The notes below the pieces were generated by a model that had not been told where the DNA came from, ran no database searches, and saw only the letters and a list, made by a program, of their open reading frames with translations. This document shows positions 1 through 64,000 of a stretch of 64,000 nucleotides of DNA, piece after piece. The stretch is from Haploplasma axanthum (GTDB lineage: Bacteria > Bacillota_I > Bacilli_A > Acholeplasmatales > Acholeplasmataceae). The position numbers and the translations under genes were made by a program. Position 1 is the first letter of the stretch. The number at the start of each line of letters is the position of its first letter. Location: NCBI RefSeq assembly GCF_900660745.1, contig NZ_LR215048.1, forward strand, positions 1,488,001-1,552,000, in the 5' to 3' direction.

Positions 1-261
1 AATAATAAAATTATCATTATTATCATAAAAAACATGTTTATTAACTAATATCCAAGATATAATTAGGAAAAGAATTAATAATACTACTCCACCAATAATT
101 ATTAATGTTAGTGGAAGTCCACTTGTAATAACTAATTTTTCATTTTCATCTCCAAAAACAATAACTATTAGACCAAATATAGAAATCGCGATTGATAGAA
201 TTCCTGTTACAATAACACTTATATAACTTTTTTTAGCTATATGGTATTTATTGTTATTCAT
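1..261 (-). CDS. Partial membrane protein, probable partner of the downstream-listed PH-domain protein
   Basis: An open frame begins at ATG 261-259 and runs off the left edge, so only the first 87 residues are seen. It starts MNNNKYHIAKKSYIS and holds two hydrophobic segments at about residues 11-36 and 48-70, separated by a short polar loop. The start overlaps the stop of the PH-domain gene at 254-256 by 8 bases, which indicates translational coupling. In Bacillus the PH-domain protein YdbS is followed by a second, larger PH-domain membrane protein, YdbT. The position and the paired membrane segments fit that arrangement, but the PH-domain part of this protein lies outside the window, so the identity is inferred from context. 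The missing sequence to the left would decide it. Confidence 0.6.
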   Translation of the reverse strand, partial: MNNNKYHIAKKSYISVIVTGILSIAISIFGLIVIVFGDENEKLVITSGLPLTLIIIGGVVLLILFLIISWILVNKHVFYDNNDNFII

Positions 262-733
262 TTTTATTTTCCTCATCATTTTCAAGGAATGGTTTTAATT
301 TTTTTTCAACATCTAAAATAATACTATCAGCAATATCTACATTTAATCCATTTAAAACTTCAACAGATCCAGCAGTAAAGAATTGAATAGATGATTGATT
401 AAATAAGTTTTGAATTGGTCCTTGTAACTTTTCTAAATGTTGTATTCTTTTAATTGGAACAATAATTTTTTTTCTAAAGAGAACACCTTTTTGAATAACA
501 ATATGATCCTCAGTTAATTCATAACTATACATCTTGTATATAAAGAATGGTATTACAAAATTGATAATTGCAATCATTACTACAAATAAAGTTGCTAATA
601 TTAAGCAAATCATTCGTATAGTTTGATTATTAAACCTTATCGTAAATAAAGCAATATATCCTCCATAAACAAATACACAAAAAATTGTTCTAAAAATAAT
701 ATTATATATATTAATTCTTTTATCTAGCTTCAT
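254..733 (-). CDS. Bacterial PH-domain (bPH2, DUF304, YdbS-like) membrane protein
   Basis: About 159 residues. Two membrane segments occupy roughly residues 12-35 and 42-68. They are followed by a PH-like domain with the typical opening Y-x-L-T-x-D-x-I-x-I-x-x-G-x-L and the stretch VPIKRIQHLEKLQGPI, which is the hallmark of the DUF304/bPH2 family. The start is taken at ATG 733: a GGGG Shine-Dalgarno-like stretch sits six bases upstream, whereas the longer frame begins with a GTG at 745 that lacks spacing. The gene overlaps its downstream partner by 8 bases. Family members are small membrane proteins of mostly unknown function. YdbS and YdbT of Bacillus have been linked to resistance to a bacteriocin, which is known for those proteins and not shown here. 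Confidence 0.75.
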   Translation of the reverse strand: MKLDKRINIYNIIFRTIFCVFVYGGYIALFTIRFNNQTIRMICLILATLFVVMIAIINFVIPFFIYKMYSYELTEDHIVIQKGVLFRKKIIVPIKRIQHLEKLQGPIQNLFNQSSIQFFTAGSVEVLNGLNVDIADSIILDVEKKLKPFLENDEENKNE

Positions 734-756
734 ATTTTTCCCCACTTTTTTATTTA

Positions 757-765
757 ATTATAGCA
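757..765 (-). promoter_or_regulatory. Extended -10 promoter for the PH-domain gene
   Basis: On the minus strand TGCTATAAT, an extended -10 element, lies 24 bases before the chosen ATG. No convincing -35 is seen. It falls in the short gap after the ABC gene, so the PH-domain gene can be transcribed separately from the ABC operon. Confidence 0.5.
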
Positions 766-779
766 TATGTATCTAGTAT

Positions 780-2618
780 CTAAACATTTTCTATTAAACT
801 GTTTTCTTTTTCTTGCATAAATTGATTTTTATATAACTCAAAATATGCTCCTCGTTTGTTTAATAATTCTTGATGCGTACCTATTTCTAAAATTTTACCC
901 ATTTCAAGCATTACAATCAAATCACTATCTACAATTGTGGAAAGTCTATGAGCAACAATAATACTTGTTCTTCCTTTTAATAGTTTTTTAGTTGCATCTT
1001 GTAATACTCTTTCTGCTTCTGAATCGATTGATGAGGTTGCTTCATCTAGAATAAGAATTCTAGGATTTGCAATAATTGCTCTTGCAAACGAAATCAATTG
1101 TTTTTGTCCAAGAGATAATAAATTACCCCCTTCACCAACTTCAGTATCATAGCCTTTATCCAAATTCATAATAAATTCATGTGCTCCAACAACTTTTGCT
1201 GCATTAATCATTTCTTCATCTGTAGCATTTAATTTACCATATTTTATATTATCTTTCACAGTTGTACTAAACAGATGTGGTGACTGTAATACATAACCTA
1301 ATTGTGAATGTAACCAATGAATACTTCTTTCACGGTAATCAATACCATCAATTAAAACTTCTCCTGAAACTGGCTCATAAAATCTTGATAATAAATTTAC
1401 TAAAGTTGTTTTCCCTGATCCAGTATGTCCAACTAATGCAACGCTACTTCCAGCTTTAATTTTCAAATTAAAGTTATCAAGAATTTTTTCATCATCTTTG
1501 TAATAAAAAGTGATATCTTTGTACTCAACATTTCCATCAATTGGTTCAAATTGCTCTTTTTTATCATCTAGAATGTCGCCATATTTTTGGATAACTTCTT
1601 CTTTATCAATAATTTGAGGTTTTGTTTCAATTAATTCAACAATACGTTCTGCTGAAGCTTGTGCTTGTTGTACGTTTGTTAAAATTGATGTTAACATCAT
1701 GATTGGATCAAAGAAACTTGTTGTTGCTCTAATAAATAAAAACATTGTTCCAAGTGTAAATGTTGTATTAAGATTATCTAAAACATCAATACTACCTTGA
1801 TACATAACAATTGCAAGTGTTATATAAGTTGCGAATAACAATACCGATGAAAAAATTGCTGATATTGAAATTGCTCTAATACTTGATCTTTTTAAATCAT
1901 TAGTTACTTGCTCAAATTCAAATAAGTTTTGATCTTCAATAACCAAACTTTTTGTTGTTTTTGCTCCTAAAAAAGCTTCACTATATTTGGCTGTAGCCTG
2001 TGAATTATGTTTTCTAGACTCACGATGGCTATTCAAAATACTTTTTCTGAAAAGAAATGCGATTAAAAACATAATTGGTACTGATGCAAAAACAATTAAT
2101 CCTAATTTCCATGAATATGTAAATAGCACAACAAGTGTAAAAATCATAAATAATGCTGACCAAAAGAAATCTAATAATGTCCATGAAATAATATTTGCTA
2201 ATCTTCTTGAGTCTGATGTCATTCTCGCCATGATCCATCCTTGCGGAGTAACATCAAAGTATGAGAATGATAAACGTTGAAGATTTTCAAACGCTTCTCT
2301 ACGAAGATTATAATTAACATGGGCTTCAATAATACTTCCCTGTTTGATAAACGCCCAAACAAGTAAACCAAATGCAATTGCTATTAAAACATTTAATATA
2401 ATAAAAGGTGTTAATGTTGTAAAATCTTGGTTTTCAACAAACTTATCAATAGCATATTTATTAATAACATTTATTACTGTTTCAAGTCCAGCTAAAGTAA
2501 CTGCAAATAATATTAAAACTATTATCTTACCTTTTAAATCTTTAATTATCATCAATAGTCTTTTCCAAACACTAAATGATATTTTTTTAACGGAATCATC
2601 TTCTTTATAATTCTGCAT
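780..2618 (-). CDS. ABC exporter half-transporter, BmrD/YheH-like (canonical catalytic site)
   Basis: About 612 residues: an N-terminal six-helix exporter membrane domain (residues ~20-325) and a C-terminal ATPase. Walker A is GHTGSGKTT and Walker B is ILILDEATSSID, with the catalytic glutamate present. The signature is LSLGQKQLISFARA rather than LSGGQ. A degenerate signature combined with an intact glutamate is what the BmrD/YheH subunit of heterodimeric multidrug exporters shows, and it complements the next gene. The start is taken at ATG 2618, about 11 bases after AAAGGA; the GTG at 2627 is too close to that site. The gene overlaps the upstream half-transporter by 14 bases, so the two are translated together. 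Likely role: export of drugs or lipids as a heterodimer. The substrate is unknown. Confidence 0.88.
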   Translation of the reverse strand: MQNYKEDDSVKKISFSVWKRLLMIIKDLKGKIIVLILFAVTLAGLETVINVINKYAIDKFVENQDFTTLTPFIILNVLIAIAFGLLVWAFIKQGSIIEAHVNYNLRREAFENLQRLSFSYFDVTPQGWIMARMTSDSRRLANIISWTLLDFFWSALFMIFTLVVLFTYSWKLGLIVFASVPIMFLIAFLFRKSILNSHRESRKHNSQATAKYSEAFLGAKTTKSLVIEDQNLFEFEQVTNDLKRSSIRAISISAIFSSVLLFATYITLAIVMYQGSIDVLDNLNTTFTLGTMFLFIRATTSFFDPIMMLTSILTNVQQAQASAERIVELIETKPQIIDKEEVIQKYGDILDDKKEQFEPIDGNVEYKDITFYYKDDEKILDNFNLKIKAGSSVALVGHTGSGKTTLVNLLSRFYEPVSGEVLIDGIDYRERSIHWLHSQLGYVLQSPHLFSTTVKDNIKYGKLNATDEEMINAAKVVGAHEFIMNLDKGYDTEVGEGGNLLSLGQKQLISFARAIIANPRILILDEATSSIDSEAERVLQDATKKLLKGRTSIIVAHRLSTIVDSDLIVMLEMGKILEIGTHQELLNKRGAYFELYKNQFMQEKENSLIENV

Positions 2619-4443
2619 TTTTTTCACCGTCCTTTAACATGCTTAAAAATTCTTCTTCAAGTTTTCCTTGAATTTTCCATAAATTACTATATAATCCTGC
2701 TTTTTTACTTAATTCTTTATGTGTACCAATATTTTCAATTGTTCCATTATTAATGACAATTATTTTATCAGCTTCTTTTGCTGTTGTCATTCTATGAGTA
2801 ATGATAATATTAGTTTGTTCATTTTTTGTTTCTTTCAATGCTTTTCTAATATCTAAATCTGTTTTATTATCTAATGCACTTAGTGCATCATCAAAAATGA
2901 TTATCGGTTTATCAGTTACAAGAATTCTCGCAATTGCAACTCTTTGTTTTTGTCCACCTGATAATGTAGTGCCTTGTTCACCAACAATTGTTTCATAGCC
3001 ATTTTGGAAAGTCTTGATATCTTTTTCTAGAGCAGCAATTCTAGATGCTTCAAAGATTTTTTCTTTGCTTGCATTTGGATTAGCAATAGCAATATTTTCA
3101 TATACTGTTTTACTATACAAGAATGGATCTTGTAATACTGTTCCTATATTACTTCTTAGATATCGTTTCTTTATTTCTCTTAATTCAACACCATCAATTG
3201 TTATTGAACCTTCATAATCATACATTTTTAGTAATAGGTTAACGATTGTTGTTTTTCCACTTCCAGTTTTACCAATTATTGCTACAGTCTCACCTGGAAG
3301 AATTTCAAAACTAATATTTTCTAGTAAGTATTTATCGGTATTGTTAAATTTAAAATTTACATCTTTAAAAACAATATGTCCATGAATTTCAGGATTTAAC
3401 ACTCCATCATTTTCATACTCACTTTTTTCATTCATAATTGCTGAAAGTCTGCCTGCAGCAACTAGTGATTTACCAAAATCATTAATAATTCTACCTAAAC
3501 CTCTAACTGGCCAAATAAGCATCCCTGCCAACATTAATGCACTTGATATTGATGATACTGACATTGTTCCTTGTCTAGAAAAATGAATTCCAAACAATAA
3601 AACAACTAAAAATTGTACCATCATTAAAAAGTCCATAAATCCCCAATATATGGCAACCACTCTACTTGCTTTTATCTCAGATTCACGATATTCTTTATTT
3701 TTTGTTTCTAGTTTTTCAATTTCGTATTTTTCATTAGCAAATGCTCTTACTACTCTGGATGCTGAAACATTTTCTTGAATAACAACCATTAATTTTGATT
3801 CTTTCTCTTCAACATCAGTGAATAGTTTATCAATCTTTGTAAAATAAATGATTGATGATAGTGCTGTAATTGGAATAACTGCTAGAGATATCCACATGAT
3901 AGTTTCATTAACATAATACATTTGAAATGCACCTGAAACAAGTGATGCAACAAGTCCAATAGCATCCATAATACGGTAAGAAACAAAACTTGTTGTTGTA
4001 TCAATGTCTGATGTTACTCTTTGAATTAAATCTCCTGAATCAGCATTGTTATGATATTCATAACTTAAATTTTGGATATGATCATATGAGTTTACTCTTG
4101 ATTTTTTAGCAACATTCTCGCTTAATAATCCTTTTGCTCTTGATTCGAAATATAAGGTCAAATAACGTACAAATTGCCACACCAACATCATAATTATAAT
4201 ACTAATTACTACATTAATTATTTCAGTATTTTTATCAACAAAATCTAAAATAAAGTTTGGTAAATTCACAATATTAAGATCAGCACTTGGCTTTAACTTT
4301 AATTCTAATTTTTGTAGTAATAATTCACTAAATAGTGGTACATATGAGTAAGTTAAACGATGAAATATCGCCAAAATAACTACAAATATGAACAACCCCC
4401 AATTCCCCTTAACTAACTTAAATAATTCTTTAAAACGCTGCAT
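2605..4443 (-). CDS. ABC exporter half-transporter, BmrC/YheI-like (degenerate catalytic site)
   Basis: About 612 residues, beginning MQRFKELFKLVKG. An exporter membrane domain with six helices is followed by an ATPase with Walker A GKTGSGKTT and signature LSGGQKQRVAIARI. The Walker B end reads IIIFDDALSALD, where aspartate replaces the catalytic glutamate. Together with the neighbour this gives one consensus and one degenerate ATP site, the pattern of heterodimeric exporters such as BmrCD. The start at ATG 4443 has a strong GGGAGGA eight bases upstream; the open frame continues 32 codons further but would run into the previous gene. It follows the flavoprotein gene by 19 bases and belongs to the same operon. 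Confidence 0.88.
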   Translation of the reverse strand: MQRFKELFKLVKGNWGLFIFVVILAIFHRLTYSYVPLFSELLLQKLELKLKPSADLNIVNLPNFILDFVDKNTEIINVVISIIIMMLVWQFVRYLTLYFESRAKGLLSENVAKKSRVNSYDHIQNLSYEYHNNADSGDLIQRVTSDIDTTTSFVSYRIMDAIGLVASLVSGAFQMYYVNETIMWISLAVIPITALSSIIYFTKIDKLFTDVEEKESKLMVVIQENVSASRVVRAFANEKYEIEKLETKNKEYRESEIKASRVVAIYWGFMDFLMMVQFLVVLLFGIHFSRQGTMSVSSISSALMLAGMLIWPVRGLGRIINDFGKSLVAAGRLSAIMNEKSEYENDGVLNPEIHGHIVFKDVNFKFNNTDKYLLENISFEILPGETVAIIGKTGSGKTTIVNLLLKMYDYEGSITIDGVELREIKKRYLRSNIGTVLQDPFLYSKTVYENIAIANPNASKEKIFEASRIAALEKDIKTFQNGYETIVGEQGTTLSGGQKQRVAIARILVTDKPIIIFDDALSALDNKTDLDIRKALKETKNEQTNIIITHRMTTAKEADKIIVINNGTIENIGTHKELSKKAGLYSNLWKIQGKLEEEFLSMLKDGEKNAEL

Positions 4444-4462
4444 AAAATCCTCCCGAATGCTC

Positions 4463-5632
4463 TTAATTAAAAATATTTTTACCAGCAGTATATCCAGTTG
4501 ATAATGCTGATGTAATATTAAATCCACCTGTATAGGCATTAATATCTAAAACTTCACCACAAAAAGATATTTTGTTATTAATTTTAGATTTCATTGTTTG
4601 AGGATTAACATTTTTAAGTGCTACTCCTCCATTTGTTACAAATGCACTTTTGAACCCTCTTGTTGTATATATATTAATTAAAAATGATTTAAATATATTA
4701 ACAATTTCTTCAAAAGTTTTAGATTTGTCTTCAATATATTTCACTAAACGTGCAGGTATATTATTATCTTTTAGTATTTTATAAAACACTTCTTTATCTT
4801 TTAATAGTGACTCTTTAGAATTGTTTGGAAGAAAATCAATCGAAATAATAACTTCTTTTTGTTTTTCTAACAAATTTAAAACTTCAAAGCTAGCTCTAAG
4901 AGCAGCTGGACCAGAAATTCCAAAATGAGTAATTAATAGATCATGTGTAATACTTTTTTTAATTTTATTTTTATCATTATAAATATTTAGTGTTACATCT
5001 TTGAATGATAATCCTTGAAGTTCTTTTGACATAATAAAATCATCATTAGATACTAATGGTACTTCTGCAGGAACAAAATCTGTAATTGTATGTCCTAAAT
5101 TTTTAGCAAACTCATGCCCTTTTCCATCTGATCCTGTATTTGGAAGAGTGATTCCACCGGTTGCAATTATCAAATAATCATATGTATATTTACCATTTGA
5201 AGTAATTATCTCTTTTTCAGTCACTTCTAAAACTAGTGTGTTAAATAATATTTTCACTTTTTCTTTTTCAATAACTCTTTTCAATGTATCAACAATATCA
5301 CTTGACTTATTACTAATAGGAAACATTCTAAAATGATCTTCCTCTTTTAATTCACATCCGTTTTTTTCAAAAAAACGGATGATATCCTTAGGATTGAAAT
5401 TTGCTAAACTACTATATAAAAACTTCCCGTTTTTAGGAACATTAACAATTACTTCTTCGTCATCAACATTTGCAGTAACGTTACATCTTCCTCCACCAGT
5501 TAATCTTAATTTTCTTCCTAATTCTTCATTTCTATCTATTAAAACAACTTCTAAATTCTTGTGGTGCATTTTAGCGCTTATTGCAGCCATCATTCCTGCT
5601 GGCCCACCACCAATAACAATTAATTTTTCCAT
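4463..5632 (-). CDS. NAD(P)/FAD-dependent oxidoreductase, YhiN/HI0933 family
   Basis: 389 residues. The N-terminal FAD-binding Rossmann motif is GGGPAGMMAAISAK, followed by the family signature LTGGGRCNVT at about residues 45-54. Mid-protein is ATGGITLPNTGSDG, and the C-terminal flavin loop is CGEVLDINAYTGGFN, all as in HI0933-like flavoproteins. The physiological substrate of this family is not established. The gene is first in an operon with the BmrC/BmrD-like exporter and is preceded by a leader peptide and attenuator. An AGGAG site lies just upstream of ATG 5632. In this arrangement the terminator stem ends about ten bases before the gene, so read-through of that hairpin controls expression of this gene and probably of the exporter. 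Confidence 0.85.
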   Translation of the reverse strand: MEKLIVIGGGPAGMMAAISAKMHHKNLEVVLIDRNEELGRKLRLTGGGRCNVTANVDDEEVIVNVPKNGKFLYSSLANFNPKDIIRFFEKNGCELKEEDHFRMFPISNKSSDIVDTLKRVIEKEKVKILFNTLVLEVTEKEIITSNGKYTYDYLIIATGGITLPNTGSDGKGHEFAKNLGHTITDFVPAEVPLVSNDDFIMSKELQGLSFKDVTLNIYNDKNKIKKSITHDLLITHFGISGPAALRASFEVLNLLEKQKEVIISIDFLPNNSKESLLKDKEVFYKILKDNNIPARLVKYIEDKSKTFEEIVNIFKSFLINIYTTRGFKSAFVTNGGVALKNVNPQTMKSKINNKISFCGEVLDINAYTGGFNITSALSTGYTAGKNIFN

Positions 5633-5641
5633 AATTACTCC

Positions 5642-5675
5642 TAAAAAATAAAAACATCCAATTTATGTTGGATGT
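5642..5675 (-). terminator. Rho-independent terminator acting as attenuator of the flavoprotein-exporter operon
   Basis: On the minus strand ACATCCAA pairs with TTGGATGT around a six-base loop, followed directly by TTTTATTTTTT. The T tract ends immediately before the Shine-Dalgarno site of the gene at 5632. A terminator placed at the entrance of a gene, downstream of its own promoter and a short ORF, is the layout of transcription attenuation. Confidence 0.75.
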
Positions 5676-5766
5676 CAAAAAGCATATAAATATACAAAAT
5701 TGTATCGTATTAAAAAAACGAGTGAAAAATGATTGGCAAATTAAATAATAATTCCCCTGTATAAGT

Positions 5767-5820
5767 ATATTTTTAGTGACATCTATTAACTTTTGTGCCT
5801 ACTAAAAATATGTGCAGGCA
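5767..5820 (-). promoter_or_regulatory. Alternative hairpin region of the attenuator
   Basis: Three mutually exclusive pairings can be read on the minus strand. First, TGCCTGC (5820-5814) pairs with GTAGGCA (5802-5796). Second, ATATTTTTAGT (5811-5801), which overlaps the first hairpin, pairs perfectly with ACTAAAAATAT (5777-5767). Third, GATGTCA (5783-5777) can pair with TGACATC (5677-5671), the 5' arm of the terminator, and would act as an antiterminator. The first arm begins two bases after the stop of the leader ORF, so a ribosome finishing the leader would cover it. The pairings are seen in the sequence; the regulatory logic is inferred. Confidence 0.6.
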
Positions 5821-5821
5821 A

Positions 5822-5848
5822 CTATTTTCTAATCCACACTTTAACCAT
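5822..5848 (-). CDS. Leader peptide (8 residues) of the flavoprotein-exporter operon
   Basis: ATG 5848 to TAG 5822 encodes MVKVWIRK. An excellent AAAGGAG lies nine bases upstream (5864-5858), and the promoter lies 15 bases before that. Such a strong translation start on so short an ORF, followed by alternative hairpins and a terminator, marks it as a regulatory leader. In Bacillus subtilis the bmrCD exporter operon is controlled by the bmrB leader through ribosome-mediated attenuation, induced by translation-inhibiting antibiotics. The present operon encodes a similar exporter, so the same kind of control is a reasonable inference. I claim no sequence similarity to bmrB itself. Confidence 0.65.
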   Translation of the reverse strand: MVKVWIRK

Positions 5849-5879
5849 TGTTACTCACTCCTTTCGTTTATCTTTTTTT

Positions 5880-5908
5880 ATTGTATCATTTATTTTATTA
5901 TATAACAA
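5880..5908 (-). promoter_or_regulatory. Sigma-A type promoter of the leader-flavoprotein-exporter operon
   Basis: On the minus strand TTGTTA (5908-5903), a spacer of exactly 17, then TACAAT (5885-5880) preceded by TG one base upstream. Transcription would begin near 5873, ten or so bases before the leader's ribosome-binding site. Confidence 0.65.
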
Positions 5909-5933
5909 TACTAAATCGCCATTTTATGGCATT

Positions 5934-7517
5934 TTAACCATAATATTTAATATTATCAAGATTTATTGTTCCACCAATAACTTCAAATTTAATTATGACA
6001 TTATCTTTATCAACTAAGATTTCATAGTTCTTGAATTTTTCTGTTAATTCAATTTTCTCAATTATTTCTCCATCTGCAGCTATTATTTTAACAACAAAGT
6101 TCAAATCATGATCAAAGTACTCACCAGAACCAAAAAGTCTTGCATCAAATGTTATTTTCGAAACATATTCAAAGGCATTAACATTATACAAAACTGCTGT
6201 ATATGTTGTTTGTCCCTTTCCTCGAAGTCTTCCTACTACATTACCATTACTTTCATTCATATATGCTAATTCTTTTTCATTATGAATATCTTCAGGCTTT
6301 ACTCTTAATTCTTGAACTATATATTTTATACCATTAAAATCGTATTCAACTTCTTCTGTATCAAACTCTTTAATATCAATACCTGTTTCAAAATCTATTG
6401 AATAAAAAGGAACATCGCTATTATTTTTTTCTGGATTTGATTTCCAAAGAATATTATCAATAGTCAAACGATGTCCACTACTAACCTCAATTGACATACT
6501 ATATGTACCTTTAACATTTAGATTATCTATAATAATTTTCTTACCCTTATCGGCTTCATTATCATCTTTAAATTGAAAATCTTTAACTACTTCATTATTG
6601 ATTTTTACTATTACATGGACGTTTGCTGGTTTATCACCGCCAGGTACTTGTGGATATTTTGATTTTGGAGAGAAAGGAAGTCTAGCATCAAACTCTAAAT
6701 ATGAAATTCCTTTTTCGATTTCTCTACCATATATACCACCTACACCTGGGCCATCACCATTACCACGCCCTGCAAAAGTCAGAGCATTACCTCCAGCTTT
6801 TAATCCTAAATCAATTCTTGTTTTAACTAGTTCCCATTCGACACCACTATTTCCTATAAATGGTTCATAGTCCATATATTCACTTGAATTATTACCACTA
6901 TTTTTCATAGCCTCTAAAAACTCAAAGTCTTCAACAAAAATCTCGATTTCTTCTTTTTCTTCAATCCATCTAGCGAATAAGTTTAAATCACCATCAATAA
7001 TTTGATTAGTATCAAAAGCTTCAGATTCACTAATCATCCAGCCAACAAACTTATATCCTTCTCTTGTTGGATTTGTAATTGAACCAATTGTATTACCCTC
7101 TTGAACAATAATCTCTTTTATTTCCGGATTATCTCCATAGTTATAATTAAAATTAATTTTATACTCTAATTTATTTTCTTTCTTAATAACTATTAAATTA
7201 AATTCTTTGTTATACTCTTTTTCTGAAATTGTTACATAAGCCGTTAGTTTAACATTAACATTAGTATCAATCCGTTTGACAATTCCAATATTCTTATCAA
7301 TTGAAACTGCATCATTATCACTCACCCAATTAATATCATAACTTCCTGTTTTTAACATCAGGTTAATATTATTTGTTACACTTGAACTTGAATCATTTCC
7401 ATTATATGTTATTTGAATTTGTTCTACATATTTTTGAGCATGATCTTCAACTTTTTTACACCCAGTTATTAAAAAAAGTGTTAAAATGATTGTTATTAGT
7501 AAATATATCTTCTTCAT
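5934..7517 (-). CDS. Secreted lipoprotein with Ig-like, InlB-repeat and two jelly-roll-like domains
   Basis: About 527 residues from ATG 7517; ATG 7526 is an equally placed alternative. The lipoprotein signal peptide MKKIYLLITI... ends in the lipobox LITGC with Cys20. Then follow a small Ig-like unit (residues ~30-115: ITYNGNDSSSSV, INWVSDNDAVSI); one InlB/Listeria-Bacteroides repeat (about 120-190: TNPTREGYKFVGWMIS and LFARW); and two similar beta-rich units of about 150 residues. Each beta unit has an EDFE or IDFE opening, a glycine-rich middle and a closing T-I-D-N-I or N-L-D-N-I motif, as in carbohydrate-binding-like jelly rolls. No catalytic domain is recognised. It is divergent from the NRPS gene. 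A short GCCAT/ATGGC hairpin follows the stop. Likely a surface binding protein; the ligand is unknown. Confidence 0.75.
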   Translation of the reverse strand: MKKIYLLITIILTLFLITGCKKVEDHAQKYVEQIQITYNGNDSSSSVTNNINLMLKTGSYDINWVSDNDAVSIDKNIGIVKRIDTNVNVKLTAYVTISEKEYNKEFNLIVIKKENKLEYKINFNYNYGDNPEIKEIIVQEGNTIGSITNPTREGYKFVGWMISESEAFDTNQIIDGDLNLFARWIEEKEEIEIFVEDFEFLEAMKNSGNNSSEYMDYEPFIGNSGVEWELVKTRIDLGLKAGGNALTFAGRGNGDGPGVGGIYGREIEKGISYLEFDARLPFSPKSKYPQVPGGDKPANVHVIVKINNEVVKDFQFKDDNEADKGKKIIIDNLNVKGTYSMSIEVSSGHRLTIDNILWKSNPEKNNSDVPFYSIDFETGIDIKEFDTEEVEYDFNGIKYIVQELRVKPEDIHNEKELAYMNESNGNVVGRLRGKGQTTYTAVLYNVNAFEYVSKITFDARLFGSGEYFDHDLNFVVKIIAADGEIIEKIELTEKFKNYEILVDKDNVIIKFEVIGGTINLDNIKYYG

Positions 7518-7550
7518 TAATTCCATCCAGCCTTTTATGTTATTTGTTTT

Positions 7551-7559
7551 ATTATAACA
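7551..7559 (-). promoter_or_regulatory. Extended -10 promoter of the lipoprotein gene
   Basis: TGTTATAAT on the minus strand, 34 bases before the lipoprotein ATG. No -35 at the expected distance stands out. It lies within the 116-base divergent region shared with the NRPS gene. Confidence 0.5.
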
Positions 7560-7633
7560 TAAATAAAATATCATTTTTGTTAATCTATGGTAATATAATC
7601 ATATATACACTTTCTTTACAATTGGAGGTAATC

Positions 7634-10600
7634 ATGTTTAGTCTTAACGATTCTCAAACTAGTTTTTTAAATGCTATAAAAATCCATAATAATTATCCTT
7701 CTAATATCGGTGGAGTTTTTAAAATACCAGAAAATATTAATGATCTAGATAAAAAAATTTTTGATTACTTTAATTCCATTCCTATCCTAAAAACCAAACT
7801 TACTTGTACTAATAATTCTACTTATCAATACATTGATTATGAATCAACGATTAAAGTAAATAAAATTTCAAGTCATGAAATGAATTCTTTCTTTGAAGAA
7901 TCCTTTAGTTTATATAATTCACTTCTTTTTAAAGTTGCTTTAAGTGATAATAATATTATTATTGTTTCACACCACATATTATTAGATGGTGGATCAATTA
8001 AGCTTCTTATCAATAATTTGTATAGTTATTTAGAGTTTAATATTACTCCCTCATTTAACGATAGACCATTAACGTCCCTTAGTTCGAAAAATAGCTATTA
8101 TGATTTTTGGAATAAAGAATTAAGTAATAATATTTATACTCCAATAAGACTTAAAAGATTAGATTCAAGTATATCAAGTGCTAAACGAAAAATGGTAACC
8201 ATTGATAGTTCATTGTCAAAAAAGATTAATCTTTTAACAGAACAATATGCCATATCAAAATCATGTTTCTTTGAGGCAATTATATCCTTATATATTTCGT
8301 ATATTAATGATTCTAATAATATAATCATTGGTACATCAACTCATAATAGAAATTATAAAAACAAAGATTCATTAGGTATGTTTGCTAAAACATTACCGCT
8401 ATCAATTTCAATTAACAAAGAATTTACCTTCATAGATTTACTCACTTCTCTTAAGAAGAAACATTATGAAATATTGCGTAATAGAGAAATTTCTTATGAA
8501 GAGATATTAAAAATTAAAAATCAATTATTTGATGTTATTGTTATTGACCATGGAAAATTCACTTATGAAAATAACTTTCTTTTCTATCCTTCTTTAGAAC
8601 TTAGTTTGGTTCTAAATATTGTTGAAAAAAACAATGAAATTATTCTTTATTTTGATTATAAAGAATCTATTTTTAATGAAACTGAAATTAATCGTTTAAT
8701 CAAACGGATTAAACTACTTATAAAACAATCAGTTGTAAATCCTAAAATTGAGTCAATTAATTATTTATTGGATGATGAAAAGTTTTTAATAAAACAATCA
8801 AATGAAATCCCCTCAGTTCTTGAGTTATATTATCAAAATCTCTACCAATCAATTGATAGCATCGCTATTATTGATAATAATATTCAATATACTTTTAATG
8901 ATTTGGAGTTATTATCTAACAAACTTGCCAACAAACTATTATTAATTAAAGATGACATAGTTGCAATAGATATAAAGAAATCATTTTATTCAATTGCAGC
9001 AATGCTAGCTATTATTAAAGCTGGTAAGACTTTTGTTTTTAAGACTTCATATAATCAAGATTTTCTTCAAGATTACTTTCATTTAAATCATGAATTCTTT
9101 AACTCTCTAAATTTTAAATCTGAAAAACTATTTATAAAAGAAAATCAATTTTTATGTCGTTACTATACATCTGGAACAACGAATAGAAAGGAAGTTTTCA
9201 TAAAGAATATTAGTGTTGCAAATCACATCAATAATCATGACAGTTATCAACAACAAAGTAAAGATACTAATGTAATTCCAAGCGTGGCAATGCTACATTT
9301 TGATATTAGTTTAGAAGAAATCATGCTTGCCTTATTAAATAAAAAAACATTACTACTATTTGATGAAAATAGTCTTTCAAATCCTAAATATATCAATAAC
9401 CAATTTTTACAATATAATGTCGATTTTTTCACTACTACTCCTTCAGTCTTTAATTATTTATGGCAAAATGGAGCAATAGAAAGCTTAAAGAATCTAAAAA
9501 TAATAGTCTTAGGTGGTGAAGTACTCACTAAAAGTATCGCCAAAGTAATTTTGGAAAACACAAATTCAAAATTATATAATAGTTATGGTCCAACTGAAAC
9601 TACAATCGCTGTTACATCTATAGAAATAACTGATTATAAAAAGATTCCAATTGGAAAAGCACACGACAATATCAACATTATTATTACTAACAATAAGAGT
9701 ACTCTTCCTAAATATGAGATTGGCGAGATCTTAATAAGTGGTATTTCTGTTGCACGTATTAATGAGGATCGATTTGTTATTATCAAAAATGTAATTTACT
9801 ATAAAACAGGGGATTATGGTTATCAAGATGAACATAATCATTTTTATTATATTGGAAGAATTGATTCAGAAATAAAACGTAATGGTGTAAGAATAAATCT
9901 TTCTTATATTGATAGAGTCCTAGAAAAAAATGATTATATTGAAAAATCAGTTTCGACTTTTAATAATAATTTAATTACAACTTTTTATAACACCAAGTCC
10001 AAAGTTAATAAAAGTGTTCTTTATGAACATCTTATATCATCATTACCAAAAGAGATTATTCCTAACAATTTAGTTGAAGTATCAAAATTTGATATTACTG
10101 CTGAAGGAAAAATCAAATTCAATTCAAAAACAATTGAACATAATTTAATCCCTTATAAGCCTAAATCATTACTTCGAAAAAAAGTACTTACTATTTTTAT
10201 GAATAACCTAGAAACTGATAATATTAGTATAAATGATTATTATCTAACAAAAGGTGGAGACTCAATTAAAGCACTTCTTTTAATTGCTACTCTTGAAGAG
10301 TTTAATCTTAAAATTAATGTTGATGATTTATTTCAAAAAACTATTGCAAATATTATTGATGAAATCAAAGTTGTAAAACATAAAAAAATATACATTCAAA
10401 ACAACGATTTTTTAGTTAAAGAAATAGTTTTTACTTCTAATAAAAAAATATTATTATATGGTTCATCAGGTTTTTTAGGTATACACATACTAAATGAACT
10501 AATCGAGACAACAAACTTAAAAATTGTTATTCCACTCAGAATTAGTTATCTTGATTTTCTTAATCGTTATTATGACTTTTTTGGTACTTCTTTAGATGAA

Positions 10601-11341
10601 TCTAGAATTGAATATCTAAGTTTTAATACATTTATTGACTATTCTAAGATTTGTTTTGTTATTAATGCTACTGGTAATGTAAAATATATTGATACATATG
10701 AAAATTTAACTGGAATTAATGTTAGATTTTTAAACTCTTTAGTTTCTAATTCTATTAAGAACGAGGTTCCGTTAGTTCATATTTCAACTTTAGGTTTATC
10801 AAACTCATATAAACTATTAAAAGAAAATACAAATAAATTACACATTGAATATAATAATCCTTATTTGAATAGTAAAGCTAGTGCTGAAAAAAGAATCTTT
10901 GATCAAAATAATCCCTATTTAAGAATTATTCGAGTTGGTAATTTAATGCCAAACTTTGATACTAACAAATTTCAATTAAATCCTCACGATAATGCATTTT
11001 TAAGATTGTTGTCAACACTTAGCAAGGAAAGTATTCAAACAAATTATACATTTGATATTACACCAGTTGACGTTGCTGCTAAAGCAATTTTAAAGACACT
11101 ATTATTTAATAATAAAGTTTCACATATATTAAATCCTTATCCATTTAAATTTAATGATTTAATTGATAGTAAGGAAAAAAGAATAGTTAGTTTAGGAAAT
11201 GATGTTATTTATTCTATAAAAAAAATTGACTCTTTAGAAACAACTTCATGTTTGAAAAAAGTCAATTTTACATATCCGATATTAGATAAAAAATATCTTG
11301 AGAATCTTTTAAAACTCGCTAACAAAATATTTAACGAATAA
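7634..11341 (+). CDS. Single-module non-ribosomal peptide synthetase, C-A-PCP-reductase
   Basis: 1235 residues from ATG 7634, which has TGGAGGT eight bases upstream; the open frame extends 48 codons further without a site. Domains: condensation (1-~385) with HHILLDG at 113-119; adenylation (~395-840) with YTSGTTNRKE at 511-520, FDIS with Asp557 in the place that binds an alpha-amino group, YGPTET at 651-656, YKTGD at 723-727, GRIDSEIKRNGVRI at 741-754 and Lys826; carrier (~845-915) with GGDSIKA, Ser877 being the phosphopantetheine site; and a thioester reductase (~930-1235) with NAD(P) loop GSSGFLG at 943-949 and Tyr1077-x3-Lys1081. The product should be released as an aldehyde or alcohol. 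Starting with a condensation domain, it may accept an acyl chain or a separately loaded donor. No phosphopantetheinyl transferase is visible nearby. Its base composition matches its neighbours. Confidence 0.9.
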   Translation: MFSLNDSQTSFLNAIKIHNNYPSNIGGVFKIPENINDLDKKIFDYFNSIPILKTKLTCTNNSTYQYIDYESTIKVNKISSHEMNSFFEESFSLYNSLLFKVALSDNNIIIVSHHILLDGGSIKLLINNLYSYLEFNITPSFNDRPLTSLSSKNSYYDFWNKELSNNIYTPIRLKRLDSSISSAKRKMVTIDSSLSKKINLLTEQYAISKSCFFEAIISLYISYINDSNNIIIGTSTHNRNYKNKDSLGMFAKTLPLSISINKEFTFIDLLTSLKKKHYEILRNREISYEEILKIKNQLFDVIVIDHGKFTYENNFLFYPSLELSLVLNIVEKNNEIILYFDYKESIFNETEINRLIKRIKLLIKQSVVNPKIESINYLLDDEKFLIKQSNEIPSVLELYYQNLYQSIDSIAIIDNNIQYTFNDLELLSNKLANKLLLIKDDIVAIDIKKSFYSIAAMLAIIKAGKTFVFKTSYNQDFLQDYFHLNHEFFNSLNFKSEKLFIKENQFLCRYYTSGTTNRKEVFIKNISVANHINNHDSYQQQSKDTNVIPSVAMLHFDISLEEIMLALLNKKTLLLFDENSLSNPKYINNQFLQYNVDFFTTTPSVFNYLWQNGAIESLKNLKIIVLGGEVLTKSIAKVILENTNSKLYNSYGPTETTIAVTSIEITDYKKIPIGKAHDNINIIITNNKSTLPKYEIGEILISGISVARINEDRFVIIKNVIYYKTGDYGYQDEHNHFYYIGRIDSEIKRNGVRINLSYIDRVLEKNDYIEKSVSTFNNNLITTFYNTKSKVNKSVLYEHLISSLPKEIIPNNLVEVSKFDITAEGKIKFNSKTIEHNLIPYKPKSLLRKKVLTIFMNNLETDNISINDYYLTKGGDSIKALLLIATLEEFNLKINVDDLFQKTIANIIDEIKVVKHKKIYIQNNDFLVKEIVFTSNKKILLYGSSGFLGIHILNELIETTNLKIVIPLRISYLDFLNRYYDFFGTSLDESRIEYLSFNTFIDYSKICFVINATGNVKYIDTYENLTGINVRFLNSLVSNSIKNEVPLVHISTLGLSNSYKLLKENTNKLHIEYNNPYLNSKASAEKRIFDQNNPYLRIIRVGNLMPNFDTNKFQLNPHDNAFLRLLSTLSKESIQTNYTFDITPVDVAAKAILKTLLFNNKVSHILNPYPFKFNDLIDSKEKRIVSLGNDVIYSIKKIDSLETTSCLKKVNFTYPILDKKYLENLLKLANKIFNE

Positions 11342-11347
11342 ACATTT

Positions 11348-13738
11348 TTATAATTCTTTTAAAGCACCGATCATATCAATCTTCTTAATTTTCGTATTCA
11401 TAAATATTTCAACAATTACTGTAAATAAAACAGTTAATGCAATTGAGATAACATATGTATACCATGAAATATTTCTTCCCATCATCATACTTGGTGTATC
11501 TATATTTACAATAACAAACATAAACAATAGTAAACCAAGTGGAACTCCAAGAATAATTCCTACAAAAGTCATTACGTTTATTTCTCTAAAAATATAATTA
11601 GATACTTCCAGATTTTTATATCCTAGAACTTTCAAAGTTGCAAGTTCTTTTTCTCTTTCACTAATATTAACATTTGTTAAATTATAGATAACGATTATTG
11701 CTAGAAATGCTGCAGCTAAGATAATAACTGAAGCTATCATTCTAACTTGCCCTAATAATCGTTCTTTTGCTATTAACTCGTTATTTTTAAATGAAATGCT
11801 TAAGAAACCATCAAGTTTTTCAAAGTCTGCCTTAACTAAATCATCATCAATATTACTTGATTTAATTAACAGCTTTGTTGTTAATTGTTCAATTTTCGAA
11901 AAATGTTCTTCATAGTATTTAGAAGTCATATAAATCGAATTATTCATATAATTTTCTGTTATTCCAGTAATTTTTAAATCTTTAACTCCTGCAAGTTCAA
12001 TCGTATCATTTTCTTTAACTTTCAAGTGATTTGAGATTTGTTCGGTTATTAGAATACCTTCTTCATTTAAATTAAGGATTTCTTTAGTTTTACGATTTTT
12101 AAATTCATAAAAATTTTCTAATCTTTCATCACCGATTATAACATTTATATAAAACTTGTTTTTACCATCTTTTGAAGTTAATGACTGACTGAATTCTTTT
12201 ATTTCTATATAATCATTAAAGTTATTATCTAAATAAGTACTTAGTTCATCTGTTAATTCATTAATATTAACAGTAAAATCATATTTATATATTTCACCAT
12301 ATTGTCTTGTAGACACCGCTTTAATCGAATCTGTTAACGCAAATCCCGTAAATACTAAAGCTAATGATCCAGCAATACCTAAAACTGTCATAATAAAATT
12401 ATTAGGGTATCTAAAAAGATTTCTTAAACTAGATTTATGTTTAAACTTTAGATTGTTCCATATAAATTTAATCTTTTCTAAAAAGATTCTTTTTCCATAT
12501 TTAGGTGCTTTTGGAAGCATTAGGGTTGCAACATTTTGTCTTAATGTTTTTCTTATTGCAAATACAGTTGTTAAAACCATACTTATAATAATAAATACCA
12601 TATATAAAACATTGGATAATGAAAAAATATCAGTATTTAGTTTAGGCATAAAAAAGATTGTTTTAAAGGTATTATTTATAATTGCTGGGATTAACCTAAA
12701 TCCAGCAGCATAACCAATACCTGCGCCTAAAATTGATAATACTAAAGCATACATCAAATATTTTGCATAAATATCACTTCTTTTATATCCTAATGAACGT
12801 AGAATACCTGTTTCTTGTCTTTCTTCTTCAATTAATCTCGTCATTGTTGTTAAGACAACAAGTGTTGATACTATTAAGAAAAAGATTGGGAAAATTTGCG
12901 TTATTGTACTAATTGAATTCATTGATGAACTATACATTTGGTATGCTGTGTTAGTGCTTCTATCTAAGACATAATTCTTTATGTCATAGTCTTCAAAACC
13001 ATAAAATTCAAGTTTTTGTTTATCAATGTCGATTAGTTTTTCATTTAATTTGATTATTTCATCGTCGATTAAATTAGTATAAGAATTACTAAATTGATTC
13101 ATGCTTTTATCTTTGTCTACAGTAATGAAAAGATGTGTATAAAGACTAACATTTTCAGCTTTTAATCCATAAAAAATTGCTTCAATAGTATTTGTACCTT
13201 CAACAGATCTTTCAGGTTCTTTAGAAAAATACCAAGTATTTTCAACAATCCCTGATACTGAATATTCAATATTATTGATAACTACTTTGCTACCAACACT
13301 AAATTCTTTCAAATAATATGTTTCCCTTTGAACAAGAATTTCTGTTTCATCCTTTGGATATTCACCATCAATTAATGTCAATCTATTAATCTTTTGATTT
13401 TCGATATCTAAATTATATAAAATACTTTGAACTGTTGTAACATTGTTTACGATTGCTAAAACATCATTCATGAAAACTCCTTCTACGTCTTTAAAATCAG
13501 CTCTTAGAGTTTCAATATTTTCATCATTAAAAGGTAATGTTGATGTTACATACATATCTGCTAAATTAACATCATTAAATTTTTCTGTCATACTCATTTC
13601 TAAGTTTGGTGCGGCAACTAATAATCCAGTAATTACACCTGATGTTAAAAGAATAATACTAAACATTGCTAAAAAACGGCTAATATTGTGTTTAATTGTT
13701 TTAAAACTATTTTTCCAAAATGTTTTTTTCATTACCAT
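11348..13738 (-). CDS. ABC transporter permease, FtsX/MacB type with two FtsX domains
   Basis: 796 residues. An N-terminal membrane helix (about 18-40) is followed by a large extracellular region. Then come FtsX domains with three helices at ~275-400 and again near the C-terminus (~665-790), with another helix at ~445-465 and a second extracellular region between. The motif RLIEEERQETGILRSLGYKRSDI and its second copy NISEREKELATLKVLGYKNLEV are typical of FtsX permeases. The ATG at 13738 overlaps the stop of the ATPase gene, so ATPase and permease are coupled. With the MarR gene this forms a three-gene operon typical of self-regulated export of antimicrobials or lipids. Confidence 0.85.
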   Translation of the reverse strand: MVMKKTFWKNSFKTIKHNISRFLAMFSIILLTSGVITGLLVAAPNLEMSMTEKFNDVNLADMYVTSTLPFNDENIETLRADFKDVEGVFMNDVLAIVNNVTTVQSILYNLDIENQKINRLTLIDGEYPKDETEILVQRETYYLKEFSVGSKVVINNIEYSVSGIVENTWYFSKEPERSVEGTNTIEAIFYGLKAENVSLYTHLFITVDKDKSMNQFSNSYTNLIDDEIIKLNEKLIDIDKQKLEFYGFEDYDIKNYVLDRSTNTAYQMYSSSMNSISTITQIFPIFFLIVSTLVVLTTMTRLIEEERQETGILRSLGYKRSDIYAKYLMYALVLSILGAGIGYAAGFRLIPAIINNTFKTIFFMPKLNTDIFSLSNVLYMVFIIISMVLTTVFAIRKTLRQNVATLMLPKAPKYGKRIFLEKIKFIWNNLKFKHKSSLRNLFRYPNNFIMTVLGIAGSLALVFTGFALTDSIKAVSTRQYGEIYKYDFTVNINELTDELSTYLDNNFNDYIEIKEFSQSLTSKDGKNKFYINVIIGDERLENFYEFKNRKTKEILNLNEEGILITEQISNHLKVKENDTIELAGVKDLKITGITENYMNNSIYMTSKYYEEHFSKIEQLTTKLLIKSSNIDDDLVKADFEKLDGFLSISFKNNELIAKERLLGQVRMIASVIILAAAFLAIIVIYNLTNVNISEREKELATLKVLGYKNLEVSNYIFREINVMTFVGIILGVPLGLLLFMFVIVNIDTPSMMMGRNISWYTYVISIALTVLFTVIVEIFMNTKIKKIDMIGALKEL

Positions 13739-14433
13739 TCAATATCCTCAATACTCATTGGATTTGTATTTATAATATTACTTTGAATTTGGCCGTTTTT
13801 AACCGTAATTACTCTGTCAGCCATATCTTTAATAGCTTGATTATGTGTAACTACAACTATTGTTTTATTATATTTTTTTGATGTATCATATAAAAGTTTT
13901 AAAATCTTTTTACCTGTTTCATAATCTAGAGCACCAGTTGGTTCATCACATAAAAGTAATTTAGGATTCTTAGCAAGTGCTCTTGCTATTGCAACTCTTT
14001 GTTGTTCTCCCCCAGATAATTGCGCTGGAAAATTATTTACTCGATGACCAAGATTAACATCATCTAACGTTTTTTCAACATCAAGATGATCCTTAGTTAT
14101 TTCAACAGCAATTTCAACATTTTCTTTTGCTGTAAGATTTGGCATTAAGTTATAAAATTGGAAAACAAATCCAACATCATTTCTACGATACAATGTTAAT
14201 TCTTTTTCATTCATTTTAGCAATATTCACATCACTAACTAATACATCGCCATTTGTAGGAGATTCCATTCCTCCTAAAATATTAAGTAGTGTAGTCTTAC
14301 CGGCACCACTTGGTCCTAGAATAACTGCAAATTCACCTTCATTTATTTCAAAAGAAATGTCTTTATTAGCAAATATGATTGTATCACCAACTTTAAATTG
14401 CTTATTAACATTGTTAAGTTTAATTATTGACAT
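13732..14433 (-). CDS. ABC transporter ATP-binding protein, LolD/MacB-like
   Basis: 233 residues from ATG 14433, with AGGTGG seven bases upstream. Walker [11 protein letters not shown]-loop [18 protein letters not shown], signature [14 protein letters not shown], Walker [13 protein letters not shown] and the H-loop VVVTHN are all intact. These are the features of ATPases that drive FtsX-type permeases. The 5' end overlaps the MarR gene by 14 bases and the 3' end overlaps the permease gene by 7. Confidence 0.9.
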
Positions 14434-14857
14434 ACTTTTCCACCTCATTCATATGTTTAATTGTTTCTTTAAGTAACTTTGTAAATTCAATAATTTTATC
14501 ATTTCCCATTTTATCAAAAAAAGAATCAAGAATTATATTTGTTGATTGAACTTTTTTCGTAATATAGTCATCGCCTTTTTCAGTAAGATTTAGGATTTGT
14601 TTTCTTTTATCTTTTTCATCTTTGCTAACTGTAATCATTCCTTTAGATAGAAGCTTATTAACTATTGATGTCATTCTACTTTTAGTAAAGCCTAAATGTT
14701 TACTAATGTTACTTGGCTGCTTATCTATATTAAATTTTAAAGCAAATAAAACTGCTTGTTCGCCTTGTAAGAATTGTAAAAACGTATTAATCATTTTAAA
14801 ATTATAAATTTCTATTAATGAATCTCTGAAATCATTTCTAATTTTCGTTTCATTCAT
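14420..14857 (-). CDS. MarR-family transcriptional regulator
   Basis: 145 residues. The winged helix-turn-helix lies at about 45-105: NIDKQPSNISKHLGFTKSRMTSIVNKLLSKGMI followed by the wing SKDEKDKRKQILNLTEKG. Helical ends would form the dimer interface. It is the first gene of the operon with the ATPase and FtsX permease. A palindrome lies between its -10 and its start, so it probably represses its own operon and is released by a ligand that the transporter handles. Confidence 0.88.
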   Translation of the reverse strand: MNETKIRNDFRDSLIEIYNFKMINTFLQFLQGEQAVLFALKFNIDKQPSNISKHLGFTKSRMTSIVNKLLSKGMITVSKDEKDKRKQILNLTEKGDDYITKKVQSTNIILDSFFDKMGNDKIIEFTKLLKETIKHMNEVEKYVNN

Positions 14858-14873
14858 TGTACCACTCCTTTTA

Positions 14874-14888
14874 GTTAATACTGTTAAC
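14874..14888 (-). promoter_or_regulatory. Probable MarR operator
   Basis: GTTAATACTGTTAAC, an inverted repeat with five-base arms and a five-base centre. It sits 8 bases downstream of the -10 and 17 bases before the marR ATG. Placement over the transcription start is typical for autorepression. Confidence 0.55.
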
Positions 14889-14895
14889 CATTAGA

Positions 14896-14924
14896 ATTAT
14901 ATAACTTGTTTGGTTGTTTTACAA
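14896..14924 (-). promoter_or_regulatory. Promoter of the marR-ABC operon
   Basis: On the minus strand TTGTAA (14924-14919), a 17-base spacer, TATAAT (14901-14896). Confidence 0.65.
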
Positions 14925-14925
14925 G

Positions 14926-14950
14926 AAAAAAGAACGCATTTAGCGTTCTT
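14926..14950 (-). terminator. Terminator of the DUF975 gene
   Basis: On the minus strand AAGAACGC and GCGTTCTT form an eight-base stem around TAAAT, followed by TTTTCTTG. It lies 14 bases after the DUF975 stop and just ahead of the marR promoter. Confidence 0.75.
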
Positions 14951-14963
14951 CACATTTTTTCAC

Positions 14964-15539
14964 TTATTCAATAATTTCAATATCTTGATCTTTAATATCT
15001 AAGTAGAATGCAACTTTTGCTGCTTCAACATATGGTTGTAAGAATATTAATCCAACACCAAGTGTAATAATACCTAATATGTACCAACCAATAAATGATA
15101 AATATAGCATAAATAATTTCATTTTATTACCATGCATTAACTCTTGACTCTTTTGAATTGCTTCTGTTGCTGTTAGTTCTTCATTACTATCGGCAATGAT
15201 TAATTCTGTCATTGAATATGCAAGAGCTTTAATTATCCCTGGAATAATAAACAATAAAGCCCAAAGGAATATAAATACTCTTTTCAATACAAACGAAACA
15301 AATGACAACAAGAATTTATTTTGAAATGGAACAAATAATTCAACCAAATCTGGTTTTTCATTTCTATATGACTTCAAAACAAAACCTGCTACTCCTACAA
15401 ATAAAGGTCCCGCAAATAGCCAAAATACAAATGATGATATTCCTATAATTACAAATGATATAACAATAACTAAGAGAATATACCAATAATTTGTTCTAAG
15501 CATTTCCCATGCTTGTTTTTTATAATCTCTACTTTCCAT
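14964..15539 (-). CDS. DUF975 family membrane protein
   Basis: 191 residues with about five hydrophobic segments. The pattern LLFIIPGIIKALAYSMTELIIAD, then ATEAIQKSQELMHGNKMKLFMLYLSFIGW and ITLGVGLIFLQPY is the recognisable core of DUF975 proteins, found widely in Firmicutes. No function is established for the family. It has its own terminator downstream. Confidence 0.8.
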   Translation of the reverse strand: MESRDYKKQAWEMLRTNYWYILLVIVISFVIIGISSFVFWLFAGPLFVGVAGFVLKSYRNEKPDLVELFVPFQNKFLLSFVSFVLKRVFIFLWALLFIIPGIIKALAYSMTELIIADSNEELTATEAIQKSQELMHGNKMKLFMLYLSFIGWYILGIITLGVGLIFLQPYVEAAKVAFYLDIKDQDIEIIE

Positions 15540-15610
15540 ACTAATCCTCCTCTTTTTTATACTCTTATTATAATCTATTTGAGTCGCTATAAAAAGGAAT
15601 TTGATAAAAA

Positions 15611-17254
15611 CTAGTTTTGGAATTGTTTAATTATAATTGGTAAAGATACAGTTGCATTAATAATTAATAATACTGCAAGTAATGCTACTCCACCAACTGT
15701 TAATGCCATAAAGAATGAATATAACAATGGAATTATTATTAATAGTGGAACTGCATAGGCAATTGTTAAAATAATATTTCTAACTAGCTTATTTGAAACA
15801 CGATCACTTACTAATGCTATTAAACCAAATAATGCTGTTACTGCAAACAAGAATGATGCTCCTGCTAATGTAAAAGTTGTCACAAGTGCAAGTAATACAT
15901 TAATTCCTGTTCCTAAAAGTAATACTTTATTTGGATTACTTTTCTTAATTTGTTTAAATAATACATATACAAATCCTAACATTAATATAAGTGTTGGTAT
16001 TTCAGTATTTGAAACTCTTGTATATGTAATACTGAATGGAACTTTTCCAAGAAATGCTACAATATTACTAAATATTAAACTAGTAATAACAAAAATTACA
16101 GTAAGCAATAAACCTTTTGGTAATGTTTTAGTAACAATTGTTTTATCTACCGCTTCTTCTTTAACACTAAAGAATAGAACTGCAACATAACCAAGTAATA
16201 AAACTATACTCAAAATTATTGCAAACATTTGACTATAAGTAATTAAAACATTTGGCAACAATGTAAAGAATACATCATTAGTTTTTGAAGTAAAATAACC
16301 TTCTTCAACATACTTAGCATCACTTATAAATTCTCTTACCATTGGTTCAACTTGTGTTCCCATATGTTGAATTGATGATAAATTAATATTTTCATATGAA
16401 TCTAGTGGTGTATGATAATTATCTAATCCTGCAAGAGTTGCAAAATTAACTCCTGCAATTCCTGTTTCAATAAATGGTGTAAAATCTGTATAATTTGGCA
16501 TTACACTATAAACTGCGGTTGCCATTGAATATGTTACTGGATAATTAGCTTTTTTATATAAATCCATAACTTTTGAATTATTGTTTGATGTTTCAAACAT
16601 ATAAGTTGCTCCATAGCGTCCACGTGATTCTAAATTAATAACAAATTTAGCATTCTTCATGAATTCTGTGTTTTTAGCTGCTAATCTTGCTCCATATAAA
16701 CCAACTTCTTCAGCGTCAGTAAATAAGAAATACACACTGTTCTTTGGATTTAAATCTTTTAATAAATATGCAATTTCTAACATTGTAGAAACTCCATATC
16801 CATCATCCATTGCTCCATAAGATCTTCCTTGTTCACCGTATCTACCTACATGGCCTCTTGAATCATAGTGTGCCATTAAGACAATACCTTCTTCATTTTC
16901 ACCTTTTAGAACACCATAAATGTTTTTTATTTCATATGGTAAATCCTCGTCAATAATTGTTTTAACTTCTTCAACAGAATAATTCATTTCATGAACATTT
17001 GTTGCTCCAAAATATGAAGTTAATGTATCACTAAGATATTGTCTAACTTCTTCATGCTCATCTCTATCATAGTAAGAGTGTGGCTTTCTTGATATTACTT
17101 CAATATGTTCTGCTGCTCTTACAGCACTAAATCTTGACTCATCTTTACTATCTGATGGTCTTGGTGTATATAATACAAACATTGATAAAACTAACACTAT
17201 AATAAGTGATAGTGTTGCGAATCTTTTTGTTAAAAGATAACTTATTTTTTGCAT
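15611..17254 (-). CDS. M28-family membrane metallopeptidase
   Basis: About 547 residues from ATG 17254, six bases after AGGAG; the longer frame begins upstream of that site. One N-terminal helix exports the M28 domain. Zinc-site motifs are in order: MAHYDS, the bridging aspartate in GAMDDGYG, the catalytic pair in FTDAEEVGLYGA, the glutamate or acid in NLESRGRYG and the terminal histidine in NYHTPLDS. The C-terminal ~220 residues form seven or eight membrane helices, so the peptidase is held at the outer face of the membrane. Likely an aminopeptidase that trims external peptides for uptake. No partner gene is evident. Confidence 0.87.
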   Translation of the reverse strand: MQKISYLLTKRFATLSLIIVLVLSMFVLYTPRPSDSKDESRFSAVRAAEHIEVISRKPHSYYDRDEHEEVRQYLSDTLTSYFGATNVHEMNYSVEEVKTIIDEDLPYEIKNIYGVLKGENEEGIVLMAHYDSRGHVGRYGEQGRSYGAMDDGYGVSTMLEIAYLLKDLNPKNSVYFLFTDAEEVGLYGARLAAKNTEFMKNAKFVINLESRGRYGATYMFETSNNNSKVMDLYKKANYPVTYSMATAVYSVMPNYTDFTPFIETGIAGVNFATLAGLDNYHTPLDSYENINLSSIQHMGTQVEPMVREFISDAKYVEEGYFTSKTNDVFFTLLPNVLITYSQMFAIILSIVLLLGYVAVLFFSVKEEAVDKTIVTKTLPKGLLLTVIFVITSLIFSNIVAFLGKVPFSITYTRVSNTEIPTLILMLGFVYVLFKQIKKSNPNKVLLLGTGINVLLALVTTFTLAGASFLFAVTALFGLIALVSDRVSNKLVRNIILTIAYAVPLLIIIPLLYSFFMALTVGGVALLAVLLIINATVSLPIIIKQFQN

Positions 17255-17337
17255 CATTTTCTCCTCTTTCTTTCTCATGAAATTAATTCTACAACAATTT
17301 AGTTTGAATGTCAAATCTTTTTATATTATCTATCTAT

Positions 17338-17372
17338 AAAAACGAAAAAGCAATACACTTTTGATATTGCTT
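17338..17372 (-). terminator. Terminator of the secreted-protein/ABC operon
   Basis: On the minus strand AAGCAATA and TATTGCTT form a stem around a nine-base loop, followed by TTTCGTTTTT. It lies 24 bases after the stop of the second ATPase-permease fusion. Confidence 0.75.
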
Positions 17373-17395
17373 CAACCAAAAAAATATTTAATATT

Positions 17396-19513
17396 TTAGT
17401 CCTTTATTAAATGAATCACATCTTTATTTAAATATTTAGCTAAGTATGGAATACTAATTATATTTAAAAATGAAATGCAAAATAATACAATGAAACTTAA
17501 ATTAGTAAAGTTTAATTGTAAGTAGTTATAATTATAATAATTATTAAAAGAGTGATCATATATATAGAGAATTAAATTAGCAAAAACAGACGAAATGATT
17601 CCTGAAAAAATTCCTATAATTAAAAATATCGTAAAATAATAGATAAAGATTTCACTATTTCTTACACCCATTGATTTTTTTATCCCAATAATTACTTTAT
17701 CATTGTTAAAAATCAAATATAGAATTACAAATCCAAACAGTAATAATAAGATACTTGCTATTATAAGAATCATAAGCACTGTCTCGTTAATAACAATTAT
17801 TGCAGAATTAATTTCAATAGGTTTTAAAACTGTCTTATTAGTTATTAAGTATTTTTGATTTAGTATGTAACTTAAATTATTTGTATGAGTAAACCCTATA
17901 TATCCAAAGCGATTATTATTTAATTCTTTATATAGTTCTTCACTTAGAATGAATTCATTATTCTCACTAACTCCAACTATATTTACATTTATATTTGTTA
18001 ATTTATGTTTTGTTAGATAAATAGAGATGTTATTCAAATTATTTTCATCAAAAAGCTTATATAAGTCCTTAGAAACTAATACATCATATTTATTTAATTT
18101 AGCGTCACTAGTAACTTTAACATTATTTACTTTTTGTTGATTATTTTTTATTTCAATAATTATATCTTCTTTATATGTCATAACAGTTTTATGATGTTTC
18201 AAATATTCTTCTTCATACATAAATATTGAACTCAAATATTCGGTTTGCTCAACAGAAACTAATTTTTCTAACCCGCTTTGAGGATTTAAATGTTTTAAAT
18301 AATTTGTTTTTAAAATTCCGCTCACAGTATAATTTTTTCCTAAAATACTTATTTGATCATCAATTTTAATCCCTTTATAAACATCATTTGAAAGAAAATC
18401 AGTAATCATAATTTCATCATTTGTACTTGGAACTTCACCATCCAAAAATTTATAATCAATCTTGTTGTTTATAAAAATTATATTATTAAAGGAATCATTA
18501 TTAACATCATTAAAAGGTATTCCCCAATGCGTATTTTCAACTTCTATCTTCTCATCAATTAATCTCTCAAAATCAACTAATTCATCTCCAATTTTTTGAC
18601 TAATAATATCTTTGAATTCTATATAATCTAAATCCATTTTATTACTAAATCTATCGTATTGTTTATCCAAGTTAAATGAGTTTAAAGTAAGAAAAAAACC
18701 AAGCAATGTTGCTAAAAATGTTAAAAGCATTACTGTTATTATCATCTTAATTTTATGATTAATAAAATATTTAAAACTATCTTTAATATGAAAAATCAGA
18801 CTATTTTTAGTTGTTTTATTATTCAGATCTTCTTCAGGTGCTTTTTTTTGATTTTTATATTTATCAAGTAAAACAAGTTTTTTATTTTCTAAGAGATATG
18901 TCTCACTTTTAAAATCATTAACAATCATTTTATCATGAGTAATCATTATTACTAAAATATCTTTACTTATATTTTCAATAACTTTCATTATTTCAACTTT
19001 ATTAATACTATCTAGGCTTGATGTTATTTCATCAGCTAAGATTACTTTCGGGTTTTTAACTAGAGCCCTTGCAATGGCAACTTTCTGCATTTCACCGCCA
19101 CTAAGTGTCTTTATTTCTCTTTCCTCAAAACCATTAAGTAAAACTTTATTTAGCACATCAAAGACCCTATCATTGATAGTTTCTTCATCAACACCTAATA
19201 ATCTTAATGGATATGCAATGTTATCATAAACATTTAATGTATTTATCAAATTCTTGTCTTGAAAAACAAATCCTATTTTTTCTTTTCTAAATGTTGTTTT
19301 CTCAGTTTTTGATAGCTTGTTTACATCAACACCATCAATTTCTAAAATTCCACTACTTGGGCTATCTAATGTTCCTAAAATATTTAATAGTGTTGTTTTT
19401 CCACTACCTGATCTACCTAATATATAAATCAATCCAGCATCAAATACCGCAGTTAGATTATCAAGTATTAAATTGTTTTCATACTTCTTGCTAAGATTTA
19501 TTATTTTAATCAC
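17396..19513 (-). CDS. ATPase-FtsX permease fusion, ABC exporter (second copy)
   Basis: 705 residues. An N-terminal ABC ATPase (1-~215) has Walker A GRSGSGKTT, signature LSGGEMQKVAIARA and Walker B VILADEITSSLD. A membrane helix lies at ~255-275, followed by a large extracellular region (~280-560) and three C-terminal helices of the FtsX kind. Translation probably begins at the GTG at 19513, 11 bases after the preceding stop, with a poor ribosome site, so it is likely coupled to the previous gene. Such ATPase-first fusions occur in Mollicutes and in bacteriocin-type clusters. Substrate unknown; the secreted protein two genes upstream in the operon is a candidate. Confidence 0.85.
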   Translation of the reverse strand: MIKIINLSKKYENNLILDNLTAVFDAGLIYILGRSGSGKTTLLNILGTLDSPSSGILEIDGVDVNKLSKTEKTTFRKEKIGFVFQDKNLINTLNVYDNIAYPLRLLGVDEETINDRVFDVLNKVLLNGFEEREIKTLSGGEMQKVAIARALVKNPKVILADEITSSLDSINKVEIMKVIENISKDILVIMITHDKMIVNDFKSETYLLENKKLVLLDKYKNQKKAPEEDLNNKTTKNSLIFHIKDSFKYFINHKIKMIITVMLLTFLATLLGFFLTLNSFNLDKQYDRFSNKMDLDYIEFKDIISQKIGDELVDFERLIDEKIEVENTHWGIPFNDVNNDSFNNIIFINNKIDYKFLDGEVPSTNDEIMITDFLSNDVYKGIKIDDQISILGKNYTVSGILKTNYLKHLNPQSGLEKLVSVEQTEYLSSIFMYEEEYLKHHKTVMTYKEDIIIEIKNNQQKVNNVKVTSDAKLNKYDVLVSKDLYKLFDENNLNNISIYLTKHKLTNINVNIVGVSENNEFILSEELYKELNNNRFGYIGFTHTNNLSYILNQKYLITNKTVLKPIEINSAIIVINETVLMILIIASILLLLFGFVILYLIFNNDKVIIGIKKSMGVRNSEIFIYYFTIFLIIGIFSGIISSVFANLILYIYDHSFNNYYNYNYLQLNFTNLSFIVLFCISFLNIISIPYLAKYLNKDVIHLIKD

Positions 19514-19524
19514 GATAATTCACT

Positions 19525-21738
19525 TTATGCCTTTCTTAACTGCCTTTTAACTAATAAATATATCATTAGAATCGTTATTACTATTAACAAGATTAATAAT
19601 ATCATTATTATTCCAACTGGATTAAACAGAATTGTATACTTAATCTGTAGATTATTATTTATAAGTTTATTATTAATTGTTTTTATTATCACTGAATGAG
19701 TAAAAAACGAGATTACACTTGAGCAAATCAATATAACAAAAACTTGCATTATATAAATCGAATAGACTCTTTGATTACTATATCCTATCAGTTTTAAAGT
19801 TTTAATATTCCCCACTTGACTATTAATATTCATGAAAGTAACTATAAATATAATTCCAATTAAAACAATAATAAATGGTAAGGCAATTGTACTTATTAAG
19901 TTTAATATTGTGTTGACATTTTGATATTCAGGTTCAAATTCATTTTTTGATATTAAACTATTTAATTCATATGTACCACTAATTTTGTTTAAATTTCTAA
20001 CATTTAGATTAAAGTTTTTTGTAAAATAGAAACTATATTTATTAATCACTTGATCTTTAGTTATTCTTGATAAGAGTTCAAGAGAAACACCATTTTGCCC
20101 TATATTAGTTTTATTAATTCCTACTATTCTTAAATTTAATTCTTCAAATTTATTTTCAGAATAATCAAAAATATACATTGTTATTATTTTATTTTTTATT
20201 TTACTATAGATATTTTCTAAATTTTCAATTATAGTCTCAGAGTCATATTCCTCAAAAAATACAGGTATATTATGATAACTTAATACTATCTCATCAATCA
20301 ATTCTGCTCGTTTACCATAAAGTATATCACGTTCATCACTTACTCTATTACTAAAATTATTCAAATATCCATCAGAATCTATTTTGTTTTGAGATGAAAA
20401 CTCTAATTTTATTCCTTGATATTCATCAAAAACTTCATTGATAACAAAAATATTATTATAAAATAAATCAGTATTCAAATCTATTATTTTAGATGTTTGA
20501 TAACTGTTCTTTTTCTCTATTAATTCATGATAATTAGTTATTATAATACCAACAATTTTAAAATCTTCAATACTTTCATTTATTCTAAAACTAAGTTCTG
20601 TATTTAATAAATCATCAACACTCTTATTAGCCTTTATTGAATAATAATTTGTAAGAATAATCTCGTTACGATTATTTGGTAATCTTCCTTTAATCTCAAA
20701 ATCATTAATATAATCATCAATTAGCATAATTCTCTTTATATTATGATTATTTAAAACATTAATTATTGGATTTAACTCTTTATATTTAATTATATTATCT
20801 GAATCTTTTATTTCATTGTTAGTGTCTAAGTCAATTGAAACAAGTCCATTATCGGTTAAAGTTTTAATGCTTTGCTTGTTTTTATTTGAATAAATGTTGC
20901 TGATTAAAATCATTATTATAATTAAAGAAATACTTAAAACAAAAATATGTAAAATATTAATTAATCTTTTATGAAGTAACAATTTAGAAACAATGGTAGT
21001 TTCATTTCTATAATCATGTTTCTTTTTTGCGCTTGTGCCTACTTTAATACTCTCAAGTTTTTCATCAACTTTCATTATATCTTTGATTGTTTTATCTTTA
21101 ATCTCATAAATCTTTCCAGGATATTCCTTAACTAAAGAATAATCATGGGTAACCATAATTACTAAATAGTCTTTTGATAATTCATAAATTAAACTCATTA
21201 TTTCGTTTGTTGTTTCAAAGTCTAGGTTAGAAGATATTTCATCAGCAAGTAAAACTTTAGGCTTCTTTATAATTGCTCGTGCAATTGCAACTTTTTGTTT
21301 CTCTCCACCAGATAAAGTATTAATCTTTCTTTTCTCAAACCCTTCTAACCCAACATTTTTTAATGACTCTGAAATTATTTTTTCTTTATCATCTCTTGAA
21401 ATATTTTTTTGATTAATTGCGATTAAAATATTTTCATATACATTTAATTCTTTAATTAAATTTGATTCTTGAGTTATTATCGAAATATAATTTGATCTTA
21501 AATCTTGGATTTCTTCGTTTTTCAGTTCTTTAATGTCTAAATTATTAAAATAGTAATTTCCTTCATAATCTAGGTCTTTAGTTAATAAAATATTAAATAG
21601 AGTAGATTTCCCTACTCCATTTTCACCAAGTAAATATACTAATCCTTTTTGAGGAAAATTAATATTGACATTTTGTAATATGTCTTTTTTTGACTTGTTG
21701 TTAGTATATGATTTTGAAATATTTCTCAATTTGATCAT
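19525..21738 (-). CDS. ATPase-FtsX permease fusion, ABC exporter (first copy)
   Basis: 737 residues with the same layout as the following gene. The ATPase (1-~215) has Walker A GENGVGKST, signature LSGGEKQKVAIARA and Walker B VLLADEISSNLD. A helix lies at ~265-285, then an extracellular part, then three C-terminal helices (~630-730). AGGAGC sits eight bases before ATG 21738. The two fusions probably work as a heterodimer, as each has a single ATPase and a single FtsX domain. They are clearly diverged duplicates rather than a recent copy. Confidence 0.85.
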   Translation of the reverse strand: MIKLRNISKSYTNNKSKKDILQNVNINFPQKGLVYLLGENGVGKSTLFNILLTKDLDYEGNYYFNNLDIKELKNEEIQDLRSNYISIITQESNLIKELNVYENILIAINQKNISRDDKEKIISESLKNVGLEGFEKRKINTLSGGEKQKVAIARAIIKKPKVLLADEISSNLDFETTNEIMSLIYELSKDYLVIMVTHDYSLVKEYPGKIYEIKDKTIKDIMKVDEKLESIKVGTSAKKKHDYRNETTIVSKLLLHKRLINILHIFVLSISLIIIMILISNIYSNKNKQSIKTLTDNGLVSIDLDTNNEIKDSDNIIKYKELNPIINVLNNHNIKRIMLIDDYINDFEIKGRLPNNRNEIILTNYYSIKANKSVDDLLNTELSFRINESIEDFKIVGIIITNYHELIEKKNSYQTSKIIDLNTDLFYNNIFVINEVFDEYQGIKLEFSSQNKIDSDGYLNNFSNRVSDERDILYGKRAELIDEIVLSYHNIPVFFEEYDSETIIENLENIYSKIKNKIITMYIFDYSENKFEELNLRIVGINKTNIGQNGVSLELLSRITKDQVINKYSFYFTKNFNLNVRNLNKISGTYELNSLISKNEFEPEYQNVNTILNLISTIALPFIIVLIGIIFIVTFMNINSQVGNIKTLKLIGYSNQRVYSIYIMQVFVILICSSVISFFTHSVIIKTINNKLINNNLQIKYTILFNPVGIIMILLILLIVITILMIYLLVKRQLRKA

Positions 21739-21784
21739 TACGTGATGCTCCTGACTTTATTATGTCTGTATATTAATTCGATAT

Positions 21785-22771
21785 TTATATAACCTTCCAT
21801 TGTAAGTCTTGTTTAGATCTATAATATGTGACTTCTTTTTTAATTAATTCTGAAGGGTTAATAGATATACCTGCTGGAAATGATACACTAATTGCTCCCC
21901 AGTTTATTTTATGTGTTACCATTGCAAATTGACCAGATACATTAACATACTTAATATCATCAAAGTTAAAATCTATTTCACTAGTAAATGCTATACCAAT
22001 ACTATTGTAAATAGTAATATTATCTACAACTGTTCTATTATACTGAGTGCTCCGCAAATTTGATGCACCTCTTTTTAAGTTAGAAAAATTAAAATTATAT
22101 AAAACTGAATTCCCACCTCTAAAAACAAAAGAATCTCTATTTGTTTCACTAAAATCACTCATAACTCTATTTCTTCTATAAAAATGCTCATAATTATATT
22201 TTAAAAACCATCCAGTTCTTTTGGTATAATCGTATGTATATTCGTCATAATCATATGTTATGTCAACCCATTGTCTATTCTTAAGAATTAGCATATTTTG
22301 ATCAGCAAATAAGCTAGCGTAAAAATCTTCTGAATAAAAAAGTTTTCCATTTAAACCTACTGCAGTTTCTGCTTTTTCAAGCATACCAATACTATTTGGC
22401 ATTTGAGGGTTATTCAAGTCTAAATTATTCATAGATATAGTCATCTGAATATAATATTTTTCACCTTTTCCAGCAATATAATTTCTGTATAAGTGTGTAG
22501 TTATACTAACAAAAAATGATTGATAGTCTGTTACATCATTACTTGAAAAATCAAGTGTATGTGCATTTTCTGTAGAATAATCGCTTTTTTGCATCGAATT
22601 AATTTCATTTCTTGAAACATTGAAGTATTCAACTTTTTCACTTAATAATGTAGCATCGTTTAAATTTGGAGCTATATTATTGTCTATTTCTACTGCACTT
22701 ACAGCAGTGAAACCCCAAAATAAGCAATTGATAATTGCAAAAACTAAAATATTTTTAATAATTTTTTTCAT
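21785..22771 (-). CDS. Secreted protein of unknown family, first gene of the twin ABC operon
   Basis: 328 residues. The signal peptide MKKIIKNILVFAIINCLFWG... ends near AVSA at about residue 26. The mature part is rich in Tyr, Asn and aromatic residues, with short beta-prone stretches and no cysteine pair, repeat or membrane anchor. I do not recognise a family. AAAGGA lies eight bases before the ATG. A strong promoter with a ~210-base leader precedes it, and the two ATPase-permease fusions follow at a 46-base gap. By analogy with bacteriocin clusters where the first gene is the exported protein, it could be the substrate or an accessory binding protein. This is inference from position only. 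Confidence 0.65.
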   Translation of the reverse strand: MKKIIKNILVFAIINCLFWGFTAVSAVEIDNNIAPNLNDATLLSEKVEYFNVSRNEINSMQKSDYSTENAHTLDFSSNDVTDYQSFFVSITTHLYRNYIAGKGEKYYIQMTISMNNLDLNNPQMPNSIGMLEKAETAVGLNGKLFYSEDFYASLFADQNMLILKNRQWVDITYDYDEYTYDYTKRTGWFLKYNYEHFYRRNRVMSDFSETNRDSFVFRGGNSVLYNFNFSNLKRGASNLRSTQYNRTVVDNITIYNSIGIAFTSEIDFNFDDIKYVNVSGQFAMVTHKINWGAISVSFPAGISINPSELIKKEVTYYRSKQDLQWKVI

Positions 22772-22985
22772 ATATTATTTCCTTTCTCCTATTTCCCTTT
22801 ATAAGTATTATTTACTTATCAATAAAATGAATAATTTTTTTAATAATATATATTTTTACCCTAAAATAAAATACTAATCTTAATCTTTTATTTATTATGT
22901 ATAGCTATTTATCTGTTTATTCTGTTGATTTAGTTTGAAACGTCTATTAGACTATAATGTTAATTATTTAGTCTTTTTAAATATA
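22772..22985 (-). promoter_or_regulatory. Long 5' leader of the secreted-protein operon
   Basis: About 210 untranslated bases lie between the predicted transcription start and the ATG. Near its 5' end AGACTA can pair with TAGTCT, and an overlapping GTCTA-A-TAGAC palindrome offers an alternative. The rest is A/T-rich without an ORF that has a ribosome site. No known riboswitch is recognised. Confidence 0.35.
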
Positions 22986-22990
22986 TATCA

Positions 22991-23019
22991 ATTATATCAA
23001 AAATAATAGTACAAGTCAA
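22991..23019 (-). promoter_or_regulatory. Strong promoter of the secreted-protein/ABC operon
   Basis: On the minus strand TTGACT (23019-23014), 17-base spacer, TATAAT (22996-22991) with TG one base before the hexamer. This is among the closest matches to consensus in the window. Confidence 0.75.
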
Positions 23020-23053
23020 AGTAATATATCCACTTATATATACAATTAAAAAT

Positions 23054-23096
23054 AATAAAAAAATAACTTTGAATTATATGTAACAATCCAAAGTTA
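23054..23096 (-). terminator. Terminator of ackA
   Basis: On the minus strand TAACTTTG and CAAAGTTA form an eight-base stem with a 17-base loop, followed by TTTTTTTATT. It lies 18 bases after the ackA stop. Confidence 0.8.
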
Positions 23097-23114
23097 TCTC
23101 TTTATAATTTATTA

Positions 23115-24299
23115 TTATTTATCAATTCTTGAATATACTTCTCTTGCAAGCATTACTTCTTCATTTGTTGGAATAACTAATACTTTAACTTTTGAGTTAG
23201 GAGTAGAAATAACTGCTTCATCTCCCATAGTTGCCTTGTTAACTTCTTGATCAATTTCAACACCAAGAACTCCAAGGTGATCTGTAATTAATTTTCTTAC
23301 TAAGAATGAGTTTTCACCAATTCCTGCAGTAAAGATTATTGCATCTAAGCCTTGTAATTGAATATAATAACTTCCGATATAATCAGCAATTCTTTTTGCT
23401 TGAATTTGTAGGGCAAGTGTTGCTCTTTTATTTCCTGCAAAATGTGCTTTAAATAAATCTCTTGCATCATTAGAAATTCCTGAAACTCCAAGATAACCTG
23501 ATTTTTTATTAATTATTTCTAATAATTCTTCTAACGATTTACCTTCTTTAGTTTGTAAAAGTCCAAGTACTGCAGGATCAATATTTCCTGTTCTTGTTCC
23601 CATTGGAACACCTTCAAGAGGAGTTAATCCCATTGATGTATCAATACTTTTCCCATCTTTTATTGCAGTTATTGAAACACCATTTCCAATATGACATGAA
23701 ATTAGTTTTGCATGTTTATTATTCAATCTCTTAGCTGCTTCAATTGAAACATATTGATGTGATGTACCATGGAATCCATATTTTCTTACTCCATATTTTT
23801 CATACCATTCATATGGTGTTGCATATAAATATGATGTTTCATCCATAGTTTGATGGAATGTTGTATCAAATACAGCTAATTGAAGTACGTTTGGCAATGC
23901 TTCAACAAATGCTCTAATACCAATCACGTGTGCATGATTATGAAGTGGTGCAAGTGGTGCTAATCCTTCAATTTGTTCAATTACCTTATCATTAATAACA
24001 GCAGCTTCTTGGAATATTTCTCCACCTTGAACGATACGGTGTCCAACACCTTCAATTTCATCTACTGATTTAATAATTCCGTTACTGATAAGTGCTTCTA
24101 GTAACATCTCAACTGCAACAGAATGGTTTTTAATTTCTGTAATCTTTTCGTCTTTCTTTCCGTTAAACTTAATTGTGAAAATTGCATCTTTTGATCCAAT
24201 TTTTTCTACGACACCAGATGTAATAACAGTTTCTTCTGGCATTTCTAACAACTGAAATTTTAATGATGAACTTCCAGCGTTAATTGCAATAATTTTCAT
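23115..24299 (-). CDS. ackA: Acetate kinase
   Basis: 394 residues, the usual length. It starts MKIIAINAGSSSLKFQLL, the first phosphate-binding motif of acetate kinases. Further landmarks are FDTTFHQTMDE, YGFHGTSHQYVS, SCHIGNGVSI, DTSMGLTPLEGVPMGTRTG and FTAGIGENS. The enzyme forms ATP from acetyl phosphate and ADP, yielding acetate, and is a main energy step in fermentative Mollicutes and Firmicutes. No phosphotransacetylase gene is visible nearby. It has its own promoter and terminator, so it is probably monocistronic. Confidence 0.97.
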   Translation of the reverse strand: MKIIAINAGSSSLKFQLLEMPEETVITSGVVEKIGSKDAIFTIKFNGKKDEKITEIKNHSVAVEMLLEALISNGIIKSVDEIEGVGHRIVQGGEIFQEAAVINDKVIEQIEGLAPLAPLHNHAHVIGIRAFVEALPNVLQLAVFDTTFHQTMDETSYLYATPYEWYEKYGVRKYGFHGTSHQYVSIEAAKRLNNKHAKLISCHIGNGVSITAIKDGKSIDTSMGLTPLEGVPMGTRTGNIDPAVLGLLQTKEGKSLEELLEIINKKSGYLGVSGISNDARDLFKAHFAGNKRATLALQIQAKRIADYIGSYYIQLQGLDAIIFTAGIGENSFLVRKLITDHLGVLGVEIDQEVNKATMGDEAVISTPNSKVKVLVIPTNEEVMLAREVYSRIDK

Positions 24300-24330
24300 A
24301 ATTAATAATCCCTCTCTTTTTCTACACTCT

Positions 24331-24359
24331 ATGATAGCCTATTTAGTTAGATATTTCAA
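24331..24359 (-). promoter_or_regulatory. Promoter of ackA
   Basis: On the minus strand TTGAAA (24359-24354), 17-base spacer, TATCAT (24336-24331), about 31 bases before the ATG. Confidence 0.6.
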
Positions 24360-24368
24360 CTTTTTAGT

Positions 24369-25028
24369 TTAATAAAGATACCCGTAAATGGCAATAAATT
24401 GTAATATTGTTCCTATGGCTGTAAATATGTGCCAAATAAAATGGAAATACTTATATTTAGGTAATGCAAAGAAAATAACACCTATTGTATATGCTACACC
24501 ACCAAATAGAATTAACCAGAATGCTTGAACACTAGTTGCAAGTAAAATTCCCATAAATGATAGTGCACTCCATCCCATTAAAAGGAATAAGAATACGTGT
24601 AATTTCATAAATTTCTTTACCCAAATTGATTTAAAGACAACACCAACAATTATTAATATCCATTGAATTATAAACAGTGTTAAACCTGTTGATAAGAACC
24701 CTTCAATTCCAAATAAAGGTTTTCTTAATCCTTCAAGCAATAACAATGGTGGAGCAAATGTTCCACCAATTAAAACATATATAGATAAATGATCAAATCT
24801 TCTAAAAACACTTTTAGCTGTTTTATTAGCAAGTGCATGATAGATTGTACTCATTGTATATAACATTACTATTCCAAATCCAAATATTAATGAGGCAATT
24901 ACCTCAGTTGGATTTTTACTTTTGATTAATAAAAGAATTGTTGCTACAATTCCAAATATTGCCATTACTCCATGTGATACTGAATTTGCTATTTCTTCTC
25001 CAAGTGTTTGTTTTCCTGTCGCTTTCAT
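24369..25028 (-). CDS. Hemolysin III family (PAQR-like, YqfA/TrhA) membrane protein
   Basis: 219 residues with seven hydrophobic segments. The family signature EEIANSVSHGVMAIFG near the N-terminus carries the conserved Ser and His; the mid-protein motif STIYHALANK and the C-terminal YKYFHFIWHIFTAIGTILQF carry the remaining metal-site histidines. Homologues are PAQR-fold membrane proteins linked to membrane fluidity control; the old name hemolysin does not imply a toxin. It is third in an operon with pncB and trmL, nine bases after trmL. Confidence 0.88.
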   Translation of the reverse strand: MKATGKQTLGEEIANSVSHGVMAIFGIVATILLLIKSKNPTEVIASLIFGFGIVMLYTMSTIYHALANKTAKSVFRRFDHLSIYVLIGGTFAPPLLLLEGLRKPLFGIEGFLSTGLTLFIIQWILIIVGVVFKSIWVKKFMKLHVFLFLLMGWSALSFMGILLATSVQAFWLILFGGVAYTIGVIFFALPKYKYFHFIWHIFTAIGTILQFIAIYGYLY

Positions 25029-25036
25029 TTCTTCTC

Positions 25037-25567
25037 CTATTGATATTTATTTAAAAAATCTTTTCCTTTTAGTGTATCAGGTTCGCTTTCAATTAAGCCT
25101 TCAAAATCATTTTGTCGCATTGCTTCATATAAAATTATTGCAACCGAATTAGATAGATTTAGACTTCTAACTTTATCTGTTGTAGGTATTCTGAAACAAC
25201 TATCAATATTATCTGCTAAGAGTTTTCGATCGATACCATATGATTCACTACCAAAAAAGATATATATCTTTTCGTTATTTTCTTTAAAATTTATTTCTGT
25301 GTAATTATGATTTCCATATCTAGTTAAATAATAATATTTACCTGGATTCTTTTCTTTGAAATCATCAAATGACTTATGCACTTCATAATTTATAAATTCA
25401 TAATAATCAAGTGCACTTCTTCTTAGTTTTGTATCATCAATTTTAAAACCTAATGGTTCAATTAAATGTAATTTCAATCCTAATGCCACACAAGTTCTCA
25501 TTATGTTTCCAGTATTTTGAGGAATTTCCGGATTATACAAAACTACTTCAATATTATTTCTACTCAT
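25037..25567 (-). CDS. trmL: tRNA (cytidine(34)-2'-O)-methyltransferase, SPOUT family
   Basis: 176 residues, close to the family's ~155-170. The SPOUT trefoil-knot motifs are in order: LYNPEIPQNTGNIMRTC, FGSESYGI and RIPTTDKVRSLNLSNSVAIILYEA. TrmL methylates the wobble ribose of leucine tRNAs using S-adenosylmethionine. ATG 25567 lies four bases downstream of the end of pncB's stop codon, so translation is likely coupled. The two genes are in the same frame and separated only by TGA TGA AAA. Confidence 0.93.
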   Translation of the reverse strand: MSRNNIEVVLYNPEIPQNTGNIMRTCVALGLKLHLIEPLGFKIDDTKLRRSALDYYEFINYEVHKSFDDFKEKNPGKYYYLTRYGNHNYTEINFKENNEKIYIFFGSESYGIDRKLLADNIDSCFRIPTTDKVRSLNLSNSVAIILYEAMRQNDFEGLIESEPDTLKGKDFLNKYQ

Positions 25568-25573
25568 TTTTCA

Positions 25574-27016
25574 TCAATTCTTTTCTTTATATTTATTTAT
25601 TAATTCTTGTTTTAAGTCCCATAATTTTTGTGATAAATCAACATAATATTGGTGTGGTCTTTCAAGTCTTAAAACTTCATCCCACAATGTTTTCATTTCT
25701 TCTTTATTGAAATTTCTAATTTCTTCTAATTTAGGTTGTTTATAAACTAATTTCCCTTTAAGGAATATTGGTTCTAATAATTTTCTAACTTTAAAATTAG
25801 AAACAACTTTTCTTTTGTATGGATATTCAGGGTGAAATAATTCATATGGTTCCCCTTCATCAATAACTTCATCAAATAGAGTAACAACATCCGCAATCGC
25901 TTTATTATTTTCATCATAAAAACGATATAATTGCTTAAATCCTGGAGTTGTTGTTTTTACAACATTTTCAGAAAGTTTGATTTTAGGTGTAAGAACACCA
26001 TTTTCCATTACTGCAGATAGTTTAAATACTCCTCCAAAAACAGCTTCACTTCGTGCAGTTACCAATCTTTCACCAACACCAAATGAATCAATCTGAGCTC
26101 CTTGATGAATTAACTCCTTAATAAGATATTCATCCAGTGAATTTGAAACAACAATTTGTGTATCATAAAGTCCAGCTTCATCTAACATCTTACGAGCTTT
26201 TTTACTTAAATATGTTAAATCTCCACTATCAATTCTAATTCCTTTTAGATAATAACCTTTAGGCTTCAAATATTCATTATGAAGTTTAATTGCATTTGGA
26301 ATTCCTTGATGAAGTGTATCATAAGTATCAACTAAGACTGTTGTATTATTTGGGAATGTTTTTGCATATGATAAAAATGCTTCATATTCTGTTGGATAAC
26401 TTTGAATATAGCTATGTGCCATTGTTCCAAGTGCTGGAACTCCATATAGGTATTCTACGTATGTATTTGATGTTCCTGCAACACCAGCAATATATGCTGC
26501 TCTTGCTCCATAAATTGAAGCATCATATCCATGAGCTCTTCTAGCACCAAACTCCATAACACTTCTGCCTTTTGCTTGATTAACTATTCTTGATGCTTTT
26601 GTAGCAATTAAACTTTGGTGATTTAGCGTTAAAAGAATCATTGTTTCTACTAATTGACATTCAATTATTGGTCCTTTAACTACTAAAATTGGTTCTTGAG
26701 GAAATATTGGTGTTCCCTCAGCAATTGCATAAACATCAGAACTAAATTTAAAGTCTTTTAAAAACTTCAAAAATTCTTCATTAAACATTTTTTTATTTCT
26801 TAATAATTCTATTTCGCTATCATTAAATGACAAATTATTTATATAACTAATTACTTGTTCTAAACCAGCCATAATAGCATATCCGCCATTATCTGGAACA
26901 CTTCTAAAGAATACATCAAAAACTGCAATATCTAGATGCTTATTATCTCTGTAGTATCCATATGACATTGTTAATTCATAAAAGTCCATTAATAACGTAA
27001 GTTTTCTTTCATCCAT
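25574..27016 (-). CDS. pncB: Nicotinate phosphoribosyltransferase
   Basis: 480 residues. Landmarks are MDFYELTMSYGYY, EFGARRAHGYDASIYGARAAYIAGVAGTSN, VDTYDTLHQG, RIDSGDL and FGVGERLVTARSEAVFGGVFKL, as in the Bacillus-type enzyme. It converts nicotinate, PRPP and ATP to nicotinate mononucleotide for NAD salvage. AAGGAG lies ten bases before the ATG. It is first in an operon with trmL and a hemolysin III protein. It ends in tandem TGA codons. Confidence 0.95.
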   Translation of the reverse strand: MDERKLTLLMDFYELTMSYGYYRDNKHLDIAVFDVFFRSVPDNGGYAIMAGLEQVISYINNLSFNDSEIELLRNKKMFNEEFLKFLKDFKFSSDVYAIAEGTPIFPQEPILVVKGPIIECQLVETMILLTLNHQSLIATKASRIVNQAKGRSVMEFGARRAHGYDASIYGARAAYIAGVAGTSNTYVEYLYGVPALGTMAHSYIQSYPTEYEAFLSYAKTFPNNTTVLVDTYDTLHQGIPNAIKLHNEYLKPKGYYLKGIRIDSGDLTYLSKKARKMLDEAGLYDTQIVVSNSLDEYLIKELIHQGAQIDSFGVGERLVTARSEAVFGGVFKLSAVMENGVLTPKIKLSENVVKTTTPGFKQLYRFYDENNKAIADVVTLFDEVIDEGEPYELFHPEYPYKRKVVSNFKVRKLLEPIFLKGKLVYKQPKLEEIRNFNKEEMKTLWDEVLRLERPHQYYVDLSQKLWDLKQELINKYKEKN

Positions 27017-27068
27017 AGTTGGTCAACTCCTTAACATAATACTTATTTTACCACTTTTTAGCGCATTT

Positions 27069-27077
27069 TGGTATAAT
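27069..27077 (+). promoter_or_regulatory. Extended -10 promoter of yaaA-cls
   Basis: TGGTATAAT, with no clear -35. It lies 27 bases before the yaaA start, in the short divergent region shared with pncB. Confidence 0.5.
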
Positions 27078-27103
27078 TATTATATTAAGGAGTGATTTAT
27101 AAA

Positions 27104-27817
27104 GTGATTATTATCATGTCTCCAACAAAGACTTTTACACAAAACAAACAAAAAGCAAATATTAAACCTTTTTTTATTTCTAAATCAAACATGTTGATCG
27201 AAAAAATTAAAAAGCTTTCTATTGAAGAAATTGAATCTGCTTTCAAAATATCAAACAAACTATCTATTGAAACTTTTAACTATTATCAAAATATTAACAA
27301 CGACTATAAGGCAATCTATCAATATGGTGGTACAGCCTTTAAATATTTAAATCCCTCTTCAATATCTGATACTCAATTGAAAAATGTTTATATTTTATCT
27401 GGACTATACGGAATTTTGAATGCTTTTGATGGCATAAGTCCCTATCGATTAGAAATGTTAAATAAAACATTTGGATCATTATATGAGTATTGGAAAAAAG
27501 ATGTAACAAATTATTTAAAAGAATTACGAAATAAAGATTTAATCATTAATCTGGCAAGTGATGAATATGCAAAAGTAATTGAAATTGATTGTTTAAATAT
27601 TATTACAATTAACTTTATAGAGATTAAAAATGAAAAATATTCATCTTCTTCTATGATGTTAAAAAAGATGCGTGGTTTAATGGCTAATTATATTTTATCT
27701 AATAGTATTAACACGATTGCAGAAATTAAAAATATTATCATTGATGAGTTTAAATTTGATGAATCTTTATCAACAGACAAAACTCTAACATTCTTAAAGG
27801 AGGAATATAATGCGTAA
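27104..27817 (+). CDS. yaaA: YaaA family (DUF328) peroxide-stress protein
   Basis: About 237 residues. The start is chosen at GTG 27104, giving MIIIMSPTKTF, which lines up with the family opening M-L-I-x-I-S-P-A-K-T; AAGGAG lies 11 bases upstream. Further motifs are YGGTAFKYLNP, YILSGLYGILNAFDGISPYRLEM, NLASDEYAK and KKMRGLMANYI. In E. coli YaaA lowers free iron and protects DNA under peroxide; that role is known for the family member and inferred here. It overlaps cls by 8 bases. Confidence 0.85.
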   Translation: MIIIMSPTKTFTQNKQKANIKPFFISKSNMLIEKIKKLSIEEIESAFKISNKLSIETFNYYQNINNDYKAIYQYGGTAFKYLNPSSISDTQLKNVYILSGLYGILNAFDGISPYRLEMLNKTFGSLYEYWKKDVTNYLKELRNKDLIINLASDEYAKVIEIDCLNIITINFIEIKNEKYSSSSMMLKKMRGLMANYILSNSINTIAEIKNIIIDEFKFDESLSTDKTLTFLKEEYNA

Positions 27818-29318
27818 ACTTGTAAAAATGTTAACTAGTAAGACATTGATTATTGGTCTTATATTTTTAGTTCAAATGATTTTTCTTTTCTTTATTGTTT
27901 ACAAATTATCAATTAATAATTATATTGGTCTATATGTGCAATTATTTTTTATCATTATGGCTTTCTTAACTGTTATCCATATTTTATCAAATGATGATAA
28001 TCCAATTTATAAAATGGCTTGGTTAATTCCTGTTTTAGCATTACCTGTTTTTGGAACGTTCTTCTATATTCTATATCATGGTAATAACATTACACAAAGA
28101 ACAATGCGAAAATATAACCAAATAATTAAAGACCGTGCTAGTTTACTTATTGAACAACCGAACTATTCTAATTTAAAAGAAATTAACTTCTTTAATCGAA
28201 ACGGTTGGAGAGATTACAAAAATACATCTTCACTTTTTTTAGGCTCAGGTGAAGAAAAACTTAAAAATTTATTATGGGACTTAGAAAATGCTCAAGAATT
28301 TATTCTTTTTGAATACTTTATTATTTCTAAAGGAAAAATGTTTGATCAAATATTAAATATTTTAATCGATAAAGCAAGTAATGGTGTTGAAGTAAAAGTT
28401 CTTTATGATGATTTTGGATGTGCTGGAAGACTTCCTTCAAATTTCATTAAAAAAATGAAGAAAAAGAATATAGAAGTGATTGCTTTTAATAGAATGCGCT
28501 GGCACATTAACTTTGGTATGAATTATCGAGATCATAGAAAGATTGTTGTCATTGATAATAAAGTAGGTTATACAGGCGGTATTAACATTGCTGATGAGTA
28601 TATTAATGAATATAAAAGATTTGGCCATTGGCATGATGCTTCTGTCCGAATTGAAGGTGACGCTGTTTGGAGTTTGACTTTAACATTCTTAGAAAACTGG
28701 AATTTTAGTTTGAAAGAAACAGAACAAGTTCAATATACAAAGTATTATCGAAAACACAAAGTTGAAGCTGATGGGATTGTTCTTCCATTCGCTGATAGTC
28801 CAATTGAAAAAAGTAATTTAACACGTGATTTATATCTATACCTAATTAATTCTGCAAAAAAAGAAATTCTGATTACATCACCATATCTAATTTTTGATAA
28901 TGAACTTTTCACTGCATTAAAACTTGCTGCTCATAGTGGTATTGATGTTAAAATTATTATTCCAAATATTGCTGATAAAAAATTAGTTTATTTGGTTACT
29001 GAATCATATGCAGAAGAATTATCTCAATCCGGAATAAAAATTTACAAATATACTCCAGGTTTTATTCATTCAAAACTTCTAGTTATTGATCATGAAAAAG
29101 CTGTAATTGGAACAACAAACCTTGACTTTAGAAGCCTATATCTACACTTTGAAGATAATATATATTTATACAAGTCAAAAACTGTTGAATCAATTAGACG
29201 TTTTATCCTTAATACACTTGAACTTTCTGCATTTCAAACTCCAGATGATTTAAGAAAAAAGAGTTTTATACTTAGAATTATTCAATTGATTATTAAAGGA
29301 TTTGCTCCAATATTATAA
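27810..29318 (+). CDS. cls: Cardiolipin synthase (phospholipase D family)
   Basis: 502 residues with two N-terminal membrane helices (about 10-33 and 38-60). Two HKD catalytic motifs follow: HRKIVVIDNKVGYTGGINIADEY near residue 245 and HSKLLVIDHEKAVIGTTNLDFR near 420. This is the bacterial Cls layout, joining two phosphatidylglycerol molecules into cardiolipin at the inner face of the membrane. GGAGG lies eight bases before the ATG, inside the end of yaaA. A strong terminator follows. Confidence 0.93.
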   Translation: MRKLVKMLTSKTLIIGLIFLVQMIFLFFIVYKLSINNYIGLYVQLFFIIMAFLTVIHILSNDDNPIYKMAWLIPVLALPVFGTFFYILYHGNNITQRTMRKYNQIIKDRASLLIEQPNYSNLKEINFFNRNGWRDYKNTSSLFLGSGEEKLKNLLWDLENAQEFILFEYFIISKGKMFDQILNILIDKASNGVEVKVLYDDFGCAGRLPSNFIKKMKKKNIEVIAFNRMRWHINFGMNYRDHRKIVVIDNKVGYTGGINIADEYINEYKRFGHWHDASVRIEGDAVWSLTLTFLENWNFSLKETEQVQYTKYYRKHKVEADGIVLPFADSPIEKSNLTRDLYLYLINSAKKEILITSPYLIFDNELFTALKLAAHSGIDVKIIIPNIADKKLVYLVTESYAEELSQSGIKIYKYTPGFIHSKLLVIDHEKAVIGTTNLDFRSLYLHFEDNIYLYKSKTVESIRRFILNTLELSAFQTPDDLRKKSFILRIIQLIIKGFAPIL

Positions 29319-29320
29319 AT

Positions 29321-29383
29321 GAACTATAAAGAAACAATTATGTAAAATAGCTTTTATTTTATATCTTTATAGTTCTTTTTTTT
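29321..29383 (+). terminator. Terminator after cls
   Basis: GAACTATAAAGA and TCTTTATAGTTC form a perfect 12-base stem with a 31-base loop, followed by eight T. It begins three bases after the cls stop. Confidence 0.85.
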
Positions 29384-29688
29384 ACATAGTTTTAAAATAA
29401 TTCACCTTATTTACCAATAAACCAACTTTATTGATTCTACTCTTACTATTTTCATCTTTTAATACACTACTATTTTTATCAGTTTCTTGATTGCTTCTTG
29501 GTCGTTGTTTTTAAATGATAGTTTATACTAAAAAAGTATCATTACAAATTTCATTAAATCATTCAAATTTATTTTCTTTATTTTACTATTTAGCAAAAAA
29601 GGATTAACTCTACTTAATGTAAAATCAATCCATATCTCAAATAAATTATTGAATTCTATTTAAAGCAATAATAGAATTTCAAAAATCC
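29384..29688. other. Gene-free stretch with a possible decayed coding remnant
   Basis: About 300 bases without an intact ORF. On the minus strand one frame from about 29660 reads EFNNLFEIWIDFTLSRVNPF and on for some 20 more residues to a TAG. The same frame then reads YKLSFKNNDQEAIKKLIKIV to a TAA. It has no start with a ribosome site, so a degraded gene is possible but not proven. A weak AAATTCTATT/AATAGAATTC hairpin at about 29651-29680 lies after the ald stop and may end ald transcription. Confidence 0.25.
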
Positions 29689-30783
29689 TTAATTAAAATT
29701 TAATTTTAATGATTTAGCTACATTTTCATTAACAACTTTACCATTAATTATATTTGCTGCTGTTTTAATCTCATAACTTGTTTCTAAAGCATTTTCAATA
29801 CCTAGTTTAGCAATTAATGATATATATCTGAAAGTTGCGTTATTTAAAGCTTCTGTAGCTGTTAAAGGTACAGCACCAGGTATATTGGCAACACAATAAT
29901 GTAATATTCCATCAACATAAAAGATTGGATCATCGTGTGTCGTTGGTTTACTAACCTCAGTAGAACCACCTTGATCTATTGCAACATCAACAATAACGCT
30001 ACCTGGGCGCATTTTTTTATAATACTTTCTCTTAATTAACTTGGGTGTTTTAAGTCCTGGTAATGAGATTGCTCCAATTACTAAATCTGCATTTGTGATT
30101 GCTTTTTCTAAGTTTTCAGAATCACTATATAATGTTTGTATTCTATTTTTATAAATATCATCTAACAATCCTAGTTTTTTAATATTTACATCAAGAATTG
30201 TAACATTAGCTCCAAGTCCAACAAGCATTTTTAAAGCATTCTCTCCAACATTTCCTGCACCAACTATAACTGCATTTGCACGTTTAACACCAGGAAGACC
30301 AGAAATCAATATTCCACTTCCTCCTTTAGCTTTTTGAAGATACTCAGCTCCAATAATTGCACTCATACGACCAGCAATACTACTCATTGGCTTTAAACAT
30401 GGTAATTCTCCATCTTTAGTTAATAATGTTTCATATGAAATTGCGTTAGTACCTTTTTTTAATAATTCAGCAGTTAATTCTTTATGTGCTGACAAATGCA
30501 TATAACTAAATATTGTTAAATTTTTTCTAAAATATTTAAATTCACTTTCAATCGGTTCTTTCACTTTTATTAGTAACTCAACTCTATCCCAAACTTCTTT
30601 TGCAGTTTCAATTATCTTGGCACCAGCCTCTTGATATTCTTCATCACTAATTCCAGAATTAACACCTGAACCTTTTTCTACTAATACTTCATGTCCTTGT
30701 TCTACAAGTTCATATATATTGCTTGCAGTAAGTCCTACACGGTATTCATTATTCATAATTTCTTTGATTGTTCCTATTAACAA
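29689..30783 (-). CDS. ald: Alanine dehydrogenase
   Basis: 364 residues against about 370-378 in Bacillus. The opening MLIGTIKEIMNNEYRVGLT matches the family when TTG 30783 is used as start; AAGGAG lies seven bases upstream. The substrate-site region is KVKEPIESEF and YMHLSAHKEL. The NAD-binding Rossmann motif is GAGNVGENALKMLVGLGANVTILD. Then come VDVAIDQGGSTEVSKPTTHDDP and HYCVANIPGAVPLTATEAL. The enzyme interconverts L-alanine and pyruvate with ammonia and NADH. It has its own promoter. Confidence 0.96.
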   Translation of the reverse strand: MLIGTIKEIMNNEYRVGLTASNIYELVEQGHEVLVEKGSGVNSGISDEEYQEAGAKIIETAKEVWDRVELLIKVKEPIESEFKYFRKNLTIFSYMHLSAHKELTAELLKKGTNAISYETLLTKDGELPCLKPMSSIAGRMSAIIGAEYLQKAKGGSGILISGLPGVKRANAVIVGAGNVGENALKMLVGLGANVTILDVNIKKLGLLDDIYKNRIQTLYSDSENLEKAITNADLVIGAISLPGLKTPKLIKRKYYKKMRPGSVIVDVAIDQGGSTEVSKPTTHDDPIFYVDGILHYCVANIPGAVPLTATEALNNATFRYISLIAKLGIENALETSYEIKTAANIINGKVVNENVAKSLKLNFN

Positions 30784-30811
30784 ATAACCACTCCTTTTTA
30801 TTTATTTGTCA

Positions 30812-30820
30812 ATTATACCA
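30812..30820 (-). promoter_or_regulatory. Extended -10 promoter of ald
   Basis: TGGTATAAT on the minus strand, 29 bases before the TTG start. No good -35 at standard spacing. Confidence 0.5.
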
Positions 30821-30874
30821 TAAAAATGTCATTTTCGCTTTAAAAAGACTAATCAAAACCTCTCTTAAACTCTA

Positions 30875-30913
30875 AGCATAAAAAAAACTGTAATTTTTTA
30901 TTTTACAGTTTTT
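30875..30913 (-). terminator. Terminator of the argS operon
   Basis: On the minus strand AAAAACTGTAA and TTACAGTTTTT form an 11-base stem around nine A/T-rich bases, then continue into T residues. It starts eight bases after the stop of the membrane protein at 30922. Confidence 0.75.
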
Positions 30914-30921
30914 CACTTTAT

Positions 30922-31587
30922 CTATCTTCTAAACATTCCTAATACTCCAAAGATTGAACCAATAACAGCTAATAAATAAGATAATCCAAATGCCCCAGCA
31001 ACTATTTGTGTGAACACGTTTGATGTCACCCAAGTTGAAGTAACTAAGCTAGGTAAGAATGATCCGATTATCGCTAATACTAAAATTAATACACCTGATG
31101 AAACTAAACTTGTTGAAATTCTTTCTGGTTTTTTAAATGAAAGAACTAAATAAACTAAGAATACTGGAACAATTGCTGAAACCATTGGTAACCATTTAAA
31201 TTTAGCAACTAAATCAGTTACAAGTTTATTTATAAATTGAATTTTAGTAATATCAAAGAATAGTATGAAAGTATTCGTTGATGCTTCGTTTCCTGAAATA
31301 CCTAATACACAAAGTGAAGCAATACCAATTAATGTAATTAAAATGCGTAGGAAGTAACTTCTATTTTGTGTCCACAATAGTAATCCAAGTCCTACAATTA
31401 AACAACTATATACATATTTATAGACTGCAAAGTTTATACCATCAACAAAATCTACAACTGGCTTAATAATTTTTGTTAAAAATGTTAAATCTCTTAATGC
31501 TAATACTGCTAAAAAGAAACTTGCTACTAATACTAAAATAAATCCGGCTGTTCTAAACAGTTTTCCGATTGGATTGTTCTTTACCAT
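30922..31587 (-). CDS. Membrane protein of unknown function
   Basis: 221 residues with about five or six membrane helices (roughly 12-35, 55-72, 80-100, 130-150, 160-180 and 190-218). No motif that I can assign to a family. GAGGAGG lies nine bases before the ATG. It follows the EIIC-like gene by 15 bases and ends at the operon terminator, so it is the last gene after argS and the EIIC-like protein. Confidence 0.75.
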   Translation of the reverse strand: MVKNNPIGKLFRTAGFILVLVASFFLAVLALRDLTFLTKIIKPVVDFVDGINFAVYKYVYSCLIVGLGLLLWTQNRSYFLRILITLIGIASLCVLGISGNEASTNTFILFFDITKIQFINKLVTDLVAKFKWLPMVSAIVPVFLVYLVLSFKKPERISTSLVSSGVLILVLAIIGSFLPSLVTSTWVTSNVFTQIVAGAFGLSYLLAVIGSIFGVLGMFRR

Positions 31588-31602
31588 TTGTTTCTTCCTC
31601 CT

Positions 31603-32622
31603 CTATAAATTATCATCAAGATAAAAATCACCAAGATGAATAATTCCTTTCTTATACATTATTTTATCAAATATATATACTAAAAGTCCACCAATAACAA
31701 TTATAATAATTATACTAATAAACGATTTAGTCGAATAATTCATATAAAACAAAGATTGTAATGGACCAACAAGTCCTGCTGTTCCCATACCAGCTCCAGC
31801 AGTGTTGCTTTCAAAACCTAAACTAACAGCAATCGGTGCTATAATCATTGAGCTTAATGCTGTTGGTAACCAAAGGATTGGTTTTTTTATGATATTCTTG
31901 AATTGTAACATTGATGTTCCAATACCAATCGTTATTACTTTACCAAGATTATTATCTCTTTTTGATTGAATTGCAATTCCAACCATTTGAATACACGTTC
32001 CAACTACTGCAGCTCCAGCTGCAATTCCAGTCAAGCTAATTGAAAAAGCAATTGCCGCACTAGAAACTGGGGATGTCAAAATTATTCCCATTGAGACAGC
32101 AATAATAATTGACATAATAAATGGTGAAAAATTAGTTGCTGCATTAACAAATTTACTTATATAATAGTTAACCGTATTTAACGGATATGAAAGGACTAGT
32201 GTTAGTATTAAACTAATACATACATATACAAATGGTATTAACATAATATCGATTGCTGTTTTTCTTCGTAATATTTTTTCTGCAATAACAAGTGTAAATA
32301 TACATACAAAATAAACTGTTAACGGATTACTTGGTGGAATGGTAGTATTAATGCTTAACGGATTAATACTTAATGCAAAGGTTGATGATATACTACCAAC
32401 AATTGCCATAACAACAAGTGATAAACCTTCTTTTTTTAAAGAAACTGCTATTCCAAGTCCAATACCAATTCCCATTAACCTTGTTAAAAGATTATATAAA
32501 TCTTGACTTAGAAAAGAGACTTTTAGTAACATTCCTATTTGTTGGAATATTACTCCTATTATTAAAGTGGCAAACAAACCATATGCCATACCATTTAAGG
32601 TTTTAATAATAAATGTTTTCAT
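31603..32622 (-). CDS. PTS EIIC-like membrane protein (PTS_EIIC_2 family)
   Basis: 339 residues, almost wholly hydrophobic, with about nine or ten helices. The ending GFESNTAGAGMGTAGLVGPLQSLFYM, and the mid-part SPVSSAAIAFSISLTGIAAGAAVVGTCIQMVG, are typical of the PTS_EIIC_2 family, a set of EIIC-like permeases that usually have no linked EIIA or EIIB. No such partners occur here either. Substrate unknown. The ATG lies three bases after the argS stop, so translation is coupled to argS, an odd partnership with no clear functional link. Confidence 0.8.
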   Translation of the reverse strand: MKTFIIKTLNGMAYGLFATLIIGVIFQQIGMLLKVSFLSQDLYNLLTRLMGIGIGLGIAVSLKKEGLSLVVMAIVGSISSTFALSINPLSINTTIPPSNPLTVYFVCIFTLVIAEKILRRKTAIDIMLIPFVYVCISLILTLVLSYPLNTVNYYISKFVNAATNFSPFIMSIIIAVSMGIILTSPVSSAAIAFSISLTGIAAGAAVVGTCIQMVGIAIQSKRDNNLGKVITIGIGTSMLQFKNIIKKPILWLPTALSSMIIAPIAVSLGFESNTAGAGMGTAGLVGPLQSLFYMNYSTKSFISIIIIIVIGGLLVYIFDKIMYKKGIIHLGDFYLDDNL

Positions 32623-32625
32623 TTA

Positions 32626-34299
32626 TTACATTTCATCCAAATAGGTAATTCCTAATATTCTCATTCCTTCATTTAAAACATATCTAATTGATTGAATTAA
32701 TGCTAGATTAGTATTTAAATGATTAATATCTTCAACAACTATTTTTTGTCTTCCGTAGAAATGATTGAAACCTTGTGCTAAACTTAATAAATATTTCGCA
32801 AGAATACTTGGAAACTCTTGTTCGCAACTTCTTTTAATTACTTGAGGGAACATACTTAGTAATTTAACAACATCATAGTAATGAGTTTCATTAAAATAAT
32901 TAAAATCAATTTTACTATTATCAAGTTTATTTTCTCTTAATATAGAAGCAATTCTTACACCACTATATTGTAAATATGGACCAGTTTGTCCTTCAAATTT
33001 CAGCATATTATCTAAATTAAAATCAACATTTAAATTACGATCATTTTTTAAATCATTGAAAACAATTGCTCCAATACCAACTGCTTCTGCTACTTTATCT
33101 TTATTAGCTAAATTAGGGTTTTTTTCAGTGATTGCTGCTTTAGCATCTAAAACAGCTTGTTCAATAACTTCTTCAAGACGTTTAAATTTACCACCTCTTG
33201 TTGACATTTTCTTACCATCAACAAGTACTAAGCCAAATCCAATATGTTCAATATCAAAATTATAACCCATTAATTTACTAACAGCTTTTAATTGTTCAAA
33301 ATGAAGTTTTTGTTCATTTCCAACAACATATAATACTTTTGTGAAATTATAAGTTTTAGCTCTATATAAAATTGCAGCTAAATCTCTTGTCATATAAAGT
33401 GTTGCTCCATCAGACTTTTTAATAAGTGCTGGTGGTAGATTAAATGCTTCTAAATTTACAATCGTTGCTCCAGCATCTTCAACAAGAAGATTTTTTTCTT
33501 TTAATTCTTCAACAACTGCATCCATTTTGTCATTATAAAATGCTTCTCCATTATATGAATCAAATGTTACATTTAATCTTTCATAAACTCTCATAAATTC
33601 TTTTAATGATTCATCTTTAAACCAATTCCATAATTGGATCATTTCTGGATCATTTAATTCAAGTTTTCTAAAAGCATCTCTTCCTTCTTGTTCAAGTTCA
33701 GGATTTGTTTTTTCTTCATCATGGAATCTAACATATAACTTTTGAAGTTCATTAATAGGATCTTTTTTTATAGATTCCTCATTCCCCCATTTTTTATAAG
33801 CAACAATCATTTTACCAAACTGTGTTCCCCAGTCGCCTAAATGGTTAATACCAACAACTTTAGCTCCAGTTTTTAAGTATAGATTTTTTATCGCATTTCC
33901 AATCATAGTTGATCTTAAATGACCAACACCAAATGACTTAGCGATATTTGGAGATGAATAGTCCATAACAATAATCTCTAACTTATTAATATCTGATTTT
34001 CCATATTCTTCTTTTTGTTCCAAAATACTTTCAAGAACTTTCTTTGAAACTAATTTTGGATCTAAATTAATATTTAAAAACCCATTTAAAAAATTAACTT
34101 CTTTTATTTCTTCAAATTTTAAAACAGGTTCTAATTCATCAAAAACTACCTTAGGGTTCTTTTTTGTTTGTTTACTAACAACAAATAAAGGAACTGAAAT
34201 ATCAACATTTTCAATTTTACCATCTTCAACAGTAACGTTTGTTATGTTATATTTTCCTTCAATAATATTCTTTATATTTTCTTTTAATGTTTCTATCAT
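32626..34299 (-). CDS. argS: Arginyl-tRNA synthetase
   Basis: 557 residues, the usual length. The N-terminal Add-1 domain (1-~105) is followed by the class I catalytic core with the HIGH-type motif GVGHL at 124-128 in SSPNIAKSFGVGHLRST. The KMSKS-type motif KMSTR is at 364-368. The C-terminal anticodon-binding DALR domain contains YLQYSGVRIASILREN. It charges tRNA-Arg. AAGGTG lies before the ATG. A terminator for the preceding gene lies 20 bases upstream and no clear promoter is seen between them, so argS may depend partly on read-through. Confidence 0.97.
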   Translation of the reverse strand: MIETLKENIKNIIEGKYNITNVTVEDGKIENVDISVPLFVVSKQTKKNPKVVFDELEPVLKFEEIKEVNFLNGFLNINLDPKLVSKKVLESILEQKEEYGKSDINKLEIIVMDYSSPNIAKSFGVGHLRSTMIGNAIKNLYLKTGAKVVGINHLGDWGTQFGKMIVAYKKWGNEESIKKDPINELQKLYVRFHDEEKTNPELEQEGRDAFRKLELNDPEMIQLWNWFKDESLKEFMRVYERLNVTFDSYNGEAFYNDKMDAVVEELKEKNLLVEDAGATIVNLEAFNLPPALIKKSDGATLYMTRDLAAILYRAKTYNFTKVLYVVGNEQKLHFEQLKAVSKLMGYNFDIEHIGFGLVLVDGKKMSTRGGKFKRLEEVIEQAVLDAKAAITEKNPNLANKDKVAEAVGIGAIVFNDLKNDRNLNVDFNLDNMLKFEGQTGPYLQYSGVRIASILRENKLDNSKIDFNYFNETHYYDVVKLLSMFPQVIKRSCEQEFPSILAKYLLSLAQGFNHFYGRQKIVVEDINHLNTNLALIQSIRYVLNEGMRILGITYLDEM

Positions 34300-34311
34300 T
34301 TTTTATCACCT

Positions 34312-34340
34312 TAATTTAAAAAAAGCACTATGTGCTTTTT
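34312..34340 (-). terminator. Terminator between the Trp-poor anchored protein gene and argS
   Basis: On the minus strand AAAAAGCAC and GTGCTTTTT form a nine-base stem with a three-base loop, continuing into T residues. The 5' arm overlaps the stop codon of the gene at 34339. Confidence 0.75.
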
Positions 34341-34914
34341 ATTTTTCTAATTTTTCAGATATACTTACGAAAAAGTCTTTAACATTTCTACTTAATTTAG
34401 CTGTTTCAGGACTAGTTTCTGCATTTTTACTTGCATCATATTCAGCAACAAATTCTTTATCTTTAAATGCTAACATAAAAGGTGTAGTAGTTTTAAGTTT
34501 AATTTGTTTCTTGTATCCATCAAAGAAATCTGCTAAATCAGTTGCAGCACTTATTTCTACAAAATAAATTTTTGTATATGATTCTTTAACAACTTCAAAA
34601 CCACTAAATGGTGACTCACTATTATATGCTTTATTAACTGTTTGAATAAGTTCTGTTAAATCTGTTTCACTACCTTTAGTATTAATTATTACTAAGACAT
34701 TTTCACCATCATTAACTAGTTTTTCCATTTTCTTTTGATTAATCAACGCAAAACTATTCTTTGAATCTAAACCATATTTTTCATTAAATTTTTCCTTTGG
34801 TGTTTTAACCGATAAAACTATTGTTAATATTAGTCCCACAAAAAACAAACCAACTAATACCATTGTCAATGGACTAACTTGAGGTTTTTTCCCATATTTA
34901 TCTTTTTTTGCCAT
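34339..34914 (-). CDS. Membrane-anchored extracytoplasmic protein of unknown function
   Basis: 191 residues. A lysine-rich N-terminal tail (1-15) is followed by one membrane helix (about 16-37) and an external domain of about 150 residues with mixed alpha/beta pattern (VLVIINTKGSETDLTELIQTV, FSGFEVVKESYTKIYFVEIS, TPFMLAFKDKEFVAEYD). The strand order recalls a thioredoxin-like fold, but no CxxC is present, so this is only a suggestion. It has a near-consensus promoter and an overlapping terminator, and is therefore monocistronic. Confidence 0.7.
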   Translation of the reverse strand: MAKKDKYGKKPQVSPLTMVLVGLFFVGLILTIVLSVKTPKEKFNEKYGLDSKNSFALINQKKMEKLVNDGENVLVIINTKGSETDLTELIQTVNKAYNSESPFSGFEVVKESYTKIYFVEISAATDLADFFDGYKKQIKLKTTTPFMLAFKDKEFVAEYDASKNAETSPETAKLSRNVKDFFVSISEKLEK

Positions 34915-34941
34915 AGTATTCCTCCTATTTACTTCCTTATA

Positions 34942-34970
34942 AGTATAACATAATATATATATATTTTCAA
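34942..34970 (-). promoter_or_regulatory. Promoter of the anchored protein gene
   Basis: On the minus strand TTGAAA (34970-34965), 17-base spacer ending TGT, TATACT (34947-34942). The region upstream of it to 35162 holds no gene or structure that I can support. Confidence 0.7.
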
Positions 34971-35162
34971 TTCTAAAAATGTTTTATATATGCTATTTGT
35001 AATTGATTGGTATTTCAAAATTAGAAGTTTATTACTTAATCAAAAACAAAATATGGTTATTTATAAAGAACGTCTGTCATATATTGCGCCAAACCTATAA
35101 ATCTAATATGAGTTAGAATACTAATTTTAGCACAAATCAGAATGTATTTTAAGCAACTCTAA

Positions 35163-36083
35163 CTACCCAATTAAATATAAATATAGATCCTCAGATTCAT
35201 TTACTAAATCAACTATCATCTTTATAAAATCTGTATAATCATTCGTTGTATGTGCACGATCTAATGCGTCATAATATTCTGCTCTATCTTCAGTTTTAAT
35301 AACTACTGGTGGATAACCACTTTTGATTAGTTCAAAGTTCATGAGTAATCTAGCTGTCCTTCCATTTCCATCAACAAATGGATGTATTTTAACAAATTCT
35401 CCATGTAAAAAACATGCTCTAACCAGTGGATGTGTCTTGCTCATGTTTTGATATTTATCAATAAATTTTTGCATTTCTAAAGAAACATTTAAATAAGATG
35501 GTGGCAGATGTTTAGCACCACTAATCAATACATTTTCATTTCTATATTTACCAGCATTTGCTGAATCAACTTCTTTTAATATTAGATGATGTATCGCTTT
35601 AATTTCATATTCTGAAAGTCCAATGTTTTTACTAACCAATGCTTCAATGTATTCAATTGCTTCCTTATGATTAATAGATTCTAGATGATCTTTTAATGGT
35701 TTTCCTTTAATTGTAATACCATTTTCCAGCACGACCTTCGTCTCTGATAGTGTCAGTGTATTGCCTTCAATAGCATTAGAGTTGTAAGTCCACTCAACGA
35801 CTAATTTACTTCGTAATTGTTTATTAATATTTTGAGAAAATGGTCGATGTGAATCAATGACTTTCTTCTTGTTATCAATGACTTTAAAATCAATTTCTTC
35901 ATAAAATAAATCGATTACTTGTTTAAATCTTTTATCAATTGGTTTCTCTGCATCCTCAGGTATTAGCCAAGTTTTACCTATTTTTTTTGCACCATGGATT
36001 CTACCCTCTGCACAAAGTATTCTGATTCTTCTTTCTTTAATATTCCATTTTCCAGCAAAATAAGCTATATTTTTATACTCCAT
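35163..36083 (-). CDS. Fic-domain protein with N-terminal helix-turn-helix
   Basis: 306 residues. Residues 1-~50 resemble a MerR/excisionase-type helix-turn-helix (IAYFAGKWNIKERRIRILCAEGRIHGAKKIGKTWLIP, shown in parts by AGKWNIKERRIR and GKTWLIP). The Fic domain carries the inhibitory helix SNAIEGNTLTL at about residue 105, of the S-x-x-x-E-G/N type, and the catalytic motif HPFVDGNGRTAR near 235, complete with His and the nucleotide-binding arginine. Fic enzymes transfer AMP or related groups to target proteins. An intact active site and an intact inhibitory glutamate suggest a regulated enzyme. It lies behind a promoter bracketed by two matching palindromes, and the protein's own helix-turn-helix is a good candidate to bind them. 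Confidence 0.9.
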   Translation of the reverse strand: MEYKNIAYFAGKWNIKERRIRILCAEGRIHGAKKIGKTWLIPEDAEKPIDKRFKQVIDLFYEEIDFKVIDNKKKVIDSHRPFSQNINKQLRSKLVVEWTYNSNAIEGNTLTLSETKVVLENGITIKGKPLKDHLESINHKEAIEYIEALVSKNIGLSEYEIKAIHHLILKEVDSANAGKYRNENVLISGAKHLPPSYLNVSLEMQKFIDKYQNMSKTHPLVRACFLHGEFVKIHPFVDGNGRTARLLMNFELIKSGYPPVVIKTEDRAEYYDALDRAHTTNDYTDFIKMIVDLVNESEDLYLYLIG

Positions 36084-36099
36084 AGTACCTCCTTACTAT

Positions 36100-36117
36100 T
36101 ATGCCGATACCGGCATA
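36100..36117 (-). promoter_or_regulatory. Palindromic operator at the fic transcription start
   Basis: TATGCCGATACCGGCATA, with seven-base arms TATGCCG/CGGCATA. It lies just downstream of the -10, over the expected start of transcription. It shares its core with the palindrome at 36154. Confidence 0.7.
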
Positions 36118-36122
36118 TTAAA

Positions 36123-36151
36123 AGTATAACATATCTTTAAATAATTTTCAA
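36123..36151 (-). promoter_or_regulatory. Promoter of the fic gene
   Basis: On the minus strand TTGAAA (36151-36146), 17-base spacer ending TGT, TATACT (36128-36123). Confidence 0.75.
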
Positions 36152-36153
36152 CA

Positions 36154-36173
36154 TTATACCGATATCGGCATAA
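36154..36173 (-). promoter_or_regulatory. Second palindromic operator, upstream of the fic -35
   Basis: TTATACCGATATCGGCATAA, a near-perfect palindrome centred on GATATC. It abuts the -35 and shares the core A-t/g-CCGATA-c/t-CGGCAT with the downstream copy. The centres are about 55 bases apart, so a dimer at each site would bracket the promoter. No gene is seen between here and 36361. Confidence 0.7.
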
Positions 36174-36361
36174 CTTAAAGTAATTATCTAATTATCCGTC
36201 ATACATTTATAAATCTTTAAGTTGTTCTACATATGGAACAAAAGAGGCCATTAAATTGATTTTCCATTTATAACATATACTTCTTTAATTTTTATAGTAC
36301 TACATGTTTAGTTTTTTTAATAGTATGTTTATTTATATTAAAATCTATTTAGACAGTCAGA

Positions 36362-36697
36362 TTATTCTCTTTTGTTAATAATATTATTAATCTTTCGAGA
36401 ATCATTGTATTTTACTTCATCATGACTTAAAAGATCATTTTTTATATCATATTGATATTCTAAAAGTGACTGATAATTACTTTTATTTTCTTTGACTCTT
36501 AAAAAAATTATTGTTAAATATATTACAATTATAAAAATAATTATTGATAAAACAACAATTATAATACTTAATACCTTACTTGATAATCCAAATAAAAGTA
36601 GTGGTAAAACAAAACTTCTATGTTTAATCTTACCATGCTTATTTTCTACAATCTTTTTGAAGAAAGCATTAATAGTTATAATCATTTTGTTTTTCAT
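36362..36697 (-). CDS. Small single-span membrane protein, unknown
   Basis: 111 residues. A basic N-terminal part (1-~28) is followed by hydrophobic stretches (about 28-40 and 43-68) and a polar C-terminal tail rich in Asn, Lys and Asp. GAGGAG lies eight bases before the ATG, which supports translation. No family recognised. It is isolated between fic and glgA without clear promoter or terminator. Confidence 0.5.
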   Translation of the reverse strand: MKNKMIITINAFFKKIVENKHGKIKHRSFVLPLLLFGLSSKVLSIIIVVLSIIIFIIVIYLTIIFLRVKENKSNYQSLLEYQYDIKNDLLSHDEVKYNDSRKINNIINKRE

Positions 36698-36862
36698 AGT
36701 AACATCTCCTCTTATTCAATCTTAGCAAAAATAATTATTTTTGGTTAGCCAATGTGATGAATAACATACTAAGTGTAATGAATAGCAAAATAATTACTAA
36801 ATTAGTATTATTCTCCTAAGTTTACATTTTAAGTACTAAATCTTTATATCTTAAATAATAAA

Positions 36863-36871
36863 TGCTATAAT
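36863..36871 (+). promoter_or_regulatory. Extended -10 promoter of glgA
   Basis: TGCTATAAT, 20 bases before the ATG. TTTATA stands at the -35 distance of 17. Confidence 0.5.
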
Positions 36872-36891
36872 ATTAGCAAGGTGATAACATT

Positions 36892-38310
36892 ATGAAAGTA
36901 TTATTTTGCAGTCCTGAAGTATATCCATTCAGTAAAATTGGCGGATTAGCTGATTTTTCAGCCGCACTCCCAAGTTCACTTAATCATATGGGGAATACCG
37001 TTTATGTTGTTTCTCCCTATTATGAGAGAGTTAAACGTGAATATGGAAAAGATATGGAATTTGTTGGAGAACGAGAAATCAAGATAGGCGATGAAATTCA
37101 AATTGCTAAGTACTATCGAACTACTTATAATGATGTTCGTTATTTCTTTGTAAGTCATGAATACTTTAATAGAAAGTATTTTTTTAATCACAGTGATGAT
37201 GTTCAAAGATTTCTATTTTTTAATTTAGCAATTTTAGAACTTATTCCTTTGATTAGCTTTTATCCTGATTTAATTCATGTTAATGATTGGGCAACTTCTT
37301 TGGTTCCATACTTTTTAAGTACAATTTACTCTACTAATAGCGAGTATGAACATATTAAAACTTTATTAACAATTCACAATCTTGAAAAGCAAGGAGCTTT
37401 TTCTAGAGATTTTGAAAGTTTTTTTGGTAATCGTAATTTCACATATATTCATTTAAATAACGTTAATTTCTTAAAAACCGGAATAATGAGATCTAGTAAA
37501 ATCAATACTGTTAGTAAATCTTATCGTAGTGAAATTCTTACTAAATTTTTTGGTTTCTCTCTTGATGGTGCATTGAAATCACGTCAATTCGAACTATATG
37601 GAATTCAAAACGGACTTGACTTTAATCTATACAATCCAAAAACTGATAAATACATTTTTAAAAACTATGATATATCTTCTCATAAAGATGGAAAAAGAAT
37701 TAATAAAGAAAAACTTCTAAAAGAAATTGGCTTCGAAGATAATAATAAGATGGTTTTAACATTTATTAGTAGATTCGCTAAAGAGAAAGGCGTTGCACTT
37801 ATTAACGAGGTTATTGAAAAATATTTAAAAGATGATCGCTTCTACTTTTTAGTAATCGGTGAAGGTGACATTAACTACGAAGATCATTTCTTCAAACTTG
37901 TTGATACATATCCTAAAAATATTCATTTTGTTCATGGTCACAACCATGAAACAAGCCAAAAATTTTATGCTGCAAGTGATTTATTACTAATGCCTAGTTT
38001 ATATGAAGCATCTGGTTTAAATCAAATGATCGCGATGAGATATGGAACATTACCTTTGGTTAGAGAAACTGGTGGATTGAAAGATACAGTTATTCCTTAT
38101 GATGAGGTAACTAAAATAGGTACAGGTTTTACTTTTGAAAACTTTGATGATGAAGAATTACGCGATGCTATTGATAAGGCTGTTGATATTTATTATAATA
38201 AACCAAAAACTTGGGATAATATTGTTGAAAATGCGATGGCTATTGATAATAATATTGAAAAAATGGCAAAAGAGTATAACGAATTATATAAAGATATTAT
38301 AAAAAATTAA
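36892..38310 (+). CDS. glgA: Glycogen/starch synthase, GT5 family
   Basis: 472 residues, the usual length. The N-terminal motif KIGGLADFSAALP binds the sugar nucleotide. DLIHVNDWATSLVP, IHNLEKQG and IQNGLDFNLYNP follow, and the C-terminal acidic region MPSLYEASGLNQMIAMRYGTLPLVRETGGLKDTV carries the catalytic glutamate. It elongates alpha-1,4-glucan from ADP-glucose. No glgC, glgB or glgP is present in the window, so it stands alone here. AAGGTGAT lies seven bases before the ATG, and a terminator hairpin follows the stop. Confidence 0.93.
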   Translation: MKVLFCSPEVYPFSKIGGLADFSAALPSSLNHMGNTVYVVSPYYERVKREYGKDMEFVGEREIKIGDEIQIAKYYRTTYNDVRYFFVSHEYFNRKYFFNHSDDVQRFLFFNLAILELIPLISFYPDLIHVNDWATSLVPYFLSTIYSTNSEYEHIKTLLTIHNLEKQGAFSRDFESFFGNRNFTYIHLNNVNFLKTGIMRSSKINTVSKSYRSEILTKFFGFSLDGALKSRQFELYGIQNGLDFNLYNPKTDKYIFKNYDISSHKDGKRINKEKLLKEIGFEDNNKMVLTFISRFAKEKGVALINEVIEKYLKDDRFYFLVIGEGDINYEDHFFKLVDTYPKNIHFVHGHNHETSQKFYAASDLLLMPSLYEASGLNQMIAMRYGTLPLVRETGGLKDTVIPYDEVTKIGTGFTFENFDDEELRDAIDKAVDIYYNKPKTWDNIVENAMAIDNNIEKMAKEYNELYKDIIKN

Positions 38311-38350
38311 GAGGCTCTAGATATAATATATCTAAAACCTCTTTTTCTTT
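38309..38350. terminator. Bidirectional terminator between glgA and the FNR gene
   Basis: AAGAGG and CCTCTT close a hairpin whose inner part TAGATATA/TATATCTA pairs again. On the plus strand TTTTTCTTT follows; on the minus strand AATTTTTTAT follows. The two genes converge here. Confidence 0.7.
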
Positions 38351-39320
38351 ACTCTTTAATTAATAAAGATGAATAAATATTATTATTTTTTCTATTAGGA
38401 AATAAATCATTAGTTATTTCACCAATTGCTGTTCCTGTTTCTCCTAATCCAGTAACAATCATTTTTAATTTTCCTGGATAGTTAACACTATTACCAACGG
38501 CATAAATTCCTTCAACATTTGTTTTCATGTTTGGAGTAACAACTATTCCTTCTAAGTCAGTTTCAATTCCCCATTCACTTACATTTGTTTTTGTTGTATC
38601 AACACCATAGAATACTAAAATATAATCAACATCTAATTCAATTTCATTTTTATCTTTTACATGTTCTAAAACAAGTTTAGAAATATGTTTTTCACCAACA
38701 ACTCTTTTTGCTACATATGGAGTAAGAATTTTTCCTTTTTCAGCATACTCATTAATTGTTGATTGATGTGCTCTAAAGTTATCTCTACGATGAATTAAAT
38801 TAACTTCACTTGCAATATCTACAAGCATTAAAGCCCAATCAGCTGCTGAATCTCCCCCACCTAAAACAGCAATTTTTTTATTTCTAAATTGCTCAAGATC
38901 AGAAACAGTGTATAAGATATTTTCTTGATCTAAAACTCCTTCACAGTCTAATGGTTTAGGGGTGAATTTACCACCACCATTAGCAATTAAAATACGTTTA
39001 GCATTGTATCTACCTTTCGTAGTATTAACTATGAAATAATCATTCTCTTTAATTATTTCTGTTACTTCGGTATTTAATTCAATCGGGAAATTATCTTGAT
39101 ATTTTTTATATTGTTCATATAATTTATTTATAAAATCTTGACCAGTTAAATTTAAAAAACCTGGAATATCATAAATCTTTTTTTCTGCATATAGGGTACT
39201 TACTTGCCCACCGTACGTATATGATGATTCTAATATTCTTCCTTTTATATCTCGTAATCCAGCTGCAAATCCTGCATAAAGACCCATAGGACCTGCACCA
39301 ATGATTATTAATTCATCCAT
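38349..39320 (-). CDS. Ferredoxin/flavodoxin-NADP+ reductase, YumC (thioredoxin-reductase-like)
   Basis: 323 residues. The FAD motif is GAGPMGLYAGFAAGLR and the NADPH motif is VLGGGDSAADWALML. The C-terminal flavin motif is GIYAVGNSVNYPGKLKMIVTGLGE. The CxxC redox pair of thioredoxin reductase is absent: the stretch reads ILYTVSDLEQFRNKK, which is typical of the YumC group. It would pass electrons between NADPH and ferredoxin or flavodoxin. It is last of four genes (mrp, ABC ATPase, permease, this gene), 12 bases after the permease. With Mrp upstream, a link to Fe-S chemistry is possible. Confidence 0.9.
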   Translation of the reverse strand: MDELIIIGAGPMGLYAGFAAGLRDIKGRILESSYTYGGQVSTLYAEKKIYDIPGFLNLTGQDFINKLYEQYKKYQDNFPIELNTEVTEIIKENDYFIVNTTKGRYNAKRILIANGGGKFTPKPLDCEGVLDQENILYTVSDLEQFRNKKIAVLGGGDSAADWALMLVDIASEVNLIHRRDNFRAHQSTINEYAEKGKILTPYVAKRVVGEKHISKLVLEHVKDKNEIELDVDYILVFYGVDTTKTNVSEWGIETDLEGIVVTPNMKTNVEGIYAVGNSVNYPGKLKMIVTGLGETGTAIGEITNDLFPNRKNNNIYSSLLIKE

Positions 39321-39332
39321 TTACATCATTCC

Positions 39333-40097
39333 TTATTCTAAATTTAATTTATTTTTAATAAATCTATTAATTAGTGTATACGAAATTACTCCTAAAAACA
39401 AGTAAAAAATATTAGCAACTAATAAATAGTTATTAATGGTATTTGAAGTTACATCTCCTTTTATATAAAGGGAACCAACAATACCAGCAAGTAGGATACC
39501 ACCTAAGATTTGATTCACAATATATATAACTATCCCAAAAAGAATTGTATTTGCAACTTTATTCTTATCCTTACTATATCCAATACTAAATGCTAAGATG
39601 ACTTGGGTCAAAAAAGTTAAATATAAAATTAAAACAAGTGTACACGCTAAAAAGATTGTAAGTCCAATATTAATTTCAGCAGTATTAAATGTCTTAAATA
39701 AAACATCAAAATCGAATCCTGATTTAATAGTCGAAGATAATACTATTATAAAAACATCAAAGATTAAGTATACAAGAGCATTTAAAAAGTATGAATTGAT
39801 AATTGCACTTTTCGATACCGGTAACGTATGAGTTAAATATCCTTCATCTCCTAAAACTTTTCTCTTAAAGTTTATTATTGTTAATGCAAATGTAAAGATT
39901 ATTAATAATACTTGAGTCAATCCAAATATAGACACAAAAAATCCAATTATTGTAGTGATTGTTGCAGATGCAGCATTATCCTCTAGTCTTATTTGTGAAA
40001 GAATTAATAAGACAATTGCATTAACAATTAATGCTGCTCCTAAAATAAGATGTATTTTTAAGAATTTCTTAAAGTTATACTTAAATAGTTTTAACAT
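39333..40097 (-). CDS. ABC transporter permease, ABC-2 type
   Basis: 254 residues from ATG 40097, eight bases after AAAGGA. About six membrane helices. The N-terminus MLKLFKYNFKKFLKIHLILG, and the stretch KRKVLGDEGYLTHTLPVSKSAIINSYF, are typical of small ABC-2 permeases paired with a single ATPase. The start overlaps the ATPase gene by 17 bases. Substrate unknown. Confidence 0.8.
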   Translation of the reverse strand: MLKLFKYNFKKFLKIHLILGAALIVNAIVLLILSQIRLEDNAASATITTIIGFFVSIFGLTQVLLIIFTFALTIINFKRKVLGDEGYLTHTLPVSKSAIINSYFLNALVYLIFDVFIIVLSSTIKSGFDFDVLFKTFNTAEINIGLTIFLACTLVLILYLTFLTQVILAFSIGYSKDKNKVANTILFGIVIYIVNQILGGILLAGIVGSLYIKGDVTSNTINNYLLVANIFYLFLGVISYTLINRFIKNKLNLE

Positions 40098-40788
40098 AGC
40101 GGAATTCCTTTCTAAACCATTCATCTAATGATCCATGTTCTTCTAGTAATGCTTTTGTTTCACCTTGATACAAAATATTTCCGTCTCTAATGATAATTAC
40201 ATCATCAAGAATTCTTTCAATTTCATATATTAAATGCGTTGAAATAATTAAAGTTGCATCTTTATTAAGATTATTTAAAATTGTATCTAAAATATAATCT
40301 CTGGAAGCAGGATCAACCCCTGCAATTGGTTCATCAAGAATATATAAATCGGCGTTACGGCTCATAACTAATATTAACTGAACTTTTTCTTTCATCCCTT
40401 TTGATAAATCTTTAATTCTACTATCCTCTTTCATTCCTAACTCATGAAGTAAGGTTCTAGCTCTATTAATATCGAAATCGACATAAAAATCTTTGAAATA
40501 TTCGAACATTTCATAAACTTTAACATTTGGATCTAAGTAAGTTCTTTCTGGTAAATATGAAATAACTTTTTTTGTTTCTACTCCAATTTTCTTACCATCA
40601 ACTAATAGTTCACCATTTGTCGGCACTAATAAACCATTAATAAGTTTAATTAGAGTTGTTTTTCCACTTCCGTTAGGTCCTAAAAGCCCTACAATTCTTC
40701 CGCGTTTTAACTCGATATTACAGTTTTTCAACGCTTCAACATTACCATAATTCTTTGATAAATTTGAACATTTTAATATCTTATCCAT
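40081..40788 (-). CDS. ABC transporter ATP-binding protein, YtrB/EcsA-like
   Basis: 235 residues from ATG 40788, with GGAGG seven bases upstream; the open frame reaches further into mrp but lacks support there. Walker A GPNGSGKTT, signature LSKGMKEKVQLILVMS and Walker B LYILDEPIAGVD. The LSKGMKEK signature is typical for the ATPases of ABC-2 type exporters of this group. Overlaps mrp by 8 bases and the permease by 17. Confidence 0.87.
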   Translation of the reverse strand: MDKILKCSNLSKNYGNVEALKNCNIELKRGRIVGLLGPNGSGKTTLIKLINGLLVPTNGELLVDGKKIGVETKKVISYLPERTYLDPNVKVYEMFEYFKDFYVDFDINRARTLLHELGMKEDSRIKDLSKGMKEKVQLILVMSRNADLYILDEPIAGVDPASRDYILDTILNNLNKDATLIISTHLIYEIERILDDVIIIRDGNILYQGETKALLEEHGSLDEWFRKEFRYVKTI

Positions 40789-41782
40789 TGTTTTCCTCCG
40801 TAAATTTTTTTGCAAGCAATAAATATGTTTTTCCCTGTAATCCATTATAATCATATAAATTATCGAAATCGTTTGGTTTTGTAATTGGAATTTGTGCCAA
40901 CAAATCAACTCCTAATTTTTCAGCAACTAAACTTCCTCCACCTTCACCAAACAAATATTCTTTTTCTTTACTACAAGCATTGTAATAAAAACTCATATTT
41001 TCAATAACACCTTTTATATTATGCCCTAATTCTCTTGATCCTAATCCTGCTTTAACAGCAATATTTGCTGCACTAACATTTGGATTAGTAACAATTATCA
41101 TCTCAGATTTAGGAACTAATTCTCTAACATCAATTGCTATATCACCAGTTCCTGGTGGCATATCAATAATAATAAAATCTAATTCTTGTTGCCACGAAAC
41201 AGATTCAAAAAACATTTCTGTCATTTGGCTTGCGATTGGTGCTCTCCACATTAAAGGTTTATCCTTAGGAACAAAAAATTCAGTTGAAATTATTTCTAGA
41301 TTTTCGTATCTAGCAGGAATTATTTTTCCTTTAGAATCTAAATCTAAAGGCTTTATTTCCATTCCAAAGATAAAAGGAATACTTGCACCATAAATATCTA
41401 CATCAATTATTCCAACTTTTTTCCCAAGTTTTGAAAGTGCATTTGCAAGATTTGCAGTAACAGTTGATTTTCCTACACCACCTTTACCAGATGCTATAGC
41501 GATATATCTAACCTTATTTTTCTCTTCTTCATTACTTAAAACTTCATTTTCCTTACCTTTGATTTCAATTTTAACTCCTGGGTATTTAAGCTCTAATTTA
41601 ACTATCTTTGCTACTTCTCTTTTTATATGATCTTGATGTAAAATATCATCTATTTCTATTTCAATATCAACTACATTATTTGATAAGATTGTCACCCTTT
41701 TTATCGCATCTAATTCTTTCAATGTTTTTTTTGATTGCTTATCAATGATCTCTGATATTTTATCAATAATTATTTTTTCCAT
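40781..41782 (-). CDS. mrp: Mrp/NBP35-type P-loop ATPase (Fe-S carrier family)
   Basis: 333 residues. The N-terminal DUF59/MIP18-like part (1-~85) precedes the deviant Walker A GKGGVGKST, and then DVDIYGASIP, WRAPIASQMTEMF and DMPPGTGDIA. The family usually has a C-x-x-C near CPHCG before FGxGGG that carries the bridging cluster. Here the region reads YNACSKEKEYLFGEGGG, so only one cysteine remains and the second is lost. Cluster transfer may therefore work differently or be lost. The only strong ribosome site (GGAGAGGAG) lies about 30 bases before the ATG and better serves a short TTG-started ORF that overlaps the mrp start. Confidence 0.88.
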   Translation of the reverse strand: MEKIIIDKISEIIDKQSKKTLKELDAIKRVTILSNNVVDIEIEIDDILHQDHIKREVAKIVKLELKYPGVKIEIKGKENEVLSNEEEKNKVRYIAIASGKGGVGKSTVTANLANALSKLGKKVGIIDVDIYGASIPFIFGMEIKPLDLDSKGKIIPARYENLEIISTEFFVPKDKPLMWRAPIASQMTEMFFESVSWQQELDFIIIDMPPGTGDIAIDVRELVPKSEMIIVTNPNVSAANIAVKAGLGSRELGHNIKGVIENMSFYYNACSKEKEYLFGEGGGSLVAEKLGVDLLAQIPITKPNDFDNLYDYNGLQGKTYLLLAKKFTEENNG

Positions 41783-41799
41783 TTAGTTGTGTAAGGCAA
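41770..41799 (-). CDS. Possible short upstream ORF overlapping the mrp start
   Basis: TTG 41799 to TAA 41770 reads MPYTTKWKK. GGAG lies seven bases before the TTG, while the mrp ATG at 41782 has no proper ribosome site. Termination ten bases past the mrp ATG would allow reinitiation there. A small AAGGC/GCCTT hairpin spans the TTG. Seen in sequence; translation is only inferred. Confidence 0.3.
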   Translation of the reverse strand: MPYTTKWKK

Positions 41800-41830
41800 G
41801 CCTTTACTCCTCTCCATGTTAATTAATATA

Positions 41831-41839
41831 ATTATAACA
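41831..41839 (-). promoter_or_regulatory. Extended -10 promoter of the mrp operon
   Basis: TGTTATAAT on the minus strand, about 50 bases before the mrp ATG. No good -35. Confidence 0.5.
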
Positions 41840-41942
41840 AAAAAACCTTTACTTAGATACATATTCATTATAGTTCTTATATTTATTAAATATAAAGTGA
41901 CAACGTTTCTAGTTAATAAGTTATTAAAAAAATCGTAAAAAA

Positions 41943-41951
41943 TGTTATAAT
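41943..41951 (+). promoter_or_regulatory. Extended -10 promoter of the phosphoglucomutase gene
   Basis: TGTTATAAT, 20 bases before the ATG at 41972, in the divergent region shared with mrp. Confidence 0.5.
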
Positions 41952-41971
41952 ATTTCTTAGAGGTGGTTAAA

Positions 41972-43633
41972 ATGTTATATCAAGATAACTATAATTTTTG
42001 GGTTAATAATCCAAAAATCGATACAGAAACAAAAAAAGAACTTTTAGAAATGAATGATAATCAAAAAAAAGAGGCGTTTTATAAAGATTTAGAATTTGGT
42101 ACAGGTGGTCTTCGTGGAATTATGGGTGCAGGTACTAATAAAGTAAATATTTATACAATCAAAAAAGCAACTCAAGGCTTTGCAAACTACTTAGTTGCAA
42201 ATAAACTTGATAACAAAGGTGTTGCTATTTCATATGACAACAGATTTAATTCACAAAAGTTTGCTTATGAAGCTGCATACGTACTAGCAGCAAACAATAT
42301 TAAGACTTTCATTTTCAAAGACTTAAGACCAACACCAATGCTTTCTTTTGCTGTTAGACACTTTAATGCTGGCGGGGGAATTATGATTACTGCAAGTCAT
42401 AACCCTAAAGAATATAATGGATATAAAGCATATAATGGAGAAGGTGCACAATTAAATCTTGATCAAGCAAATCAAGTTATTGATTACATCAATGATATTA
42501 AATCTCCATTTGATATTAAGTCTCTTAAATCTCTTTCTCATATAACTGAAATTAGTGATGATTTCGATAGTATTTATTTAGACTTAGTTAAAACAATTAA
42601 GATTAATGAACCAAGTAAAAAATTAAAAATTGTATATTCTCCTCTTCATGGAACTGGTGGAACAGTAATTCCTAAGTTTTTAAAAGAAATGGGTTATGAG
42701 GTATTCCCTTATGAACCTCAAATGATTGTTGATCCTAATTTTTCAAACACTGAATCATCTAATCCTGAAGAAGTTAAAGCATATACTAAATCTATTGAAT
42801 ATGCGAAATCAATTAATGCGGATATCGTATTATTAACTGATCCTGATGCTGATCGATTAGGAATTGCTGTTCTTAATAATAACGAATATACTTTAATCAA
42901 TGGTAATCAAACAACTTCAATGATGGCGTATTATATTTTAGACCAAAAAAAGAAATTAGGACTACTTCCAAATAATGGTGTTATCTTTACAACACTAGTT
43001 TCTACAGATTTAATCCCTGCAATTGCTGAATCATTTGATGTTAAAGTGATTACTACATTAACTGGATTTAAGTTCATTGGAGAACAAGCCGAATTAACAA
43101 AAGACAAATATGAATACTTATTTGGATCGGAAGAATCATATGGTAGTTTAGTTAAACCATTTGTTCGTGATAAAGACGCTGTACAAGCTGTTTATCTATT
43201 AGTTGAAATGGCAAGTTATGTGAAAGATCATGGAATGAATTTAGTTGATTATTTAGAAACAATTTATAAAAAATATGGTTTTTATTACGAATGGACTAAC
43301 AATATTGTTTTAAGTGGAATTGAAGGTAGTGAAAAAATTAAAAAAATCACTGATTATTACCGAAACAATCCTCTTACACTAAAAGATTATAACCTTTTGG
43401 GTTACGATGATATTAATGGTGATATTAGATTTAAAAAAACAGAAAATGCATTACCAAAATCAAATGTTTTAAAGTTCTACTTTGATAACAATTTATGGGT
43501 TATTTTTAGACCAAGTGGTACAGAACCAAAATTAAAGATTTATTATGGACTTAGAGATAGTTCAAATGAGTTAGCAAAATTAAAGATTGAAAAGATAAAT
43601 CAAGAAATACTTGAACAAATAGATAAGTTATAG
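41972..43633 (+). CDS. pgcA: Alpha-phosphoglucomutase / phosphomannomutase
   Basis: 553 residues from ATG 41972, which follows AGAGGTGG at proper distance; a GTG nine bases earlier lies inside that site. Landmarks are GTGGLRGIMG, the phosphoserine loop TASHNPKEYNGYK, the Mg-binding DPDADRLGIAV, GSEESYGSLV and the phosphate-binding RPSGTEPKLKIYYG. It interconverts glucose 1-phosphate and glucose 6-phosphate. This could feed the ADP-glucose route used by GlgA, or glycolipid synthesis. It is monocistronic with its own promoter and terminator. Confidence 0.93.
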   Translation: MLYQDNYNFWVNNPKIDTETKKELLEMNDNQKKEAFYKDLEFGTGGLRGIMGAGTNKVNIYTIKKATQGFANYLVANKLDNKGVAISYDNRFNSQKFAYEAAYVLAANNIKTFIFKDLRPTPMLSFAVRHFNAGGGIMITASHNPKEYNGYKAYNGEGAQLNLDQANQVIDYINDIKSPFDIKSLKSLSHITEISDDFDSIYLDLVKTIKINEPSKKLKIVYSPLHGTGGTVIPKFLKEMGYEVFPYEPQMIVDPNFSNTESSNPEEVKAYTKSIEYAKSINADIVLLTDPDADRLGIAVLNNNEYTLINGNQTTSMMAYYILDQKKKLGLLPNNGVIFTTLVSTDLIPAIAESFDVKVITTLTGFKFIGEQAELTKDKYEYLFGSEESYGSLVKPFVRDKDAVQAVYLLVEMASYVKDHGMNLVDYLETIYKKYGFYYEWTNNIVLSGIEGSEKIKKITDYYRNNPLTLKDYNLLGYDDINGDIRFKKTENALPKSNVLKFYFDNNLWVIFRPSGTEPKLKIYYGLRDSSNELAKLKIEKINQEILEQIDKL

Positions 43634-43637
43634 TTTA

Positions 43638-43670
43638 GAAGAGTCATCAGATGGTGGCTCTTCTTTTATT
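43638..43670 (+). terminator. Terminator of the phosphoglucomutase gene
   Basis: GAAGAGTCA pairs with TGGCTCTTC (one G-T pair) around eight bases, followed by TTTTATT. Confidence 0.75.
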
Positions 43671-43671
43671 A

Positions 43672-43705
43672 AAAAAAATAAGAGGAGTAATTCTATACCC
43701 CTCTT
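43672..43705 (-). terminator. Terminator of mgsA
   Basis: On the minus strand AAGAGG pairs with CCTCTT, with further inner pairing GTA/TAC, followed by ATTTTTTTT. It lies 15 bases after the mgsA stop, back to back with the neighbouring terminator. Confidence 0.7.
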
Positions 43706-43720
43706 AAAATCTATTTATTA

Positions 43721-44089
43721 TTAATTAAGTTTAATATGTTCTAAAAACAACTCTGCACTTTGTTTGTTAGTTGCTAATGGAACTTCATATAAATCACATA
43801 AACGAAGCAATGCAGTAATATCTGGCTCATGTGCTTGTGCTGTTAGTGGATCTCTAAAAAATATAATTAGATCTAACTTACCGTTTGCAACCATTGAACC
43901 TATTTCTTGATCACCACCAAGAGGTCCTGATTTTTTTCTGTTAATTGTTAACTTAGTTGCTTCCATTAAAAGCTTACCTGTTGTTCCTGTTGCATATAAT
44001 TTATGTTTTGAAAATGCTTCTTCATTTCTTTTTACAAATTCAATTATATCTTGTTTCTTTTTATCATGTGCTATTAGTGCAATATTCAT
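43721..44089 (-). CDS. mgsA: Methylglyoxal synthase
   Basis: 122 residues. [43 protein letters not shown] with the catalytic Asp, and [32 protein letters not shown] are the full set of family motifs. It converts dihydroxyacetone phosphate to methylglyoxal, relieving phosphate starvation when sugar phosphates pile up. AGGAGG lies before the ATG. Monocistronic with its own promoter and terminator. Confidence 0.96.
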
Positions 44090-44124
44090 CTTGTTTTCCT
44101 CCTAGTGTTATACTGTTCATTTTA

Positions 44125-44153
44125 ATTTTATCTAAAATACTTCTTTTATGCAA
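44125..44153 (-). promoter_or_regulatory. Promoter of mgsA
   Basis: On the minus strand TTGCAT (44153-44148), 17-base spacer, TAAAAT (44130-44125). Confidence 0.5.
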
Positions 44154-44186
44154 TTAAATAAAACGATTAAGAATTAAAAAGTGTTT

Positions 44187-45029
44187 TTATTTGATTAATA
44201 TATATATATATCCAAAAATAATCGCGAACATTACACTAAATAATGTCCCTAAAAGATATTTTTCAACAAACTTCTTATGTGTTAATTGTTTAAATCTTGC
44301 AAAAGTTTTTAAACCAATAACAATTGCAATTCCTTCATAATTTAATGTAATAACTGAAATAAATATTAATATTCTTTCAATATATCCGATCCATGTTCCA
44401 TAATTATCAATTTCAATAATTGGCGCTACCGTTTTTTCAACTGTTCTTTCAATTTCTCCAGAACCAACTATTTTTTCAATTATCTTTATATCTTCATATT
44501 GTTCATTAGTCTCATTATTACTATCTAAATCCTTGAATAATAATGAAACAGCAATACTTGAGAACTTTGTAAGGAAAATCCCAAAAATAGATATGCTTAA
44601 CACTTTATTAATTAACTCATTATTATAATCATTTCTTTGAAGACTATAAAAAAAGCTTTGATATGAGTAATTTAAACTAAAATTGTATAGCAATACTATA
44701 ATTAATAAAATATGAATTAATTGATCAATTAAATATGTTGTAACTTCTTTTTTTGTTAATTTATATATTAATGGTTTAAGATAAAAATCAATTACTAAGT
44801 GTGAAAAAGCTATTCCAACTGTTAATAGTAAATTAGAAGATTTAAAAACTGTATCAAACCCTTCAAAATTTGAAACTATAACCATAAGTATTAAACTAAC
44901 TATTAAGTTTATTACTGCATGCAAAATAAATATCTTAATTGATTTATCTTTTACTTTCTTTTCCACCATTTTATTAGATTGAAATACAAAATCAGTTAAT
45001 AAATGGCTTAGTATTAGAATTAATAACAT
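44187..45029 (-). CDS. DUF3307 family membrane protein
   Basis: 280 residues with about six membrane helices. The opening LILSHLLTDFVFQSNKMVEKK, then HAVINLIVSLILM and AFSHLVIDFYLKP, mark DUF3307. A cytosolic insert (about 165-215) separates the last helices. Homologues are often encoded next to SatD proteins, as here: the gene begins four bases after the SatD stop. Function not established. Confidence 0.82.
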   Translation of the reverse strand: MLLILILSHLLTDFVFQSNKMVEKKVKDKSIKIFILHAVINLIVSLILMVIVSNFEGFDTVFKSSNLLLTVGIAFSHLVIDFYLKPLIYKLTKKEVTTYLIDQLIHILLIIVLLYNFSLNYSYQSFFYSLQRNDYNNELINKVLSISIFGIFLTKFSSIAVSLLFKDLDSNNETNEQYEDIKIIEKIVGSGEIERTVEKTVAPIIEIDNYGTWIGYIERILIFISVITLNYEGIAIVIGLKTFARFKQLTHKKFVEKYLLGTLFSVMFAIIFGYIYILIK

Positions 45030-45033
45030 TCTA

Positions 45034-45750
45034 TCATTCTCCCTTTATTAAATATATCAATGTCTTAATTAAATCATTTACAAAGTAGTATTCTGCTCTT
45101 TGTAGATACTTAGTAAATTTAATTCTTTTTTCTTCTTTTTCTTTATCCGTATTTTGATAATTAATATTACCTTCTAAAATATCATATAATTGATAATTTT
45201 CTAATTGTTTGTTTTCTTTAATTAAATTAACTGCACGGTGTTGTTGTTCTGTTCTTTTAGCAATTTTATCTGAAATAACATAGAATATATTTTGAACATT
45301 ACGATTCTTTTTATTATCGCTAGAAATATTAAACTTAATTCTTACATCCGTTTTTATATTTAACTTTTCATTATATTTTCCTAATATATCTTTAATACTT
45401 TCAATTGCATCAGTAGCAAACCATATAGATTCACCATTGATTAAATGTTCATCATTAGTTATTTTTTCTAAAGTTCCATATCCACATCCAATATAAAGTG
45501 GAATTTCCATACTTAGTGCATGATATAAAAGTATTTGATATGCTTCAATTCCATCATGTAAATTGTCATACACAGCAAATATTTCATCCCCAAATCTAAC
45601 TTTAAAACTTATAATTGCTTTATTATTGTTTATGATTTTTGAGAGTGTTTGATTAGTTTTACCGACTAAATCATTAAGTTCTTCGTATTTCTTATTTTTA
45701 CTAGAGTTTTTAATATCTGCTCTTATTGTAAAATATTTTTGCTTCTCCAC
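45034..45750 (-). CDS. SatD-family protein
   Basis: About 238 residues from GTG 45750, four bases after GGTGAT; a GTG at 45762 is an alternative start. Motifs of the SatD family are FTIRADIKNSSK near the start, FKVRFGDEIFAVYDN and LYIGCGYGTLEK. The C-terminal third is basic and helical and may bind nucleic acid. SatD was named from the Streptococcus mutans sat (secretion and acid tolerance) locus; its biochemical role is unclear. The stop is TGA followed at once by an in-frame TAG. A promoter with three phased repeats lies directly upstream. Confidence 0.78.
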   Translation of the reverse strand: MEKQKYFTIRADIKNSSKNKKYEELNDLVGKTNQTLSKIINNNKAIISFKVRFGDEIFAVYDNLHDGIEAYQILLYHALSMEIPLYIGCGYGTLEKITNDEHLINGESIWFATDAIESIKDILGKYNEKLNIKTDVRIKFNISSDNKKNRNVQNIFYVISDKIAKRTEQQHRAVNLIKENKQLENYQLYDILEGNINYQNTDKEKEEKRIKFTKYLQRAEYYFVNDLIKTLIYLIKGE

Positions 45751-45761
45751 TTGAATCACCA

Positions 45762-45829
45762 CTTTTCGTTCACTTTTTATTAGTTATCGTTTTTTGCTCA
45801 CTTTTATATTGTGAATGTTTTTTGTTCAA
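45762..45829 (-). repeat. Three direct repeats with 28-base period in the SatD 5' leader
   Basis: The plus strand reads CTTTTCGTTCACTTTTT, GTTTTTTGCTCACTTTT and GTTTTTTGTTCAATTTG. The shared G of G-T/C-TCA falls at 45768, 45796 and 45824, exactly 28 bases apart. The first two 28-base units agree at about 20 positions. They sit between the -10 and the start codon, where a regulator or an RNA structure could act. Confidence 0.6.
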
Positions 45830-45833
45830 TTTG

Positions 45834-45862
45834 ATTTTATTATATTTAAATTGTTTTGTCAA
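45834..45862 (-). promoter_or_regulatory. Promoter of the SatD/DUF3307 operon
   Basis: On the minus strand TTGACA (45862-45857), a perfect -35; 17-base spacer; TAAAAT (45839-45834). Confidence 0.7.
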
Positions 45863-45900
45863 CTTAAATATAAATGTATATTAAAAGATTTGTTTATAAT

Positions 45901-45943
45901 CATAAAAAAAGAAGGATATCTAGAATTATAGAAATCCCTCTTT
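45901..45943 (-). terminator. Terminator of the surface-protein/McrBC-like operon
   Basis: On the minus strand AAAGAGGGAT pairs with ATCCTTCTTT (one G-T pair), with inner TCTA/TAGA, followed by seven T. It lies 29 bases after the stop of the DUF2357 gene and marks the end of the five-gene operon. Confidence 0.8.
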
Positions 45944-45972
45944 ATCACGAATATCAAAAATTTATTTTAAAA

Positions 45973-47778
45973 CTAGTTTTTCAAACTTTTATTATTTTTA
46001 TTAGTTATATCCGCTTTTTGCTTATTAAGCTTAGCTTTTTGTTTTTGCCGTTCTAATTCTTTTTTCTTTAACAGTAGCTCACGACTCTTTTGTAATTCCT
46101 TTTGCTTCTTTAATTTAAGTCTTTCTTTCTCTTTTTGTTGTTTCTCTTTAAGTTTAGCTTTTTCTTTAGCTAATCTTAAAACTTCTTTTTCTTTAAACTT
46201 CTTTAACTCATCTTGATGTTTTTTCTTAATCTTAATTATTTGAGCATCAACTTGTCTTTTTCTTGCTTGAAGAGTTCTTCTATTTTTAGCATTCAAATCT
46301 TTTTCTACTTTAGCAAGTTCTTTATCAACATTCTTAGAAAGCTTAGTAATCTCATCATTTGTTTCTTTAATTCCGCGATTCTTCAAGGTTTCAGTTGCTT
46401 CTTTTTGGTATGTTAGAACTTCTTTAACCCATTTATTCTCTAAGACAAGTGCTTCGTTATACATTTTTTCTTTAACTTCACGTGCCATTTTAGTAATGAT
46501 ATATTTATGTTCTGCATCATTAAATTTTTTAACTGGATCATTTGCATTAATAAGCCTATTAAAAACATCTTCATCTTGATTACTATTAAAATAATGTTCA
46601 TATACTTGATCAACGATAGCATATTGATCCAATAATATCTGTTTCAAATTATGTTTTTCATTGCTATTAAACTTACTAATCTCATCAAACTGTTTACCAA
46701 ATATCTGTTTGGCTTTTTTTAAATAATATTCTGTTGCTTGTTGTGGTTCCATATCAAGATATGGTAAATCAATACTTGCATCAGCAACATAATCTTCACG
46801 ATTATCTTTAGGTTTTATTGATCTACTAACAAGTTTTTCATCCGAATTATTTGCACTACCTAAATTGCTATTATTAAAAATAACTGAAAATAAAAATAGG
46901 ATTCCTTGATCTAATTGTAAATGGTAATCACGATTAAATCTTTTATTTCTAATCTCACTTTCAAGTGTATAATCTAAGACATGAATTCTATCTAAATATA
47001 ACCATAGCAAGTATGCATTTCTAAAATCTGGGTTCTTTAAAATAATTTGAGTTTTCATAATTGGAGCTTTAACTTTTTTATATCTTAACATTATTCTCAT
47101 AAACTCACTATGATACATTCTAGAAACTATCTTATATGCTTCCTCAACTCTTTCATAAACTCTGTGGTTATGTTCGTCAATTTCCTTAGAATCCATTTCT
47201 TCTAAAGCTTTTAATGAAACGCTTAATTCATAGTTAGCATTGTTTAAATGAAACTCATTTGATAAATCAAAATTTGTTTCTTTAAATCCATGCATATGTT
47301 CTTTAATAGTTTTTAATCTGTTTGAAAGATAATCATTTAATCTACAAATTAGTGTCATTATAAATCTATTCTCATATATACCATATTCAATCTCTGATAA
47401 GTTATTTAAAACTTTTTCTGGTATTATTCCATCTTCATCAACAACTTCTCTAATATATCTTGTATTTTGAATTAAATGTCTAATTGACTCTGGATTTGTT
47501 CTTCTTGTTTTTTCAATTGGTAATATCTCTGTTTCATATCTAAGTGATGATCTAAGATTTCTTGTTATCTTATCTAGGCTTGGAAAAAACGATTCTAAGT
47601 TAGATATCCAATCTTCATCAAACTTTTTATATTCTAATTTTTGAAATTGTTTTCGAGTAATTTTCCCTTTTTTTACTGCATCATAAAAAATATTAGGAAA
47701 ATCTAATTCTTTTTCAACTTTATTTATTTCGCTAATAATACTTTCTTGAAACAGTCTTGAATCATATTTTCTTTTCAT
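45973..47778 (-). CDS. DUF2357 (McrC-like) protein with C-terminal coiled coil in place of a nuclease
   Basis: About 601 residues from ATG 47778, nine bases after AGGAT. Residues ~50-300 resemble DUF2357: EIEYGIYENRFIMTLICRLND at 129-149 and KNPDFRNAYLLWLYLDRIHVL at 248-268 (shown as YENRFI and NPDFRNAYLLW). DUF2357 proteins are partners of McrB-type ATPases, and many carry a PD-(D/E)xK nuclease after this part. Here no D-x(n)-E-x-K core is apparent. Instead residues ~430-595 are a highly charged Lys/Glu/Gln-rich coiled coil. The gene follows the McrB-like ATPase by 12 bases. It may be an adaptor or activator of the ATPase at the membrane. Loss of the nuclease argues against classic restriction, though remote nuclease folds cannot be excluded by eye. 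Confidence 0.7.
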   Translation of the reverse strand: MKRKYDSRLFQESIISEINKVEKELDFPNIFYDAVKKGKITRKQFQKLEYKKFDEDWISNLESFFPSLDKITRNLRSSLRYETEILPIEKTRRTNPESIRHLIQNTRYIREVVDEDGIIPEKVLNNLSEIEYGIYENRFIMTLICRLNDYLSNRLKTIKEHMHGFKETNFDLSNEFHLNNANYELSVSLKALEEMDSKEIDEHNHRVYERVEEAYKIVSRMYHSEFMRIMLRYKKVKAPIMKTQIILKNPDFRNAYLLWLYLDRIHVLDYTLESEIRNKRFNRDYHLQLDQGILFLFSVIFNNSNLGSANNSDEKLVSRSIKPKDNREDYVADASIDLPYLDMEPQQATEYYLKKAKQIFGKQFDEISKFNSNEKHNLKQILLDQYAIVDQVYEHYFNSNQDEDVFNRLINANDPVKKFNDAEHKYIITKMAREVKEKMYNEALVLENKWVKEVLTYQKEATETLKNRGIKETNDEITKLSKNVDKELAKVEKDLNAKNRRTLQARKRQVDAQIIKIKKKHQDELKKFKEKEVLRLAKEKAKLKEKQQKEKERLKLKKQKELQKSRELLLKKKELERQKQKAKLNKQKADITNKNNKSLKN

Positions 47779-47790
47779 AAATATCAAATC

Positions 47791-49305
47791 CTATATTTGT
47801 CTTATATATTTTTGAATCATCGTTTTTGAATCAATAAGTTTATCTTTTCCAAATAATTGATCAAAGATGACTAACAACTCTTCTAATTCTTTCTTTAAAA
47901 AAGGTAAGTTTAAAGTTTCAAATTTACGAATGATTTTTCTAGAAACAATATAGTCGATACCTTCAACTTCATCTCTTCCACATGCAATATATACTGGAAC
48001 AAACGTTAATAATTGCTTCATAATACGATTACCAAATGTAATTTCAAAGTTTTTAGTTATGTAATTATCAAGTTCTTTAATTGCTTCTAAGCCTCTATCT
48101 GATAGTTTATACTCATCTAGGGCATTATCAAATAACTCCCTAATATACTTGTATGATAGTTTTATGCTTGGTGTTTCAGGAGCATCGAAACTTTCAGCTT
48201 TGTCATTCATTTCAATTGATGCTGCTCTATCGTATACTTTATCTGTAATAGCAAACGTTGAATCATCTTTGTTTGCTGTACCAACAAACCAAATATTTTC
48301 TGGAATCTTAATTTTTCCTTCTTTAAGATTAATTGGATCTCCTATTATTTGCTCTGGAACAATATCTAATAACCATTCATCTGAATTAGGTAATTCAAGT
48401 AAGGATAAGAAATCTGCAAAGTAATATTCAACTCTCGCTAGATTCATTTCATCTAAAACAATTAATTGAATATCTGTTCTATATGTAGTTTCATAGATTG
48501 TTTTTAAAAATTCTGTTTCATTAAACTTCTTTGTAAACTCATTTAAATACCCCATCATTTCATAACGATCTCGCCATGAAGGTTGTACTGATATAATTGC
48601 AGAGTTATGATTAATAAACTTACCAAAAGCATATGGAAGTGAAGTTTTCCCTGTCCCTGATATCCCTTCTAAGATCATAATTTTAGATGTTGCCATACCA
48701 GCTAAAAAGATAGAAATAATTCTTTCATTATAATAAAGTTTATGATTTTTGGCTGAATAGTTTCTAAAATGCGTAACTAATTGACTTAGTGTTAATTTTT
48801 CTTCCTCTTTCATATAAGTAGGTAATACACTATATTTATATTTTTCATCAATTAGAGTTAATTTAACAAATCTATTTCCTTTTGTTCGTTGTTGTTCTGT
48901 TTTAGCAACTTGCTTATTTCCTTGAAAACCTAATTCATTTTTAGGAACGTTATTTATATTAGCAATTCCACCATTTTTAAGTTTTCTTTCTAAAACATTC
49001 ATTCTTGATAATAGTTCTAATTTTTCATATTCAATTTTTGTAAATCTAAAGTATCTTTTTAGTAACTGAAAAACAACTACAAAAAACATTACAACAAGAA
49101 TTAAGAAGATCACTATGAAGAAAACAGATAACATCCAATCTAAAAAACTAAATGATTTTGATACTATTAAAAATTCTTTAGCATATTCTATAGGGTAGCC
49201 AATTAGCAAATTATATATACCTACAAAAAAACTCTTTATAAGTCGCCACAGATTGTCTAAAAACAATCTAAAAAAATCCACAAACCACTGTGAAAACTGT
49301 CCCAT
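47791..49305 (-). CDS. Membrane-tethered McrB-like AAA+ ATPase
   Basis: 504 residues. An amphipathic N-terminal part is followed by one strong membrane helix (about 56-82), a linker with coiled-coil character (90-115), and an AAA+ domain from ~195. Walker A is GISGTGKTS (214-222). QPSWRDRYEMMGYLNEF follows, then Walker B and the McrB-type stretch LIVLDEMNLARVEYYFADFL (281-300). The sensor region is GTANKDDSTF (342-351), matching the McrB-type N-x-x-D pattern, with a likely arginine finger at Arg360. McrB proteins are normally soluble, with a DNA-reading N-terminal domain; here a membrane helix stands in its place. The ATG overlaps the preceding stop (TAATG). The DUF2357 partner follows directly. 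Confidence 0.82.
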   Translation of the reverse strand: MGQFSQWFVDFFRLFLDNLWRLIKSFFVGIYNLLIGYPIEYAKEFLIVSKSFSFLDWMLSVFFIVIFLILVVMFFVVVFQLLKRYFRFTKIEYEKLELLSRMNVLERKLKNGGIANINNVPKNELGFQGNKQVAKTEQQRTKGNRFVKLTLIDEKYKYSVLPTYMKEEEKLTLSQLVTHFRNYSAKNHKLYYNERIISIFLAGMATSKIMILEGISGTGKTSLPYAFGKFINHNSAIISVQPSWRDRYEMMGYLNEFTKKFNETEFLKTIYETTYRTDIQLIVLDEMNLARVEYYFADFLSLLELPNSDEWLLDIVPEQIIGDPINLKEGKIKIPENIWFVGTANKDDSTFAITDKVYDRAASIEMNDKAESFDAPETPSIKLSYKYIRELFDNALDEYKLSDRGLEAIKELDNYITKNFEITFGNRIMKQLLTFVPVYIACGRDEVEGIDYIVSRKIIRKFETLNLPFLKKELEELLVIFDQLFGKDKLIDSKTMIQKYIRQI

Positions 49306-50591
49306 TATTTTCTACCTCTATTCTTTTTAACACCATTAACAATAATTCTATTATTTGTATTCTTAACTATATGTGTTGCTTCATCATTTTCTATTTCCTC
49401 ATTTAGTTGAACTTCAATTTGATTAACTTTGACAAAATAATATAACTCTTCTAAACTTAAATCTCCATTAGTTAAAACATCTTTACTTAACTCTATTCTA
49501 CTCACATGATATGATTGAATTATACTATATAATGCTTGTGAAATGTTTTTTACTTCAAAAGATATTTTTATTCCAATATTTCTAAGTTCCAAAAGATTTT
49601 TTATAACTATTTGATTTTCAATAACTTCATCTTCTTTTATAGAGATTGTGATTTGTGATAAAGAAGTTTTTGACATTGAAAGAATAACTGTAAAAACTTC
49701 AAAAAAACTTTCTTTTTCAAGCATTTTCAAAGATATCGGCAAGATAATTTTACGATTCCCATAAACATTTATTACTTTTTCTATAATTAATTCTGTCAAC
49801 CAAAAATTTATCCAAGCCTGATCTGATTTACTCTTTGATTTTAGATACTCATTAAACTCTATATTATTAATTGTTGCATTTACATATATTTCTGTTTCTT
49901 CAGCACTACCTTTTCTTACAACTTCTTGAAGATCAAAAGCCACACTGTTATTTCTTACTTCATCATAACAGTTTTTATAATCTGTTAATGATGTTATATT
50001 AATTTGGTCATATTTAACTATTGTTCCTAATTCACGTCTTGACTGAATTAATGCAAACATGTTCTTTTCAATTTGTTCACTTATAGTTGGAAATTTTTCA
50101 TCTATATAACCGATACTGATTGTTTTTCTAATTGATATTCCATTTCTATTAAATTGTTCTAAAGCAGCATTTTTTAAATTTATACCGAAAACTTCATAAT
50201 CATTTTCTACTGCAGGAACATATAATATAAAAGTGTCTCGTGACTTAGTTTGGGCTATTTTACCACCATAAGGTAGGTACATACTTAAGTTTCTTGCTAA
50301 GTTTCTTAAGTATGTACGGATTGTTGAATCATTATATGTACGTTCTAATAAATCAAAATTATTAATTGATATAAGGTACAGAGCATATTCTTCATTTTTT
50401 TTAATCTTATAATTTAAGTATTCTCCAAACTTTTTATACTTAATCACTTGATTTAATGTTAACATTTCATTTTCGCGTATTTTATTTCTATTGTATAAAT
50501 AAATTCTAACCAAAATATATCCGATAATTAGAAAGACAATAACAACAGCAATAGCAATTATTTCTTTTTGTATTAATGATAAATAAAACAT
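49305..50591 (-). CDS. Membrane protein with degenerate GGDEF- and EAL-like domains
   Basis: 428 residues. One N-terminal helix (about 8-31) is followed by a GGDEF-like domain (~45-190), where the signature position reads KIAQTKSRDTFILYV instead of GGDEF. An EAL-like domain (~205-400) follows, recognised by its strand pattern (KIILPISLKML, QITISIKEDEV, LRNIGIKISFEV, VSRIELSKDVL) but with no E-A-L motif or metal-binding acids. It should neither make nor cleave cyclic di-GMP. A binding or scaffold role, or a purely structural one, is likely. It lies between the giant surface protein and the McrB-like ATPase, 16 bases and minus one base from each. Confidence 0.7.
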   Translation of the reverse strand: MFYLSLIQKEIIAIAVVIVFLIIGYILVRIYLYNRNKIRENEMLTLNQVIKYKKFGEYLNYKIKKNEEYALYLISINNFDLLERTYNDSTIRTYLRNLARNLSMYLPYGGKIAQTKSRDTFILYVPAVENDYEVFGINLKNAALEQFNRNGISIRKTISIGYIDEKFPTISEQIEKNMFALIQSRRELGTIVKYDQINITSLTDYKNCYDEVRNNSVAFDLQEVVRKGSAEETEIYVNATINNIEFNEYLKSKSKSDQAWINFWLTELIIEKVINVYGNRKIILPISLKMLEKESFFEVFTVILSMSKTSLSQITISIKEDEVIENQIVIKNLLELRNIGIKISFEVKNISQALYSIIQSYHVSRIELSKDVLTNGDLSLEELYYFVKVNQIEVQLNEEIENDEATHIVKNTNNRIIVNGVKKNRGRK

Positions 50592-50607
50592 AATTTTCCC
50601 TCTCTAA

Positions 50608-53600
50608 CTAGAATATTAATTCGTCTTGATCTTTTTCTTTTGATCTATTCTTTTTAATTATTAAAACTAATACTGTTATTATCCATAACAATAAACTTAA
50701 TATCAATAAGATTGTTAGTAACATATCTGGTTCATGATCCTTATTAACTATCAAACGATAGTAACTTTGTGTTACACCATCTTCTGCAATAACTTTTATT
50801 AATATTGTGTTTCTTCCCTCTTCAAGATCATCAACTGATAAAGTAATTGAGTCTCTCGGTTCTCCCTGTTCATATCCTTCAATAATGATTCTTGCATTAG
50901 GATTAAATGCTTTTGCACTTATTCTTAAATCATTGACTTTATTATCTATATTGATTTTATATGTATAAGTACTCTTATCAAAGCCAATCGTTTGATTACT
51001 AATAGCTAATTCTTCTAATTGTGCATTATTGCTTGGAATTGAATATTTAGAAATTCTAACGGTATATGTTTGTGTAACAATACCATCAGCAGATGTGACA
51101 TATACTCTTATTTTTTCTTCAGTATTACTAATTGCATAAGTACCAAAGCCAGTAATTCTAGCTCCTTCTTGATCTTGTGCTGCACCAGTAAGTCTTATAT
51201 ATTTTGTATTAGTATCAACGACAACATCATATTCAAATGTTTCAGGATTAAAAGTGAAATTAGTGAAATCTTTTGCTGTTTCCTCGTTATATTTTGTTTC
51301 TGAACTACCTTTAACAATTATATTATCTAAAAATGCATTACTATCAACATATTTAATATTTACTGTATATGAATTAATACTACCACTTTCTGAAGTAACC
51401 GAGATAACAAAAGTATTGTTACCTGTAACTAGAGTTTTTTCACCTATACCTTGAATTTGAGCATTATTTTTAGTTGTTCCATTTAATATAACTTTACTAT
51501 TCGTTGCTCCTTTTGCTCTTACTATCTCATATGTTGTAATTTCAGGACTAAAGTTTGGAATAGTAATACCATCAACTGTAAGATCTGTTAAAGTATTTTC
51601 TTCTAAAGCTTTCTCCCTTTTAACAAAAATTGTATATTCTGCAGTTTGTTTTTTAGTACTCTGAGATACAACTTTAAACGTATAAGTTATTTGATCACTA
51701 ACAAATTGTTTTCTACCTGCTCCATAAACTCTACCTACAGAATCAATTTCTAAATTCATATTCATTACTTGATATGGAACAATTATTTCATATTCTAAAA
51801 CATCTAAATCAAAATCTTCAGATGTAAAATAAGTCTCGTTATCGCTTCCTATCAAATTAATATCTGTTATATCAATAATATCTTCAAATGTTACTCCACG
51901 ATAAATACTTATATTATAAGTTCTTTCATCACCATTTTCAGCTTCAACAACAACTTTTAATACGGTATGATATTTTCCATTAACTTCAGCTTCTAATTTT
52001 TGATTTCCAGCACCATATACAGTAGCCGATTTATGATTTGCATCTGCCTCAATAACTACAGACATTATATTTAAATCTTCAGAAACCATTATAAAATAGT
52101 CTTCTACCTTTGGTTCGAAAATTGAAACAAAAGGTAATATATTCCCTGATTTATCTTTAACAACAAGTCTTTTCAAAGTATTATCATCACTTGGTTCTTC
52201 AACTACTATATCAATTTGATAACGTGTTCCTTGTTTTCCACTTTGGGCTGTTGCATATACTACAAATATATTAGAACCGATATTTAGATTACGTTTTATA
52301 CCAGCACCATTAATAGTTGCTTTTCCATCTTCAGCCTGAGCAAATATTTCGACATCTATTTTTGATGAATACGGTATTGTAACTACATATGCTGTATGGT
52401 CAACATCAAATATAGGAGTCATATCATAATCTAAAACACCTAATGTGACAAGATTAGCATTAAAACTTTGACTCTTAACAATTAATTTATATGTTTGTGC
52501 ATCACCTGATCCTGATTCGGGTGTAACTATTATTTCAAAAACATTTTCAAGTCCTTTGGAAAGTGTTTTTTTACCAAATCCTAAGACTGTTGATTTACTA
52601 TCACTTGTTTGACCGGAAATAAATACTTTATCAATCTTATCACTATCTACTACTACTTCATATTCAAAAACATTTGGATCAAATCCTGGAATTCTTGTTC
52701 CATTCACTGATAATTGTTCTAATAAATTATCTGTACTTGGATCTTCTTTAACAATTCTTATTGTATATTCATCAGAACTTACTTTACCACTTTGTGATGT
52801 AATACTAAAAGTAATGATTGTTTCTTTATCATTTAATACATATTCATTTTTTCCATTTAGTCTTGCTCCATTTGAATTACTAAATGCAATTACAGCTTTT
52901 TTTGAACTAAATGGTATATCAATATCATATGATTTTTGGCTAGCTTTAAATTGTAAAGCACCGTCTTTTAAATCATTTGATAAATAAACGCTTGAATCAA
53001 CATGCAATTTAAATTCATCTATCGTTATATCATCTTCTGCTTTTACATTGCGTTTAACAATAATAGTATATCTTTTTGTTGTTATTCTATCTTCGGCGGT
53101 AACATCAATATAAAATCTCTCAGTTGTTTCACCTACACCCGATTGTAAACTGAAAACACCATTTCCAGAAACATTTGATGCTTTTGAAAACGCCATAGCA
53201 TTAATTTCAATTTCTGTTATTGCTGGACTATCACTTAAATCTATATTATAGATATTTATGTTTGGGTTAAATATTGGATCATATTGAATATTATTTCCAT
53301 TTCCATCAAAAATATCTAATGAATTTAAATCAGCATTATTGTCAGCTTTTAAAATACTAATAACATATTGTTTTTCTTTGTTTGTTTCAGATTTAATACT
53401 TACAATAAATATTTGCTCAGATAATTTCGTTACTTTAACTCCTAAACCATTTATTGTTGATTTATTTGAAGATGAAATTGCTTTAATTTCAATTTCATTT
53501 GTATCACTATCGATAACAACTTTTTGATAATCTAATGAAACATCTAATTCTCTTTCTATACCTTTTTCAACAATATATAAGCGATCCAAATCAGTATTGT

Positions 53601-56600
53601 CATCACCTTGTTTTCTTGTTAAATTAACTGTATATACTTTTCCTTTTGTTCCATCAGAAGCAGTTATTTGAATCTTTATTTGTTTAGTTTCACCTGGTTC
53701 AATTTTATAGTTTCCATCTCCAATAACAGTTGATAAACTATTTTGAAGAGTTTTTATAACTGCATGAGTATCAGTAAATCCTAGTGAAAGATTATATATC
53801 ATAGTATCTGTATCATAATTCAACATATATTCATCATCAGTGATTAAACCTCTAACTGATAAATCATATAATTCTGCATCACTATTTGTTGGCGTACCAT
53901 TATTGTTGCCTTTTTTACGAGTTACTTTAATGGTATATTCTACTTTTTGGCTTCCGTCTTCACTAGTTGCTATAACTTTAAAAGTATTAAGTCCGTCAAT
54001 AAGAGTTTGACGCCCTGTACCTATTAATTTACCAAATTCATCAGATATTTTAGCTACTATATCAATTGCTTGAACCGTTGATTCTACTTCACCTAGATCA
54101 TACTCAAGAATATTTTTATTATATGAGATGTTAAAATCAACAACACTTAATTCTTCAATTTCTATATCCTTATTAGCAACCTTAATATTAACAGTATAAA
54201 CCTCTGTAGTAATTCCATCTTCTGCCTTAACTGTAATTGTATATTTGTTATTTCCTGGCTCCAAATTTAAGATACGATTAAAATTATGGCTATATGTTAG
54301 TGAAGCATTTTTATCATTAAGTTCACTTTGAATACTAATATTTTGTGAATCTCTTGTTAAGAATAACTGATAAGTAAATGTTTTTGGATCAAATACTAGC
54401 TGTGTAGGATTATTACCTTGTAAACCTAAAACAATATCAGTATTATCAACTATAACTATTATTTCTTTTAATGTTGCATCTGTTGAAGGCTGATTTCTAG
54501 TTATTTCGATAGTATAAGTGACTGTTTTACTGGTATCTTCACTAATTGCTTCAACTATAAACGTGTTTAAACCATATTTTAATGTTTTAGTTCCAATACC
54601 GCTTAGTGTACCATATGAATTATTCGAAATAGTAGCAGTTATATCAATATTTTGTACTCTAGAACTTACATTCCCCAAATTGTATGTAGCTGTCGGCTGT
54701 GACGGATCATGTGTAAATGTGAATCCATCTACTTCCAACGTTTCAATTTTGATATCTGAATTTTCAACAACTACTGTAATATAGTAGTTCTTAATGAAAG
54801 CTTGTCCCGCTTCTGGAGTTACTGTCACTACAAATTGGTTTGTTTTTGGATTCAATATTTCATTGATGTAACTACCTGAAAGTGATGCTTTTGAATCACT
54901 AGCCGTTGGTGTAATCTTAATAAATTGAGCATGTCTCGTCAAATGTAGTTTATATATATTAGTAGCTGGATCAAAAACAAGCTGTTTACCTTGTTCTCCT
55001 AAAATTGTTTCTCCATTAACAACCACTTCTAATTTATCTAGATTGGCATCTGTTGATGGCTCACTTCTAGTTACAGTTATGATATATTCGGTTCCTCTAA
55101 CTTTGCTTTCTGAAGTCGCATAAATCTTAATAGTTGTAACTTTTTGATTCAACGTGTATGTCTGAATTCCTGTAATTGTAGCTGGACTGTTTGGTTTCTT
55201 TTCAGCATTAACAATAATATTGGTAATGCTATAATCTACCGTAATTGAATATTTATCAGTTTCAGGGTTAAAGACATTTTGTCCTATCATATATTCTACG
55301 CCAAACAAATCGGTAATTGAAATATTCGTGATTGAATTGTCAGTATCTAATGAGGTGCCTTTCATAATTGTTATTGTATATTGTTGCTCAGCACCATCTT
55401 CTGCTTTAACTATAAATTTAAATTCTACTTTTATTTTTCCATCATTTTCAATAATTGGTTTTAATGATGATTGACCCGGTTGAGTCACATCACCACTCAA
55501 AGATTGTCTTGAATCTAATAATTCAGCAAACAAATAAACACCTGCTGAAACATCTTGGGTTGACAATGTAATAATATAATCAAATTTACCTTTTCTATAT
55601 GGTTCAACATCAAATACTAGACTATTTCCATCTTTATCTGTAACATATAAATTATCTAAATTGGTATCTTTAAATGGTTGACTACGAGTCACTTTCACTT
55701 CATATACGATATCATCTGCAGTATTACTAATCAATTGATTATAGTCAGATCTGACAGTAATTCTAATGATATTTTCTCCATAAGCAAGTGCTGTAGCACC
55801 TTCTCCGATAACGTGAACATATGAATTACTTGGTTTTGATACGACAACATTAACACTCAATTGATTCCATACAAAAGGCGTTAAAATCTCAAATGAAGGT
55901 TCTGCAACATCAAAGTTCGGCACGTCAATACCGCCTATTTTAATACCATTTATTTGTGAAATATCATTTGCAACATATACTTTAAGGGTATATGTTTGTG
56001 TGATAGCGCCACTTTCTGATGTTACAACATATGTAAATTCATTCAAACCTACTTGTAACGTCTTAGACTCAGTTAATGTACTGATATGATTTGATAATTT
56101 ACCATTGCTATCTGCTACAACTGTAATACTAATATTCTTACTTCCACTAAAACGATCAATTCTCACAATTGTATTTAATTCACTTGGATTAAACGCAATA
56201 CCAGCTTCCGTTAGGATATCTTTCCCATCAACCATAGCAACCATTGATTTTAGTTTTGCTTCATTAGATGCACTTAGTGGTACATAAGTAAATGTATACA
56301 CTTTTTTATTTACTGTACTTGGATAATCATATTCTGAAATAACGTACATCGTGATTTCTTTTTTTGTTTCACCATTTTTAAGTTTCTCTATTGTATGAGT
56401 AAATTCACCATTAGCATTAACTGATACTTCACTATTGTTAACAAATAATTTTGCGTGTGCTTCTTTGATAACCTTGAATGTTAGCGTTGTCTTATTGAAT
56501 GCAAAGTCGCCTAAATCGTATGCAGTTTGTGTATCATGATTATTAAAATCATAAGTAACATCATTATCATTAATTGCAATATCAATGCTATCATCATCAC

Positions 56601-59600
56601 TTTTCGTTATAACTTTTAGTATATGCGTTTTATTGAATCCTGCTTCTGATCGGATGATAACATTTAATGCATTATCACTACCCGGCGTTAATGCGTAAAT
56701 GAACGTGTAAACATCATGTAATCCTTCAACTGATTTAGCTAACCCATCATGTGTGCTAAACAATGTCTTCTTTTGAGACGTTAACAGGTAGATTTTAATA
56801 GATACCTCATTACTATCTCTATCTACTCTAACATTATAGTTTGACCCTGCAGTATATGGGTCAGCTGGAACTTCCATACTATTTAGAATAACCTTGATAT
56901 CATCAATATCACGATTTACTTGGGCATCGTTTTTCTCAATGGTAATTTCATAACTTTGTGAAATAGTTTTTCCATCTTCAGCGGTTCCAATGATGGTAAT
57001 GGTATTAGTTTTACCAGTGAGTTCTACTATATTACCTGCTACATTACCTGATCCGGAAGTTACTTTAATTTCATATGTTGCATTATTTATTGCATCGCTC
57101 ATTGTAACTATGAATGTGACAAAGCGATCACTATGTGCAACGGTACCTAAATTAAACGTGCGGTACGCTGAAATATCCAACATTTGATCAATTGAAGCAC
57201 CATTTTCTACTCTAATACTATCAATATCAGCATTACTATTCTTTTGATTTACTTTAATTTGATAAGGTCTTACTGTACCATTTTCAGCTGTCACATTAAT
57301 AATCAGTGTAACATAAGAACCTGCACTTAAGTTTAAATCACTTGGTAATGATATTATAGCTGACTCTTTAGTAGCAGTGGCATTGAAATTTTTCAAAACT
57401 ACATCTCTATTAACTGTTATTTCAAAATTTGTTTGTGTTGCTAATAGTGATGTTGTTAAATTAAGGCTTGCTAAAACATTATTACCTGCAGTATCCATTA
57501 ATTCCAATGAACTCAGTGTATTGACACTATCTTTAGCTTGTCTGTTTAGTTTTACTTGATACTCTTTTTTCGTCTTTCCGTCTTGGGCAGTCACTGTTAC
57601 TTTCAGTGTAATATTACCTGTTAGCGTACCTAGATTCCAGACTTCATTAATCACTGCATAACTAAAACTTACTTTAGCGTTAACATCTGCTAACTGATAC
57701 TCAATTTTGAAACTTTCTGATTTAGTAAATGCTTTAATCCCTAAATCAATTGGAAAAACAGTATATTTAATATCATCAATAGTTAAACTGTCTAAATTCG
57801 CATTTGAACTGGCAATTTGAATACTTACTTTGTATTTTACAGATGATTTTGTCGGATCTTCTGGTTTAACTTCAATATCAAAAAGAGTTGGTGTAGGTCC
57901 TTCTGAAACGGTACCTGCTTTGACAAAAATAGTGGAACTACCATTATCACTACCAACGAAAATTTGTCCTTGCACGTTTTGTGGCAATGCCGCCTCAATA
58001 CGTAGGAATGTGTAACTTGTATCTTTTAATATACTATAAACTCCTTGATTTAGTGTTAGTTCTTCTCTAATTTCAGCACCAGTACTATTTTTAAATATTG
58101 CGTAAACATCACCAATACTTGTATCATTACGATAAGAACCTCTTTCAATATTAAATGTATAAGTGGTTGCTGATTTATCTCCTGCTTCTGAACTTGCAAC
58201 CACAGTAAAAGTGGTAGTTGTTCCAGGGTTACCTAAATTGATGGTAATTGAACCTGTGCCATATTTACCGTTTATTTCTGTTCCACCATTTTTAATGATA
58301 TAGGTTGCAAATTGTGAAGATAATGTAACAGTCACGTTTACTTTATCAATTGGTGCATTTACTTTTAATGTATAAGATGCTGTATTTTGAACGAAACTAT
58401 ATGGAACACCTGCTGCATTTTTAAGGATACTTCCTTGGCTATCTTCTAATGATATACCCGTAATCTTATCATCTTGATCGGCAACAACTACTTGAAATTG
58501 ATAAAAAAGACTTTCTTCTGCTTGTGAAGTGGTTGTTACACGTATATTGTAAACTTTTCCGCGCTCAAAACTAATAGATTGTCCTTCTTGCCAACTAGCA
58601 CCACCATTATCTGAATATTCATATTTTATAGGTTTTGCATAATCATTATCCATCAACTTCGATTCAATAAATAGTGTTTCTACGCCAGTTGGTGTAACAA
58701 TCATTTTTCCATACGTATTTGGTGGAATTTGGTTGGTTAAAAAGTTCTTGACAATAACACCATTAACAGTTAATGTGTTTAAAAGATTTACTGTCTCAGC
58801 TGCTTCACGTTCAATTTTTACAGTATAATCTTGTTCCACTTTATTTTCCGCAATGACTTTAAATACTGTTGAAATCTCTTGTGCTGTCTTTTGTGTATAT
58901 GTGATTGTTCCAGTAATAGAGCGTCCTTTTTTGCTTGCTGTAGAAGCAAAATCCATATTACCACTGACATATTCAATAGTCGCATTTGCATGTGTAGTAC
59001 TTAATACAACAGTAATCGTTTTATATTGATATAAAATTTTAGTCAGTGAGTTCTTCACTTTCGTTACATCATCTAATGTAAACTCACTATTAGATATCAG
59101 TGTAGTTGCTCCAGAACTTACTGTTATTGAAAATGTAATGTCTTCAGATAACTTAAAAACTGTGAATTCATGTTCTTGTGAAGTCCCATCTTGAGCTGTA
59201 ACTAAAATGATATATTTATGCTCACCTGCAGGCAAATCTTTAGCATTGAATTTATTACCAGATACCAAACTGCCATCTTTTTTAAGATAGATTAATCCCT
59301 TTTCTTTTGCTAAAGTACCATTAGGATTTAAACCAAATTCAATACTTGTTGAATTGTTATTTTTGATAACATATTTCAATTTTCCATCAGCATCTAATTC
59401 AACACTTCCAGTATCACCTGTAACAGCAATATCTGATGGATTCAAATCGTTATAATCAGATTTTTCTATTTCAATAAAGAAATGATTTACAACTGTACTA
59501 CCATCTTCAGCAGTCATTGTAAATTCTACTTTATATGTATTGCCTTTTTCATAACCTGTAATGTTGGCTGAAGCTTTAAAAACATTACCTAACTTGGTCA

Positions 59601-61104
59601 GATTACCAGTAGTTACAGTTGATGTGGCATTTCCACTTGAATCTAAAAGAATTGACTTGTATGTACCACTCTTAATGGTAGATTCTACAAAAGTAATACT
59701 ATAATTAACTGTTGTCGTATCTTTAGATAGTTTCGCTGTTCCTTGATTACTAATCGTGTCACTTGCTGCCGTACCATTTTTCTTTTCAACAACAATACTC
59801 TCTACGGTTGCTGTGGAATCACTAATCTTTTGATCAATGGTAATCTGATACGTTTCTGTATCTGTGCCTTCTGTATTGATAATAGTGATTGTATGCAATC
59901 CCTTGGCTAAGTTGGATACACTAAAATTCCCATTATTAATAGCCAATGATTTTGTATTACCACTTGGATCTTCAATGGTTGCAGTTAATGTCCCATAAGT
60001 TTCTTTTTTAATAATTTGGGCAGAAACTCCAGTTGCTTTTTGTGCATCTGGTATCACAATGGTTACTTCTCTTAAATTTGATTTATCAACTGTAACACCT
60101 GTATTATGTGTAAAAGTGATGTCACTAAATTCTAAATCTGGCTTTTCAATCTCCGTAATCGTGACTGTATGCGTTAATGCGGTTCCAGCATCATCTACTT
60201 TAATTTCGATGACATCACCAACTTGAGCTTTCGTTCGAGTTGGATCATCTTTAATAGTTATTGTTGATGTTGCAGATGCTTTAGTTTTAGTAAATGTTAT
60301 GTAATCAGCAATATTCTTTAAACTATCTGCATATGTTATCTTAGCTGCAGATATTATTGTTGCTCCTGTAGCAGAGCCAGTAAACTTAGGCATGTTGCTA
60401 ACAGTGATATCTTTTAGGGTAGCATCAGGATTAGATTGTCCTACTGAAAAATCTTTTGATTCAACTAATCCGGTATAAACTGTACCATTTCCATATCCAA
60501 TAGCATGATCTGCATTAAGTGATTTATTGTAGTGAACTTTGAATTTAAAAGATTGTCCGGATTCAATCGCATTAAGATTTGTTGTGTTAATTCTAAAATC
60601 AAATTCTGCAACAATCAAAGATTCACCCTTCTTTATTTCATAATCAATCCCCATGCCAGATGGAACTCTAGTTGTTCCTTTAACCTTAGGTTCATAAACC
60701 AATGAAAACTGTGTTCCATCATTAACATTTGGTCTAATATCTGTGGGAAGAACATTAAAAAGTGTTATATCTAGATTTTCTTCCTCTTCTTCATCATAAA
60801 CTTGTGTTTCTCCTGATCTTATTTCTGGGGCAAGTACAAATTTGCTATCAGTCCATCCTGAAAAAGTCATTTGACCGACTCTTTGATTTTGACCTATCGC
60901 TTTGACATGTACTTCAAACGTTAACGCTTTATTATTCTGACTTGCAATGTTCTTAGCCTCTTCTGCATCAAGACTAGTTTTTTGCGTACTTTTTTCAACA
61001 AGAAATATTTCTAATCCTGTTTCAATCGCCTTTACCTTCGGAATAAATACTAATGTGCAAATCAGTATAATTAGTATAAAGCCCATTATAATTTTTTTTC
61101 TCAT
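50608..61104 (-). CDS. Giant surface protein with about 32 cadherin-like beta-sandwich repeats and C-terminal membrane anchor
   Basis: 3498 residues. A signal peptide (1-~27, ending VKA) is followed by a unique N-terminal beta domain (~28-220). About 32 units of 85-110 residues then each open with a motif like S-T-D-A-x-L-x-x-L-x-V-x-G and close with a Y-T-I-x-V-x-R strand, the pattern of the cadherin-like beta-sandwich (PF12733) repeats. A membrane helix (~3461-3483) and a short basic tail KKNRSKEKDQDELIF follow; there is no LPxTG sorting signal. The repeats are well diverged from each other. GAGGGAGA lies before the ATG. It should reach far from the cell as an adhesin or stalk, with its tail facing the cytoplasmic partners encoded downstream. 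Parts of the gene look less A/T-rich than the rest of the window. Confidence 0.88.
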   Translation of the reverse strand: MRKKIIMGFILIILICTLVFIPKVKAIETGLEIFLVEKSTQKTSLDAEEAKNIASQNNKALTFEVHVKAIGQNQRVGQMTFSGWTDSKFVLAPEIRSGETQVYDEEEEENLDITLFNVLPTDIRPNVNDGTQFSLVYEPKVKGTTRVPSGMGIDYEIKKGESLIVAEFDFRINTTNLNAIESGQSFKFKVHYNKSLNADHAIGYGNGTVYTGLVESKDFSVGQSNPDATLKDITVSNMPKFTGSATGATIISAAKITYADSLKNIADYITFTKTKASATSTITIKDDPTRTKAQVGDVIEIKVDDAGTALTHTVTITEIEKPDLEFSDITFTHNTGVTVDKSNLREVTIVIPDAQKATGVSAQIIKKETYGTLTATIEDPSGNTKSLAINNGNFSVSNLAKGLHTITIINTEGTDTETYQITIDQKISDSTATVESIVVEKKNGTAASDTISNQGTAKLSKDTTTVNYSITFVESTIKSGTYKSILLDSSGNATSTVTTGNLTKLGNVFKASANITGYEKGNTYKVEFTMTAEDGSTVVNHFFIEIEKSDYNDLNPSDIAVTGDTGSVELDADGKLKYVIKNNNSTSIEFGLNPNGTLAKEKGLIYLKKDGSLVSGNKFNAKDLPAGEHKYIILVTAQDGTSQEHEFTVFKLSEDITFSITVSSGATTLISNSEFTLDDVTKVKNSLTKILYQYKTITVVLSTTHANATIEYVSGNMDFASTASKKGRSITGTITYTQKTAQEISTVFKVIAENKVEQDYTVKIEREAAETVNLLNTLTVNGVIVKNFLTNQIPPNTYGKMIVTPTGVETLFIESKLMDNDYAKPIKYEYSDNGGASWQEGQSISFERGKVYNIRVTTTSQAEESLFYQFQVVVADQDDKITGISLEDSQGSILKNAAGVPYSFVQNTASYTLKVNAPIDKVNVTVTLSSQFATYIIKNGGTEINGKYGTGSITINLGNPGTTTTFTVVASSEAGDKSATTYTFNIERGSYRNDTSIGDVYAIFKNSTGAEIREELTLNQGVYSILKDTSYTFLRIEAALPQNVQGQIFVGSDNGSSTIFVKAGTVSEGPTPTLFDIEVKPEDPTKSSVKYKVSIQIASSNANLDSLTIDDIKYTVFPIDLGIKAFTKSESFKIEYQLADVNAKVSFSYAVINEVWNLGTLTGNITLKVTVTAQDGKTKKEYQVKLNRQAKDSVNTLSSLELMDTAGNNVLASLNLTTSLLATQTNFEITVNRDVVLKNFNATATKESAIISLPSDLNLSAGSYVTLIINVTAENGTVRPYQIKVNQKNSNADIDSIRVENGASIDQMLDISAYRTFNLGTVAHSDRFVTFIVTMSDAINNATYEIKVTSGSGNVAGNIVELTGKTNTITIIGTAEDGKTISQSYEITIEKNDAQVNRDIDDIKVILNSMEVPADPYTAGSNYNVRVDRDSNEVSIKIYLLTSQKKTLFSTHDGLAKSVEGLHDVYTFIYALTPGSDNALNVIIRSEAGFNKTHILKVITKSDDDSIDIAINDNDVTYDFNNHDTQTAYDLGDFAFNKTTLTFKVIKEAHAKLFVNNSEVSVNANGEFTHTIEKLKNGETKKEITMYVISEYDYPSTVNKKVYTFTYVPLSASNEAKLKSMVAMVDGKDILTEAGIAFNPSELNTIVRIDRFSGSKNISITVVADSNGKLSNHISTLTESKTLQVGLNEFTYVVTSESGAITQTYTLKVYVANDISQINGIKIGGIDVPNFDVAEPSFEILTPFVWNQLSVNVVVSKPSNSYVHVIGEGATALAYGENIIRITVRSDYNQLISNTADDIVYEVKVTRSQPFKDTNLDNLYVTDKDGNSLVFDVEPYRKGKFDYIITLSTQDVSAGVYLFAELLDSRQSLSGDVTQPGQSSLKPIIENDGKIKVEFKFIVKAEDGAEQQYTITIMKGTSLDTDNSITNISITDLFGVEYMIGQNVFNPETDKYSITVDYSITNIIVNAEKKPNSPATITGIQTYTLNQKVTTIKIYATSESKVRGTEYIITVTRSEPSTDANLDKLEVVVNGETILGEQGKQLVFDPATNIYKLHLTRHAQFIKITPTASDSKASLSGSYINEILNPKTNQFVVTVTPEAGQAFIKNYYITVVVENSDIKIETLEVDGFTFTHDPSQPTATYNLGNVSSRVQNIDITATISNNSYGTLSGIGTKTLKYGLNTFIVEAISEDTSKTVTYTIEITRNQPSTDATLKEIIVIVDNTDIVLGLQGNNPTQLVFDPKTFTYQLFLTRDSQNISIQSELNDKNASLTYSHNFNRILNLEPGNNKYTITVKAEDGITTEVYTVNIKVANKDIEIEELSVVDFNISYNKNILEYDLGEVESTVQAIDIVAKISDEFGKLIGTGRQTLIDGLNTFKVIATSEDGSQKVEYTIKVTRKKGNNNGTPTNSDAELYDLSVRGLITDDEYMLNYDTDTMIYNLSLGFTDTHAVIKTLQNSLSTVIGDGNYKIEPGETKQIKIQITASDGTKGKVYTVNLTRKQGDDNTDLDRLYIVEKGIERELDVSLDYQKVVIDSDTNEIEIKAISSSNKSTINGLGVKVTKLSEQIFIVSIKSETNKEKQYVISILKADNNADLNSLDIFDGNGNNIQYDPIFNPNINIYNIDLSDSPAITEIEINAMAFSKASNVSGNGVFSLQSGVGETTERFYIDVTAEDRITTKRYTIIVKRNVKAEDDITIDEFKLHVDSSVYLSNDLKDGALQFKASQKSYDIDIPFSSKKAVIAFSNSNGARLNGKNEYVLNDKETIITFSITSQSGKVSSDEYTIRIVKEDPSTDNLLEQLSVNGTRIPGFDPNVFEYEVVVDSDKIDKVFISGQTSDSKSTVLGFGKKTLSKGLENVFEIIVTPESGSGDAQTYKLIVKSQSFNANLVTLGVLDYDMTPIFDVDHTAYVVTIPYSSKIDVEIFAQAEDGKATINGAGIKRNLNIGSNIFVVYATAQSGKQGTRYQIDIVVEEPSDDNTLKRLVVKDKSGNILPFVSIFEPKVEDYFIMVSEDLNIMSVVIEADANHKSATVYGAGNQKLEAEVNGKYHTVLKVVVEAENGDERTYNISIYRGVTFEDIIDITDINLIGSDNETYFTSEDFDLDVLEYEIIVPYQVMNMNLEIDSVGRVYGAGRKQFVSDQITYTFKVVSQSTKKQTAEYTIFVKREKALEENTLTDLTVDGITIPNFSPEITTYEIVRAKGATNSKVILNGTTKNNAQIQGIGEKTLVTGNNTFVISVTSESGSINSYTVNIKYVDSNAFLDNIIVKGSSETKYNEETAKDFTNFTFNPETFEYDVVVDTNTKYIRLTGAAQDQEGARITGFGTYAISNTEEKIRVYVTSADGIVTQTYTVRISKYSIPSNNAQLEELAISNQTIGFDKSTYTYKINIDNKVNDLRISAKAFNPNARIIIEGYEQGEPRDSITLSVDDLEEGRNTILIKVIAEDGVTQSYYRLIVNKDHEPDMLLTILLILSLLLWIITVLVLIIKKNRSKEKDQDELIF

Positions 61105-61128
61105 TTTTGTCTCCCTCGCATAGTAACT

Positions 61129-64000
61129 TTAATCATAAATTTTTTGCTTTCCATTAACATGATTTGTTAAAACACCTAAATCTATGACATCAACAGTATC
61201 GTCATCATTAAGCAATAATGCAAGTAACATTAAATTGCTTATTACAAGTGATTTTTTATTAATATGATTCGTTATGACACCTAAATCTATGACATTAACA
61301 TTTCCATCTCCATTTACATCACCTTTAAGAACCATAGTAACTCTATCCTTATAGACTGATGGATTGTTTTCATCTCTAATGACAACTTCATATCCTGTTG
61401 CTACTACTTTTGTTAAATCTGTAATACTATTACCATTGCTATCAATAAATTCTATGTTAGTATTTCTAATCTTATCTTTTAAATCAGCAAGGGTTTGATT
61501 CAATTGAATACCAAATAGGTATGCTGGTCCCATATCATCATCTTTTTTACGTTTTTCAACATCATGAATAGTTGTTATTTCAGCATATGCTATCTTGTAT
61601 GTTTCTTTATATTCTTCTTTGATTTCTATAAATCCATCAAATTCATATCGTGCTATTAGTTTAACCCAACCATATGTGATATCATCCACATCAAAATATT
61701 CAGTCGTAGTTATAGTTGCTTGCATCATTTTTGGTGCTGATAAGTATCTGAAACTCATTCTAGCAAATGATGTTTCAGATGCAGCATCTTGTTGAACAAC
61801 TTCTACTAATTGCCAACCAATAAATTTATAATCTTCTTTAGTTGGTGTTGGTAGAATTGAAGGTTTATTCTCCACATTATAAACATCTGGATTTAATATT
61901 TCTCCACCATCAGTATCATAGATAATTGAATAATCAATTGGTTTAAAGTATGCATATAATAATAAATCATCGTCTAGATCATACTCAAAACTATCACCAG
62001 CTGAATAACTAACGTAATCATCTTGTGGATCTAATTTCCAGCCCATAAATTCATAAGCTAGTTTACTGTATTGTGTTGGTAAAACATTGGTTGATTGGCC
62101 AAATGTCACTACCTCAGACACAGTTTGCGCACCATCAATATCCATAACATAGTAATAAATTGTGAAGCGATCTGGTATAAAGAGTGGTGATGTTTGAATA
62201 TCTTGCGTAATATTAGTCAAATCTTTATCCCAACGATCAAATGAATACCCTTTACGTTTTGCTGTTGGAATTGGATCTGTGTATAGGTTAATTGATTCCC
62301 CATATTTTTTAGTAATCTTGACCTGCTTATTACCGTCGTAGTTAAATGTGATGGTAAACAAACGGTCTTTTCTTTCAAATAATGGTTTAATATGCATTTC
62401 TTGGGTCACTTCATCAAACGACTGATCCCAACCAATAAATTCGTAGTAGTATCTTTCCGTCATTTCTTTAGTTGGTATTCTACTTGGTGATACTGCTGCA
62501 CTACCATGTTCTATATGTTGTGCATCAAGTACTAGTCCATTACCATCATAGAAATATACGAAATATTTAACTTTTACTATTTTATATCGTGCAACATAGG
62601 ATACATCTTCGGTTAATTCATCAGCCACTGGTAAATCCCAACCAATGAATTCATATTTAAAAGATGCATCCTCAGATGTTTTAGTCGGTGCTGCTGGTGG
62701 TATGATTTTAGTACCGTATGGTCCTTTGATTTGTTTTAAGATTGTAATACCATCTTCATCATAGAATGTATACATATAAAGTCTTGTTACAGTTACATAT
62801 CTAATTTGAACAATAGTATCATCTGTAATATAGTTAAATGATTTATCCCAACCCGCAAACACATATACTTCTTTGTAAGTTGGTGGTTTTTGTGGAAGAT
62901 TTTCTGGTTCTGAAGCTCCAGTTCCATACTTAACCAATTGTCTATTAAATGGTAATCCATTTTCATCAACAAATGTTACCTCATATTCAACGAGTTCATG
63001 ATTAAACACTGCATCAATAATTAAATCTGTTTTAACATTTTCTGGTTTTTGATTCCACATTCTAAAGTAATAATGATATTGCTTAGTCGATAATTTCGTT
63101 GGTATTTCCTTTGGAATCATACCATTGGTGCCATAAGGAACTATTTGTACCTCACCAAAAATATCACCATTGCCATCATAATAAGTAACCGTATATGTTC
63201 TAACTGTTTCATCAAAAATCGGTCTAAATTCTAGATTTTCTAACAAGAATACTGGAATTTCATTATCCCATTCCACGAAAGTGTACACATATTGTGGTGT
63301 CATGTTCTTAGTTGGTGGAACTGGTTTTTCAATTGGTGTACCATAAGGTGCAGTTACTTTGAGATATTCCTTACCATCTGCATCATAGAAAATATAAGTA
63401 TATTCTTGTTTTTCTTCTACTACAATTAAAGTTATCAGCGTATCTTCTGATATTACTTTAAATTGACGACTCCAAATAAAACTGTACTTATGTTCTTCTG
63501 TATCTTCTGGTAATGTAATCAATGCTGCATCTGGTGCTGTGGCTGATTGACCATATTTTACATGTTCTTCTTTAATAACTTTACCGTCATCATATGCGAA
63601 TACAACACGATACGTTCTCTCAACTTCTTTAAATAGTGCAGTAATCACGCGGTCCTCTTTGACTTGTGTTAATGGTTTATCCCAACCCACAAACTCATAA
63701 ACATATTGTTTAGTAGCTTCTTTTGTTGGCATATATCCTATGTCAATTGGATTTGGTGCATCTTGATTCCAGTAAACTTCATAACTGACCAGTTCATTAC
63801 CGTCACCATCAATAAATTTCACAATATTAACATTTGAATATTGTTTGTACTCTGCAATAGCAATTAAATCTTTAGTAATAAATGTTACATCTTCACTCCA
63901 TCCAGTAAATTCAAAGCGATAATTTGGATCTTCACTTTCCCTTATTGGGGTTTCATTCGGAAGGATGGCATCACTACCATATTGTACTTTTTCATGTCTT
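61129..64000 (-). CDS. Secreted InlB-repeat protein with dockerin-like C-terminus, partial
   Basis: The frame stays open from the stop at 61129 to the window edge: the codons before the GTG at 63822 continue another repeat (FEFTGWSEDVTFITKDLIA), so the true start lies outside. About 11 InlB/Listeria-Bacteroides or MucBP-like units of 70-80 residues are visible, each with a Y-x-F-x-G-W-D core. The C-terminal ~70 residues hold a dockerin-like pair: GDVNGDGNVNVIDLGVITNHI with a full calcium loop, then NDDDTVDVIDLGVLTNHVNG. There is no membrane anchor at the C-terminus. The gene is 24 bases upstream of the giant protein gene and in the same operon. Likely a secreted binding protein held on the surface through the dockerin-like part. 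Confidence 0.85.
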   Translation of the reverse strand, partial: RHEKVQYGSDAILPNETPIRESEDPNYRFEFTGWSEDVTFITKDLIAIAEYKQYSNVNIVKFIDGDGNELVSYEVYWNQDAPNPIDIGYMPTKEATKQYVYEFVGWDKPLTQVKEDRVITALFKEVERTYRVVFAYDDGKVIKEEHVKYGQSATAPDAALITLPEDTEEHKYSFIWSRQFKVISEDTLITLIVVEEKQEYTYIFYDADGKEYLKVTAPYGTPIEKPVPPTKNMTPQYVYTFVEWDNEIPVFLLENLEFRPIFDETVRTYTVTYYDGNGDIFGEVQIVPYGTNGMIPKEIPTKLSTKQYHYYFRMWNQKPENVKTDLIIDAVFNHELVEYEVTFVDENGLPFNRQLVKYGTGASEPENLPQKPPTYKEVYVFAGWDKSFNYITDDTIVQIRYVTVTRLYMYTFYDEDGITILKQIKGPYGTKIIPPAAPTKTSEDASFKYEFIGWDLPVADELTEDVSYVARYKIVKVKYFVYFYDGNGLVLDAQHIEHGSAAVSPSRIPTKEMTERYYYEFIGWDQSFDEVTQEMHIKPLFERKDRLFTITFNYDGNKQVKITKKYGESINLYTDPIPTAKRKGYSFDRWDKDLTNITQDIQTSPLFIPDRFTIYYYVMDIDGAQTVSEVVTFGQSTNVLPTQYSKLAYEFMGWKLDPQDDYVSYSAGDSFEYDLDDDLLLYAYFKPIDYSIIYDTDGGEILNPDVYNVENKPSILPTPTKEDYKFIGWQLVEVVQQDAASETSFARMSFRYLSAPKMMQATITTTEYFDVDDITYGWVKLIARYEFDGFIEIKEEYKETYKIAYAEITTIHDVEKRKKDDDMGPAYLFGIQLNQTLADLKDKIRNTNIEFIDSNGNSITDLTKVVATGYEVVIRDENNPSVYKDRVTMVLKGDVNGDGNVNVIDLGVITNHINKKSLVISNLMLLALLLNDDDTVDVIDLGVLTNHVNGKQKIYD

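Follow-up and report, generated by a model that had tools for sequence, protein, structure and literature searches.

The bmrB leader of Bacillus subtilis is a 53-codon ORF that precedes bmrC/bmrCD and contains both the terminator and the antiterminator (PMC4191407), and the vmlR leader of the same species has a three-codon uORF that is located inside SL-1 and works with several peptide variants (PMC9226507). A further experimental precedent for the switch logic considered here is provided by rli80-hflXr in Listeria monocytogenes, which differs in having an RLR arrest motif and HflXr as its target (PMC6310831). In the msrDL-msrD system of streptococci, macrolide-dependent stalling on a short leader peptide controls a resistance gene; it would be similar to the present locus in these respects, but is peptide-specific, depends on cladinose macrolides and has an ABC-F target (PMC10314930).

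Here, we analyzed a window of 64,000 nucleotides (positions 1,488,001–1,552,000 of the complete 1.88 Mb genome) from Haploplasma axanthum, a member of the Acholeplasma family, in which a candidate leader lies on the minus strand ahead of a flavoprotein gene and two ABC exporter genes. All positions given below are those of the window. The first-pass annotation had likened this leader to bmrB. The functional logic of that comparison held: both systems have a translated leader, an anti-antiterminator, an antiterminator and a terminator, and a heterodimeric ABC exporter related to YheI/YheH (PMC4191407). The architecture did not, since the window leader has only 8 codons, its arms and terminator lie outside the ORF rather than within it, the flavoprotein gene comes first, and sequence homology was not found. 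The uORF of vmlR is likewise very short, and there, too, stalling blocks an anti-antiterminator, the untranslated leader is off, and early-stalling drugs induce, as predicted for the window leader; however, vmlR encodes an ABC-F factor and is additionally subject to translation attenuation (PMC9226507). Furthermore, arm A of the window leader is located past the stop codon, unlike in vmlR, and a ribosome reaching this arm would constitute the off signal. By the features tested, the window leader is not a bmrB homolog, and its likeness to bmrB and vmlR is functional only.

The minus strand between 5908 and 5640 contains, in order, a promoter-like site, a Shine-Dalgarno (SD) sequence, an 8-codon ORF, three arms (A, B and C) and a terminator, ahead of the flavoprotein gene. 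The promoter-like site (5880–5908; TTGTTA and TACAAT separated by 17 nt, with a TG before the −10 that makes an extended −10, TGATACAAT) is a consensus match only. The TGATACAAT element is also present ahead of the leaders of several relatives. Promoter-like matches are no more common than expected by chance (50 found vs. 58.9 expected), and the match alone therefore proves nothing. The leader ORF (5822–5848) encodes MVKVWIRK, ends in TAG and is preceded by a strong SD, AAAGGAG (5858–5864), at a distance of 9 nt from the ATG. Few sites in the window combine a strong SD with a start codon, and those that do almost always begin long genes.

Arm A (TGCCTGC, 5814–5820) starts 1 nt past the leader stop codon and pairs with GTAGGCA (5802–5796) in arm B (ATATTTTTAGTAGGCA, 5796–5811), forming an A:B hairpin of 7 bp, including one G-U pair, at −8.8 kcal/mol. 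Arm B can alternatively pair with arm C (GATGTCACTAAAAATAT, 5767–5783) in a B:C hairpin at −9.9 kcal/mol, the core of which consists of 11 bp between ATATTTTTAGT (5811–5801) and ACTAAAAATAT (5777–5767). Arm C, in turn, can form a 7 bp antiterminator (C:T1) between GATGTCA (5783–5777) and TGACATC (5677–5671) at the terminator 5′ arm. The intrinsic terminator itself (T1:T2; GACATCCAA-CATAAA-TTGGATGTT, 5653–5676, followed by a T-rich tail) has a 9 bp stem with a ΔG of −9.6 and ends 21 nt before the flavoprotein start codon. A further stretch, with approximate limits of 5712 and 5756, is predicted to pair with the leader SD and ORF if the ribosome is absent, corresponding to an off state. Upon folding, A:B, B:C, C:T1 and T1:T2 behaved as a competing chain, and B:C was extended to about 15–16 pairs, taking in the TGTC of the antiterminator arm and thereby consuming most of GATGTCA. 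The first-pass annotation had listed the promoter, the SD, the ORF, pairings of 7, 11 and 7 bp and a terminator abutting the gene, and had proposed that the three pairings were mutually exclusive. Each of these elements was confirmed on the minus strand, and the extension of B:C makes the exclusivity stronger than originally stated. The leader RNA as a whole folds with an MFE z-score of −4.1, and none of 200 shuffled sequences folded as well. Of the 55 window ORFs examined, only the flavoprotein gene has a terminator ≤60 nt upstream of its start.

The first structural gene of the operon encodes a flavoprotein that matches the HI0933/TIGR00275 family (4463–5632). It is followed by the two exporter halves, assigned by homology and motifs, which match YheI (BmrC) and YheH (BmrD), in the same order. 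Half 1 (2605–4443) most likely starts at 4443 rather than at the listed 4539, based on the correspondence between its N-terminus, MQRFKELFKL, and the MKRIKQLFKL of its homologs. The pair has the characteristics of a heterodimeric exporter, with a non-catalytic Walker B Asp in half 1 (IIIFDD) and a degenerate, non-canonical signature in half 2 (LSLGQ; 780–2627). The next gene, identified by a domain match, encodes a bPH_2-domain membrane protein (254–745) and is a putative member of the operon. All of these genes are on the minus strand.

The effect of ribosome position was modeled by partition-function folding of the transcript at the point where the terminator 5′ arm emerges, with the ribosome masking ≈29 nt; such folding is limited to secondary structure and takes account of neither pseudoknots nor real kinetics. 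While the P-site was within codons 1–5, A:B formed with a probability of 0.91–0.95, and the C:T1 antiterminator reached 0.99 at codons 1–3 and 0.90–0.91 at codons 4–5. At codon 6, C:T1 dropped to 0.02, and it was 0.00 at all positions beyond, up to the stop codon, as well as without a ribosome; B:C formed instead. Folding with the ribosome footprint yielded a sharp switch between codons 5 and 6, and reproduced the sequence of events put forward in the first-pass annotation, in which an early ribosome leads through A:B to C:T1, and a ribosome at the end of the leader leads through B:C to the terminator. The switch was stable at 30 and 37 °C and with the footprint edge placed anywhere from +12 to +17; across these settings, the switch point shifted by no more than one codon. 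With an early ribosome (codons 1–3), the on state was favored over the off state by ≈9 kcal/mol. (On-state energies were used for codons 1–5 only; from codon 6 on, the enforced pairs override the footprint.) The observed ribosome-dependent difference was not reached by any of 420 dinucleotide shuffles of the middle segment between leader and terminator, nor by any of 420 replacement segments taken from other window DNA.

When the full-length RNA was folded at equilibrium, the terminator won in every case, and C:T1 reached at most 0.16, even with an early ribosome. The action of the antiterminator must therefore be kinetic and precede synthesis of the second terminator arm, as in other attenuators. 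Before T1 emerges, the balance between A:B and B:C with an early ribosome was mixed (A:B 0.44–0.69).

Based on this modeling and on the leaders of relatives described below, it is likely that the window leader is a transcription attenuator controlled by ribosome position, in which the operon is on when the ribosome is held early. In unstressed cells, the leading ribosome would run through the 8-codon ORF to the stop codon and cover arm A, leaving B free to pair with C; the terminator would then form, and transcription would stop before the flavoprotein gene. A ribosome held within codons 1–5 would leave arm A available for pairing with B, thereby releasing C, which would pair with the terminator 5′ arm and let the RNA polymerase read into the flavoprotein-ABC-ABC operon. 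Read-through would thus follow an early hold of the ribosome. In the absence of a ribosome, the predicted structure buries the leader SD and ORF and includes B:C, which would keep the operon off, implying that translation of the leader would be required for induction. The agent that holds the ribosome is probably an inhibitor acting at initiation or on the first codons, such as a lincosamide-, pleuromutilin- or phenicol-like compound, and the putative exporter may extrude such ribosome-targeting drugs.

A search of 88 family genomes with the window leader DNA returned no homolog, but only short AT-rich chance matches besides the leader itself. The surrounding genes were compared by way of their orthologs in the family. 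A search of the family contigs for the flavoprotein yielded one relative, Acholeplasma granularum, without a leader. Linkage between the flavoprotein and ABC genes is kept in a genome of the same genus (G001), which has no leader. More informative were the orthologs of the first ABC gene, which gave one high-identity match per genome, 58–68% identical in two other lineages: an Acholeplasma genus represented by eight genomes (g11), and G015 (locus L053), which we take to be a palmae-like species. In seven of the eight g11 genomes (loci L055, L064–L067, L069 and L070) and in G015, an SD-preceded leader ORF is found ≈180–200 nt, and a terminator 31–39 nt, before the ABC start codon. The g11 ABC gene is not linked to the flavoprotein. 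The first-pass annotation had proposed the flavoprotein as a new member of such a regulon; it is indeed the first gene of the operon in the window, but the target conserved among the relatives is the ABC genes, and the flavoprotein is linked to these in two species only. Judging from the gene arrangement, the target that the leaders share across species is the exporter rather than the flavoprotein, and the leader precedes the flavoprotein in the window species because the operon there now begins with that gene.

The g11 leaders consist of a promoter-like element (in most cases with an extended −10), a GGAGG site, an ORF of 14–18 codons (encoding, for example, MVIKKCTLFIIGNNK and MLIIRVKPFIGGNY) and a terminator. 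Their pairing chain comprises SD region:A, with A inside the ORF, followed by A:B, B:C, C:T1 and T1:T2. The g11 arms covary. In an alignment of six distinct sequences with hand-cut arms, a procedure that favors the structure, 93.3% of cells were paired, and double-sided changes occurred in 9 of 35 pairs, compared to 4.3 in shuffles, none of which (0/500) scored as high. Such changes were found in all four helices, with three in the C:T1 antiterminator alone. When the register was slid by 1–3 columns, pairing fell to 35–59%. Upon folding, a P-site at codon 4–5 favored A:B (0.70–0.98), and one at the last codons favored B:C. At equilibrium after the emergence of T1, C:T1 was dominant at every ribosome position in several g11 leaders, and the mechanism there would therefore need B:C as a kinetic trap. 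An off state without a ribosome, predicted for the window leader, was not uniform in the g11 models. When a covariance model built from the g11 leaders was searched against the 88 genomes, strong matches were obtained at its seven training loci only, indicating that this leader has no wider regulon among them.

Several other features of these leaders were observed. In most of the seven, the SD region (ATGAATRGGAGG) and the arm A that lies within the ORF are complementary to each other, and translation of the g11 leader may itself be gated by the SD:A pairing. Three of them (L069, L055 and L070) hold a +X+ motif (KRK, KGR and RVK, respectively) at codons 5–7, where arrest would, in the model, place the ribosome over arm A. 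The eighth g11 genome (G061; L068, ≈3300–3480, minus strand) lacks the conserved leader, but a strong terminator is located 27 nt ahead of its ABC start. GATGACTCC in this region could pair with GGAAGTCAT in the terminator 5′ arm and loop, and it is possible that the region is a reduced attenuator without a clear ORF.

The G015 leader represents a third, unrelated type (MNKLYTMSASMMQVDLTTFIHNITVSSL), the end of which can pair with the terminator 5′ arm and loop. Pairing of T1 was ≈0.7 with the ribosome at codons 1–16, and 0.3–0.5 at most codons from 17 on. The other ABC orthologs scanned had no leader ORF, and their terminators, if any, were mostly >55 nt upstream, with the exception of one distant family, whose terminator is a plain intergenic one. 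In family f3 (L116, L117, L119 and L123), there is an upstream gene and a terminator 18–36 nt before the ABC start, but no leader ORF.

We considered the possibility that the terminator is constitutive or leaky, or that a protein or small molecule controls it, the short ORF being incidental. The lack of a homolog of the window leader would be compatible with this, and an alternative promoter-like site at 5728–5699 would give rise to a transcript that bypasses the leader ORF. However, ribosome-dependent switching was matched by none of the 840 controls, the leader ORF has a strong SD, and in two other lineages the same ABC gene is preceded by a leader ORF and a nearby terminator. Furthermore, when the window and eight related loci were searched against Rfam, no riboswitch or leader family reached the gathering score. 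We thus consider this explanation unlikely.

Macrolide-specific arrest by the nascent chain, as in the ermDL, hflXr or mef leaders, is quite improbable. The basic residues R7 and K8 are near the end of the peptide, and some of the relatives' leaders hold the +X+ (R/K-X-R/K) macrolide arrest motif, but this motif is not present in MVKVWIRK, and a ribosome arrested late in the peptide would be on arm A, which was scored off. It is also very improbable that the leader senses starvation for Trp or Arg, with the ribosome waiting at the single Trp codon (codon 5) or the AGA at codon 7. While a wait for Trp would place the P-site at codon 4, which was scored on (0.91), a wait at codon 7 would place it at codon 6, which was scored off. 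The operon encodes a flavoprotein and an exporter and has no biosynthesis genes, MVKVWIRK has only one Trp codon, and the leader peptides before the orthologous exporter (MVIKKCTLFIIGNNK, MLKNTLILFIIGGLN, MLTIKRKLFIMGEDY and others) have no Trp and no common amino-acid run. Since the peptides share neither a +X+ nor an amino-acid pattern, the design fits neither macrolide +X+ arrest nor amino-acid sensing. Finally, there is almost no chance that the terminator belongs to the lipoprotein-like gene upstream on the same strand (end at 5934) and that the flavoprotein has its own promoter, as the terminator is ≈260 nt past that gene, a weaker hairpin (TGCCATAAAATGGCG) directly follows its stop codon, and the 21 nt before the flavoprotein ATG are too short for a promoter, so that the flavoprotein gene must be transcribed through the terminator.

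Control by ribosome position, as proposed above for the window leader, may extend beyond this species. We tentatively suggest that acholeplasmas possess fast-diverging, peptide-independent ribosome-position sensors, in which a chain of four to six RNA arms with mutually exclusive pairings turns the exporter on only with a ribosome on the first codons, and both a finished and an untranslated leader are off; this logic would persist despite changes in the sequence, the leader length and the first gene, with the flavoprotein as a new component of the drug response. The same exporter is found in three lineages behind leaders that are common in design, but not in sequence, providing a natural collection in which the evolution of such switches can be studied, and in which sensing of ribosome position can be tested against reading of the peptide. 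In the literature searched, which excluded most subscription journals, no report of an antibiotic-sensing leader in Mollicutes was found, and a ribosome-mediated attenuator of this kind appears to be undescribed in this group. Mollicutes have no cell wall, making ribosome-targeting drugs central against them. Acholeplasmas, for which a drug-inducible exporter is predicted here, are common cell-culture contaminants that are treated with ribosome-targeting antibiotics.

The gene directly upstream of the leader (5934–7574, minus strand) encodes a putative lipoprotein with atrophied Ig-like and Listeria-Bacteroides repeat domains. Beside the operon, on the plus strand (7490–11341), is a gene for an NRPS-like protein with condensation and AMP-binding domains, a weak carrier domain and a thioester-reductase-like NAD_binding_4 domain, which is unexpected in an Acholeplasma-like mollicute. 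It is adjoined by a gene for an FtsX/MacB-type ABC permease (11348–13738, minus strand).

Follow-up and report, generated by a model that had tools for sequence, protein, structure and literature searches.

Analysis of a 64,000-nucleotide stretch of the 1.88-Mb Haploplasma axanthum genome (referred to here as the window; G000:C1:1488001-1552000) raised the question of why an McrB-like NTPase and a DUF2357 protein, a pair of restriction descent, should be encoded together with giant surface proteins in a wall-less bacterium. The organization of the locus, its relatives in other genomes, and the phylogeny of the ATPase were analyzed to address this question.

Organization of the five-gene operon

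A first-pass annotation of this DNA had proposed five minus-strand genes ended by one terminator, and all five open reading frames were recovered. In 5'-to-3' order, they encode a dockerin protein, a giant protein, a degenerate GGDEF-EAL protein, an ATPase, and a DUF2357 protein. The proposed intergenic gaps of 24, 16, -1, and 12 bases were confirmed; the last one is reduced to 3 bases if the DUF2357 gene begins at an upstream TTG (position 47787), which is a possible alternative start. The terminator corresponds to a terminator-like stem-loop at 45901..45943 on the minus strand, 3' of the DUF2357 gene, which folds well (z -4.9) and is absent from the list of the consensus scanner. A promoter scan returned fewer sites than were found in shuffled sequences and was uninformative in this AT-rich DNA. 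Pfam searches bore out the domain assignments, namely, InlB/Listeria-Bacteroides repeats and a dockerin in the first protein, repeats in the giant protein, weak and degenerate EAL/GGDEF matches, a P-loop ATPase, and DUF2357 above the cut-off. Membrane helices were likewise located in the ATPase (residues ~56 to 80), at the N terminus of the EAL protein, and at the C terminus of the giant protein.

The first gene is represented in the window by its C-terminal part (61129..64000, the window edge; minus strand), in which the open reading frame and Pfam revealed InlB-type repeats and a C-terminal dockerin. The full product, which the window edge truncates, has 6,245 amino acids with GLUG repeats in its N-terminal part, and its gene reaches the window-equivalent position 79866 (G000:C1:1549129-1567866), 743 bases from the next gene upstream. 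The second gene (50608..61104, minus strand) encodes a protein of 3,498 amino acids composed of a signal peptide, an N-terminal domain (residues ~25 to 235), 14 cadherin-like domains (PF12733), and a C-terminal membrane helix followed by a short cytoplasmic tail ending in -LIF. Both the helix and the tail are conserved.

The ATPase and its DUF2357 and EAL partners

The gene at 47791..49305 (minus strand) encodes a membrane-anchored McrB-like AAA+ NTPase of 504 amino acids, the N-terminal membrane helix of which is hydrophobic and conserved across the family. Walker A, Walker B, the NxD motif (ANKDDS), the arginine finger, and sensor 2 are all intact. The NxD motif reads GTANKDDST in its context, with N345 and D347 invariant. 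Of the 88 copies of at least 400 residues from the order, 84 have both Walker motifs, sensor 2, and an NxD motif with D or E after it, and none of the 88 has the NxxD form. All four copies lacking the motifs come from the first gene of type C operons (described below). Comparison of the family profile with the PDB gave McrB chains as the only matches (E 1.6e-5), and the family searches gave no FtsB/DivIC match. On sequence grounds, the AAA+ domain is assigned to the McrB family.

The last gene (45973..47778, minus strand) encodes a DUF2357 (McrC N-terminal) protein according to Pfam. In its AlphaFold model, an N-terminal domain is followed by a single K/E-rich helix spanning residues 418 to 603 (186 residues); beyond residue 350, the model consists of helices only, and a nuclease domain is absent. 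A domain search with the window protein and 27 homologues (n = 28) detected no nuclease family and no PD-(D/E)xK domain, and Pfam DUF2357 was recognized in 16 of these 28 members. An McrC fold was considered for the model and rejected; the fold searches gave no McrC among the matches listed, and the kinship to McrC therefore rests on Pfam. Pfam and a check of individual residues identified the product of the gene at 49305..50591 (minus strand) as a membrane-anchored degenerate GGDEF-EAL protein of 428 amino acids.

Conservation and operon types

ATPase relatives were found in 65 of the 101 genomes searched, most of which belong to the same order, and the neighbourhoods of most full-length ATPase copies were annotated. 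Three operon types were distinguished. The window arrangement (type A, the giant version) is present in 14 genomes from two Acholeplasmatales families, the order being taken from the named relatives. All five genes are present wherever the contig is long enough, and order and strand are kept in the 13 other genomes. Co-occurrence of the five families in the same order, which had been suggested as a check, was thereby seen in 14 genomes as far as the contigs reach. In one type A locus (L114), the EAL position is occupied by a 427-residue protein so divergent that the EAL profile misses it. Beside the five, the giant loci share no further conserved gene, nuclease or other.

Type B operons contain EAL proteins (often two), a single-pass protein, AWF-signal proteins, a SipW-like peptidase, the ATPase, the DUF2357 protein, a second SipW-like peptidase, and more AWF-signal proteins, in this order. 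"AWF-signal" is a descriptive label; SipW-type signal models match these proteins weakly. Type B is also present in 11 of the 14 type A genomes, including that of H. axanthum itself (L034). Signal peptidase genes are present in L034, and none was found at the window locus or the other giant loci. One L034 peptidase lies above the TIGR02228 cut-off and the other just below it, and both match NF046067 under its cut-off. Among the sister-operon proteins, TIGR04088 matched weakly in 2 of 17, and the subunits gave no TasA family match and no match to a solved structure by sequence. In this operon, the AWF-signal genes are separated from the two EAL genes by an oppositely oriented transposase-like gene (L034:3859-5244; G000:C1:1045858-1047243). 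Tandem type B operons were observed in four cases (L049/L050, L083/L084, L085/L086, and L089/L090); these may share one DUF2357 protein, because the first copy has no DUF2357 gene of its own after the ATPase.

Type C operons (L061, L062, L063, and L074) encode a motif-less ATPase relative, an ATPase, a DUF2357 protein, a further ATPase, and large surface proteins, some of which carry YDG or MBG repeats and one of which has a transglutaminase core. Within a type C operon, both ATPases pair together in the tree, as if homogenized. The frame at L068:5383-8088 encodes an McrB-like protein of 901 residues, in which about 12 membrane helices were seen; a DUF2357-like gene follows, and comparable long frames are present in many relatives.

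The named ATPase relatives include Acholeplasma granularum and other Acholeplasmataceae. The 78 ATPase copies from named Bacillota and Mycoplasmatota genomes (e.g., Ruminococcus flavefaciens and Eubacterium ruminantium) mostly lie in type B-like surroundings, and the giant protein is beside none of them. A SipW-like gene is positioned directly upstream of the ATPase gene in 53 of 81 order copies and 60 of 74 named relatives; DUF2357 follows directly downstream in 65 of 83 and 66 of 75, respectively.

Comparison of a set of EAL catalytic residues revealed that they are intact in the first EAL protein of type B, that most second EAL proteins of type B lack only the second Asp of DDFGTG, and that the residues are lost in type A. 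The type A EAL protein is accordingly classed as catalytically dead by residue prediction, and the decay from type B to type A goes along with a change of client.

Linkage of the ATPase/DUF2357 pair to the giant proteins

Searches for the N-terminal domain of the giant protein detected it in 12 of the 101 relatives from the order, and a sample of 296 genomes from the class added none. Every such domain is encoded upstream of the EAL, ATPase, and DUF2357 genes, except where the contig breaks, and the type A EAL protein directly precedes the ATPase, the exceptions being broken contigs and a single relative of type B. The pairwise divergences of the ATPase, DUF2357, and EAL proteins are correlated (r 0.81 to 0.84, permutation p 0.001). 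The divergence of the C-terminal 700 residues of the giant protein is less correlated with them (r 0.33 to 0.45) and still above permutation. Conservation of order and strand in the other genomes, as far as the contigs reach, places the operon far beyond chance, and an arrangement of chance neighbours was ruled out. The link between the pair and the giant proteins is likewise not accidental, because the giant N-terminal domain is never apart from the ATPase and DUF2357 genes, contig fragments excepted. The first-pass proposal, which links the pair with both the membrane and the giant proteins, is thus supported by N-domain co-occurrence and by the joint divergence of ATPase, DUF2357, and EAL proteins. 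It had also been proposed that independent occurrence in related genomes would make the link accidental. The outcome of this test was mixed, in that the pair also exists without the giants, in which case it adjoins genes for other surface proteins.

The lower correlation of the giant proteins fits an explanation by shared expression, in which the pair would perform a separate task at the membrane and the giants would merely be needed under the same conditions; the divergence of the giants tracks that of the pair less closely (r 0.43 to 0.45) than is the case for the EAL and DUF2357 genes. This explanation is quite unlikely, since it leaves unaccounted for an N-terminal domain that never occurs apart from the pair, contig fragments excepted, and an order kept across a deep divergence, the between-group identity of the ATPases being ~51%.

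The McrB/DUF2357 ancestry also suggests a defence system, that is, an McrBC variant sensing surface contact or injection. PADLOC pointed in the same direction by matching the ATPase (window 47791-49305) to the defence candidate PDC-M26A (E 2e-43). The remaining evidence argues against defence: a nuclease domain is absent in the DUF2357 protein and its 27 homologues, no conserved nuclease gene lies nearby, the pair diverges in step with the surface-operon genes, and the sister operon encodes secreted proteins and signal peptidases. With no nuclease in DUF2357 and no conserved extra gene, the contact-triggered defence suggested in the first-pass annotation found no positive support, and we consider a defence role very improbable. 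The PADLOC match is a warning that defence-finding tools can label such operons as defence.

Origin of the giant version

In a first ATPase tree, type A appeared as two basal groups, and the root was shaped by very long motif-less and polytopic rows; this tree was discarded. For the later trees, Bacillota relatives were added and the motif-less and polytopic rows were omitted. The type A ATPases formed one clade with a support of 97 in the broader tree and 99/99 in the careful tree. This clade is nested within type B, near the type B copy of the H. axanthum genome, with the root placed on type C by assumption. An alternative tree, in which type B and the Bacillota relatives group together without type A, was rejected (p-AU 0.00025). 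The giant version very probably arose once from the signal-peptidase version.

Because type A is a single clade nested in type B, membrane anchoring preceded the giant version. Membrane recruitment of the ATPase at this locus, as proposed earlier, was abandoned: anchored NxD McrB proteins with nuclease-less DUF2357 partners are widespread in Bacillota and Mycoplasmatota, where genes for EAL proteins, SipW-like peptidases, and small secreted proteins of the AWF-signal kind usually accompany the pair. The branching order supports a change in the client of the pair, from small proteins encoded beside signal peptidases to giant adhesin-like proteins.

Relation to known systems

The initial statement that no such system had been described was too strong. 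CoCoPALM was named in 2024 in one paragraph of the CoCoNuT paper, which defers the details (Bell et al. 2024, PMC11090510). As outlined there, the McrB of CoCoPALM is of the NxD kind and carries fused membrane and coiled-coil helices, its McrC homologue has a coiled coil, and genes for signal peptidases belong to the system. A literature search found "CoCoPALM" in this sense only in PMC11090510 and its preprint. From that short description, we infer that type B is CoCoPALM. The window operon shares with the outlined system an NxD McrB with a membrane helix, a DUF2357 protein with a long helix or coiled coil, and an operon linked to the surface; the counterpart of the coiled coil on the McrC homologue would be the modelled helix 418-603. 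In contrast to CoCoPALM as outlined, the window operon contains neither a signal peptidase nor small AWF-signal proteins and has giant dockerin and cadherin-like proteins and a predicted dead EAL protein. Type A was classified as a CoCoPALM-derived variant and not as a plain member because it lacks signal peptidases. What is new here is this variant, in which two giant adhesin-like proteins replace the signal peptidases and small subunits and the EAL protein appears dead. The three operon types, the single origin of the giant type, and the parallel decay of the EAL protein provide a map that extends the CoCoPALM account, so far one paragraph.

CoCoNuT/McrBC type IV restriction systems share with the window an McrB-like AAA+ protein and a DUF2357 partner. 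They differ from the window operon, in which no PD-(D/E)xK domain or conserved nuclease neighbour was found and which is membrane anchored and includes secreted proteins. A HEPN or other nuclease, expected of a CoCoNuT when the McrC nuclease is missing, is not a feature of the giant loci. PcdA of Staphylococcus aureus is an McrB-family protein with EVE domains that acts on FtsZ and DivIVA (PMC10602043). It resembles the window ATPase as an McrB-family protein re-tasked from restriction to a cell-envelope job, whereas the window operon keeps the DUF2357 partner and is linked to surface proteins. The SipW/TasA and SipW/BsaA fibre operons (PMC9674648, PMC7395162) share a SipW-like peptidase and secreted proteins with the sister type B operon; the parts of these descriptions consulted contain no McrB/DUF2357 pair, and the giant version of the window has no SipW. 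No Acholeplasma surface system of this kind was found in the literature search.

Proposed role at the cell surface

Taken as a whole, we lean slightly towards reading the locus as a derived CoCoPALM-type operon whose membrane NTPase and DUF2357 protein would work as a machine assembling, displaying, or releasing surface proteins. In both the giant and the signal-peptidase versions, the pair would form a membrane-bound cytoplasmic machine acting on membrane-anchored surface proteins, and its action might consist in their assembly, display, or release. In the giant version, the machine would assemble or control the 3,498-residue protein, and contact would run through the C-terminal membrane helix of that protein and its short tail, both conserved. 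The dead EAL protein may be an adaptor left from c-di-GMP control, and the 6,245-residue dockerin protein may form the outer portion of a surface structure shared with the giant protein. CoCoPALM and PcdA count as precedents for a re-tasked McrB. Against this assembly role count the absence of McrC from the DUF2357 fold matches listed, the lack of profile support for a cohesin, and the PADLOC defence match.

Large surface proteins serve gliding in gliding mycoplasmas, and the Acholeplasmatales are a wall-less group, in which a stalk meets no cell wall. Together with the giant membrane-anchored stalk protein, the intact AAA+ catalytic motifs, and the long helix of the DUF2357 protein, this suggests that the NTPase might be a force generator that pulls or moves the giant adhesin via its membrane helix and tail for attachment under load or gliding. 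The same pair also serves operons of small AWF-signal proteins, where no force on a giant stalk is needed, and no McrB-type ring is known to pull on surface proteins. A force generator is therefore judged unlikely. Spelled out in full, a restriction-derived NTPase with a DUF2357 rod and a dead EAL adaptor would pull or retract a two-protein structure of almost 10,000 residues; this is an outside chance, and if true, it would be a new kind of surface machine.

Under the favoured assembly, display, or release reading, the locus is a testable case of a restriction-descended pair turned to cell-surface work in a wall-less bacterium. Testable partners at this locus are the DUF2357 rod, the EAL protein, and, in the giant protein, the membrane helix with its tail.

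The dockerin and its possible partners

The PF00404 search of the H. axanthum genome found only the dockerin of the first gene, and weaker dockerin-like ends exist elsewhere in this genome. A cohesin in the N-terminal domain of the giant protein was considered as the partner of this dockerin and not retained. The model of this domain is of low confidence (pLDDT 56), and its fold matches include one cohesin (2vo8; Z 6.1, rmsd 3.8 A, 126 residues aligned) among generic beta-sandwiches. Comparison of the domain with the cohesins of relatives gave no profile match (probability 0.5%). A single cohesin-like domain was found in the H. axanthum genome (G000:C1:825081-825359). It belongs to a 1,610-residue protein (L203:7394-12226) that is flanked by transposase genes and could be a partner of the operon dockerin. 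In relatives, dockerin-bearing open frames of 16,337 (G083:C3:49236), 16,208 (G075:C8:57758), and 12,480 residues (G079:C4:41855) were observed, which are extremely long for bacteria.
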